Shown: piece after piece, positions 1 through 41,666 of the stretch
Numbering within the stretch: position 1 is the first letter of the stretch
How the letters are laid out: every line of letters begins with the position of its first letter
Source: Desulfobulbaceae bacterium
GTDB taxonomy: Bacteria; Desulfobacterota; Desulfobulbia; Desulfobulbales; SURF-16
DNA: 41,666 nt
Assembly (NCBI GenBank): GCA_002868945.1
Contig: PKTX01000024.1
Coordinates: 1 to 41,666, forward strand
Reading direction: 5' to 3'
Position numbers and translations under genes: made by a program
Notes under the pieces: generated by a model
Databases searched by the model: none
The model's input: only the letters and a program-made list of their open reading frames with translations
What the model was told of the DNA's origin: nothing

Positions 1-136
1 AGTCTACTGGAAGAATCAGCCGCTCAAAATCGCGGCATAAGCGGAACGACATTCCACTTAAGAATCGTGAAATGCTGTCCAGTCAAACCAGACCACCGCA
101 GTTCCGGGCCAGCCTCTTCAAGGAACGAGGGCTGTC

Positions 137-421
137 TCAAGTTTCGATAGGCCCGTTTATAAGACTGTAGGCTAGAAGAAAAACAACTCCTGCTACCGCC
201 AGCAACGCTGAAAGGATGAATAAATACAAAAGAATACCCACTCTTCCTGTTTTCTCTTTGGTGATTTGGGCATAATCCTTCAACATTAGCGGGAAGAAGA
301 TGTACTCTACTTTCCCAGCGCTTCTAGTCTGAATTGCAATAAGCCACCATATGATAGCTAGCAGGGCGCCAGGAATAGGTACAGCATATAATACAACATC
401 AATCAGCTTGTCATGTGTCAT
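137..421 (-). CDS. small two-helix membrane protein, candidate immunity protein for the RHS tip
   Basis: This is a 94-residue protein that I do not recognise as a named family. Two hydrophobic segments are visible, at about residues 9-30 and 61-86, separated by a charged loop of about 30 residues with several Lys and Arg. It has no signal peptide cleavage site, so it is predicted to stay in the inner membrane. It starts with ATG, and an AAGGA stretch lies about 12 nt upstream. It follows the stop codon of the RHS tip gene by only 24 nt on the same strand. That is the usual place for the immunity gene of a polymorphic RHS toxin, so a membrane-located immunity role is inferred from position alone. 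Its base composition is AT-rich like the end of the RHS gene and unlike the genes to the right. Confidence 0.6.
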   Translation of the reverse strand: MTHDKLIDVVLYAVPIPGALLAIIWWLIAIQTRSAGKVEYIFFPLMLKDYAQITKEKTGRVGILLYLFILSALLAVAGVVFLLAYSLINGPIET

Positions 422-445
422 AACGGGTATGATTTCCTTGATGCT

Positions 446-1657
446 CTATTCAAGCGAGCAGCACTGTCCTGTAGATTTATTTCTAACTAGCCTGTAATAA
501 CAGGGGGTCAATTTTCCTGACAGACCCCAGATTCCTCCACTTGGGCCTCCTCCCAAAGATGTACTTATTCCTTCATTGTTGGTTCCAACAGCACCACCAC
601 CTTCTAGACCCAACCCAGGAATAGGTGTACTAAATCCAGCTTCAACTCCTAGCATATTAACAGGGGGGTTCTTGCAAGATGGTCCATTTGCATCAAAAGC
701 TACTCCGCCGGAGCCACTGCCGCCAAATGCAACACCTAGGCATACTTTTACATAGGTCAATTTCCTGACCACATTTCCATCACAACAAGTAATAGTAAAA
801 GCACCTCCTCCAAGAATGAAATGGCCTTCACCACCAGCATAAGTGCCATTGTCTGTAAGAGGAGTATATGGACCCGTTAAAGGCCCTGAGCCATCAACAA
901 TACCGTCATAGACGTCGTCATAAGTGTCCAAGCCTAACGGGTCAATTTTATTGACTGGATCAGCCTCTGAGTAGAGGTAAAGGTTAATACCCCCTTCCAA
1001 CCCAATCGGATCAGGAGTCATATAGCGACCTGTGGCCGGATCATAATATCTGTGCCAGTTGTAATGCAGCCCCGTCTCTTCATCATAATATTGGCCCGGA
1101 AACCGCAGATTACTCTCCACAGCCTCAACTTCAACCGTGGCCCTGCCATAGGCATCATAGAGGGCGCTCCACACCACCGCCCCACTCTGATCAAGCAGCT
1201 TCTGCGGCGTGCCCAGATGATCATTAATGTACCAGTAGCGCTGGTTATTCTCCATCATAAAGAGTGGATCACTGCCCCAGGCAGCGCCGGGCCGATAGCC
1301 GTAGCTCTTGAGCTCCGTGCCATCCTCGCTAAACTCGGCCACCAGGCCGTTATCGGCGTAGAGATAGTAGGTGGTCACGCCCTTTACGGTCTTCAGCAGC
1401 CGGCGGCCATAGGGGTCATAGCCGTAGCTGCCCACCTCGGCGCCTGCCCTGGTCACCGCCTCTAAGCGGTTATCGATGCTATACCCAAAGGCATCGGTCA
1501 CCCCGGCCCTGGTGCGGCTGACCATATTGCCAACCACATCATAGTCGTAGCTGTCACCCCCACCGGCCAGCAGGGCATGAGGGGGGAACAATCTTGTTTT
1601 TTTGGGTGGAGCGAATTGGGCGAAAAAAGCGATAAAAATAAAAAAGCACCTAACCAT
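446..1657 (-). CDS. 5'-truncated RHS-repeat protein: core plus variable C-terminal tip
   Basis: About residues 35-135 carry YD/RHS repeats (motifs such as YGYDPYGRR and YLYADNGLVAEF). Residues 141-243 form the RHS-associated core (YWYINDHLGTPQKL, LRFPGQYYDEETGLHYNWHR, RYMTPDPIGLEGG, NKIDPLGL). The last ~160 residues after DPLGL are a different, Gly-rich and Cys-containing domain with no family I recognise. RHS proteins normally exceed 1000 residues, and the first ~30 residues here (hydrophobic, then Lys/Arg) do not look like RHS. The 5' part has therefore been lost, and the reading frame simply opens into the tRNA-Arg downstream spacer. No good ribosome binding site is seen. It is best read as an orphan tip left by recombination; it may be silent or may act as a donor cassette. 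The final domain would be the toxin in an intact system. The core half is GC-rich and the tip half AT-rich, a common sign of tip exchange. Confidence 0.75.
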   Translation of the reverse strand: MVRCFFIFIAFFAQFAPPKKTRLFPPHALLAGGGDSYDYDVVGNMVSRTRAGVTDAFGYSIDNRLEAVTRAGAEVGSYGYDPYGRRLLKTVKGVTTYYLYADNGLVAEFSEDGTELKSYGYRPGAAWGSDPLFMMENNQRYWYINDHLGTPQKLLDQSGAVVWSALYDAYGRATVEVEAVESNLRFPGQYYDEETGLHYNWHRYYDPATGRYMTPDPIGLEGGINLYLYSEADPVNKIDPLGLDTYDDVYDGIVDGSGPLTGPYTPLTDNGTYAGGEGHFILGGGAFTITCCDGNVVRKLTYVKVCLGVAFGGSGSGGVAFDANGPSCKNPPVNMLGVEAGFSTPIPGLGLEGGGAVGTNNEGISTSLGGGPSGGIWGLSGKLTPCYYRLVRNKSTGQCCSLE

Positions 1658-1673
1658 ATCTGGCTAAGTGCTT
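1633..1673 (-). terminator. terminator of tRNA-Arg
   Basis: On the minus strand, about 11 nt after the CCA end, an imperfect hairpin (AAGCAC...GTGCTT outer stem, loop near AGATAT) is followed by a T-rich run. The position fits a rho-independent terminator for the tRNA. Confidence 0.6.
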
Positions 1674-1683
1674 GTATTTTATT

Positions 1684-1758
1684 TGGTGCCCCCAGCAGGA
1701 ATCGAACCTGCGCACACGGATTAGGAATCCGATGCTCTATCCCCTGAGCTATGGGGGC
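1684..1758 (-). tRNA. tRNA-Arg (anticodon CCT)
   Basis: A full cloverleaf can be drawn. The acceptor stem is GCCCCCA/TGGGGGC with discriminator A and encoded CCA. The D stem is GCTC/GAGC. The anticodon stem TCGGA/TCCGT has a T-T mismatch at its top pair. The loop TTCCTAA carries anticodon CCT (reads AGG), and the T arm is GCAGG-TTCGAAT-CCTGC. The tRNA's 3' end faces the RHS fragment, the side on which integrative elements usually insert. Confidence 0.95.
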
Positions 1759-1944
1759 ACGCTCATTGGCTGGACATATATACCTGATAGCCGGGCCGGA
1801 AACAAGATTTTTTGGCGGCCTTGCCCCTGAGGAGGCACGGATCAGGCAAAAGGGCCCTGGGCGGAGAGGCCGCCGCCGCTGGCTCGCTGACCTCTTGTTG
1901 AGCAAGGGGGCTCCTGTGGTGCCGTGTCATCCTGGCGGCGCACC

Positions 1945-3189
1945 CTAATTGTACACCTCAATCCGGTCCTGGCAGTTAAGGTGCAGGCTTGTCATGAGGG
2001 TCAGGTATTCGCGAAGATGCCGGGTGAGCAGGAAGTTGTCATGGGCAAAGAGGCGGGCCCGCTCACCGATCTCCTTCATCTTTTCCGGATTATGGAGGAG
2101 GTAGCGAATACGCAAGGCCGCGCCCTCCGGCGTGTTGACCCGAAAACCGGTGTTGAAGTTGACCACCTGCAGGCGGATACCGCCGGTGTCGCCGCCGATG
2201 ACGGGCTTGCCCTTCCACATTGCCTCGGTAACGGTGAGGCCAAAGCCCTCCTTGATCGATTTCTGCAGGACAATATCGGCACCGCACTGCAGGGCATTGA
2301 TGGTGCGATGGGCATCCGGCGGCAGGAGCAGGACATGGATATCCGGGTCACCGTTACTGCTCTCCTCCACCTCCTTGAGCACCTGTTCGCCCTCCGGATC
2401 GTCGGTGGCGCCGCCGCCGGCCAATACCAGCTGCACAGAGGGCACAAATTGCTTGACCAGTTTAAAGGCCTGGATAACGCCCAGGGGGTCCTTGAAGCGA
2501 TCAAACCTGGAAATCTGGGCCAGTAGGGGGCGCTGGGCATCAATGTTGAAATCCGCCAGTACCGAGGCGACTTCTTCGGCCGGCAGGGCGATATTCTTGT
2601 CGCTTAACGGGTCAATGCTGGGCGGAATTATATATTGCGGATGGGGCAGGGATTGGGCGAACTGGGCCAAGGAAAAGATACTGGCATCATAGCCCCGGAC
2701 ATGCTGGCGTAGATATTTCCACACCGGCCGAAAGGGGTGGCTGGCATCAATGTGACAGCGCCATACCCACTTGCCGCGCCGGTCCGGACAATGGCCCAGC
2801 AGGGGCGCTGGTTGCGGGTCGTGGATAAAGACAAAGTCCGCCTCCGAGAGCTTGGCACCCATTTTTTCGGCATTCAGGCTGTTGGTCTGTTCATAGGCGT
2901 TAATCTGCGCCTGGGGGATGTTGATCCGGTTGCCCTGCAGGCCGTTATGCATGTTTTTGGTGCATTGATAAAAGAGGTCTTCCCCCTCAATGACCTCCCA
3001 GGAGGTGTCGATATCAAGCTCCTGCATCAGGGGGACCAGTTTTTCCAGGATCTCGGCCACGCCGCCGCCCACCCGCGTGGAGTTGACATGTATTATCTTC
3101 ATGCCGGCCAGGGGGCGTGCCAGCTGACGCAGGTGGTCCACCACCTCGGCCCCGGCAACCTCGGCATATGATTCCAGTAGGCTTGTCAT
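1945..3189 (-). CDS. treT: trehalose synthase, GT4 glycosyltransferase (TreT)
   Basis: The protein has 414 residues and is a GT-B retaining glycosyltransferase of family GT4. TreT makes trehalose from an NDP-glucose and glucose in the cytosol, and the reaction is reversible in some organisms. The N-terminal Rossmann half begins around KIIHVNSTRVGGGVAEIL, typical of TreT and related trehalose phosphorylases. It includes FVFIHDPQPAPLL and a WRCHIDASHP motif. The C-terminal half has ISRFDRFKDPLGVI for the nucleotide-sugar site and the E-x7-E element in KEGFGLTVTEAMWKGKPVIG. Length fits the family. I chose the ATG that overlaps the TGA of the upstream DUF5752 gene (TGATG), implying translational coupling; a GTG one codon earlier is possible. 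It is the last gene of the trehalose operon. I see no clear terminator in the 185 nt before the tRNA. Confidence 0.88.
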   Translation of the reverse strand: MTSLLESYAEVAGAEVVDHLRQLARPLAGMKIIHVNSTRVGGGVAEILEKLVPLMQELDIDTSWEVIEGEDLFYQCTKNMHNGLQGNRINIPQAQINAYEQTNSLNAEKMGAKLSEADFVFIHDPQPAPLLGHCPDRRGKWVWRCHIDASHPFRPVWKYLRQHVRGYDASIFSLAQFAQSLPHPQYIIPPSIDPLSDKNIALPAEEVASVLADFNIDAQRPLLAQISRFDRFKDPLGVIQAFKLVKQFVPSVQLVLAGGGATDDPEGEQVLKEVEESSNGDPDIHVLLLPPDAHRTINALQCGADIVLQKSIKEGFGLTVTEAMWKGKPVIGGDTGGIRLQVVNFNTGFRVNTPEGAALRIRYLLHNPEKMKEIGERARLFAHDNFLLTRHLREYLTLMTSLHLNCQDRIEVYN

Positions 3190-3881
3190 CACACTCCCTC
3201 CTTTTCGAAATAATCGTCAAAAATCTTGATTAACTGTTTTTTGATATTGCCCAGGGTGCCGAAGTAGATATCAATGGCAGCCAGTCGCCTGATCAGCTCT
3301 TGGTGCTGGGGGCCATGGCTGCTGAGCCAGAAGCTGAAGTCATCACCATGGTCATCCAGCCGGCGGCGGGCGTCGATAAAGTGGTAGAAAATACTGCCCG
3401 TGGCCAGCTCCGGCAGTATTTCGGCCAGCATTTCAGGGGATTGGGCCCTTTTCTTCGAGTCAAATATGACGATCTGCGAGCGGATAAACTCAAAACGATT
3501 GGAGGCGCGGGCCCAGGAGAGGTATTCCTCTTCATCGAGCCGTTCCTCGATGATCTCCAGCAGTTCCTGGCGCAGGTCCTCCAGCTCGACAAACCGGGTC
3601 GGATCAATAACGGCCAGACGTTCGGCCAGGGGCGCATCGTGCAGGGCATACCAGGCCCAGGCCGCAAAATCGTTGTTATACTCACGTTCCTCAAACCTGG
3701 GCTGCAGCAGCCCTCCCCAGAAATGGTAATAGATGCTGTCCAGACTGGTTGTGGTCAGGTTGTCGCGCAGCTCTCTGAGGTTAATGGCCCTGTTGCCGGT
3801 GGCAATGGCAATAAGGGCGCAATCCTTGATGGCAAACTCTTTTGCGGGGTGCTGATCTGCTTGCGGCTCTGCTTGGCTCAT
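3189..3881 (-). CDS. DUF5752-family protein of the trehalose operon
   Basis: This is a 230-residue, acidic, soluble protein with many aromatic residues and no signal or membrane segment. It resembles the DUF5752 family, which I know as a conserved companion of TreT-like glycosyltransferases in deltaproteobacteria; its biochemical role is not established. Recognisable stretches are FAIKDCALIAIATGNRA near the N-terminus, SIYYHFWGGLLQPRF and a second related SIFYHFIDARRR later on. The two YHF blocks suggest an internal duplication of about 110 residues each. The start is the ATG preceded by AAAGGAG at good spacing; the open frame continues upstream without a better start. Its stop overlaps the treT start, and it lies 64 nt after the MalQ/TreY fusion. 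A role as partner or regulator of TreT is inferred only from this linkage. Confidence 0.75.
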   Translation of the reverse strand: MSQAEPQADQHPAKEFAIKDCALIAIATGNRAINLRELRDNLTTTSLDSIYYHFWGGLLQPRFEEREYNNDFAAWAWYALHDAPLAERLAVIDPTRFVELEDLRQELLEIIEERLDEEEYLSWARASNRFEFIRSQIVIFDSKKRAQSPEMLAEILPELATGSIFYHFIDARRRLDDHGDDFSFWLSSHGPQHQELIRRLAAIDIYFGTLGNIKKQLIKIFDDYFEKEGV

Positions 3882-3945
3882 GGGGTCATCTCCTTTAAAA
3901 TAGTGACGGCTGCCCTGCCGTTGGTTGTTGCCGGCAGCCGCTGGT

Positions 3946-6900
3946 TTAAGATGGGGGTGTTGTTGTGGTGCCCTGCAACAGGGCCAGAGGCCAGGAGTGC
4001 AGGAGGCGAGCCACAGGCAGGGCAGGGCCCTTGTCGTCTTGCATCGGCTTGCCGGCTGCGCTTTGGGCAAATATTGTGTCAAACTCCATGCCGGCCAGTT
4101 GCGGGGGCAACGTGATCGTTGTGTCGTCCCAGACCTCAAGCCCCAGGGGCAGGGCCTGCCGACCGGCCAGCAGGGTCTGGCAGAACCTGGGCGCCACAAC
4201 TATGATGGCCCGGTTGTTTCTTTTTCTGGCAAAGGCGCAGATGTGGCGGGCCTTGCTGCCAATTACCTCCAGGGGGATATAGGTGCCGTGGCTGAAGGTT
4301 TCCGGCTGCCTGTTCCTGAGGTGCAGGGTCTGGGCAATGGTGTAGAGCTTGGCGCGGCCGTCGCTCAGATTGGCCAGCAGTTCCTGCTGCAGGTCATGCG
4401 GGGACGATTCGGCAGCGTTGATCCGTGCCAGCATGGCAAAGAGCATCTCTTGACGTTTTCGGAAATCAACCGGTCGCCTGTTATCCGGATCAACCAGGCA
4501 AAAACGCCAGATTTCATTGCCCTGATAAATGTCGGGAATGCCCGGCGCCGTCAGTTTCAGGAAGACCTGGGAAAGGGCATTGAGCATGCCGAACCAGGCA
4601 ATGGTCTGCTGCTGATCAACAAAATCGGTCATAAAGGGGGAAGTGGGCTCGGCCAGGACCTCGGCAATAAAACGTTGCAGGGCCTCTTCATACTCGGCGT
4701 CGGCGTCGATCCAGCTGGTATCCACCTTTGCCTCGCGACTGGCCTTGAGCATTGCCTCTTGCATACGGACTGTGAAGCGCTCACGCTCCTGCCGGTCCAT
4801 TTCATGGAGCGGCCAGGCGCCCAGGAGATTCTGGTAAAAGGCATACTCGTCCTGGGCAGATGGCGCCGGGCCACCTTCCAAGTGGCTCTTGAGGGATTCA
4901 TTTGCCCGGCGCCAGCTGGAGACCCTTTCCTGCCATTGCGGCGCCATTTCACTCAGGAGATTAATGCGGGCCCGCACATCCTCGTTGCGTTTGGAATCGT
5001 GGGTGGAGGTGGTGATCATGCTGTGGGGCCAGTGGTGCATGCGATCCTGATTGGTACGGTGAAAGGCGGCCATGGACAGGCCGAAACGTCTCGGTTCGCC
5101 GCCCACCTCGTTGAGGGACAGGAGTCGGTTGTAGCGGTAAAAGCTGGTGTCCTCCAGACCTTTGGCCATCACCGGCCCGGTGTATTGCTGGAATTTCATG
5201 ACAAAGTCGAGATGACGCTCTGCATCGACTTCTTTACCTCTGGTCTCCAGCAGTAGAACAGCGGTGATAAAATCCAGAACATCGGTGTCGTCCATCTGTC
5301 GGCTCTTTTTGGCCGCGGCTGCGGCCCAGTCGATATATCGGCGGTCATGCTTGCTGATCCGGCCGGAGGAAATATAGGTCCTGTAGACCGGGAAAAAACA
5401 GACAATTTCAATCAGACCGTCACGCAAGCGGTTAAAGGTGAAGTCCCTGGTGATCCGATCGCCCTGGGCCAGCCGATAGATCAGGCTGGCCAGAACGTTT
5501 AACTCGCCGGCCAGGGATGAGCGGATGATCTTTTTCTTGCTTTGGTAAACCAGTTCTTCAAAACCTGTTTCATCACCGGTGAAGTGTTGATAGGCGGCGC
5601 TGAGTTCTTCTTCGGCAGCGCTGTTGACAAACAGGCCATTGACCAGGTTGGCGAAATCATAACCGGTGGAGCCGCTCACCGGCCACTCCGGGCAAATATG
5701 CTCGAAATCGGCCAGGATTTTTTCCACCACCACATAGAGTCCGGGTGTGGTGGGCTCGGTGGGTTTTAACAGGCAGCTGTCATCTTCTGCCGGCGCCTCT
5801 CCGGAGGCGGCAGACTGGAGGCGGCAAAAGTAGTGGTGCGGGTCATAGAGACCGTCCGGATGATCAATGCGCAGACCGTCAAGCTTACCGGTATTAACCA
5901 GATCAAGGATGAGACCGTGGGTTTGCCGGAAAACCTCTGCCTCTTCCATACGCAGACCGGCCAGGTCGTTGATGTCGAAAAAACGGCGGTAATTGATTTC
6001 ATCCGCTGCCACGCGCCAATAGGCGAGACGGTACGATTGCTCCTCCAGCAGGTTGTGCAGCATATCAAAGCTGGCCGGCTCACCGGACACCCCGTTAAAA
6101 AGGATGAGGTTTTCCTCTATAAATTGCCGTACTTCCGGGATCTCGCGGCATAATCTGGCAAGCAGTCTCTTGTTCACCTCCTTGTGGCGCCGGCGGGTCT
6201 GCATCTTGTCGGAGGAGGTTTCCACGGCAGCGGGCAGGTAGGCAAAGGCCTCAATGAGGTTCTGCAACTCCTGGAAGCCATGATGCTCCGGGCCCAGGCG
6301 CTCCTCCAGGCGATGCAGGTCGTGACTGAGGACAAGGGGATAGGTTCTGGGGTCAATGGGAAAGATGTGGTCATAATAGGTGACGACAAAGGTGCCGGAG
6401 CTTTCCTGAAAGGAGAGGCTGAGCAGGCCTCCCTCAAGAACCTTGCCGTAATAATCGCCCAGAAAAGGGACCAGCAGGCGGTTGCTCAATTCAACCTGTT
6501 GCGGCTGCCAGTTGATATCGAAAAAATGGGCGTACCTGGAAGCCCGGCCATTTTCCAGAACATCCATCCACCAGTGGTTGTCGGAGCCGACGCCCATATG
6601 ATTGGGGACGATGTCAAGGATAAGGGCCATGTCGTGCTGTTCCAGGGCGGCGAGAAAAGCCTCAAAATCCTCGCGGTTGCCCAGCTCCGGATTGATGGCG
6701 GCGTGATTGATAATGTCATAGCCATGCGAGCTGCCGGGGCGGGCCGCCAGAATGGGAGAGATATAGCAATGGCTTATGCCCAGGCTGCTCAGGTAGGGGA
6801 TAATGGCGGTGGCCTGTTGAAAGGAAAAGCCCTTATGGAGTTGCAGGCGATAGAAGGAGCGCGGCACCTTGAAGTCGAACCTCTTGTGTGGATCAGGGCC

Positions 6901-9117
6901 CTTGGCTGAGGGTCTGACGCTGCCCTTGCCCCGTTCCTGGTAGAGGGCCTTGAACAGGGCGCTGCTCTCCTGGTTTCTGAAAATATCCTCAATGTCGAGG
7001 GGATAGGTTGTCTGCCAGAAGTCCTGCGCCGCCAGGGCGGGCGGCTCGGCCTGCTCTTCCATGCCGAGCAGGTCATTGATGGTGACAAGCAGGATTTGGG
7101 CGCGGCTTTTGGCCAACAGAAGCTGCAGGGCCATGATCAGGGCCTGATCCATGGAGGGGATGGCCGCCGGATCCAGGGGATGATGGTCGGACAGCAGGTT
7201 TGCATGTTCCAGGTTGATCAGAAAATGGGCACGGTTTGCCCCCCGGGCGATAATGGCCTTTTCCTTTTGGCTGTCATCGGCAAAAAGATGTTCGGCGGAT
7301 TTGACGGCAATATCATGGCCGTTCCAGAAGCCTTTTACGGTGAGAAGAAAGGGCGCTGAAGAGTAAAGCAGGCTCTGGGGCAAAATGGCGGTGCTATCGG
7401 GCCAGCCTTCCTGCTCGCCGCTTCCCTGGAAAAAAGAGTGGCTGGTAAATATTTTTCTCTCCCGCACTTTTTTCTGTTGAGCGGGTGGCAGCAGCTCCAG
7501 GGTATCGGCAATAACCAGGCAGCGGTTGCGATGGCTCTCCAGGGCGATAATACCGATAATGTCGGCAAAGGGCAGCTCGGCCCCGAGGGTTAGGTCTTTA
7601 TTGGCGGCGGCCAGATTGAAGTAGGTGGTCTGATAGTCGGCCAGCGATCTGATCAGCAGGGCGCCGCTGTAGCGCATGGCATGTTGGAGGCCGCGGATAA
7701 GGGGCTGGTAGCACAGTTGCCTGAGGCCGGGGCCGCAGAGGGGCGGCAGGCCTACAGCCGGGTCAATATCGGTGTCGCCATGGGGCTGTGGCGCCACCAC
7801 AGCCCCATGCAACTGCGCCTTCTGATAGTACCATGACTCAAAACCGTTGGCATGGCAGGTGTAGGGGAACTCACCGATCAGGCCCAGCTTGAGGCTCAGC
7901 TCCATGGAGCGCCGGCCAATGGTGGCCAGCTGCAGGTCGGCCTGCCACTGGACATAGTGATAATATTCGATCTCATGGCTGTGCTGCGCGGCAAAATCGG
8001 CTAGGGCCGGGGAGTCAAGATCCTGAAACTCGGCCGGCCAGCTGCGCCAGTCTGTCTCGCTGGATTGTTCGGCCGCCATTTTTTTGTAGAGGACGGCAAA
8101 GATGCCAAAGTGGCGCAGGGTGGCGCCGCCCCGTTTCTGGAAATCACGAAATTCGCTCCCCCTGGCTGTTTCCGGATTGAGATGATTGTTGGAAAAATGG
8201 TCCCAGAGCTTACCGAGAACCTCCGTCTTGATCTGACGGATGGCCTCATAGTCGATCTGCGCGGCATCCTTGAGCATGGCCAGCCGGGCCTGAAATTCGG
8301 CGTCATGATTGATTTCGTTGAGCAGGTTCCACTCCGAGAAGTCGGCCATGGCCTCAATGTCGATATACAGTTCGTTGAGCAGGGTTCGGCAGGAGGGACT
8401 GTATGGATTGGGCGGTCTCTGCGGCTCTGCCAGGCAGGCATGCAGCGGTGCGGTGTGCAGGGTGCCGGCGCCTGCCGCGGCACTGTGGTTGATGATTTTT
8501 AACAGGTCGGAGAAATCGCCAATCCCCCAATTGCTCCGCGAGCGTACGGCGTGCAGGTGGGCACTCAGGCCCCAGATGCGATTGTCGTTGTTGAGTCCGG
8601 GCGGTACATAGCAGTGGGGCGGGGTGACAATAAGCAGCAGTTCCCCCTGGGGCTCTGCGGTTTCCGGTTTATCTTTTCGTGTTACTCGCAGGTGATGATA
8701 GCCCCTGGCCAGTTCGATATCGAGGGCCAGCAGCAGGTGTAGAGGATCATCTCCATTGGTCGGAGCATGGGGCAACAGGTCGCTGGGGCTAAAGGTGCCC
8801 CGGTGTTCATGGCCCTGTTCTTCAGTCAGGGTCCAGACATAGTGTTGCCGGTCATCCCTGGCAAGGCGCAGTGGGATGCGCAGAGGTATTTCTTTTTCCT
8901 GCACAACCAGGACCGGTTCAACAAGGCGGCGGTCCTGCTTTTTTTCAAGATCGGCAAGAAGAGTCTCAGGCTCGGGTCGCGGTGGCACATCAGTTTGCTG
9001 TCGGCAACAGAGGGCGGCCAGAAAATCGGTCAAGACGGCAGCCTCCCTGTGCCGAAGGGCGCTGTCGTCCAGGCTGATACCGTAGTGGGCGGCTATCTTC
9101 TGCCAGGCGTTCTTCAC
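3946..9117 (-). CDS. treY: malto-oligosyltrehalose synthase (TreY) fused to an N-terminal, apparently inactive MalQ-like domain
   Basis: This is a 1723-residue fusion. Residues ~181-600 align with GH77 4-alpha-glucanotransferase (WGLSAHLHAVRSRSNWGIGD, NPYSPSCR, ALESHRNRCLVI). At the three places where MalQ has its catalytic Asp, Glu and Asp (RIDH, GEDLG and THDLPT contexts), this protein reads LIRS (R490), IADTL (D538) and APFLLT (F590), so the domain should not catalyse. Residues ~750-1700 are GH13 TreY, which isomerises the reducing-end linkage of malto-oligosaccharides to give maltooligosyltrehalose. Its catalytic residues are present: D1085 in GLRIDHPDGLYDP, E1132 in VVVEKIL and D1374 in STHDSKRNED. 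TreY alone is usually 700-950 residues. It starts with GTG, and GTGA overlaps the treZ stop, so the two are translationally coupled. The MalQ-like part may bind glucan or hold TreY in place (inference). Confidence 0.9.
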   Translation of the reverse strand: MKNAWQKIAAHYGISLDDSALRHREAAVLTDFLAALCCRQQTDVPPRPEPETLLADLEKKQDRRLVEPVLVVQEKEIPLRIPLRLARDDRQHYVWTLTEEQGHEHRGTFSPSDLLPHAPTNGDDPLHLLLALDIELARGYHHLRVTRKDKPETAEPQGELLLIVTPPHCYVPPGLNNDNRIWGLSAHLHAVRSRSNWGIGDFSDLLKIINHSAAAGAGTLHTAPLHACLAEPQRPPNPYSPSCRTLLNELYIDIEAMADFSEWNLLNEINHDAEFQARLAMLKDAAQIDYEAIRQIKTEVLGKLWDHFSNNHLNPETARGSEFRDFQKRGGATLRHFGIFAVLYKKMAAEQSSETDWRSWPAEFQDLDSPALADFAAQHSHEIEYYHYVQWQADLQLATIGRRSMELSLKLGLIGEFPYTCHANGFESWYYQKAQLHGAVVAPQPHGDTDIDPAVGLPPLCGPGLRQLCYQPLIRGLQHAMRYSGALLIRSLADYQTTYFNLAAANKDLTLGAELPFADIIGIIALESHRNRCLVIADTLELLPPAQQKKVRERKIFTSHSFFQGSGEQEGWPDSTAILPQSLLYSSAPFLLTVKGFWNGHDIAVKSAEHLFADDSQKEKAIIARGANRAHFLINLEHANLLSDHHPLDPAAIPSMDQALIMALQLLLAKSRAQILLVTINDLLGMEEQAEPPALAAQDFWQTTYPLDIEDIFRNQESSALFKALYQERGKGSVRPSAKGPDPHKRFDFKVPRSFYRLQLHKGFSFQQATAIIPYLSSLGISHCYISPILAARPGSSHGYDIINHAAINPELGNREDFEAFLAALEQHDMALILDIVPNHMGVGSDNHWWMDVLENGRASRYAHFFDINWQPQQVELSNRLLVPFLGDYYGKVLEGGLLSLSFQESSGTFVVTYYDHIFPIDPRTYPLVLSHDLHRLEERLGPEHHGFQELQNLIEAFAYLPAAVETSSDKMQTRRRHKEVNKRLLARLCREIPEVRQFIEENLILFNGVSGEPASFDMLHNLLEEQSYRLAYWRVAADEINYRRFFDINDLAGLRMEEAEVFRQTHGLILDLVNTGKLDGLRIDHPDGLYDPHHYFCRLQSAASGEAPAEDDSCLLKPTEPTTPGLYVVVEKILADFEHICPEWPVSGSTGYDFANLVNGLFVNSAAEEELSAAYQHFTGDETGFEELVYQSKKKIIRSSLAGELNVLASLIYRLAQGDRITRDFTFNRLRDGLIEIVCFFPVYRTYISSGRISKHDRRYIDWAAAAAKKSRQMDDTDVLDFITAVLLLETRGKEVDAERHLDFVMKFQQYTGPVMAKGLEDTSFYRYNRLLSLNEVGGEPRRFGLSMAAFHRTNQDRMHHWPHSMITTSTHDSKRNEDVRARINLLSEMAPQWQERVSSWRRANESLKSHLEGGPAPSAQDEYAFYQNLLGAWPLHEMDRQERERFTVRMQEAMLKASREAKVDTSWIDADAEYEEALQRFIAEVLAEPTSPFMTDFVDQQQTIAWFGMLNALSQVFLKLTAPGIPDIYQGNEIWRFCLVDPDNRRPVDFRKRQEMLFAMLARINAAESSPHDLQQELLANLSDGRAKLYTIAQTLHLRNRQPETFSHGTYIPLEVIGSKARHICAFARKRNNRAIIVVAPRFCQTLLAGRQALPLGLEVWDDTTITLPPQLAGMEFDTIFAQSAAGKPMQDDKGPALPVARLLHSWPLALLQGTTTTPPS

Positions 9118-11000
9118 GTTCCTGCACCCCCATTCTTCTCCACGAGCCAGATGATGCTCTTGGCCGGTATCTCTGTCGGGAGCCAGGTTGCAGCCGCCTC
9201 ACCACTCTCCCGATATATGACGGTGTGCGATGCATACGGGGCAGTGGCCGCGGCCTGCCCGGCAAAATTAAAAATCAGGGTGAGCCTCGCCTGGTCGGCC
9301 AGCGGCCACCAGGCCTGCAGGGTCTGCTCCGCCAAGACCGTAAAAGTCGCCTGCCCGTGGACGATGGTGCCGAGGCGAGGGACAATGTGACGGCGGCGCA
9401 GCTCCAGGAGTTTTTTGTAGAAAGAGAGAAAGGCATGGTTCTCTTCATTCCAGGCCTGTTGCCAGGCAAGCTTTGACTCTGAAAAGGTCGCAGCGGCATT
9501 CGGGTCAGGGATATTGCTGCGATTCTGCGGCGAGCTGAACTGGCTGAATTTGTCAAATTCCCTTCTGCGTCCCTCGGTGACCTGGGAGGCCAATGGTTCA
9601 CTGAAATTGCAGAAGAAGTAAAAAGGGGTGCGGGCCGCGAATTCCTCGCCCATAAAGAGCAGCGGCGGTGAAGGCGCCAGCAGGGTGAGGGCGATGACGA
9701 GTTTCAGGTCCGCCGGTTCACAGAGACTGATGAGCCTTTCACCCAAGGCCCGGTTGCCGATCTGATCATGATTCTGCAGGAAGTTGATAAAGGCCAGGGG
9801 CGGCAGGTGGGCGCTGGCCTGGCCGCGCCTCTCCCCGTCTCTATAGATCGATTTCTCGCCCTGGTAGGCAAAGCCCTCGGTGAGGCAGCGGCCGAGATGA
9901 TGAATGGAGTGGTCACTGTAATCAACGTAGTAGCCTTCATTCTCGCCGGTTAGCAGGGTGTGGCAGGCATGATGAAAATCATCGTTCCACTGGGCCGTGA
10001 AAAAGCGCGGCCTGCCCTCATTCTCCCGGCTCAGATAGCGGCTGATATTATCTTCATTCTCCAGAATGAGATGGATATGGCGCCCGGTCCCTGGTCCCTG
10101 CCGGACAGTGGCGGCGATTTCCTCAAGAATGTCGGGGTGACTCTGGTCAAAGATGGCGTGGACGGCATCCAGGCGCAGGCCGTCGACATGAAACTCCTCC
10201 AGCCAGTAGAGGACATTGGCAATATAAAAGTCGCGCACCGTACCACTGTGGTGCCCGGCAAAGTTGATGGCCGCCCCCCATGGCGTCTTGAATTTCTCCG
10301 TGAAAAAGGCGTCTCTGGCATAGGCGTACAGGTAATTGCCCTCCGGGCCGAAATGATTATAGACCACATCAAGAAAAACCATGAGGCCGCGCCCATGGGC
10401 GGCATCGATCAACTCCTTGAGTTCGCTTGGCGTGCCGTACTGATTGGCGGGGGCAAAGAGGAGCGCCCCGTCGTAGCCCCAGTTGAAGCGACCGGGGAAT
10501 TGACAGATAGGCATCAGTTCAAGGGCGGTGACGCCCAGTTCCACGAGATGGTCCAGGCGTTTGCCAAGGCCGGTAAAGGTGCCGGCCGCAGAAAAGGTCC
10601 CCACATGCGCCTCATAGATGACCGCCTCCGGCCAGGGTCGGCCCTGCCAGGCCTCATCATGCCAGCAAAATTCGTCGGGATCGCAGATGACGCTGGGGCC
10701 GTGAATATCGTCGGCCTGATAGCGGCTGGCCGGATCAGGCACATGTAACTCTTGGTCAATAATAAAGTGATAGAGATCGCCGGCGGCGGCGGTCTGGTGA
10801 TGGAGGCTGAACCAGCCCCCTGCCAGGCGTGACATGGCAACGATCTGGTGCCGGTTGTCTGATGTGAGGTGCAGGTTGAGGTCGACTCGGCGGGCGGCAG
10901 GGGCCCACAGACGAAAAAGGGTGCCACCGTCAGGCTGGAGAGAGGCGCCGAATTGCTGAGGCGAAACTGGGGCGGTGCTGTTGTGCGGAGACAGGGCCAT
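9114..11000 (-). CDS. treZ: malto-oligosyltrehalose trehalohydrolase (TreZ)
   Basis: The protein has 628 residues and is GH13. It releases free trehalose from the maltooligosyltrehalose made by TreY. The N-terminal ~115 residues form the CBM48/E-set domain (GTLFRLWAPAARRVDL). The barrel follows with VIYEAHVGTFSAAGTFTGL, FNWGYDGALLFAP, VFLDVVYNHFGPEGNYL, the nucleophile in HVDGLRLDAVHAI (D278), the acid/base in LILENEDN (E314 by position) and the third carboxylate in FLQNHDQIGNRA (D412). The family often has an AE-D/S motif at the acid/base site, so ENEDN is a small variation. The start ATG has an AGAGGA stretch about 8 nt upstream. It is the first gene of the operon and overlaps the TreY fusion by 4 nt, which fits the two enzymes acting in sequence on glycogen-derived chains. 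Confidence 0.93.
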   Translation of the reverse strand: MALSPHNSTAPVSPQQFGASLQPDGGTLFRLWAPAARRVDLNLHLTSDNRHQIVAMSRLAGGWFSLHHQTAAAGDLYHFIIDQELHVPDPASRYQADDIHGPSVICDPDEFCWHDEAWQGRPWPEAVIYEAHVGTFSAAGTFTGLGKRLDHLVELGVTALELMPICQFPGRFNWGYDGALLFAPANQYGTPSELKELIDAAHGRGLMVFLDVVYNHFGPEGNYLYAYARDAFFTEKFKTPWGAAINFAGHHSGTVRDFYIANVLYWLEEFHVDGLRLDAVHAIFDQSHPDILEEIAATVRQGPGTGRHIHLILENEDNISRYLSRENEGRPRFFTAQWNDDFHHACHTLLTGENEGYYVDYSDHSIHHLGRCLTEGFAYQGEKSIYRDGERRGQASAHLPPLAFINFLQNHDQIGNRALGERLISLCEPADLKLVIALTLLAPSPPLLFMGEEFAARTPFYFFCNFSEPLASQVTEGRRREFDKFSQFSSPQNRSNIPDPNAAATFSESKLAWQQAWNEENHAFLSFYKKLLELRRRHIVPRLGTIVHGQATFTVLAEQTLQAWWPLADQARLTLIFNFAGQAAATAPYASHTVIYRESGEAAATWLPTEIPAKSIIWLVEKNGGAGT

Positions 11001-11543
11001 GCCTTTTATCCTCTGCCCGGTTTTTCGGGGTATGCTCCGGAGCGGCGAAAGGGGGGGCGGGCCGCACTTTCGCCTCGGCGAGCGGCGCTCGTGTCCTTTT
11101 TAAGGGGCTGTTAAAGTCTTTGCCTGGAGTTGCCATGCCGCCACGGCTCTGTTGCTGCCGGAGCACCCTGCCCACTTTACACCGGAGGCTCACTCCTGAT
11201 GGTATGTCGGAGGATTTGGCGAAGTCAAGATATATGATCGCTGCGGACCGGCGCACCGCAATTCTGCTTGTTTAAAAGGGCGGTGCCCCGAACCATCTGG
11301 TCAGCGCCCGGCTGCTTTCTCCCCGGTGGTTCGCCATTTTCTGGAGAGCAGTCATAAATTTCTGGTCATTTTTTTTGGGGGGTGTATAGGTGAGATGAGA
11401 AATTTCAGCTTCCTGTTTTGCTGAAATTGCAAGCTATTAAGACGGTTGGTTGATTGTCTGAGGTATGGCCATATGGTTTTGGCAATAAATTTGCATCAAT
11501 TTTAGGCAATGCTTTGATCTTTCAACCAGTCAGGAGATATTTC
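11001..11543. other. divergent spacer between treZ and the 48-aa ORF
   Basis: I see no convincing gene in this spacer. It holds a possible treZ promoter (see separate entry) and a clean hairpin AATTTCAGC / GCTGAAATT with a 10-nt loop at 11401-11428. A phrase AGGGGCTGTTAA near 11103 recurs near 34868. The region between the two has a T-rich stretch followed by G-rich sequence at 11370-11385. Confidence 0.5.
11199..11228 (-). promoter_or_regulatory. possible promoter of the trehalose operon
   Basis: On the minus strand, TTGACT (-35, 11223-11228) is followed after 18 bp by TACCAT (-10, 11199-11204), about 200 nt upstream of the treZ start. The match is five of six and four of six bases to the sigma-70 consensus, so the support is modest. 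Confidence 0.3.
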
Positions 11544-11690
11544 ATGTCATTACGTGAGGCCTTGAAAATCTTGATGCTCAGTCCTGTTTACTTTCGTCTT
11601 GATCTTAAGACCAGAAGAGGTCTGCTTGAGGATTTTATCAGCCGTCATGGTAGTGTACCCCTCTCTCACGTTAAGGATCAGCAGAACTGA
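11544..11690 (+). CDS. 48-residue hypothetical protein
   Basis: This short frame reads MSLREALKILMLSPVYFRLD at its start and continues with Lys/Arg-rich and acidic residues (KTRRGLLEDFISRHG). I do not recognise the family. The support is a good AGGAG ribosome binding site 8 nt before the ATG and a sensible amphipathic composition with one possible helix. The open frame extends 30 codons further upstream, but that part has no ribosome binding site and looks non-coding. It points away from treZ, and a small hairpin lies about 115 nt upstream. It may be a small cytosolic protein, and the chance that it is not translated is real. Confidence 0.45.
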   Translation: MSLREALKILMLSPVYFRLDLKTRRGLLEDFISRHGSVPLSHVKDQQN

Positions 11691-11864
11691 TTTCAGCGCG
11701 ACAGGACGCCCCAGTGCGGCTGCTGTTCCTTCTTTCATCTCCCCATCACTTTCTTTTCCGTGCCGGCCGAAGAATGTCATGCCCGCAGGGCCTCTTTTTT
11801 GTACAATGTTGGCTCAGCGCATTTTTTAGCCCAATTCTAAAGGTATGCCATTCACGGAGGCCCC

Positions 11865-13403
11865 ATGAAGATTTGTTCAGCCGCCCAGAGCCGTTTTTTG
11901 GACCAGACCACCATAGCGGGGAATCATCTGAGCGGTCTGGAGCTGATGGAGAACGCCGGCCGCGGCACGGTAGCGCTGATGCTCGATTATTATGGAGACT
12001 GTAAGGAGCGGCGCGTCGCTGTTTTTGCCGGTCCGGGCAATAATGGCGGTGATGGTTTTGTCGTGGCCCGCCATCTCCATGAGCTTGGCGCCGAGGTGAG
12101 CGTCTTCCTGCTGGTAAATCCCGACAGGGTAGGCGGCGATGCCGCCCAAAATCTGCAGCGTCTGCCTGCCGAGATTGTTGTCAGGCCCCTGCTGGATCAG
12201 GAGGCCGTTGACAGCCTGTCGCTGCAGGTTGATATTATCGTCGATGCCCTGCTCGGCACCGGGTTGACCAGAGAGGTAACCGGTCTCTTTGCCCGACTCA
12301 TTGACCGTATCAACAGAAGCGGGGTGCCGGTGGTGGCCGTGGATATTCCTTCAGGTCTTGATGCCGATTCCGGCGTTTTGTGGGGCTGCTGCCTCAAGGC
12401 TGATCTCACCGCCACCTATGGTGTGGCGAAGACCGGCCTTGTCCAGTATCCAGGCGCCGATTATGTCGGGCGGCTGGAGGTGGTTGATATCGGCATCCCG
12501 GCCGAGGTGCTGGAACGGGCCGCCATCACAAGCTCTTACCTGACCGAGGAGGTGGCGACCGACCTCTTGCCGCAGCGGCAGAATAACGCCCATAAGGGCA
12601 GTCATGGCCATATCCTTGTTCTGGCAGGTTCCAGGGGTAAGACCGGTGCGGCTGTGTTGGCCGCTCATGGCGCCCTGCGCAGCGGTGTCGGGCTGGTTTC
12701 CCTCTGTGTGCCGGAGGGCTTGAACACCATTTTTGAGGGCCTTTGTCTGGAAGCCATGACCATCCCGTTGCGGGGGCTGGCCGGTCATGCCCTGACAAAC
12801 AGCGATTTTGGCGAGATCGTGCGGGCTGCCGTGGGCAAGAGGTGTCTGGTGGTGGGGCCCGGTCTCGGCCTGGCGCCCGGCACCGTTGCTCTGGTGAATC
12901 AGGTGGTGCGGGAGCTTGAGCAGCCCCTGGTCCTGGACGCCGATGCCTTGAATGGCCTGGAGCTGGCCGGTCTGACCGGCAGCGGCGCGGACAGGGTGCG
13001 GGTTCTCACCCCTCACCCCGGTGAAATGGCGCGATTGACGGGTCTTACCACCCAAGAGGTCCAGAACAGACGTCTGCAGGTGGCTGGTTATTTTGCCCGG
13101 CAGTATGGTGTTGTTGTCGTTCTTAAGGGCGCGGCCACGGTTGTTGCCGGTCCGGATGGCGAGCTGGCGGTGAATTCCACCGGTAATCATGGCATGGGCA
13201 CCGGCGGCATGGGCGATGTTCTGAGCGGTGTTATTGCCGGTCTGCTGGCCCAGCAGGTCGACCCTTTTCAGGCCGCCTGTCTGGCTGTATACAGCCATGG
13301 TCGGGCCGGCGATCTGCTCATGGCGCAAGGCTCCTATGGCTACCTGGCCTCTGAACTGGCCGCCATGCTGCCCCGGGTCTGGGCCGAGCTGCACTCTGCT
13401 TAG
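11865..13403 (+). CDS. nnrD: bifunctional NAD(P)H-hydrate epimerase / ADP-dependent dehydratase
   Basis: The protein has 512 residues and is a fusion of NnrE and NnrD (YjeF type) that repairs hydrated NADH and NADPH in the cytosol. The N-terminal YjeF_N half (about 1-215) has FAGPGNNGGDGFVVARHL and the VVAVDIPSGLDADSG loop. The C-terminal ribokinase-like half (about 230-510) has HILVLAGSRGKTGAAVLAAHG, CLVVGPGLG, VLDADALN, LTPHPGEMARLTG and the GTGGMGDVLSGVIAGLLAQ catalytic region. Length matches the E. coli fusion (about 515). GGAGG precedes the ATG at suitable distance. It stands alone between treZ and pabBC, convergent with pabBC, with 58 nt between the two stop codons. Confidence 0.93.
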   Translation: MKICSAAQSRFLDQTTIAGNHLSGLELMENAGRGTVALMLDYYGDCKERRVAVFAGPGNNGGDGFVVARHLHELGAEVSVFLLVNPDRVGGDAAQNLQRLPAEIVVRPLLDQEAVDSLSLQVDIIVDALLGTGLTREVTGLFARLIDRINRSGVPVVAVDIPSGLDADSGVLWGCCLKADLTATYGVAKTGLVQYPGADYVGRLEVVDIGIPAEVLERAAITSSYLTEEVATDLLPQRQNNAHKGSHGHILVLAGSRGKTGAAVLAAHGALRSGVGLVSLCVPEGLNTIFEGLCLEAMTIPLRGLAGHALTNSDFGEIVRAAVGKRCLVVGPGLGLAPGTVALVNQVVRELEQPLVLDADALNGLELAGLTGSGADRVRVLTPHPGEMARLTGLTTQEVQNRRLQVAGYFARQYGVVVVLKGAATVVAGPDGELAVNSTGNHGMGTGGMGDVLSGVIAGLLAQQVDPFQAACLAVYSHGRAGDLLMAQGSYGYLASELAAMLPRVWAELHSA

Positions 13404-13461
13404 GAACTGTTCTGCCGGCAGATCCTCAAATGGCCATGAGATTTGCGGGCCGCTGCGCTAC

Positions 13462-15405
13462 TTAAGGAGTGTTGCCAAGTTCCACCGGCACCAGGCCCCG
13501 CACCGAGTTGCCCAGGTAGAGGGTGACCCCTTTGGCGTTCAGGTCGGCCGGCTGCAGGCGTTTTTCCTTGACCTGCTCCGGAAAGATTTCCAGCAGATAG
13601 CGGCGCAAGACACCGGGGAGCAGACCGGCAGTCAGCGGTGGCGTAAAGAAGATGCCGTCTCTTTCGATAAAGAGATTGGTGATGGCGCCCTCGCTCACTT
13701 CGCCCTGCTCATTGGTGAAGATATAATCAAGATAGCCCTGTTGATCGGCCTCCTGCCAGAGCTGATTGTAGAGTTGTCTGTGGGTGGTCTTGTGATAGAG
13801 AAAGGTGTCGGCTGAACTGGTGGTCTGCTCGGCCAGGCGCGCTTTGGCCCGGGGGGGCTGGGGGCCGGGCGGCGGCAGGGTGCGATAGAGCGGTGCCGGA
13901 CAAGGGCTGTGACTGAGGGTGATTTCCCCCTGGCGATCCATGAGCAGACGCACCCGGTAATGTTCGCCGGCAAACATGTCGTCTGCATACGCTGCCAGCC
14001 GGTCATGCAGCTCTTGGCGCTGCATGGCATAGCCGAAATAGCCGGCCGAGGCCTGCAGTCGATCCAGGTGATACTCCAGCAGCCAATAGCCTTCGTTCGG
14101 TGCCCAGAGGATGGTCTCGATGAGCTGGAAGTCGTGGCGCGGTTTTCTTAAGAAATCTGCCTTCAGGCAACATTCCCGCCACTCATTGCCGGGTTCGGAG
14201 TCAGCAACAATACCCGAGCCGATGCCCATTTCCGCCCTGCCCCTGTCAAGCACCACGGTACGGATAGGCACGTTGAACTGGGCATCGCCGTTTGGCGCAA
14301 GGTAGCCGATGGCACCGGTGTAGACCCCGCGTGGGCCATTTTCCAGCTCATGGATGATTTCCATGGTGCGAATCTTGGGCGCCCCGGTGACCGATCCGCA
14401 GGGAAAGAGGGCGGCAAAGAGATCGGAGAGGGCCAGGTGGTCCGGCGTTTCGCCGCGTATGGTGGAGGTCATCTGCAGCAGCGACTCATAGGTCTCCACA
14501 TCAAAGAGGGAGGTGACTGTAACCGAACCCATGGTGGCCAGCCGACCCAGATCATTGCGCAGCAGATCAACGATCATGACGTTTTCCGCCCTGTTTTTCC
14601 GGTCGTTATGCAGAGCAGTCGCCAGCTCGGCGTCCTCTTGGAGTGAGCGGCCCCGGCGACTGGTGCCCTTCATGGGCCGCACCATGCAGCAGGTGCCCTG
14701 TTTGCGGAAAAAAAGCTCCGGCGAAAAGGAGAGAATACGGCGCTGACCACGGCCGAGATAGGCGCCGTAGCTCACCAGTTGGTTGCGGCGCAACTGCATA
14801 TAAAGGGCGTCGGCGCTGCCGCTATAGTCAAAGAGGAGCTTCAGGGTATAGTTGACCTGGTAGGTGTCGCCTGCGGCAATATATGATTTGATTCGGGCGA
14901 TATTCTCTTCATAGTCAGACTGGTTCTGGCTGAGGCGGATATTGCTGATCCGGCCCGGCTGCGGTGCTGCTACCGGCTGCAGCTCCACGGGTCTGTTCCA
15001 CTGGCCGGTCTGGTGATCAAAGATGGTTGGCCGGCCATAGACGCCGAGCTCTGCCACGATGGTGTCCGCGCTTGGCTGCAGGCGGCGGAGGCGCGCCTCC
15101 AGTCCCAGGCCGAATTCATAGGCAAACCAGCCGGCCAGGTAAAACCCCTGGTCGAGTTTTTCCTGACATTTTGCCAGAAAGACGTTGCTATCGTCTGCGG
15201 CCCGGCATTGCAGGTACTCCACCGGTTTGCTGAACAGCAAGCTGGTGCTGTTGTCCGGGCTGATCTTGGCGGTCTCCAGAAAGACAAAGTCATTGCCCAG
15301 ATCGGCCAGCAGCGCGGCGATTTCAGCTTGGGAGAAGGGGCGATTGCAGTGAGGGGTCATTTCAGAGGACAGCTCTGCTCTGCGGCATGGAGGTGAATGT
15401 GACAT
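13462..15405 (-). CDS. pabB: aminodeoxychorismate synthase component I fused to aminodeoxychorismate lyase (PabBC)
   Basis: The 647-residue fusion carries two steps of p-aminobenzoate synthesis for folate. About residues 20-390 are the chorismate-utilising PabB part, with SYIAAGDTYQVNYT, RPMKGTSRRGRS, AENVMIVDLLRNDLGR and CGSVTGAPKIRTMEIIHELE. From about residue 400 the PLP-dependent lyase PabC follows. It has its lysine in FLYHKTTHRQLYN and the EVSEGAITNLF and PPLTAGLLPGVLR motifs. The glutamine amidotransferase PabA is not present in this window and must come from elsewhere. The start is uncertain, because neither the first ATG nor the one 15 codons later has a strong ribosome binding site. 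It is a single gene convergent with the NAD(P)HX repair gene. Confidence 0.92.
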   Translation of the reverse strand: MSHSPPCRRAELSSEMTPHCNRPFSQAEIAALLADLGNDFVFLETAKISPDNSTSLLFSKPVEYLQCRAADDSNVFLAKCQEKLDQGFYLAGWFAYEFGLGLEARLRRLQPSADTIVAELGVYGRPTIFDHQTGQWNRPVELQPVAAPQPGRISNIRLSQNQSDYEENIARIKSYIAAGDTYQVNYTLKLLFDYSGSADALYMQLRRNQLVSYGAYLGRGQRRILSFSPELFFRKQGTCCMVRPMKGTSRRGRSLQEDAELATALHNDRKNRAENVMIVDLLRNDLGRLATMGSVTVTSLFDVETYESLLQMTSTIRGETPDHLALSDLFAALFPCGSVTGAPKIRTMEIIHELENGPRGVYTGAIGYLAPNGDAQFNVPIRTVVLDRGRAEMGIGSGIVADSEPGNEWRECCLKADFLRKPRHDFQLIETILWAPNEGYWLLEYHLDRLQASAGYFGYAMQRQELHDRLAAYADDMFAGEHYRVRLLMDRQGEITLSHSPCPAPLYRTLPPPGPQPPRAKARLAEQTTSSADTFLYHKTTHRQLYNQLWQEADQQGYLDYIFTNEQGEVSEGAITNLFIERDGIFFTPPLTAGLLPGVLRRYLLEIFPEQVKEKRLQPADLNAKGVTLYLGNSVRGLVPVELGNTP

Positions 15406-15749
15406 GGTTCAGGCAAAAAAAGGCAGAGGGATGGGCCCCTTGCCTGGCTTGCTAATCTACACATGGATCTTGAAAAAAGCAAATAATGTCCGGCCGATCT
15501 TGCCGGCAGGCGCCGTCTTGCTCAGGAGCTTCATTTTTTTGAACACTCCCTGCTTCCTAAAAAAATATCGTAGAATACAGGACGTTAAACTGCTACCATT
15601 GGTAGGTATAAGTACCCGGTTTGCTGCGGTGCCAAAATTGTGGCAAGAATGGCCGGAATATTTTATAAGGACCATGTAAGAAAAATGTCTGTTTAGCTTT
15701 GTGCCCACGATAAGGGGATCACCCCTTGTTTACTTTTTTAATTATTGAA
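15406..15749. other. spacer upstream of pabBC
   Basis: I see no supported gene here. A short perfect hairpin AAGGGG-ATCA-CCCCTT lies near 15712-15726 with T-rich sequence after it, possibly a weak terminator or part of the flank of the inserted repeat that follows. A frame of about 90 codons runs from 15404 but has no ribosome binding site and no recognisable content. Confidence 0.4.
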
Positions 15750-15890
15750 GGGTGTCTTGAATAATTAGATTTTTCGTTCAAGATCAAGGCATGCGAAAAA
15801 AATAAGCGCAGGCATATGTTTGATATTCCGAGCATTATTTTTTGAGCATAACGTAGAGATTGGACGAAAAAGCAATTATTCAAGATAGCC
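15750..15890. repeat. MITE-like element, copy A (141 bp)
   Basis: The left end GGGTGTCTTGAATAATT and the right end AATTATTCAAGATAGCC are imperfect inverted repeats of about 28 bp. The element is flanked by TGAA on both sides, a 4-bp direct repeat. It has no coding content. It ends 46 nt before the CBS-ACT gene, so it may influence that gene's promoter. It is related to copies at 30331 and 30559. Confidence 0.8.
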
Positions 15891-15936
15891 TGAATATTGT
15901 TGCGAACAAACTGTCTCACAGGGAGGAGAAAGTAAT

Positions 15937-16602
15937 ATGTTAATTCACGATTGGATGGCAAAGAATGTGTTAACCGTTGATGAGAATACCTCTCTCATGC
16001 GGGCCACCCGACTTATGAAAGAAAATTCCATTCGCCGTTTGCCGGTTGTTTCGCACGGCAAACTGATCGGCATTGTCACGGATCGTGACGTGAAGGATGC
16101 ATCTCCCTCCAAAACCACCTCACTTGACGTCCATGAATTATATTATCTGCTCAGTGAGATGAAGGTAAAAGAGGTCATGACTCCTGATCCCATCACCTTG
16201 AACGGCTATGATTCCCTGGAAAAGGCAGCGGTTATCATGCTTGAGAACAAGATTTCCGGCCTGCCGGTGATCAGTGATGACGGCCAGATCGAGGGCCTGG
16301 TCAGCGAGACGGACGTCCTGCGCGGTTTTATCCACTCCACCGGCATCAAAGATGGTGCCATCCAATATGTCTTTGATCTTGAGGATGTCCCTGGTTCCGT
16401 TACCCGGGTGGTGCAGACCCTGCGTGATCATCATGCCCGCGTTATCAGTGTGTTGACCTCGTTTGAGGATGCGGAAGCCGGTTTTAAGCGGGTGGCTATC
16501 CGCATCACCGCCGAGGATGGCTGTGACCCCCAGGCCCTTACCGATGAGTTGACGGAAAAATTTACCGTGGTCTATCACGGCATGGATGCCTTGAAGAAGT
16601 AG
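15937..16602 (+). CDS. CBS-pair and ACT domain protein
   Basis: The protein has 221 residues and is cytosolic. Two CBS domains are seen: residues about 5-58 (MAKNVLTVDENTSLMRA, RRLPVVSHGKLIGIVTDRDV) and about 75-130 (VMTPDPITLNGYDSLEKA, SGLPVISDDGQIEGLVSETDV). From about residue 140 an ACT-like domain follows (DLEDVPGSVTRVVQTLRDHH). This AcuB-like architecture binds adenosine nucleotides or amino acids in related proteins, so a sensor or regulatory role is likely; the target is unknown. GGAGGAG lies about 9 nt upstream of the ATG. It is a single gene, followed by a structured 3' region, a 49-bp repeat miniature and a bidirectional terminator. Confidence 0.85.
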   Translation: MLIHDWMAKNVLTVDENTSLMRATRLMKENSIRRLPVVSHGKLIGIVTDRDVKDASPSKTTSLDVHELYYLLSEMKVKEVMTPDPITLNGYDSLEKAAVIMLENKISGLPVISDDGQIEGLVSETDVLRGFIHSTGIKDGAIQYVFDLEDVPGSVTRVVQTLRDHHARVISVLTSFEDAEAGFKRVAIRITAEDGCDPQALTDELTEKFTVVYHGMDALKK

Positions 16603-16733
16603 ATATCTCGTCATCAGGCAGAAAATGGTGATCTGGAGGCGCACTCCAAGGGTATACGGCGTGTCGCAGGCTTCCTTACCTCCTGCGGGGCACCACCCCT
16701 GTGAGTGATGAGCGCCTGATGAGTCACACTGAT

Positions 16734-16782
16734 GGGTATCTTGAATTATGAGACTCCGGAAGAGTAACTATTCAAGATACCC
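16734..16782. repeat. 49-bp miniature of the MITE-like family (copy E)
   Basis: GGGTATCTTGAAT at the left and ATTCAAGATACCC at the right are perfect 13-bp inverted repeats enclosing only 23 bp. The ends match the longer elements elsewhere in the window. The flanks TGAT and TGCT could be a degenerate 4-bp target duplication. Confidence 0.75.
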
Positions 16783-16807
16783 TGCTGAGATTCGCTGCTA
16801 ATCAGCA

Positions 16808-16845
16808 TAAAAAAAACCGACACATTCAAGTGTCGGTTTTTTTTT
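16808..16845. terminator. bidirectional rho-independent terminator
   Basis: A CCGACAC / GTGTCGG stem with a 6-nt loop is bordered by a run of A on the left and T on the right, so it works on both strands. It serves the CBS-ACT gene (plus) and PBP1A (minus), and it overlaps the stop codon of the latter. Confidence 0.88.
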
Positions 16846-18883
16846 ATGGGCTGTTGCGGTGCGCCAGCCTGTCCGGTGCGGTCAGGAGCATGTCTCTGTC
16901 AATATCCTCTTCCCGGAAGGGCAGCCAGCGCCGCTTGTCGCGAAGTGTGGGGTCATAGAGGCCGGTTTGTCGGTCAACAGGTAGCAGGGTGATGCCCGTC
17001 GGGATGGTGAATCGTTGCGCCTGCATGCCTGCCATGGCCTTTTTCATGAAGTCGAGCCAGATGGGGGCGCAGGCCCGGCCGCCTGTCTCATTGTCACCCA
17101 AGGGGCGTTGCAGGTCAAACCCCATCCAGACGCCGGTTACCATACTCGGGGTATAGCCGATGAACCAGGCATCAATGTTGCGGTCTGCCGTGCCTGTTTT
17201 GCCGGCCGATTCCCCCGGCAGCCCCCAGGCCTTGGTGCCGGTGCCTTCGCTGATGACACTTTGCAGCAAACGGGTGACCTGATAGGCGGCCCGCTCATCA
17301 AGGGCCTTGACTTGCCGGGGGATATTGTTTTCCAGGAGCCGACCATAGGGGCCGGTAATACGATTAATAAAGAGAGGTTTGGAGTAGAGGCCCTGGTTGG
17401 CAAAGGTGGTATAGGCGGCGGTGAGTTCCAGCAGCGAGAGTTCCGAGGCGCCCAGGGCCAGGGAGAGATTGGCCAACAGGTCTGATTTGATACCCATCTT
17501 TCGGGCCAAGACAATGACATTCTGGACACCGATTTCCCGGAGAACCTTGATGGTCACGATGTTGCGCGACTTGATCAGGGCGGTGCTCAGGGTGGTGGGC
17601 CCGTAATTTTTGTTTAAAAAGTTTTTTGGCCGCCACGCCTGGCCGGCATACTGGCCAGGCAGGTTTATGGGTTCATCGATAAAGATGGAGGCTGGCGTCA
17701 GGCCGCTGCTGAAGGCCTGGGCGTAGACCAGCGGCTTAAAGGCTGAGCCGGGCTGACGTCTGGCTTGGGTGGCCCGGTCAAACTGACTTTTCTGGAAGTT
17801 GATGCCGCCGGTGAGGGCGCGCACCTTGCCGGTGCGGCTCTCCATGGCCACCAGGGCACCCTGGGGGGTGATTCGTTTACCCTGGCCGCTGCGCAGCGCC
17901 CAGGCGGCAACCCCCTTTTCAATGGCCGCGGCCGCCTGCTTCTGCAGATTCAGGTCCAGGGTGGTTTCAATGGTTAAGCCGCCCTCGTAGAGCATATCTC
18001 GACCATATCGTCTTCTGATGTCGTTGCGGACATATTGCAGAAAATAGCGGGCCTCCTCAATGTTGTCACGGCGCGGTGCCCAGAGCAGGGGCTGCTCAAA
18101 GGCCTTGCGGGCCGCAGCCGAACTGATAAAGCCCTCGGCTGCCATCCGGTTGAGGACATAGCCCTGCCGCTTTTTTGCCGCCGCATAGTTGCGGAAGGGC
18201 GAATAACGGCTTGGCGCTTGAGGCAGCCCGGCAATGAGGGCGATTTCAGCCAGGTCAAGATCCTTGGCCTGTTTGCCGAAATAGGTATAGGCTGCCGCCT
18301 CGACGCCATGGGACTGTTCTCCGAGGTAGATCTGGTTGAGATAGATATAAAGGATATCCTCCTTGGTGAAGATCCGATCAATGCGATAGGCGAGGATCGC
18401 CTCTTTCACCTTGCGCAGATAGGTCTTCTCCCTGGTCAAAAGCAGGGAACGGGCAACCTGCTGGGTGATGGTGGAGCCGCCCTGGCTTTTGCCGCCGGCC
18501 TTCATGTTGTTGATGGCGGCCCTGATGACGGACCAGCCATCCACGCCGGCATGTTCGAGAAAACGGGCGTCCTCTGCCGCTACAAAGGCCTTGGGCAGCA
18601 GCTCCGGCATGGCGGCAATGGGAATGACACGGCGATTCTCGGTGTAGACCCTGTCGACAATACGGCCGTAGCGATCCTTGATCAGCGAAGTCTGTTTGGG
18701 CTGGTAGGCGGTGAGGGAGTCGATGGCCGGGATATCCAGGGCCACAAAAGTAAAGAGCAGGGCCGTGATAAAGACGGTGATAAGCAGCGCCGTGCCCAGC
18801 AGAATAAGGCTGAGCTGAAAATGGCCCCAGTACCAGATGCGGGGTTTGGTGGGTGGTTTTGCTGACGACCGGCGAAAAAACAT
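16844..18883 (-). CDS. mrcA: class A penicillin-binding protein (PBP1A type)
   Basis: The protein has 679 residues and is a bifunctional peptidoglycan glycosyltransferase and transpeptidase anchored in the inner membrane. The cytoplasmic N-terminus is basic, and a membrane anchor lies at about 23-49. The GT51 domain shows AAEDARFLEHAGVD (catalytic E104), GGSTITQQVARSLLL, RKVKEAILAYRID and YLNQIYLGEQSHGVE. The transpeptidase domain shows SXXK in PGSAFKPLVY, SXN as SRN in IKSRNIVTIKV, and KTG in ESAGKTGTADRN. It is shorter than E. coli PBP1A (about 850), lacking a long inserted OB domain. The upstream ribosome binding site is weak. It lies alone between terminators, so it is probably its own transcription unit. 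Confidence 0.93.
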   Translation of the reverse strand: MFFRRSSAKPPTKPRIWYWGHFQLSLILLGTALLITVFITALLFTFVALDIPAIDSLTAYQPKQTSLIKDRYGRIVDRVYTENRRVIPIAAMPELLPKAFVAAEDARFLEHAGVDGWSVIRAAINNMKAGGKSQGGSTITQQVARSLLLTREKTYLRKVKEAILAYRIDRIFTKEDILYIYLNQIYLGEQSHGVEAAAYTYFGKQAKDLDLAEIALIAGLPQAPSRYSPFRNYAAAKKRQGYVLNRMAAEGFISSAAARKAFEQPLLWAPRRDNIEEARYFLQYVRNDIRRRYGRDMLYEGGLTIETTLDLNLQKQAAAAIEKGVAAWALRSGQGKRITPQGALVAMESRTGKVRALTGGINFQKSQFDRATQARRQPGSAFKPLVYAQAFSSGLTPASIFIDEPINLPGQYAGQAWRPKNFLNKNYGPTTLSTALIKSRNIVTIKVLREIGVQNVIVLARKMGIKSDLLANLSLALGASELSLLELTAAYTTFANQGLYSKPLFINRITGPYGRLLENNIPRQVKALDERAAYQVTRLLQSVISEGTGTKAWGLPGESAGKTGTADRNIDAWFIGYTPSMVTGVWMGFDLQRPLGDNETGGRACAPIWLDFMKKAMAGMQAQRFTIPTGITLLPVDRQTGLYDPTLRDKRRWLPFREEDIDRDMLLTAPDRLAHRNSP

Positions 18884-18983
18884 GGTTTTTAACTATAGAG
18901 GGATATGGGGTGAATGTCAGCAGATAAGTGCAATACGCGGTAAAGGTGGCTGGAAGGGTGGCTGTCGCAGAAACGGACAGACA

Positions 18984-19023
18984 ATAAAAAAGAGGCCGCC
19001 CCTTTGGGGACAGCCTCTTTTTA
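18984..19023 (-). terminator. terminator of the triheme cytochrome gene
   Basis: On the minus strand AAAAAGAGGC...GCCTCTTTTTT encloses an inner CCCC/GGGG stem with a short loop, followed by T residues. It begins about 29 nt after the cytochrome stop codon. The A-run on the other side may let it act on both strands. Confidence 0.8.
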
Positions 19024-19051
19024 TAACATCAATCAAGAAAAAAGCAGAGGA

Positions 19052-19375
19052 TTAGCAACCCTCAATGGCTCTCTTCTTTCTGGGATGGCAGGTGGAACAA
19101 GAGGTGCTGGCACCTTTCTCTTTATGGCAGCTCTTGCAGCCTTCTTTATGGGCATAGTCCTTGTTGGACATCTGCTTGACATCAAGGGCCTTGTGGCAGT
19201 CGTCACAGGTGAGAGAGCCGCTCTGATGCTTGGCATGGGGGAAAACAGCCGGCTTTTTGCCGTCGGCATTCAGGGTGATCTCGGCAGGACCTTTGTCCTC
19301 GGCCATGGCACCACCGGCAACGGTGAAACCAAAAAGCAGGGTGAAAGCAGCTGCGCACAATACGGATTTTTTCAT
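19052..19375 (-). CDS. periplasmic triheme cytochrome c (c7/c3 type)
   Basis: The protein has 107 residues. The signal peptide is MKKSVLCAAAFTLLFGF followed by a small-residue stretch, with cleavage likely after AMA. The mature part holds three CXXCH heme sites (CDDCH, CKSCH, CSTCH). Extra histidines in FPHAKH and YAHKEG could be the second axial ligands, giving the bis-His low-potential hemes of cytochrome c7. Such proteins carry electrons in the periplasm between inner membrane dehydrogenases and terminal reductases in deltaproteobacteria; the partners are not shown here. The ATG used has AAAGGAG upstream, and 16 codons of open frame before it are not needed. It sits next to the genes for its own maturation (ResC and ResB), and has its own promoter and terminator. 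Confidence 0.9.
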   Translation of the reverse strand: MKKSVLCAAAFTLLFGFTVAGGAMAEDKGPAEITLNADGKKPAVFPHAKHQSGSLTCDDCHKALDVKQMSNKDYAHKEGCKSCHKEKGASTSCSTCHPRKKRAIEGC

Positions 19376-19434
19376 TTTCTCTTCTCCTTTGTTTAGTATG
19401 TGAATTGCAGTAAACACAAACATGTACCTGCTAC

Positions 19435-19463
19435 TGAATATTCCGTTCAGCCCCCTTTGTCAA
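19435..19463 (-). promoter_or_regulatory. promoter of the triheme cytochrome gene
   Basis: A perfect TTGACA (-35, 19458-19463) is followed after 17 bp by TATTCA (-10, 19435-19440). The predicted start of transcription lies about 50 nt upstream of the ATG. This is the strongest sigma-70 match I noticed in the window. Confidence 0.6.
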
Positions 19464-19530
19464 GCTTTAAGCACAGATTTTCTCAACTATAAAGATGAGA
19501 ATATCAGCAGGTTTTTCAACTGGTTGTCTC

Positions 19531-20367
19531 TTAACTGGCCCCATAGCTATGCAGGCCCGAGAGCAGGTAGTTGACCCCGTAATAGGTGAACACCACTGAG
19601 GCGAAACCGCCAATGGCCAGCCAGGCAATACGGGTCCCGTGCCAGCCCCGGGTGAAGCGGGCATGCAGAACTGCGGCATAGAAGAACCAGGTGATCAGCG
19701 ACCAGGTTTCCTTGGGGTCCCAACTCCAGTAGGTGCCCCAGGCCGAATTGTCCCAGATGGCGCCGGTGATGATGCCGGCCGACAGCCACAGGAAACCGTA
19801 GACCATGCTCTTGTGGATGATGTCGTCGATCACCTTGAGATCGGGCAGGGTGGCAAGCAGGCCGCTGCTCTTGGGGGACCTGCTCTTCAGGAGGTACATG
19901 ACGGCAATGCCGCAGGCCACGGCAAAAGCGGCATAGCCGATAAAGCAGGTGACCACATGGGCAATGAGCCAGTTGGATTGCAGGGCGGGAATCAGGGGAT
20001 TGATTTGTTGGTAAACCCAGCCGGACGAGGCAAAGGCCATGGCAAAAAAGGCAAAGGGCATGGCAAAGGCGCCCAGGGTCTTATTCTTGAACTTGTACTC
20101 GATGATCAGGTAAAAGCAGGCAATGGACCATGAGAAAAAGACCAGGGATTCATACATATTGGTCAGGGGGGCATGGCCGGCGCCGATCTGGTACGATTCA
20201 TACCAGCGCAGCCCCAGGGCCGCGGTCTGCCCCAGGAAGGTGAGGGCCGTGGCGATGGTTCCTGCCAGACCCGCCTTTTTCGATTTGAAGAGAAAGGCGG
20301 CCAGGTAGGCACCCGATGCAAAGAGATAGCCGAAGGTTGATAAGCTTAAAAGCTGAGAACTGTCCAT
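19531..20367 (-). CDS. ccsB: cytochrome c biogenesis protein CcsB/ResC
   Basis: The protein has 278 residues with about eight predicted membrane helices. It belongs to the CcsA/CcmF/ResC heme-handling family of System II cytochrome c maturation, which moves heme across the inner membrane and presents it to apocytochromes. The tryptophan-rich WWD-type segment is seen as WGTYWSWDPKETWSLITWF. Conserved histidines appear in IAHVVTCFIGYAAF and AAVLHARFTRGWHG. The start ATG overlaps the stop of resB by one base, so the two are translationally coupled and are likely to form the known ResBC complex. The naming ccsA, ccsB and resC varies between annotation schemes. Confidence 0.88.
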   Translation of the reverse strand: MDSSQLLSLSTFGYLFASGAYLAAFLFKSKKAGLAGTIATALTFLGQTAALGLRWYESYQIGAGHAPLTNMYESLVFFSWSIACFYLIIEYKFKNKTLGAFAMPFAFFAMAFASSGWVYQQINPLIPALQSNWLIAHVVTCFIGYAAFAVACGIAVMYLLKSRSPKSSGLLATLPDLKVIDDIIHKSMVYGFLWLSAGIITGAIWDNSAWGTYWSWDPKETWSLITWFFYAAVLHARFTRGWHGTRIAWLAIGGFASVVFTYYGVNYLLSGLHSYGAS

Positions 20368-21740
20368 TATTGCGCCTCAATTTGGTTGATGTCAGCCACT
20401 TTATCGCTGAGGTTGTTAAATTCAGTCTCAAATGCCGCCTTGTTCTTGTTGGTGGTGCCGGCCAGCAGAATGCGGGTGGTATCGTCTTCCTGACGCACCA
20501 GGATCCAGATCCTCTTGTGGAAAATGAAAAAGGCGCCGGTCAGACCGATCAGCATGAGGAGGCAGCCGATATAGACCACCCAGACACCGGGATCCTTGCC
20601 GACCTGCAGACCGGTGGAGAAAAACTCTTTGACGTGAAAGGTGTAGAGCTTGCCGTCAGGCTGTTTGACGGTGATCTGCTGATTGTCTTCAATCATGTAG
20701 AGGTTCTGGCCGCCTTTGTTGTCGGCAACCAGCAGTTTGTATTTGTAGCTGCCGGGGGTGGAGGAGGGGATCAGCTCCTGAATGCCGAAGAGCAGATTCT
20801 CGTCGGACCAGCGCACCGCCTTCTGGGGGGGAGCCAGAAAACGTTCTTCATTTTTGCTCTCGTTGTTGACCACCGAGAAGATAAACTTTTCGTGCGACTG
20901 ATAACTTGACTGGTAAAAGGTCCAGCCCTTGTATTTTAGGGGATCATTGACGTCGATGACCTGGGTGAGGACCTCGTCGCCATCCTCTATGATGACAAGC
21001 TCCGAGGCGTAGGTCTTGGGGGTGCCGTTAGGGTATCTCTCCATGTGGAACCAGTTGCACTTCACCGTAAAGCCGAGATCAACAGGGCTGCCGGTGCCGA
21101 ATTGGTAAATCTTGTCGGTGGTCAGGGTCTCCGGGATATTGACGCCGCCTTTTTCACCCCAGATCGAACCGATCAGGGCGCCGATAAAGATAACCAGGAT
21201 CGAGGCATGCACCACGTAAACCCCCAGACGGCTCCACGGCGCCTTTTGGGCAAAGAGCAGGGTGGCCTTGTCCCGTTGACGTTGTCCGGTTTGCCAGCCC
21301 AAGGGTTTTAAGGCCTCGGAGATCTGTCGGCAGCTTTCCTCAACAGTGAGACTGCTTGTGTAGTGCCGGCGATTACGCATGTTGCCGATACGGTCAAGGT
21401 CGGTGGCCAGGTTATCCTGGACAACCAGGCGCCAGACATCAGGCAGACGTTCTATGGTACAGACAATGAGGTTGGCGGAGAGCAGCAGGAGGAGGGTGCG
21501 GAACCACCATGATTGATACATGGTGTCCAGGTCGAGCAGGAAGGTAATGTTGGTCATGATGTTGGCGGTCTGGCTGCTGACATCAAGCTTTGACATGTAG
21601 AACTGGGTGTAGGCACCAGCTCCTTCTCCCTGTGGCAGGACGGTGCCGATAATTGAAGCCGCCGCCAGGATGAAAAGAATAAAGAGCGTCAGTTTTACTG
21701 AGGCAAAGAACATCCAGGGGCTGTTTTTATCTTTGTTCAT
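20367..21740 (-). CDS. resB: cytochrome c biogenesis protein ResB
   Basis: The protein has 457 residues and is the ResB/Ccs1 partner of System II cytochrome c maturation. Three membrane helices lie near the N-terminus (about residues 12-32, 78-98 and 170-195). A large periplasmic domain follows, and a last helix lies near residues 390-410 (VVYIGCLLMLIGLTGAFFIF). ResB motifs include ASIIGTVLPQGEG, WFRTLLLLLSANLIVCTIERLP and the KYKGWTFYQSSYQ stretch. It is the first gene of the pair with ccsB. The need for the pair is explained by the multiheme cytochrome beside it. Confidence 0.9.
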   Translation of the reverse strand: MNKDKNSPWMFFASVKLTLFILFILAAASIIGTVLPQGEGAGAYTQFYMSKLDVSSQTANIMTNITFLLDLDTMYQSWWFRTLLLLLSANLIVCTIERLPDVWRLVVQDNLATDLDRIGNMRNRRHYTSSLTVEESCRQISEALKPLGWQTGQRQRDKATLLFAQKAPWSRLGVYVVHASILVIFIGALIGSIWGEKGGVNIPETLTTDKIYQFGTGSPVDLGFTVKCNWFHMERYPNGTPKTYASELVIIEDGDEVLTQVIDVNDPLKYKGWTFYQSSYQSHEKFIFSVVNNESKNEERFLAPPQKAVRWSDENLLFGIQELIPSSTPGSYKYKLLVADNKGGQNLYMIEDNQQITVKQPDGKLYTFHVKEFFSTGLQVGKDPGVWVVYIGCLLMLIGLTGAFFIFHKRIWILVRQEDDTTRILLAGTTNKNKAAFETEFNNLSDKVADINQIEAQ

Positions 21741-22315
21741 AAGTGATTTTCAGGATAGCGAGAGTGGAATTTCTCTGGATGATAAGGGATGTGATAACAG
21801 GGTTTTTATCATTACCACGACTTTGGATTTAGTGTCAAATTTAATACAGGTACGCATTTTTGAAGTATGCCTGGTGTACATTCATGGGTGATGCAGCAAC
21901 TGGTACGATATTGAAGAAGAAGGTCGGTTAGGCGGCAGACTCCTCGGGTCACAACCCTCAATTTTGCCCAAAATAAAGAAATCTCCACAGAGCCGGCGAC
22001 AAACACGGGAAAGAGGCGGCAGGTATAGTCCGGCTTTCAAGCTATTGCCCGGAAATCGAGCGGCTTTGCCGGTTTCCTTGCCAGGCATTGCTGTGAAAGA
22101 TCTTTTCGAAAGTAAAAAGTTCCCAAAAAAAACAGCGGGGTGGCGCCGGAAAAATAAGGATAAAATCCTTGCCAAGGTGCGCCGGAAGGGGTATAAACAT
22201 CCCTTCTCTTTATCCGAAGTACGGGTAAGATATTATTTTCAACTATTGAATGGTAATTTACAAAGATCGGTGCGCTTTCTGTTATGCCGCTGATTTTTCC
22301 TTGAAGGAGAATGTT
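21741..22315. other. divergent spacer between resB and rpmB
   Basis: I see no supported gene. The spacer holds a possible resB promoter (separate entry). It also holds a small perfect hairpin AAGGAT-AAA-ATCCTT near 22158-22172 between two similar GC-rich phrases (GGCGCCGG and GTGCGCCGG). The ribosome binding site of rpmB is GAAGGAG. Confidence 0.5.
21809..21838 (-). promoter_or_regulatory. possible promoter of resB-ccsB
   Basis: On the minus strand TTGACA (21833-21838) is followed after 18 bp by TAATGA (21809-21814), about 70 nt before the resB ATG. The -35 box is perfect but the -10 box is weak. Confidence 0.4.
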
Positions 22316-22522
22316 ATGGCTCGTGAATGTGAAATCTGCGGGAAAAAGCCGGTGACCGGCAATAATGTAAGCCATGCCCATAATAAAAATCGTCGGCGCT
22401 GGCTGCCTAATCTGCAAAGTGTAAGAACCGCTACCCCTGGCGGCAACTCTAAAAAGATTCGGGTGTGCACCCGATGTCTGCGTTCCGGCGCGGTCGTCAA
22501 GCCACTGGTCAGAAACGTTTAA
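22316..22522 (+). CDS. rpmB: 50S ribosomal protein L28
   Basis: The protein has 68 residues and is very basic. The N-terminus [20 protein letters not shown] and the later RRRWLPNLQ are diagnostic of L28. Two Cys pairs (CEIC and CTRC) mark the zinc-binding form of the protein. The start is the ATG preceded by AAGGAG; the frame opens 22 codons earlier without support. It is a stand-alone gene closed by a strong terminator. Some bacteria carry rpmB together with rpmG, which is not seen here. Confidence 0.96.
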
Positions 22523-22540
22523 CGGCTCTGTTTCAGCTAC

Positions 22541-22577
22541 AAAAAAGCCCGTCGGTAATGCCGACGGGCTTTTTTTA
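22541..22577. terminator. terminator of rpmB, possibly bidirectional
   Basis: A 15-bp stem AAAAAAGCCCGTCGG pairs across TAATG with CCGACGGGCTTTTTT. It has A and T runs on either side. It also meets the end of the minus-strand zinc-finger gene at 22575. Confidence 0.93.
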
Positions 22578-22781
22578 TGATCTTTTTTTCTCTTTTTCTT
22601 CCTTTTTCGCGGCATTCTCTTGCCCGGCCGGATCCGGCGCCATGACAAAACCGAGGCCGCCACATTCCGGACACTCTTCCACGGAAAGCAGAAACCTGCT
22701 TACTCCCTTAAAATAACTGACCTGGCCGCTTCCGTCGCAGCCGGGGCATGGTGTGCGGGTCATTGCCTTTTTTAGTGCCAT
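22575..22781 (-). CDS. small DnaJ-like zinc-finger protein
   Basis: This 68-residue protein carries two CXXCXGXG-type modules, CPGCDGSGQV and CPECGGLGFV, as in the cysteine-rich region of DnaJ. A charged Lys/Glu tail follows. The pair can bind one zinc ion. Small proteins of this kind are common in deltaproteobacteria and have no assigned role. The gene starts 14 nt after the relA stop on the same strand, so it belongs to the proS-relA transcription unit. Its stop codon falls within the rpmB terminator. Confidence 0.72.
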   Translation of the reverse strand: MALKKAMTRTPCPGCDGSGQVSYFKGVSRFLLSVEECPECGGLGFVMAPDPAGQENAAKKEEKEKKRS

Positions 22782-22795
22782 TGCCTTGTCCCTGC

Positions 22796-24961
22796 TTACT
22801 GTCGTTTTGCCTCCAGCACCCCGTTTTTCTGCCGAATACGTTGCAGCACGGTGGAGAGGTGGTCCAGACTGTTTACCTCTATGATCAGGTTGAGGTGGGC
22901 TATCTGGTCCTTTGAGGAGTGGGCGTCAATGGTGACGATGTTGGCGTCGGTATCACTGAGCAGATTGCACAGTTCTGCCAGGAGACCCTTGTGGTCCTGG
23001 GCAATAACATGGATTTGGGCCCGGTGGTTGGCTTTGGTGTCGTTCCAGCGCACCTTGAGCCAGCGTTGCGGGTCGGTGTTGAGCAGGTTGGGACAGGTGG
23101 CCTTGTGGACCGAGATGCCGCGGCCGGCCGTGATAAAGCCCATGATCTCCTCACCTGGCATGGGCATGCAGCACTGACTGATGCGGACCATCATGTCGGA
23201 AATGCCGTCAATGGTAATGGCATCATCTGTGTCACGACTGGGCGGCGGGCTGGCGGCCAGTCCCGGCAGCCGTTGTTCATTCTCCTGCCCCTCATCTTTT
23301 TCAGGGAAAAGCAGTTTGATGATCTGTTGAATGGTGATCTGGCCGGAGCCGACCCGGATCAAGAGCTCCCGCAGGGCATTGCAGTGCAATTTCTTGAGGA
23401 TCCACTTGAGCTCGCCTCCTTTTACCAGCTTTTTCAGGGAGAGGGCATGTTTCTTCAACTCTCTGTCGCAGATCTCCTCGCCGAGACGCAGGGATTTCGT
23501 CTGCTCCTCCTGCCGCAACCAGTGCCGTACCCGGCTCCGGGCCCGTCCTGTTTTTACCAGGTTGAGCCACCCCTGATGGGGGTGTTGGTTCTGGTTGGTG
23601 ATGATCTCCACGGCGTCGCCGTTTTTGAGTTCGGTCTTCAGGGAGACCATGGTGCCGTTGATGCGAGCGCCGGTGCAGTGGTTGCCCACCTCGGTGTGGA
23701 TTGCATAGGCAAAATCCAGCGGCGTGGCGCCGGCCGGCAATTCTTTGACCTCTCCGTTCGGGGTCAGAACATAGATCTTTTTGGCCTGGGAGAGCTCGTT
23801 TTTTACCGTGTCGAGAAACTCCTTGGGATCCTTGAGCTCCTGAAGCCACTGGACCAGTTGCTTGAGCCACTGAAAGGTGGTGGCGTCCTGTTCGGAGATC
23901 TTGGCGCCTTCCTTATAGGCCCAGTGCGCCGCAATGCCCTCCTTGGCAACCCTGTCCATGTCCTCGGTGCGGATCTGGATCTCCATGAACTCGCCTGAGG
24001 GGCCGATCACCGAGGTGTGCAGGGACTGATACATGTTTTCCTTGGGTTGGGAAATGTAGTCCTTGATGCGATGATCAATGGGGGGCCAGAGGGCATGCAC
24101 CATGCCCAGGGCCTGATAGCATTCACGCACCGTCTTCAGGATGATACGAAAGGCCACCTTGTCATAGACCTTGTCCAGGGTGATCTTCTGGACCAGGAGC
24201 TTGCGATAGATGGAAAAGAGGTGCTTGGGGCGGCCGAGGATGACAAAATCGCTGATGCCGTGTTCAATGAGTTTTTCAGAGAGCAGCTCCTTGATGTCCG
24301 CCACATATTTTTCGCGATCCCCCAGGGAAGAGACGATCATTTGGTCGAGCTTGTTGTACTCCTCCGGATGCAGAACAGAGAAGGCGCGGTCCTCAAGCTC
24401 CCGCTTCATCCAGTCGATCCCCAGGCGGCTGGCCAGAGGGGCATAAAGCTCAAGGGTTTCCTGGGCAAACTCCACCTGCTGATCAACCGGAAAATCGAGG
24501 ATCTGCATATCGTTGAGGCGGTCAGCCAGTTTAACCAGCAGAACGCGAATGTCGGTGGCCATGGCCAGCAGCATCTTGCGGATGTTCTACGCCTGGTAGT
24601 CGATCTTGGAGTTGTACTGAACCTCTGATATCTTGGTGGCGCCGCTGACAATATGGGCGACATCCTTGCCGAATTTTTTACGGATGGCCTCTTCGGCAAC
24701 ACCGGTGTCGGGATCCTTGAGGATGCCGTGGAAGAGGCCGGCGACGATGGTGTCCACATCAAGGCGCATGGAGGCCAGAATCTGGGCCACGGACAGGGCA
24801 TGGGTGATGTAGGGATCGCCATTGGGGCGGAAATGCCCCTCATGCGCCTTGGCCGCAAAGGCATAGGCCTCCTCTATGATGGGCAGTTGCTGCTGGGGGA
24901 GATAGCCGGCGGCCCGATTGAGGAGGTCGTCAATGGTGATGTGGTGTTCCAGATGAGCCAT
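22796..24961 (-). pseudogene. relA: RelA/SpoT-family (p)ppGpp synthetase interrupted by an in-frame TAG
   Basis: The 722-codon frame is continuous except for one amber codon at 24587-24589, codon 125. Family members read QAENIRKMLLAM across this point, so a Glu (GAG) or Gln (CAG) codon has become TAG. Both halves are otherwise well kept. The N-terminal HD domain has its first His in YITHALSV, but FHGILKD replaces HDxxED and LADRLND replaces LADRLHN, so the hydrolase should be inactive. The synthetase domain (about 239-350) is intact, with GRPKHLFSIYRK, KDYISQPKENMYQSLHT and EIQIRT. TGS (about 396-460) and ACT (about 645-720) domains follow. The second half could start at ATG 24574 but has no ribosome binding site. 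The upstream gene is proS, 49 nt away. A sequencing error, a true nonsense mutation or readthrough are all possible. Confidence 0.85.
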
Positions 24962-25010
24962 TTTTCGTTACTGCTGTCTGTATGTAGGGAGGAAAAAGCG
25001 CTACCACCAT

Positions 25011-26726
25011 CTAAAGGATGGCAGCGGCCAGAAGATCGGCAACCGTGGAGACCACCTCGGTCAACGGCATGGTCAGGGTGTCGCCGCTGGCGCGGTTGCG
25101 TACCTCAATCATGCCTTCCTTGGTGAAGCTTTTCCCCACCGTGATCCGCATGGGGATGCCGATGAGATCGGCATCCTTGAACTTGATGCCGGGCCGTTCG
25201 TCGCGGTCGTCCAGGATCACCTCAATATCTTTCTGTTGAAGCTGCTGGTAAATGTCAAGGGCGGCCCTGCTGATCTCATCGTCCTTGGGCGACAGATTGA
25301 GGACAAGGGCCTGGACCGGGGCAATGGCGGCCGGCAGCTTGATGCCGTCCTTGTCATGGTGCTGTTCAATGGCCGCTGCCACCACCCGGCTTACACCAAT
25401 GCCGTAACAGCCCATGATAAAGGGGATCTCCGCTCCCTGGTCATCCAGGAAGGTGGCGCCCAGGGCCTCTGAATATTTGGTGCCCAGCTTAAAGATATGG
25501 CCCACTTCGATACCGCGGGTCAGTTTAAGCTCGCCACCACAAAGTACGCAGCGGTCGGCAGCGGTTACCTTGCGGATATCACCACTCATGGTGGGGCTGA
25601 AGTCACGGCCCATGTTGACGTTGAGCAGGTGGAAGTTCTTTTCCCCCGCCCCCACGGCAAAATTCACCATGGCGGCGATTTCCTGGTCTGCCACGCTCTT
25701 GATACGGAGACCAATGGGGCCCAGATAGCCACTGGGGGTACCGGTGGCGTCAAAGATCTCCTTGTCGTCGGCCAGGCGTATTTCCTCGTCACTGACCCCA
25801 AGCAGGTTGGCCAGCTTGACCTCTTCCACCTCATGGTCGCCGCGCAGCAGCACGGCCAGCGGTTCATCCTTGACCATGTACACCAGGGTCTTGACCAGCC
25901 GGTTCGGGGTGATGTCAAGAAAGTCGCACACCGCCGCCACCTTACGCTTGCCCGGTGTCTCGATCTTTTCCACTTCCTTTGGTGCAACATCCGTGGCGGC
26001 ACTGCTTGGCATGCAGACCGCCTTTTCCATGTTGGCGGCGTAGGAGCATGATTTACAGATAACCACGGTGTCCTCGCCGGTTTCAGCCAGCACCATGAAT
26101 TCATGGGAAAAGCTGCCGCCGATGGCGCCGGAATCTGCCTCCACGGCCCGGAAGTTGAGGCCGCAGCGGGTGAAGATGCGATGGTAGGCATACTTCATTT
26201 TCTCATAGGTCTCTTCCGCCCCTTGATCCGTGGCATCAAAGCTGTAGCCGTCCTTCATGATAAACTCGCGGCCGCGCATCAGGCCGAAACGGGGCCTGGC
26301 TTCATCCCGGTACTTGGTCTGGATCTGATAGAGGTTGACGGGCAGCTGCTTGTAGGAGTGGATATTCTTGCGGGCCAGATCGGTGATGACCTCCTCATGG
26401 GTAGGCCCCAGGCAGAAGTCGCGGTTGTGGCGATCTTGAAAGCGGAGCAGTTCCTTGCCGTACTCCTGCCAGCGGCCTGATTCCTGCCAGAGGTCTGCCG
26501 GCTGTACCATGGGCATGAGCAGCTCCTGGGCGCCGGCGGCATTCATCTCCTGGCGGACGATTTTTTCAACCTTGCGGATGGCGGCCAGGCCCAGGGGCAG
26601 GTAGGTGTAGGAACCGCTCGTTAATTTACGGATAAAACCGGCCCGCAGCAGCAGTTTGTGGCTGATGACCTCGGCCTCGGCAGGGTCCTCTTTAAGGGTG
26701 GGAATAAGAAGCTGTGAAAAACGCAT
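25011..26726 (-). CDS. proS: prolyl-tRNA synthetase (bacterial type)
   Basis: The protein has 571 residues and is a class II synthetase that charges tRNA-Pro. The N-terminal catalytic core shows KLTSGSYTYLPLGLAAIRKV (motif 1), CLGPTHEEVITDLAR and motif 2 in RFGLMRGREFIMKDGYSF. The inserted editing (INS) domain spans about residues 224-405. Motif 3 is GCYGIGVSRVVAAAIEQ, and the anticodon-binding domain ends the protein. Length fits the ProS type of bacteria. It lies upstream of relA and downstream of ispG on the same strand, an order seen in related deltaproteobacteria as far as I remember. A degraded repeat sits between ispG and proS. Confidence 0.95.
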   Translation of the reverse strand: MRFSQLLIPTLKEDPAEAEVISHKLLLRAGFIRKLTSGSYTYLPLGLAAIRKVEKIVRQEMNAAGAQELLMPMVQPADLWQESGRWQEYGKELLRFQDRHNRDFCLGPTHEEVITDLARKNIHSYKQLPVNLYQIQTKYRDEARPRFGLMRGREFIMKDGYSFDATDQGAEETYEKMKYAYHRIFTRCGLNFRAVEADSGAIGGSFSHEFMVLAETGEDTVVICKSCSYAANMEKAVCMPSSAATDVAPKEVEKIETPGKRKVAAVCDFLDITPNRLVKTLVYMVKDEPLAVLLRGDHEVEEVKLANLLGVSDEEIRLADDKEIFDATGTPSGYLGPIGLRIKSVADQEIAAMVNFAVGAGEKNFHLLNVNMGRDFSPTMSGDIRKVTAADRCVLCGGELKLTRGIEVGHIFKLGTKYSEALGATFLDDQGAEIPFIMGCYGIGVSRVVAAAIEQHHDKDGIKLPAAIAPVQALVLNLSPKDDEISRAALDIYQQLQQKDIEVILDDRDERPGIKFKDADLIGIPMRITVGKSFTKEGMIEVRNRASGDTLTMPLTEVVSTVADLLAAAIL

Positions 26727-26893
26727 GGGAAATCCTGATAGTAATGGTGTTTGTTTTTAGAGATTGACAGCTGCAGGGGAGAGGGGAGAGAGTTGGCCAC
26801 GTGCGTTACGGTCTCTTGGGTGCAGCCATCTTTATGGTGTCTTGCATAGTGAGATGTCGCGGTGTCTCGCAGGCTCCCTTCCCCTGCACGGGC

Positions 26894-26973
26894 ACGCAGC
26901 ATGTCGACTATATGTCTCTGTTTTCATTTTCATAGCGCCGCAAAAAAAAAATCGGCTGACAAAGCAACTATTG
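26894..26973. repeat. remnant of the MITE-like family (copy D, right half)
   Basis: About 80 bp match the right half of copies B and C (GCAGCATRTC, TATATGT, TTTTCRTAGCGCCG, AATCGG, AAAGCAAYTATT). The outer ATTCAAGATGGCC end is gone, and its place is taken by the last codons of ispG. The left half is not recognisable. Confidence 0.6.
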
Positions 26974-28062
26974 ACGACGTTTCTCTCTAGCCGCAACTTC
27001 TGATTCTTTACTCATGGCGTCAAGCTCTCTGATAAAGACGTCGAAAAGCTCCTCTTCCGGCACCTTCTTGTAGAGCTTGCCTTTTTTGAAAATAATCCCG
27101 ACACCGTTGCCGCCGGCCAGGCCGATATCCGCCTCTCTGGCTTCGCCCGGGCCATTGACCACGCAGCCCATCACCGCCACCTTGAGGGGTGTGGCCATCT
27201 TCTGGATGTGGGCCTCAACCTTCTCGGCCAGGCCAAAGAGGTTGATCTGGCACCTGCCGCAGGTGGGGCAACTGATCAGTTCCGGACCTCGTTCGCGAAT
27301 CTTCAGGCAGCGCAAGAGCTCGTAGCAGACGCGAATCTCTTCCACCGGATCGCGGGTCAGGGAGATGCGAAAGGTGTCGCCGATCCCCTCATAGAGCAGC
27401 ATGCCCAGGGCGACGCTCGACTTCACCGTACCGCCGATCAGGCCGCCGGCCTCGGTGACGCCCAGGTGCAGGGGGTAATCCGTAACCAGGGAGAGCTTGC
27501 GGTAGGCGGCAATGGTGGTGAGGACGTCCGATGACTTGATGGAGATCTTGATCTGGTGGAAATTAAACTGTTCCAGCAGGGCGACATTCTTCATGGCGCT
27601 TTCCACCAGGGCCTCCGGTGTCGGCTGGCCATGTTTCTTGAGGATCTCCTTTTCCACGGAGCCGGAATTGACCCCCACCCGAATGGGAACATGGTGTTGT
27701 CTGGCGGCATCCACCACGATGCGCAGCTTGTCCGGGCCACCGATATTGCCGGGGTTGATGCGGATTCCCTGGGCGCCGTGTTCCATGCTGGCCACCGCCA
27801 GGCGGTGGTCAAAGTGGATATCGGCAATGAGCGGGATGGTGATCTGTTGGCGGATTCTGCTGATGGCGGCGGCCGCCTCCAGATCAAGCACCGCGACCCG
27901 GATAATCTCGCAGCCGGCCGCCTCAAGGTCGTGGATCTGGGCCACGGTGGCGTCGACATCGCGGGTATCGCTGTTTGTCATGGACTGCACGGCAATGGGG
28001 GCATGGTTGCCGATCTTGACGTTGCCGATGGTTATCTGGCGTGTTGTTTTTCGCGTAATCAT
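26968..28062 (-). CDS. ispG: (E)-4-hydroxy-3-methylbut-2-enyl diphosphate synthase (IspG/GcpE)
   Basis: The protein has 364 residues and is an iron-sulfur enzyme of the methylerythritol phosphate route to isoprenoids. The TIM-barrel half includes VQSMTNSDTRDVDATVAQI, IPLIADIHFDHRLA, GIRINPGNIG and IRVGVNSGSVE. The 4Fe-4S ligands are C265 and C268 in SCPTCGRCQ and C300 in MGCVVNGPGEA, with E307 in the matching position of the E. coli enzyme. Length is as in E. coli (372). The stop is TAG and lies at the border of the repeat remnant, so the last few residues (basic, AAREKRRQ) may derive from the insertion. It is the first gene of the ispG-proS-relA series. Confidence 0.95.
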   Translation of the reverse strand: MITRKTTRQITIGNVKIGNHAPIAVQSMTNSDTRDVDATVAQIHDLEAAGCEIIRVAVLDLEAAAAISRIRQQITIPLIADIHFDHRLAVASMEHGAQGIRINPGNIGGPDKLRIVVDAARQHHVPIRVGVNSGSVEKEILKKHGQPTPEALVESAMKNVALLEQFNFHQIKISIKSSDVLTTIAAYRKLSLVTDYPLHLGVTEAGGLIGGTVKSSVALGMLLYEGIGDTFRISLTRDPVEEIRVCYELLRCLKIRERGPELISCPTCGRCQINLFGLAEKVEAHIQKMATPLKVAVMGCVVNGPGEAREADIGLAGGNGVGIIFKKGKLYKKVPEEELFDVFIRELDAMSKESEVAAREKRRQ

Positions 28063-28262
28063 GATGAGGGTGAGAGGGGTAATGCCTGCCTTGGACGATT
28101 TTCAACTCGGCCACCATACCTGAAAATGGTCATTTGGGCATTATTTATCGGCTATTTAAGGATGTTATTTATCATAAGGGTATCTTGTGGCTGTCCATAA
28201 AAAGGAGCCATGGGGATCGGTGGCGCAGCAAGGTGTTGAAATTGCCGTGATCTCTTGCTAAT

Positions 28263-28472
28263 ATGCCGGCCATGAAATTACTGGTCTCCCTCATCGGCTT
28301 GGTCCTTATTCTTGAGTCGTTGCCCTATATTGCCTTCCCCGAGGCCACCCGCAGCTGGCTCAGGCAGCTCTCTGAAATGGAGTCGTCGGTGCTGCGCATC
28401 TTCGGTTTTTTCGCCCTGGCCGCCGGCTTGCTTCTCTGTTATCTGGCCCAGCGTACAAGCTGGTTCTCCTAA
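28263..28472 (+). CDS. DUF2065-family small membrane protein
   Basis: This 69-residue protein has two hydrophobic helices at about residues 5-25 and 43-62. It has the layout of the DUF2065 (YjeT-like) family: LVSLIGLVLILESLPYIAFP then a short polar linker and LRIFGFFALAAGLLLCYL. The function is unknown. Two in-frame ATG codons lie three codons apart, and neither has a clear ribosome binding site; the first is used here. queA starts 10 nt after its stop codon, so the two are probably co-transcribed. Confidence 0.72.
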   Translation: MPAMKLLVSLIGLVLILESLPYIAFPEATRSWLRQLSEMESSVLRIFGFFALAAGLLLCYLAQRTSWFS

Positions 28473-28482
28473 GGGCCTTTAC

Positions 28483-29574
28483 GTGCCTTCTCCCGCCTAC
28501 GACATAGGGGCCTATGATTTTGAGCTGCCCCCTGAACTGATTGCCCAGCATCCGGCGGCCCGCCGTGACGCCTCCCGACTGCTGGTCTATGACAGCACCA
28601 GGCAGACCATTGTTGATCGTTCCTTTCCGGCCATGCTTGATTATCTTGGCGCCGGCGACGTGTTGGTGGTTAATAATACCAAGGTCTTTCCGGCCCGGTT
28701 ACTCGGGGTTAAGGAGACCGGCGGCAAGGTGGAACTTCTTTTGCTCTCCTTTCCCGCCATGACACCGCGACCGGTGGCCGCTGCGCCGGGGTGGCATGAG
28801 GTGGAGGGGGTTGGTCTGCTGAAGAGCTCCAAACGGGCCCGGCCCGGCATGCGGCTTCTCTTTGGTGACGGCTTGCAGGCCGAAGTTGTCGAGCGCCAGG
28901 CTGACGGTAAGGTGCTGGTGCTGCTGCGTTTTCTGGGACGGTTGCCTGATCGGCTCGACCAACAGGGCCAGCTGCCGCTGCCTCCCTATATCAATCGGGA
29001 CCAGGGCCAGACCGCCACTGACAAAAAGCGCTACCAGACGGTCTATGCCGACCAGCACGGGGCAGTGGCCGCGCCCACGGCCGGTCTCCACTTCACCGAG
29101 GAGCTGTTGGCTCGTATCAAGGAAAAAGGGGTGACCATGGCGCCGGTCACCCTGCATGTCGGCTATGGCACCTTTGCGCCGGTACGGGTTGCTGATATCC
29201 GCGATCATCAGATTCATTCAGAGTATCTGGAGGTCTCCGCCGGCACCGCCGCCCTGGTCAACGAGGCCAAGGCCCGCGGCGGCAGGGTGTGGGCCGTGGG
29301 CACCACCAGTATCAGGGCCCTGGAGTTTGCCGCTGATGACCGGGGAGAGCTGCAGGCCAGGGCAGGGGCCTGTGATCTCTATATTTATCCGGGCTATACC
29401 TTTAAGATTGTCGACAATGTTATTACCAACTTCCATCTGCCCCGCTCATCGCTGCTCTTTCTGGTCAGCGCCCTCATCGGCCGACACGAGCTGCTTGCCT
29501 GTTACCGGCATGCCGTGCAGGAGAGATACCGTTTTTTCAGCTATGGCGACGCCATGCTGATCCTGACCAGGTGA
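28483..29574 (+). CDS. queA: S-adenosylmethionine:tRNA ribosyltransferase-isomerase (QueA)
   Basis: The protein has 363 residues. It adds the cyclopentene ring to the preQ1 base in tRNA during queuosine synthesis, using S-adenosylmethionine as ribosyl donor. Family motifs are YDFELPPELIAQHP, VLVVNNTKVFPARLLG, RYQTVYADQHGAVAAPTAGL, LHVGYGTFAPVR, GTTSIRALE and IVDNVITNFHLPRSSLLFLV. The frame is open 57 codons further upstream across the DUF2065 gene, but that part is not QueA-like. I chose the GTG at 28483, which is preceded by AAGGG at suitable spacing and fits the family length. No clear terminator follows. Confidence 0.93.
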   Translation: MPSPAYDIGAYDFELPPELIAQHPAARRDASRLLVYDSTRQTIVDRSFPAMLDYLGAGDVLVVNNTKVFPARLLGVKETGGKVELLLLSFPAMTPRPVAAAPGWHEVEGVGLLKSSKRARPGMRLLFGDGLQAEVVERQADGKVLVLLRFLGRLPDRLDQQGQLPLPPYINRDQGQTATDKKRYQTVYADQHGAVAAPTAGLHFTEELLARIKEKGVTMAPVTLHVGYGTFAPVRVADIRDHQIHSEYLEVSAGTAALVNEAKARGGRVWAVGTTSIRALEFAADDRGELQARAGACDLYIYPGYTFKIVDNVITNFHLPRSSLLFLVSALIGRHELLACYRHAVQERYRFFSYGDAMLILTR

Positions 29575-29627
29575 GGGGACTCTCTCTGAGAAAGCGGGTG
29601 TGCGAGCCATTCTCGTAATCTTTTCTG

Positions 29628-29850
29628 CTCAACTTTCCGGTTTGAGATAACTATTCGACGTGAAAGGAGTTGAAAGCCGTTCGGACGTGCGATGTGATGA
29701 GGATTCAGAATTCAGCGCCGCCGCCGGGCTCTGACCGGTTTGAACGTTAATGAAACTAATTGAAGTTTCATAAGAGGAGTCAGAAAGCAGAAGAAAAGCA
29801 GAAAAAAAACAGCCGGTTAGGCTACTGCTTTCCGGCATGTCTGGGAAAAC
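29628..29850 (-). repeat. interspersed repeat family 2, copy 3 (reverse orientation)
   Basis: Read on the minus strand it contains GCCGGAA, CTGTTTTTTTTCTGCTTTT, CTGACTCC, TGAATTCTGAATCC, CATCACATCGCACGTC, GAACGGCTTT and TTATCTCAAACCGGAAAGTTGA. These occur in the same order as in the copies near 32355 and 34900. It has an extra insert of about 60 nt between CTGACTCC and GAATTCTGAATCC. Confidence 0.6.
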
Positions 29851-29962
29851 GTCATGTCCCTTTTAATATACATAATATCAGCAAGTTAGTATAGATTGGC
29901 AAGTTGAGTTGCTTTGTTCTGTTTGGTCGGCTGCCGAAAGGCGTGGGAGGCAGAGGGGAAAA

Positions 29963-30007
29963 TCAAAAAAAAAAGGCCTTTCGCCCCGGGCAGGGCGAAA
30001 GGCCTTT
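29963..30007 (-). terminator. terminator of the zinc-ribbon gene
   Basis: A perfect 15-bp stem AAAGGCCTTTCGCCC / GGGCGAAAGGCCTTT has a 6-nt loop and, on the minus strand, a following run of ten T residues. It lies 27 nt after the stop codon. Confidence 0.93.
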
Positions 30008-30033
30008 GAAAATGGGCGGGAGACGCTTGTCGT

Positions 30034-30303
30034 CTAAGAGGCGCAGGGGCAACTGGCGGCATTGGGGCAGGCCGCCTTTTTATCACTGTCCGCCGCCTTG
30101 CTTGTACTGGCCGGTGATGAGTCCTTGCTGCTGTAGCCGTCTGCATACCAGCCGCCGCCCTTCAAGTGAAAGGCGCTTTGCGAGATAATTTTTTTAACGG
30201 CAGCGCCGCACTCCGGACAGCTTGACAGGGGCGCATCCGCCATGGACTGCCATTGTTCGATAATGTTATGACATCCTTCACACTCATACTCATATATGGG
30301 CAT
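30034..30303 (-). CDS. FmdB-family zinc-ribbon protein
   Basis: This 89-residue protein begins MPIYEYECEGCHN, the hallmark of the FmdB family of putative regulatory zinc ribbons. Four cysteines (C8, C11, C29, C32) form the zinc site. A Gly-Gly-Gly-Trp-Tyr segment follows, then a Ser/Lys-rich linker and a second Cys-rich end (CPNAASCPCAS). The true role is unknown; FmdB was described with formamidase in a methylotroph. The ATG at 30303 has AGGAGG seven bases upstream, and a TTG two codons earlier would be too close. It is a single gene with its own terminator, and MITE-like copy B begins 28 nt upstream, near its likely promoter. Confidence 0.85.
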   Translation of the reverse strand: MPIYEYECEGCHNIIEQWQSMADAPLSSCPECGAAVKKIISQSAFHLKGGGWYADGYSSKDSSPASTSKAADSDKKAACPNAASCPCAS

Positions 30304-30330
30304 TTTCAACCCTCCTGTTGAAATACTTTG

Positions 30331-30473
30331 GGGTATCTTGAATTATTAGATTTTTTGTTCGAGTTTGAGAAGCATAGAAAAATAAAAACCGCAGCATATC
30401 AGGTATATGTGAGGATTTTTATTTTTCGTAGCGCCGAAAAAATCGGACAAAAAAGCAATTATTCAAGATGGCC
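30331..30473. repeat. MITE-like element, copy B (143 bp)
   Basis: The left end GGGTATCTTGAATTATTAG and the right end CAATTATTCAAGATGGCC form imperfect inverted repeats. The interior shares GAAGCATAGAAAA, CGCAGCATAT and CGTAGCGCCGA with copy C. The flanks TTTG and TTTA agree in three of four bases. Confidence 0.82.
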
Positions 30474-30558
30474 TTTAAATATAGGAAACTCCTCTAGGAG
30501 GAGGTGTTGCCCTGGGCCGGCGGCATAATAGCGGTTTTTACTCCGTTATAAATATATT

Positions 30559-30699
30559 GGGTATCTTGAATTATTAGATATTTTGTTCGAGTTCAAGAAG
30601 CATAGAAAATAAAAAGCGCAGCATATTAATGATATGTGAGCATTTTTATTTTCGTAGCGCCGAAGAAATCGGGCAAAATGGCAATTATTCAAGATGGCC
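30559..30699. repeat. MITE-like element, copy C (141 bp)
   Basis: It is closely similar to copy B over its whole length, with ends GGGTATCTTGAATTATTAG and CAATTATTCAAGATGGCC. It is flanked by TATT on both sides, a perfect 4-bp target duplication. It lies only 86 bp from copy B in the same orientation, so the two were inserted separately or duplicated. Confidence 0.85.
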
Positions 30700-31103
30700 T
30701 ATTGTTTTGGCTCGCACGGTGGGGTAAGCCGGAAATTTCCGTAGCCATGACTTCTGCTGTTTTTCAAATTTTACAGATTTTTATCCGACTAAGTGGTACG
30801 AAATTAATGTTGGCGTCATTATTTGTCAATGGGCCATCTTAAAAAAAAGAGTCGGGTCGGGATGATACATCTATCGACACCCATGTTTTTGTAATTCTGT
30901 GGGCCGCACCCCAGCTTGCAGCCTTTCGGTGCGGCCCACCTGGCCGATGCTCCCTTCACCGCAGCATCATTCCAGGAATGATAGCTGAGATTCGCTGCTA
31001 ACCAACTATTTTTTTATTGCTGGTAATGAGCAGACCACTTTATATATTCTGGAAAAGAGTGGTCGGAATTAATTTTAAATAAATCAAAATGATAGGTTGA
31101 GGC
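30700..31103. other. spacer downstream of copy C
   Basis: No gene is supported. The spacer contains a strong GC-rich inverted repeat at 30899-30939 and an 18-nt phrase GCTGAGATTCGCTGCTAA at 30984-31001 that also occurs at 16784-16801. An AT-rich stretch leads into the next gene and may hold its promoter. Confidence 0.5.
30899..30939. repeat. GC-rich 12-bp inverted repeat
   Basis: GTGGGCCGCACC and GGTGCGGCCCAC are perfect complements separated by 17 nt. No T-run follows directly, so it is not a standard terminator. It could be a cruciform, a folded RNA or a repeat remnant. Confidence 0.65.
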
Positions 31104-31415
31104 GTGCAACAGATTCTTTGTCAACAGGCCGCTGAAGGCATGGTGCTTGCCAAGGATGTCGAGACACCGGATGGTCGTATTCTGTGCGGCAAGGATACGG
31201 TGCTTACCGCGGCCATGATCGCCCGTTTCATGAAGATGGAGATCAGTCATATTGCCGTGCAGGGACATCCGGTGAAGATTGCCGGCGAAAAAAGTCTCAA
31301 GGAGGAGCTCCTTGATGTTGAAAAGAGGTTTTCCCGGGTCAAGCATGTGCCGCCGCTGATCTTTCTGAAAAAGAGAATCATGGCGCGGCTGGTGGCCTCC
31401 CGTCAGGAGTCGTAA
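31104..31415 (+). CDS. 103-residue protein resembling the N-terminal module of HD-type signalling proteins
   Basis: The sequence shows EGMVLAKDVETPDGRILCGK then DTVLTAAMIARFMKMEISHI and AVQGHP. This pattern (leave the old state, give a default, choose a level) is found as a leading module in some HD-GYP and HDOD signalling proteins. Here it stands alone. The last 40 residues are basic and may form a helix. The start is a GTG with a weak TGAGG upstream; no ATG alternative exists near it. It ends 6 nt before the HDOD gene, so the two are surely co-transcribed and may act together. The function is unknown. Confidence 0.7.
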   Translation: MQQILCQQAAEGMVLAKDVETPDGRILCGKDTVLTAAMIARFMKMEISHIAVQGHPVKIAGEKSLKEELLDVEKRFSRVKHVPPLIFLKKRIMARLVASRQES

Positions 31416-31421
31416 CTATTT

Positions 31422-32285
31422 ATGGAAAATGATCAGAAAGCAGAATTTCGTCGGGCCCTGCGCGAGGTAAAGAACCTGCCCACCCTGCCGGGTATTGTCG
31501 CCAAGCTCACCCGGATGGCGGATGATCCGGATACGACCACGGAACAGATGGGTAAGGTGATCAGCAAGGATCATATTCTGGCCGCCAAACTTCTCAAGCT
31601 CGTTAATTCCGCCTTTTACGGATTTCCCCAGAAGATCAGCTCCCTTTCCAGTGCCATTATCCTGCTTGGTTTTAATGTTATCAAAAGTTTGATCATCAGT
31701 GCCTCGATCTTTGAGCTCATGGAGGGCTCTGACGTGGAGCTGTGGGAGCATTCCCTGGGCACGGCCGTGGTGGCCAGCACCTTGGCCAAACGTCTGGGGA
31801 TCAACGATCCCGAAGAGGTGAGTACGGCCGGCCTGATCCACGACATCGGCAAGGTGGCGGTGAAAATGGAACTGCCCGAGCAATATGATGAGATTCTTAA
31901 TGTCGTTGACATGAAGCAGATATCCATGGTTGAGGCGGAGCGGCTGGTGCTTGGTCTTGACCATGCGGAGGTGGGCGGTTGGCTGGCCAAGAGTTGGCTG
32001 TTGCCCAAGAAGCTGGTTGAGCCCATTGCCTGTCACCATAGGCCCAAAAAATCCCAGGAGGAGCCCTTGGCCACCGCCATTCTGCACTTCAGCGATATCC
32101 TCATTCGCGGTATGGGTTACGGCCACGGCGCCGATATCTGGGTGCCGCCGCTCAGCAAGGTGGCCTGGGAAAAATTGGGGCTTACTGCCGTCGATCTTGA
32201 TGAAATCCTTGATGAGGTGGATGAAAAACTGTGGGACGTCAAGGGCTTCAGCCTCGATATTCAGTCGGAGTTGGAAAAAACATAA
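31422..32285 (+). CDS. HDOD-domain signalling protein
   Basis: The protein has 287 residues and is soluble. The HDOD domain covers about residues 12-210, with VKNLPTLPGIVAKL, KLLKLVNSAFYGFPQKI, LSSAIILLGFNVIKSL and LWEHSLGTAVVASTLAKRL. It keeps a full HD pair in GLIHDIGKVAV (H140, D141) and later histidines in LDHAEVGGW and ACHHRPKK. Many HDOD proteins have lost the metal-binding residues, so this one could still bind metal or act as a phosphohydrolase; this is inference. HDOD proteins link to cyclic dinucleotide signalling, motility and stress control. A GGDEF gene follows 340 nt downstream on the same strand. Confidence 0.86.
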   Translation: MENDQKAEFRRALREVKNLPTLPGIVAKLTRMADDPDTTTEQMGKVISKDHILAAKLLKLVNSAFYGFPQKISSLSSAIILLGFNVIKSLIISASIFELMEGSDVELWEHSLGTAVVASTLAKRLGINDPEEVSTAGLIHDIGKVAVKMELPEQYDEILNVVDMKQISMVEAERLVLGLDHAEVGGWLAKSWLLPKKLVEPIACHHRPKKSQEEPLATAILHFSDILIRGMGYGHGADIWVPPLSKVAWEKLGLTAVDLDEILDEVDEKLWDVKGFSLDIQSELEKT

Positions 32286-32354
32286 GGGCTCAGCTTGTCG
32301 ATTTGTGCTATCTTTTTGATATTATGCGAATTGATAGCGATATGACGAATTTTT

Positions 32355-32465
32355 TCCCAGCATGCCCGAATGCACGGGCAGGAACGACTGTTTTTTTTAT
32401 GCTTTTCTTCTATTGCCTGAATCCTGAATTTTCGTTAAATCACCCGTCCGAAACAGCTTTTCACT
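32355..32465 (+). repeat. interspersed repeat family 2, copy 1
   Basis: GGAACGACTGTTTTTTTTATG, a T-rich stretch with TCTATTGCCTGA, ATCCTGAATTTTCGTT, and CCGTCCGAAACAGCTTTT match the copy at 34900 in order and spacing. It is followed at once by hybrid element F. Confidence 0.6.
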
Positions 32466-32468
32466 TGT

Positions 32469-32578
32469 GGGTATCTTGAATTATCCGATTTTTCGGAGTC
32501 TCGCTTCGCTCGCTTAGCTCAAGCCGAATTTTGACGCCACATCAGCCAGGCCAGTAGTTTTTCAACAGGCTGGTAAAG
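32469..32578 (+). repeat. hybrid element F (MITE left end, different body)
   Basis: It begins GGGTATCTTGAATTAT like the MITE-like copies and then changes to TTTCGGAGTCTCGCTTCGCT and on to TAGTTTTTCAACAGGCTGG. The body is nearly identical to element G at 34746 over about 48 bp. The matching right inverted repeat is missing. Confidence 0.6.
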
Positions 32579-32623
32579 TTGAAAATAAATAATCCGGCAC
32601 ACTGTCCGGAGGAGTTTCTCTCT

Positions 32624-33541
32624 ATGATCCGTCTACTCTTTGTCGGCGATGTCCTGGTCGGTAAGGAGCCGGAAGTTATCCTGAAGACGGCGGGATATCA
32701 GGCCCTTATTTTCAGCTCCGCCCATAAGGCGATTTCCCTTATGTTGGAAGATCCGCCTGATATGCTCATTGTCGATAAAGGGCTGGCCGATTGCTTTGAT
32801 CTGCTCAGTGCCGCCAAGGCCTGCCTGCATAAGGCCAACATGCCCATCCTGCTCGTGGTCGGGATTGATGAGGTGAGCTGTATCGATTGGCAGCGCTATG
32901 CCGTTGACGACATAATCGTCAAGCCGGTTGAACCGGAGATACTTCTGGCCCGCATCCGCCTGGCCTTGGCACGCATGGCCAGGGTCTTCGATAATAATCC
33001 CCTCACCCGTCTGCCCGGCAACACCTCCATTCTAAAGGCTATTCAACGCACCATTGATGCCGACGAGGGCTATGGTGTCTGCTATGTGGACATCGACAAC
33101 TTCAAACCCTATAACGACAGGTACGGTTTTGCCCAGGGTGATGACGTCATCGTCATGGTGGCGCGTATTCTTGTCAATGTCATTGAGGAGCTGGCTCGTC
33201 ACCACGGTTTTGTCGGTCATGTGGGTGGTGATGACTTTTTGTTTATTGTGCCGGAAGAGATGATTGATGCGGCCTGTACCAGGGTGCTTGCTCATTTTGA
33301 GGCGGTTCGCAATATGTTCCTTCGCCAGGAGGATATTGCGGCAAATTGTTATGTGGAAAAGGATCGCCAGGGCCGCGAAACAACATATGCCCTTCTCAGT
33401 CTCTCCATTGCCGTTATTCCCACCGGCAATCATCACTTCAGCCATTCGGCCGAGGTGTCCAATGCCGCTTCACAGCTAAAGCATTATGTCAAAAAGAAGG
33501 AAGGGTCTAACTATATGATAGATCGTCGTTGCACACCTTGA
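32624..33541 (+). CDS. diguanylate cyclase with N-terminal receiver domain
   Basis: The protein has 305 residues. Residues about 1-120 look like a response-regulator receiver, with the phospho-acceptor Asp in DMLIVDKG (D51) and the conserved Lys in DDIIVKPVEPEIL (K100). The second acidic residue of the N-terminal pocket is less clear. The GGDEF domain follows with NPLTRLPGNTSI, CYVDIDNFKPYNDRYGF and the active site GGDDF (201-205), a permitted variant of GGDEF. No RxxD inhibitory site is seen in front of it. It should make cyclic di-GMP in the cytosol on phosphorylation by an unknown kinase. The ATG with GGAGGAG at about 10 nt was chosen; the frame opens 15 codons earlier in repeat sequence. 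Confidence 0.88.
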   Translation: MIRLLFVGDVLVGKEPEVILKTAGYQALIFSSAHKAISLMLEDPPDMLIVDKGLADCFDLLSAAKACLHKANMPILLVVGIDEVSCIDWQRYAVDDIIVKPVEPEILLARIRLALARMARVFDNNPLTRLPGNTSILKAIQRTIDADEGYGVCYVDIDNFKPYNDRYGFAQGDDVIVMVARILVNVIEELARHHGFVGHVGGDDFLFIVPEEMIDAACTRVLAHFEAVRNMFLRQEDIAANCYVEKDRQGRETTYALLSLSIAVIPTGNHHFSHSAEVSNAASQLKHYVKKKEGSNYMIDRRCTP

Positions 33542-33796
33542 GTCTTGCTCTTCGTTCGACCTTCCCTCTCTTCTTTCCGCCAATTCATCGAAAAACAGGG
33601 CAGTGTCGCCTGATATGGGTGTGCTTGCCATGTTGTGTGGTGCAACCGTCTGTATATTTTTTAGAAAAGAAGCTATAGACATTTCAGTAATAAAAGTTTT
33701 AAATTTTGTTGTTCCTGGGTTATTGTAAGAAAATTTTTTGTGAAAGGGATATGGCCCACGGCGTCATATTAACTGAAAACAGTAAAGGAGAATATC
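33542..33796. other. spacer upstream of the MucR-type gene
   Basis: It has no supported gene. It is AT-rich from 33650 on and probably holds the promoter of the MucR-type gene, which has AAAGGAG as ribosome binding site. I could not pick one promoter with confidence. Confidence 0.4.
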
Positions 33797-34279
33797 ATGA
33801 CTAAGTCACTCTTGGAGATGGCAGCGGATATTGTTAAGTCGCAATGTCAGGGAACGTCAATGAGTACCGAGGATGTTGCTGTAGCCCTTAATAACACCTT
33901 CCAGTCGTTGCAGGAGCTGCAGGCCAAAGAGGCCCGGGCCGAAGCAGAGGAGACCGGCGTGGCGCAGGGTGCTGCTCCCCGTGATATCAAGCCGGAAAAG
34001 TCGATCCTGAAAAATAAGATTATTTGTCTGGAGTGCGGTGAATCATTTAAGATGCTGTCCCCCAAGCATCTTGCCTCGCACGATCTTGATGGCCGCTCAT
34101 ACCGTCAGAAATACGGCCTGTCCCTGCGTCAACCTCTGTGCGCCAAGGCCCTTTCTGAAAAAAGGAAAAAGGCGGCCAAGGAGCGCGGTCTGCCCGAGAA
34201 TCTGCGCAAGGCCATTGAGGCGAGAAAGACCAAAAAAGGCGCCAAGAAGAGTACGGCCAAACCCCGCAAGAAGAAATAG
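33797..34279 (+). CDS. MucR/Ros-family transcriptional regulator
   Basis: The protein has 160 residues. The N-terminal part (about 1-45, TKSLLEMAADIVKSQ) is the typical helical oligomerisation region of MucR. The zinc finger at about 77-95 has C77, C80, H91 and H95 (CLECG ... SPKHLASH), followed by the DNA-binding GRSYRQKYGL stretch and a very basic Lys-rich tail. Proteins of this family bind AT-rich sites and often silence genes, acting like nucleoid proteins. The neighbouring long AT-rich repeats are possible but unproven targets. It starts with ATG and AAAGGAG. Confidence 0.87.
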   Translation: MTKSLLEMAADIVKSQCQGTSMSTEDVAVALNNTFQSLQELQAKEARAEAEETGVAQGAAPRDIKPEKSILKNKIICLECGESFKMLSPKHLASHDLDGRSYRQKYGLSLRQPLCAKALSEKRKKAAKERGLPENLRKAIEARKTKKGAKKSTAKPRKKK

Positions 34280-34325
34280 CGCGACTTTCTCTGGGGTTTT
34301 ATCAAACGTAAGGCGGCATAGCTTT

Positions 34326-34345
34326 GGGCAGCCTCGCCCTTTTTT
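34326..34345 (+). terminator. weak terminator after the MucR-type gene
   Basis: GGGC-AGCCTC-GCCC is a 4-bp stem followed by six T residues, about 47 nt after the stop codon. The short stem makes it weak; AAGG/CCTT may extend it. Confidence 0.4.
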
Positions 34346-34545
34346 GTCCGTGTAGGGGAGGCCTCAGGAGTGAGGAGGAAGGCTCTTGTTCAGCGGTTTT
34401 TTTGATTCTCCTGACGCCTTACACCTCTCTCCTCACCCCTCCATTGCTGAATGATATTCGAAGAAAATATATAAAATAACCAAATTTCAATATATTAAAC
34501 AGGTCATAACGGCGGGGGTAAGATTTTCCCGTGTTGTTGTTTGCC

Positions 34546-34589
34546 AGGGAGTTTGTCCCGGCCTGGGGCCGGCTCCCTGTTTTGTTTTT
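34546..34589 (+). terminator. possible terminator-like hairpin
   Basis: AGGGAG pairs with CTCCCT and CCGGCC with GGCCGG, with a small asymmetric bulge, followed by GTTTTGTTTTT. It is far from any gene end, so it may be a relic. Confidence 0.35.
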
Positions 34590-34745
34590 GGCGCCGGCCT
34601 GCTTTTGTGTTACAAAAGCCAGGGTTCTGAGTGGCACCCTTTGTTTATTGAACCTGCCTTTGCAGGCGGTCAGGGACACGCACCTCGTTTTCCATGGCGG
34701 CCAGTCCGGGGCGTGCGGCCGGTCGGCCACGGCACTTTGGCTACA

Positions 34746-34877
34746 GGGTATCTTGAATAATTAGATGTTTCGGAGTCTCGCTTCGCTCGCTTAGCTCAAG
34801 CCGAATTTTGACGCCGCACCAGCAGATAGCGAACGAAGAGAGACCTTCGAGCGTAGTAGTTTTTCAAGGGGCTGTTA
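34746..34877 (+). repeat. hybrid element G (MITE left end, different body)
   Basis: It begins GGGTATCTTGAATAATTAGAT and then shares TTTCGGAGTCTCGCTTCGCT, CGCTTAGCTCAAGCCGAATT and TTGACGCC with element F. It has an extra ~23 nt (AGCGAACGAAGAGAGACC region) before GTAGTTTTTCAAGGGGCTGTT. The right-hand inverted repeat is absent. Confidence 0.6.
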
Positions 34878-34899
34878 ATAGTGTTATGGCGAAGTTGTT

Positions 34900-35070
34900 T
34901 TCAACATGGCGGAATGCCGGGGCCGACATACAGAAGCCGGAACGACTGTTTTTTTATGCTTTTTTTCTGTTTCCTGACTCCTGAATTCTCGTTGCATCAC
35001 ACGTCTGAAACGGCTTTTAAATCGTTGAATGTCGAACAGTTATCTCAACCCCGAAAGTTGAATATTTGAG
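34900..35070 (+). repeat. interspersed repeat family 2, copy 2
   Basis: GCCGGAACGACTGTTTTTTT, ATGCTTTTTTTCTG, CTGACTCCTGAATTCTCG, GCATCACACGTCTGAAACGG and TTATCTCAACCCCGAAAGTTGA occur in the same order as in copy 3 (reverse) and partly copy 1. It supplies the sequence directly in front of murI. Confidence 0.62.
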
Positions 35071-35076
35071 TTTGTC

Positions 35077-35868
35077 ATGATTGGAATTTTTGATTCTGGT
35101 GTGGGTGGCATGACCGTGGCCCGTGCCATTGAAGAGGTCTTGCCCGAGCGGTCAATCCTCTATTTCGGCGATGTGGCCCGCACCCCATACGGTTCGAAAA
35201 GCCCGGCCACCATTAGCCGTTATGCCGTGCAGAATTGCGATTTCCTTCTTGCCAATGGCGCAAAGTTGATTATCGTGGCCTGTAATACGGCGGCCAGTGT
35301 GGCGGGCCACCTTCTTCAGCAGCAGTATGAGGTGCCCATTATGGAGGTCATCACTCCGGCCGTGGCCCAGGCCGTGCAGGCCTCGCGATCAGGACGGATC
35401 GGCGTTATCGGCACCAGGGCCACCATCAACTCCCGAATCTATGAAGAAGAGATCCGGGCCCTCAATCCCGGCGCCCGGGTCTTGTCGCAAGCGTGCCCCT
35501 TGCTGGTCCCCCTGGTGGAGGAGGGCTGGCTGGCCAAGCGGGAGACAAAGATGATCCTGCGCCGCTACCTCCATCCCCTCAAGGTCAAGGGGGTGGACAC
35601 CCTGGTTCTGGGCTGCACCCATTATCCGCTGCTGAGCCATCTGATTCAGCCGCGGATGGGCCGGCGGGTGCGGGTCATTGATTCCTCTCTGGCTGTGGCC
35701 CATAAGCTCAAACAATACCTTGATGCCAATCCGGCCGTGGCCGGACGGCTGGCCACGGGTGGTGAACGTCGTTATTATGTCTCCGACATAACAGAGGCGG
35801 CTCAGAAGACGGCCGGCCGTATTTTTGGTCGAAAGATGAACCTTGAACTTGCCCAGGTTAATAAATGA
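35077..35868 (+). CDS. murI: glutamate racemase
   Basis: The protein has 263 residues. It turns L-glutamate into D-glutamate for peptidoglycan in the cytosol. The two catalytic cysteines are seen as C69 in IIVACNTAAS and C180 in LVLGCTHYPLL. Other motifs are IGIFDSGVGGMTVARAI and YFGDVARTPYGSKS. The length is normal. The start ATG has no strong ribosome binding site (TTGAG about 10 nt upstream), which suggests modest expression. It is the first gene of a plus-strand series and overlaps lolA by 4 nt (ATGA). Confidence 0.94.
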   Translation: MIGIFDSGVGGMTVARAIEEVLPERSILYFGDVARTPYGSKSPATISRYAVQNCDFLLANGAKLIIVACNTAASVAGHLLQQQYEVPIMEVITPAVAQAVQASRSGRIGVIGTRATINSRIYEEEIRALNPGARVLSQACPLLVPLVEEGWLAKRETKMILRRYLHPLKVKGVDTLVLGCTHYPLLSHLIQPRMGRRVRVIDSSLAVAHKLKQYLDANPAVAGRLATGGERRYYVSDITEAAQKTAGRIFGRKMNLELAQVNK

Positions 35869-36527
35869 ATCGACTCTTTTGTCGGGTCCTGCCGCTCTTT
35901 CTGCTTTGCTTTGCCCTTTTACTGCAACCGGCCCAGGCGCTGGATGCGGCGGCCATTGCCAAGCGGATCCAGGAAAGATATGACGCCATGAGTTCGTTGA
36001 GGGCGCGTTTTGAGCAACATACCACCTTGACTGCCATGCGGGGTCGGGATCAGCAGGGCAGCGGTGTGGTGGTGATCCAGAAACCGGATCAGCTGCGCTG
36101 GGATTATGAGGAGCCCAGCCGCCAGGTACTGGTCTGTGATGGTGAGGAGGTCTCTTTTTATCTGGAAAAGGAAAATCAGCTCATCGTCTCCAAGGCCTCG
36201 GCCTATCTGACCGAGGATCTGACCTATGCCTTTTTCACCGGCACCGGTGACCTGCTCAGGGATTTTATTGTCGAAGACGCCCCTGCGGAGATGGCGGAGC
36301 CCGGCAGCTATTGTCTCCGCCTTACCCCCAGGAAGTCCCATGCCCAGGTCCGCCATCTCTTTCTCTGGGTGGATGAGACAAGCTTTGAGCTGTGGCGTCT
36401 CCGTATTGTCGATCACCTGGAGAGCATAACTGATATCAGATTCAGCGACATAGAGTATGATCAGCACTTTGCCGACAGCTATTTCCTCTTTGTGCCGCCC
36501 AAGGGCACGGAAATTATTCTTCAGTAG
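35865..36527 (+). CDS. lolA: outer-membrane lipoprotein carrier LolA
   Basis: The protein has 220 residues with a signal peptide at residues 1-25 (VLPLFLLCFALLLQPAQA), so it is periplasmic. It carries lipoproteins from the inner membrane LolCDE exporter to the outer membrane. LolA features are RYDAMSSLRARFEQHT near the mature N-terminus, QKPDQLRWDYEEPSRQVLVC, DGEEVSFYLEKENQL and the C-terminal FVPPKGTEIILQ. Its ATG lies inside the last codons of murI (ATGA overlap), which implies coupled translation. Confidence 0.9.
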   Translation: MNRLFCRVLPLFLLCFALLLQPAQALDAAAIAKRIQERYDAMSSLRARFEQHTTLTAMRGRDQQGSGVVVIQKPDQLRWDYEEPSRQVLVCDGEEVSFYLEKENQLIVSKASAYLTEDLTYAFFTGTGDLLRDFIVEDAPAEMAEPGSYCLRLTPRKSHAQVRHLFLWVDETSFELWRLRIVDHLESITDIRFSDIEYDQHFADSYFLFVPPKGTEIILQ

Positions 36528-36587
36528 GTGGTCCGCCGCCTTTTCTTCGGCACCCCCTTTTCCCCTTTGAGTATCAATACGGACACT

Positions 36588-37127
36588 ATGCAGGAAGGAC
36601 AGGCCAGGACAGTTTTGTTTGTCGGTGGGTGCCGCAGCGGCAAGAGCCGCTTGGCCGAAGAGTTTGTGGCCCGTCACTACCGCTCCCCCTGCTATGTCGC
36701 CACCATGACCGGAGGCTCCGATCCGGAGCTGCAGACCCGTATCGAGCTGCATCGGCAGCGTCGGGGCGACTGCTGGCGCCTTATTGAGGAGCCCAGGGGA
36801 CTGGCCGAGTTGCTGGTCACGCCGCCGGCCGGTATTGATGCCCTGCTGGTCGATTGTCTCACCATGTGGTTGACCAATCTGCTGCTGGCCGAGCTCAGCG
36901 ATGAGGAGGTGGCGGCTGAAATGGAGAGGCTTGTCGCCGGGCTGGCCGGTTCGGAGATAGCGGTTGTCCTGGTGGCCAATGAGGTGGGGCTGGGTATTGT
37001 GCCGGATACTTCCCTGGGGCGGCGTTTCCGGGATTTGGCCGGAGCCCTGAACCAGCGGGTGGCCGCGGTCTGTGAGCGGGTGGTCTTGGTGGCTGCCGGC
37101 CTGCCTCTCTCCTTAAAGGATGTGTAG
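36588..37127 (+). CDS. cobU: adenosylcobinamide kinase / guanylyltransferase (CobU)
   Basis: The protein has 179 residues and activates cobinamide for nucleotide-loop assembly of cobalamin. It has the P-loop GGCRSGKSRLAEE, the RIELHRQRRGDCW region with the His that takes up GMP in the family, LLVDCLTMWLTNLLL and VANEVGLGIVPDTSLGRRFR. I used the ATG at 36588; a GTG at 36528 directly after the lolA stop would add 20 non-conserved residues. Neither has a good ribosome binding site. The next gene, cobD-like, follows 4 nt after its stop codon. Confidence 0.9.
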   Translation: MQEGQARTVLFVGGCRSGKSRLAEEFVARHYRSPCYVATMTGGSDPELQTRIELHRQRRGDCWRLIEEPRGLAELLVTPPAGIDALLVDCLTMWLTNLLLAELSDEEVAAEMERLVAGLAGSEIAVVLVANEVGLGIVPDTSLGRRFRDLAGALNQRVAAVCERVVLVAAGLPLSLKDV

Positions 37128-37131
37128 CATT

Positions 37132-38193
37132 ATGGGATTCGTGCATGGCGGTAACATCATTGCCACGGCAACAGAACTAGGCCTGCGGGTGGATGAGCTC
37201 ATTGATATGAGCAGTAACCTTTCTCCCCTGGGCATGGTGCCTGGTCTGCGCCGGGTGCTGGAAGAGGGCCTTGATCAGATCGCTTACCTGCCCGAGGCCA
37301 CCAGCCAGTCGCTCTGCGCCCTTTTTGCCCGACGCATGGGCTGTGCGCCCGAGCAGGTCATGGCCGGCAACGGTACCACTGATTTTATCTACGACCTGCC
37401 GGCCCGCTCCCGTTTCAAAAGGGCCGTTATCGTCAACCCAACCTATTCCGATTATCGACTGGCCTGTCAGTACAGTGGTCTGCCCTGGCACGATTTTGTC
37501 ACCTCTTTCCCCGATTTTGCCGTTGATCTGGCCGCCTTGGGCCGTTCTCTGCAGGGCGGCGAGCTTGTCTTTCTCTGCAATCCCAACAACCCCACCGGCC
37601 ATCTGCTGGCCAGCCGGCGCCTGCGCGCCTTTGTCGAAGACCACCCCCGCACCACCTTTATGGTTGACGAGTCCTATCTGCCCTTTTGCCGGGAGCCTTC
37701 CCTGGTGGCGGCCGATCTGCCCGACAACCTCTATATCCTCTGTTCTTCTTCAAAGATATATGGTATTCCGGGCCTGCGTCTCGGCTTTCTGGTCAGCACC
37801 CCGGCCAACATGGCGGATCTGCGGGCCCACTGCCGACCCTGGAGCGTCAACCGTCTGGCCCAGATTGCCGGAGAGTACCTGTTGCGCGAGGCGGACGACT
37901 ATGTTCGCCGGGTGCAGGGATTCATGGCCGATGAACGGCATGCCTTTGCCGCCCAACTGGCCGAACTGCCGGGGCTCAGCGTGGTGCCGGGCGTCACCAA
38001 TTTCATCCTCTGTCGCCTGCGCGACATGGGCGCGGATCAGCTGGCCGCCCACATGTTGAACCACAGAATCATGATCCGAAACTGTGCCAGTTTTGACGGC
38101 CTGGATAACAGCTACTTTCGTATTTCCCTGAAGAATCCGGCCGACAATCGCTATTTTCTGTCCACCCTGGCCTCTTTTCTTGCAACCCAATAA
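37132..38193 (+). CDS. cobD: threonine-phosphate decarboxylase (CobD-type PLP enzyme)
   Basis: The protein has 353 residues and is a fold type I PLP enzyme of the HisC/CobD group. CobD makes the aminopropanol phosphate arm of cobalamin. The start MGFVHGGNIIATATELG and DMSSNLSPLG are typical of CobD rather than HisC. Further motifs are FLCNPNNPTGHLL, FMVDESYLPF and the PLP lysine in CSSSKIYGIPGLRLGF (K208). I took the ATG at 37132, with AAAGGA about 11 nt upstream; an ATG four codons earlier overlaps that site. Its placement after cobU supports cobalamin over histidine synthesis. Confidence 0.85.
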   Translation: MGFVHGGNIIATATELGLRVDELIDMSSNLSPLGMVPGLRRVLEEGLDQIAYLPEATSQSLCALFARRMGCAPEQVMAGNGTTDFIYDLPARSRFKRAVIVNPTYSDYRLACQYSGLPWHDFVTSFPDFAVDLAALGRSLQGGELVFLCNPNNPTGHLLASRRLRAFVEDHPRTTFMVDESYLPFCREPSLVAADLPDNLYILCSSSKIYGIPGLRLGFLVSTPANMADLRAHCRPWSVNRLAQIAGEYLLREADDYVRRVQGFMADERHAFAAQLAELPGLSVVPGVTNFILCRLRDMGADQLAAHMLNHRIMIRNCASFDGLDNSYFRISLKNPADNRYFLSTLASFLATQ

Positions 38194-38241
38194 AGGCCGG
38201 CTGGCCCCACGTAACGTCGACTAACCAACAGAGTAGAACAG

Positions 38242-38763
38242 ATGCGCATTGCCATTATTTCAGATACCCATTACCATATCCCCAACCTGCGGGCTGCAGT
38301 AACCTATTGCAACGCCTATGGCGTCCAGCTTATGATCCATTGCGGTGACCTGATTTCACCCTTTATGCTTATTGAGCTGGCTGAGTTTTCCGGACCGGTC
38401 CACCTGATCTACGGTAATAATGTCGGTGATCAGCATCTCATTTCCCAGTCGTGCGGCACCAGGTATGCCAATATCACCCACCACGGCACCCTGGGGGCGG
38501 TGGAGGCCGGCGGTCTCAGATTCGCCTTTCAGCATTATCCCCAGTTGGCCAGGTCCATTGCCATGCAGGGCACCTTTGATGTGGTCTGTTGCGGCCATAC
38601 CCATCGTTATCAGGTGGAAGAGGTGGGGACCTGTCTGCTGATCAATCCCGGTGATCTGCATGGCGGCAAGAAGCAGCCCGGCTTTGTTATTTTGGAAACA
38701 GCAACACGAGACATTGAAAGGGTGGATATCGGCGAGGCCTTTTTCCCGGACAGTAACGAGTAA
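38242..38763 (+). CDS. YfcE/MJ0936-type metallophosphoesterase
   Basis: The protein has 173 residues and is a small calcineurin-like phosphodiesterase. Metal ligands can be seen in order: IISDTHYH (DxH), IHCGDLIS (GD), IYGNNVGD (GN-D type, slightly altered from GNCD) and CGHTHRY (GHTH). The substrate is unknown; relatives split phosphodiester bonds in test assays. It lies 48 nt after the cobD-like gene and 18 nt before the S1 protein gene, so it may be part of the same transcript. Confidence 0.85.
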   Translation: MRIAIISDTHYHIPNLRAAVTYCNAYGVQLMIHCGDLISPFMLIELAEFSGPVHLIYGNNVGDQHLISQSCGTRYANITHHGTLGAVEAGGLRFAFQHYPQLARSIAMQGTFDVVCCGHTHRYQVEEVGTCLLINPGDLHGGKKQPGFVILETATRDIERVDIGEAFFPDSNE

Positions 38764-38781
38764 TAACAAGAGGATTCAGTG

Positions 38782-40008
38782 ATGACAGACGAGAAGGATA
38801 GTATGGAAGAATCCATGGCAAGCTTTGCCGAGATGTTTGATTCCGAGCAGGTGGACAACAGTAAACTGACCCCTGGGCAGAAGGTGGAGGGTGAGGTCGT
38901 CCGCGTGGATAAGGAATGGATTTTCCTTGATATCGGCGGTAAGAGCGAAGGCGCCCTGGCCTGTTCGGAGATGTTGGGCGACGACGGCCGGCCCACTGTG
39001 GCGGAAGGCGATCGCCTCACCGCCTATTTCCTGGCCGCGGATCAGGGCCAGATGCTCTTTACCACCAAGATGAGCGGTGCCGCGGCCCTGGCCCACCTTG
39101 AGGAGCTCTATCACGGCCGTATCCCGGTTGATGGCGAGGTGGTCAAGGAAATCAAGGGCGGCTTTGAGGTGAAGATCGCCGGCACCACCCGCGGTTTTTG
39201 TCCTTACTCGCAGATGAGTCTGCGCCGGGTTGCTGATCCGGCCCGGTTCGTCGGCCAGACCCTGCCGTTTCTCATTGCCGAATATAAGGAGAATGGTCGC
39301 AATATCATTCTCTCCCGCCGCTCCCTGCTGGAAGAGGAGCAGGAGGAGAAGAAGGAGGCCCTGCGCGATAAACTGGCGGTGGACGATGTGGTCACCGGCA
39401 CCATCACCTCCGTCCGTAACTTCGGCGCCTTTGTCGATATCGGTGGTATTGAAGGGCTTATCCCGGTTTCCGAGATCAGCTGGGGGCGGGTCTCTGATAT
39501 CCATGCCATCCTGGAGGAGGGCCAGCAGGTGGAGGTGTCGGTGATGAAGCTTGACTGGGATGCCGATCGTTTCTCCTTCAGCCTCAAGGCCACTCTGGCC
39601 GATCCGTGGGACAGTGTTGAGTCAACCCTGCAGGAGGGCCTGTGTGTCACCGGTGTTGTGGTGCGCATTACCGATTTCGGCGCCTTTATCAACCTGGCGC
39701 CCGGCATTGACGGCCTTGTCCATATCTCCAATCTCGGCGCCGGTCGGCGCATCAACCATCCTCGCGAGGTAGTGGCCGACGGACAGGAGCTGGAGGTGCG
39801 TATTGATCAGATTGATGCGGAAAATAAAAGGATCTCCCTTTCCATTCCCGAGGTAGAGGGCAAGAAAGAGGAGATCAGAAAGAAAAAAGAGGCCGGTCGC
39901 CGCCGGGAGCCGGATTTGCGCGAAGAGTTTGATCGCTTCAGCAAGGGCAAGAAGGAGAGTGGCGGTGGCATGGGGACCTTTGCCGATCTGCTCAAGGGCA
40001 AGAAATAA
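38782..40008 (+). CDS. S1 RNA-binding protein with four S1 domains (RpsA-like)
   Basis: The protein has 408 residues. Four S1 domains lie at about 30-97 (GQKVEGEVVRVDKEWIFLDI), 115-180, 200-270 (DVVTGTITSVRNFGAFVDI) and 285-355 (GVVVRITDFGAFINLAPGID). A charged Lys/Glu tail ends in FADLLKGKK. Proteobacterial ribosomal S1 normally has six domains and about 560 residues, so this is a shorter form, either the ribosomal protein itself or a second S1-like protein. The ATG at 38782 has AAGAGG upstream; a GTG directly before it is also possible. A terminator follows about 190 nt downstream. Confidence 0.87.
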   Translation: MTDEKDSMEESMASFAEMFDSEQVDNSKLTPGQKVEGEVVRVDKEWIFLDIGGKSEGALACSEMLGDDGRPTVAEGDRLTAYFLAADQGQMLFTTKMSGAAALAHLEELYHGRIPVDGEVVKEIKGGFEVKIAGTTRGFCPYSQMSLRRVADPARFVGQTLPFLIAEYKENGRNIILSRRSLLEEEQEEKKEALRDKLAVDDVVTGTITSVRNFGAFVDIGGIEGLIPVSEISWGRVSDIHAILEEGQQVEVSVMKLDWDADRFSFSLKATLADPWDSVESTLQEGLCVTGVVVRITDFGAFINLAPGIDGLVHISNLGAGRRINHPREVVADGQELEVRIDQIDAENKRISLSIPEVEGKKEEIRKKKEAGRRREPDLREEFDRFSKGKKESGGGMGTFADLLKGKK

Positions 40009-40199
40009 GGTTCTTTACCCTGTACAGGGGAGCGGCAAGAGCCTTTCGATATAAAGCCACAGCGCTTTCTATTGTTGTTTTGTCCCTTTCCGCCCATTGC
40101 GCCGGCTTCTTGCCCAACAGGGGTTTTTCCTGTAAGAGTCCGCAAAAAAACCGATGGGCCAATATCTGTAGGTTGCAGGGAAGTTTTGATAACGTACAC

Positions 40200-40238
40200 G
40201 AAAAAAGGCACCGAGATTTCGTCTCGGCGCCTTTTTTG
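40200..40238. terminator. terminator of the S1 gene
   Basis: AAAAAAGGCACCGAGA pairs across TTTCG with TCTCGGCGCCTTTTTT (one A-C mismatch). A-runs and T-runs border it, so it may work both ways. Confidence 0.88.
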
Positions 40239-40357
40239 GTTTTAGCTGATTTTTGTTACGGCATAACCAGTTTTCCACTTGACTTTACTAGTCATGGATG
40301 TCCCCAGCATAACCATGCTGGCCAAGATTGTGAATATAGCCTACTATAGCACAAATC

Positions 40358-40383
40358 ACATGGCCTGGTTACATGACCTGGTT
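40358..40383 (+). repeat. tandem 13-bp direct repeat
   Basis: ACATGGCCTGGTT is followed at once by ACATGACCTGGTT (12 of 13 equal). It lies about 80 nt before the Yip1-domain gene and could be a regulator site. Confidence 0.55.
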
Positions 40384-40465
40384 CACCCAAACTTCTGAAA
40401 TATCCTGAAAAAGAATCAGGCTGTCCTGGGTATAAACGGATCGCAAATTCAAGAGGTGTTGTTTT

Positions 40466-41005
40466 ATGACCAATTTTAAAGATCGTATGCTTCGCGCCGC
40501 AAAATTAGATGTTGACCTGTATGAAGAGGTTGAGGCAGACAAAAGCGCCATGCCTCAGGCCATGGGTGTTGTTGTGCTTTCCAGTGTAGCTGCCGGAATA
40601 GGAGGTCTCGGAATGGGAGTGGCAGGGCCGGGCGGCATCCTGATGGGAATAGTTTTATCCCTTGTGGGGTGGTATGTCTGGGCTTTTCTCACTTACTTTA
40701 TCGGCACGAAATTACTTCCGGAGCCGCAAACCCATGCTGATCTCGGTGAATTGCTACGAACCATTGGCTTTTCCAGTTCTCCCGGCCTGATAAAAATAGT
40801 AGGCGTCATCCCGGGTCTGGGGGCGCTGGTGTTTTCAGTAGCTTCAATCTGGATGCTCGTAGCAATGGTGATCGCGGTCAGACAGGCCCTTGATTATAAA
40901 AGCACCTGGCGTGCTGTGGGGGTTTGCGTGATCGGCTGGCTTATCCAGACATTAATCTTGGTCTTCTTGTTTTCCTTTATGGGTGATGGCACGCCACCGG
41001 CCTGA
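40466..41005 (+). CDS. Yip1-domain integral membrane protein
   Basis: The protein has 179 residues. A soluble N-terminus of about 30 residues (FKDRMLRAAKLDVDLYEEVE) is followed by about four to five membrane helices rich in Gly and Ala, with the YVWAFLTYFIGTKLL stretch typical of bacterial Yip1 (YIP1/DUF1282-type) proteins. The role is unknown. It has AGAGGTG about 9 nt upstream of ATG. It stands alone, with a direct repeat and a hairpin in its upstream region. Confidence 0.8.
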   Translation: MTNFKDRMLRAAKLDVDLYEEVEADKSAMPQAMGVVVLSSVAAGIGGLGMGVAGPGGILMGIVLSLVGWYVWAFLTYFIGTKLLPEPQTHADLGELLRTIGFSSSPGLIKIVGVIPGLGALVFSVASIWMLVAMVIAVRQALDYKSTWRAVGVCVIGWLIQTLILVFLFSFMGDGTPPA

Positions 41006-41085
41006 TAGTTATGCTCTCATAAAGCAGTCAAACAATTAGGGGTTCCTCTCAGAAGCCAGTGCGTGACCGGGCTTGTTCAACAAAC

Positions 41086-41152
41086 GGTTCAGATTGTGGC
41101 GAGAATCAGCTACGATGCCACTGGTTTGTCTTGGGGCTCGCACAATCTAACC
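41086..41152. repeat. imperfect palindrome with two bulged bases
   Basis: GGTT, AGATTGTG and CGAG on the left pair with CTCG, CACAATCT and AACC on the right, with single C and G bulges on the left arm and a loop of about 33 nt. It lies 83 nt past the end of the transposase gene. Confidence 0.6.
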
Positions 41153-41234
41153 TTATTCGTTCGGCTATTATTCTGTTATGGCAAAAAATATTATTTATGA
41201 GAAATTTGGCAGTGATATTCCGGGGACATCAATA

Positions 41235-41666
41235 CTATTTCTTAGGGCGACCCGCCGGTTTCGGTCGTAGATCCCGGCCTGTAAGTTTTGACACGGTGTC
41301 ATAGAAGGCTTCCGAGCCGAAGGGCCGGCCTGTCCGGCTCTTTTGTTGTAGCTCTGGTACTAAATGCGAATCTGTTGTCAAAAAGTCCTGCCAATCACTC
41401 ATCGCTGCGAGCAGTGGGGATTGCTCAACAAGGGGGTCTGAACATACAAGGCCTACATGAAAGGCGGCGCTGGACCAGGTGTAATCCCATGGCCGGGAAA
41501 CCATTTTTGCAGCCACCGGATTTCTTTCCACATAGCGGACAGCGGCATGGAGATATTGCCCGGTTTGCACAGGGCATGACGAAAAACGCCCTTGAAACAA
41601 ATAACACTTCACTTTTTTTCTGAAATTTATCATCCGGGTGTAGAGCCGGTGCGCTTCACCAATAGC
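41235..41666 (-). CDS. REP-associated tyrosine transposase (partial, 5' end beyond window)
   Basis: The C-terminal 143 residues of a RAYT (TnpA_REP, Y1 transposase, IS200-related) protein are visible, and the frame is open to the window edge. Motifs are EAHRLYTRMINFRKK, YLFQGRFSSCPV, YLHAAVRYVERNPVAAKMV and RPWDYTWSSAAFH, then a basic end RPKPAGRPKK. The catalytic tyrosine of this family lies in the HAAVRYVERNP block. RAYTs handle REP hairpins in single-stranded form. The N-terminal HUH motif is outside the window. A phrase GGGGACATCA near its end has a partner GGATGTCCCC at 40296-40305. Confidence 0.85.
   Translation of the reverse strand, partial: AIGEAHRLYTRMINFRKKVKCYLFQGRFSSCPVQTGQYLHAAVRYVERNPVAAKMVSRPWDYTWSSAAFHVGLVCSDPLVEQSPLLAAMSDWQDFLTTDSHLVPELQQKSRTGRPFGSEAFYDTVSKLTGRDLRPKPAGRPKK

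Follow-up and report, generated by a model that had tools for sequence, protein, structure and literature searches.

Architecture of the MalQ–TreY fusion

The window, a 41,666-nucleotide stretch of a Desulfobulbaceae bacterium genome, contains a gene that fuses an amylomaltase-like (MalQ, GH77) domain to maltooligosyl trehalose synthase (TreY). Is the MalQ-like half still a glucanotransferase, and if not, why is it kept? A preliminary description of window positions 7320–8577, which correspond to residues 600–181 of the 1723-residue open reading frame, had claimed that the catalytic Asp, Glu and Asp of MalQ are replaced while the TreY residues are intact. The relevant features are as follows.

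3946–9117, minus strand: MalQ-like/TreY fusion gene, 1723 amino acids, GTG start; PRK14507 match over residues 6–1717, 1753 bits (cut-off 2148)
8620–8919, minus strand: MalQ_N beta-sandwich domain, residues 67–166 (Pfam PF21226, 38.2 bits)
7003–8559, minus strand: GH77 (MalQ) domain, residues 187–705, with 7 of 7 hallmark active-site residues replaced (Pfam PF02446, 153.2 bits, cut-off 25)
7753–7794, minus strand: degraded amylomaltase gate, residues 442–455 (E. coli GAPPD...GQ.W), from MAFFT and profile-profile alignments
7648–7650, minus strand: R490 in the nucleophile position (Asp, D448 in E. coli), from pairwise, MAFFT and profile-profile alignments
7504–7506, minus strand: D538 in the acid/base position (Glu, E496 in E. 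coli), same three alignments
7348–7350, minus strand: F590 in the position of the transition-state stabiliser (Asp, D548 in E. coli), same three alignments
3976–6861, minus strand: TreY (maltooligosyl trehalose synthase) domain, residues 753–1714, triad intact (NCBIfam TIGR02401, 992.7 bits, cut-off 498.65)
9114–11000, minus strand: treZ (malto-oligosyltrehalose trehalohydrolase), directly upstream of the fusion (TIGR02402, 682.4 bits, cut-off 538.8)
3219–3842, minus strand: DUF5752 domain, in the product of the gene immediately downstream of the fusion (PF19027, 275.6 bits)
1945–3192, minus strand: treT-like trehalose synthase, GT4 (PF21269, 189.4 bits)

The gene order is treZ, fusion, DUF5752, treT, and the start of the fusion gene shares 4 bases with the end of treZ. 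The best NCBIfam match of the treT-like gene is TreT_Thcocales (385.5 bits), under its cut-off of 775. NCBI already lists the MalQ–TreY architecture as PRK14507/NF011077, annotated malto-oligosyltrehalose synthase. The window protein has the same domain order over its full length (residues 6–1717 on model positions 9–1691 of 1693) with TreY intact, but it misses the PRK14507 cut-off of 2148 at 1753.4 bits, whereas the members above the cut-off that were read have a full GH77 active site.

The TreY half passes its family model, and its GH13 Asp/Glu/Asp triad (D1085, E1132 and D1374) is intact when aligned to the solved synthases 5zcr and 6lcv, as the preliminary description had it. The triad motifs are alike in all 26 fusions aligned.

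The GH77 active site is replaced

The whole N-terminal 732 residues are homologous to E. coli MalQ (GH77; 4s3p, 4s3q and 4s3r). Profile-profile alignment with hhalign gave a probability of 100 and an E-value of 1.3e-133 over 687 columns, with no gaps at the three catalytic sites. Pairwise alignment to the solved E. coli MalQ (4s3p) matched D448, E496 and D548 with R490, D538 and F590, and MAFFT alignments with about 50 homologues give the same assignment. The residues named in the preliminary description are thus confirmed by three kinds of alignment, and none places an intact Asp/Glu/Asp in the GH77 site.

The loss extends beyond the triad. Seven hallmark positions were chosen from knowledge of GH77 and then verified in the alignment. 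All are replaced in the window protein (Y151→H189, D374→E416, R446→L488, D448→R490, E496→D538, H547→P589 and D548→F590), so that the intact Y-D-R-D-E-H-D reads H-E-L-R-D-P-F. Also replaced are the gate (G400...W413), H449, and the conserved N648 and N658; the gate has been termed a defining feature of the amylomaltases (PMC4705983). All seven hallmarks are present in 12 intact fusions, and the stand-alone long MalQs (n = 30) have at least six with the triad always present, the single exception being an Ala for the Tyr. The five other fusion proteins of the window's subclade have none of the seven and no stops (MalQ part 44–49% identical). The scaffold fared differently from the cleft. Of the 71 positions that intact MalQs conserve, degenerate Desulfobulbales proteins keep about half, chiefly glycines and tryptophans of the scaffold and helix positions; the scaffold is kept in subclades A–D and the cleft positions are lost. 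A structure of residues 1–749 predicted from four sequences had a mean pLDDT of 50.3 and a pTM of 0.38, values too low for contacts with TreY to be read from it.

Sequencing or assembly error and chance were rejected as the source of the lost site, the pattern being common to many genomes and free of stops. The window domain is a GH77 homologue by PF02446 and hhalign that differs from E. coli MalQ in having none of the hallmarks, no gate and a TreY partner. On sequence grounds, these data support the view that it cannot be a classical GH77 4-alpha-glucanotransferase, and the earlier warning against a plain annotation as such appears justified.

Distribution of intact and degenerate fusions

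Screening of 243 genomes from the order Desulfobulbales yielded 18 fusions, one of them split over two contigs, and a later family search added one to give 19. Three are intact and 16 have lost catalytic residues or have wrecked motifs, so the window gene is not an isolated oddity. At the triad positions, subclade A, which includes the window, reads R/G/N-D-F, with R-D-Y in the broken copy of genome G086. Subclade B reads C/N/S-E-E/D and subclade C reads N-E-E. Subclade D has the letters D-E-D, yet its motifs are ruined and the His is lost. A distant degenerate pair reads D-R-D and D-R-G. Because the lost residues differ between subclades, the triad was not lost in one step. The G086 copy was considered as a solo TreY and rejected as such, since it is very probably a fusion split across two contig ends.

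Eleven full-length fusions from 398 Pseudomonadota genomes appear intact. In the same phylum, L125 reads D-T-D, lacks the His and aligns only to E. coli residue 552 without the GH77 segment that follows; the related partial protein L090 has NYD in place of THD. A search around this lineage found no further members. None of the 30 stand-alone long MalQs is degenerate, and the accompanying Fisher test gave P = 8e-7, a descriptive value only, as it ignores relatedness. A plasmid search found no close relative; every match was below 60% identity.

Phylogeny and the number of losses

In the TreY-domain tree, 14 of the 16 degenerate fusions of the order form a single starred clade that is sister to the intact fusions L017–L019. 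L125 and L090 group with the intact L086, which makes their loss a separate one. The same subclades, and again the L086–L125 pair, come out in the MalQ tree. L024 falls outside the main degenerate clade in the TreY tree and adjoins it, on a long branch, in the MalQ tree; the two trees thus disagree on the L024/L142 lineage, and the L024 loss may be a third. Catalytic loss has occurred more than once, with at least one further loss in the Pseudomonadota.

Selection on the degenerate domain

Substitution rates were estimated by simple pairwise Nei–Gojobori counts, and several pairs are near saturation, where the ratios alone are trustworthy. The GH77/TreY dN ratio is 0.47–0.92 in intact fusions (seven pairs) and 1.32–1.95 in degenerate fusions (six pairs). 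The omega of the degenerate GH77 domain is 0.20–0.32, with 0.26 and 0.23 in two unsaturated low-dS pairs; omega below 1 is compatible with any retained function and does not indicate which. Catalysis has been freed from constraint, and the domain itself is still constrained. Faster change of GH77 under continued purifying selection (omega 0.2–0.3) points to a maintained pseudoenzyme domain, that is, a homologous domain apparently kept under selection without its catalytic residues.

Other GH77 genes and genomic surroundings

The genome of the window has a separate, intact type I MalQ elsewhere with D, E and D in place. A second genomic MalQ was considered as a sufficient cause of the loss and rejected: redundancy alone is insufficient because two genomes with intact fusions, G020 and G021, also carry a separate MalQ-like GH77. 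In the sister operons of G124 and G167, another GH77 gene lies between glgB and treZ; in the G167 copy, LDH, HD and GAPPS...GQ.W gate motifs can be made out by reading. In two close relatives the trehalose operon has, between glgB and treZ, a second, divergent GH77 gene for 668–685 amino acids (L111 2854–4908, L112 14553–16556). G651 and G774 have long open reading frames with a C-terminal MalQ, of the size found in GlgX–MalQ fusions.

DUF5752 and TreT are encoded near ten degenerate fusions including the window's, DUF5752 alone precedes a contig end in one more, and three lack the pair. Both genes are missing beside the two intact Desulfobulbales fusions whose surroundings were read; their neighbours are TreZ and GlgB, and one also has a TreS–maltokinase protein. 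The link to the fusion is not exclusive, as the DUF5752–TreT pair is also found beside a solo TreY (L128). Genome G017 has two trehalose clusters with DUF5752 and TreT, one holding a degenerate fusion and the other a solo TreY (L117, L128). The DUF5752 gene pairs with treT at window positions 1945–3842 (minus strand) and in about ten relatives' trehalose loci; no mention of DUF5752 was found in the literature searched.

Elsewhere in the window (446–1758, minus strand), an RHS-core fragment and treT are separated by a tRNA-Arg (CCT). A RelA/SpoT homologue (22796–24960, minus strand) is interrupted by one in-frame TAG at 24587–24589 (KIDYQA*NIRKML) that separates the HD domain, whose motif appears altered (LFHGILKD), from the synthetase part. 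Pyrrolysine read-through is unlikely because no pyrrolysyl-tRNA synthetase scored over the cut-off in the window's own genome; the gene may be a pseudogene or contain a sequencing error.

Role of the retained domain

The domain is probably a GH77 pseudoenzyme derived from a complete, TreY-fused MalQ, its scaffold kept as a non-catalytic structural, assembly or regulatory module of TreY and its MalQ activity supplied in trans. The ancestor would have had a catalytically complete MalQ already fused to TreY that re-extended the short maltodextrins left by TreY and TreZ. Amylomaltase catalysis would then have been lost, with the (beta/alpha)8 scaffold and N-terminal sandwich held by purifying selection. 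TreY and TreZ would still make trehalose from maltodextrin ends, and a separate stand-alone MalQ would have taken over the disproportionation of short maltodextrins. The dead domain may stabilise or oligomerise TreY, dock a partner such as TreZ, or relay a regulatory signal. Of these proposals, the structural one is the least specific. We infer the absence of activity, the compensation in trans and the structural or regulatory role from sequence comparison.

The preliminary description had proposed a glucan-binding or scaffolding part that feeds chains to TreY. Retention of the domain is borne out by its omega, but glucan feeding is not our first choice. A carbohydrate-binding-like module that keeps the ends of maltodextrin or glycogen close to TreY would suit a domain whose ancestor bound maltodextrins and a partner that works on maltodextrin ends, and there is precedent in noncatalytic amylase-clan subunits such as plant ISA2, which persist and are proposed to act via glucan binding (PMC12510319). 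However, the –1 platform Tyr (Y151→H189), the gate, H449, H547, N648 and N658 are replaced, and most sugar contacts have been lost in the other subclades too, by different routes. Since the sugar-binding gate and platform residues have gone with the triad, a structural, assembly or regulatory role would seem likelier than MalQ-like glucan feeding, and the glucan-binding module is unlikely. Glucan may still bind to a different face of the domain, or a different ligand may bind.

The replaced residues could instead mark a rebuilt site, at least in the window's subclade, that forms a new pocket for another ligand (a regulator or metal) or a new activity. Among the 27 lost positions, 12 are fixed to one new residue across six divergent subclade A proteins (H189, H221, N237, E416, P453, V455, S491, D538, P589, F590, E691 and F700), which exceeds the fixation at other diverged columns (22%; hypergeometric P = 0.004, with columns and sequences treated as independent). 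The more distant G086 retains H189, N237, E416, P453, D538 and P589. It differs at N221, I455, E491 and Y590, the fixed residues are absent from subclades B–D, and core repacking alone could account for part of the fixation. We regard a rebuilt site as slightly less probable again than glucan binding, and give the same low weight to its fuller form, in which the barrel site of the window's subclade is a metabolite or metal sensor that controls TreY while the domain died independently elsewhere and found other non-catalytic uses.

A functionless passenger decaying toward deletion would explain why the catalytic residues vary among subclades, why GH77 changes faster than TreY and why the GH77 segment of L125 is missing beyond E. 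coli residue 552. It is improbable given an omega of 0.2–0.3 and a domain that stays near full length without stops throughout the main degenerate clade, where MalQ identity between subclades falls to 31–38%. Residual transferase or hydrolase activity through other residues is very improbable: subclade A has a carboxylate, D538, in the acid/base position, and D, E and D are present in subclade D, but the window protein has Arg, Phe and Pro for the nucleophile, stabiliser and His and has lost the gate.

The pseudoenzyme reading has a parallel in ISA2, a noncatalytic GH13 paralogue likewise retained as an alpha-glucan enzyme without a working site beside an active partner (PMC12510319). ISA2 is a separate debranching subunit, whereas the window domain is a GH77 protein covalently fused to the isomerase of another reaction. 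The literature searched describes the TreY–TreZ pathway, the GH77 mechanism and noncatalytic amylase-clan proteins, and holds no description of a dead GH77 or of decay of the MalQ–TreY fusion, which is weak evidence as most subscription journals lie outside it. Automatic bifunctional-glucanotransferase names overstate the function of such proteins. As far as that literature goes, this domain would be the first described GH77 pseudoenzyme, and related bacteria carry the fusion in both active and dead form, which allows a direct comparison to learn the non-catalytic role of the fused domain.
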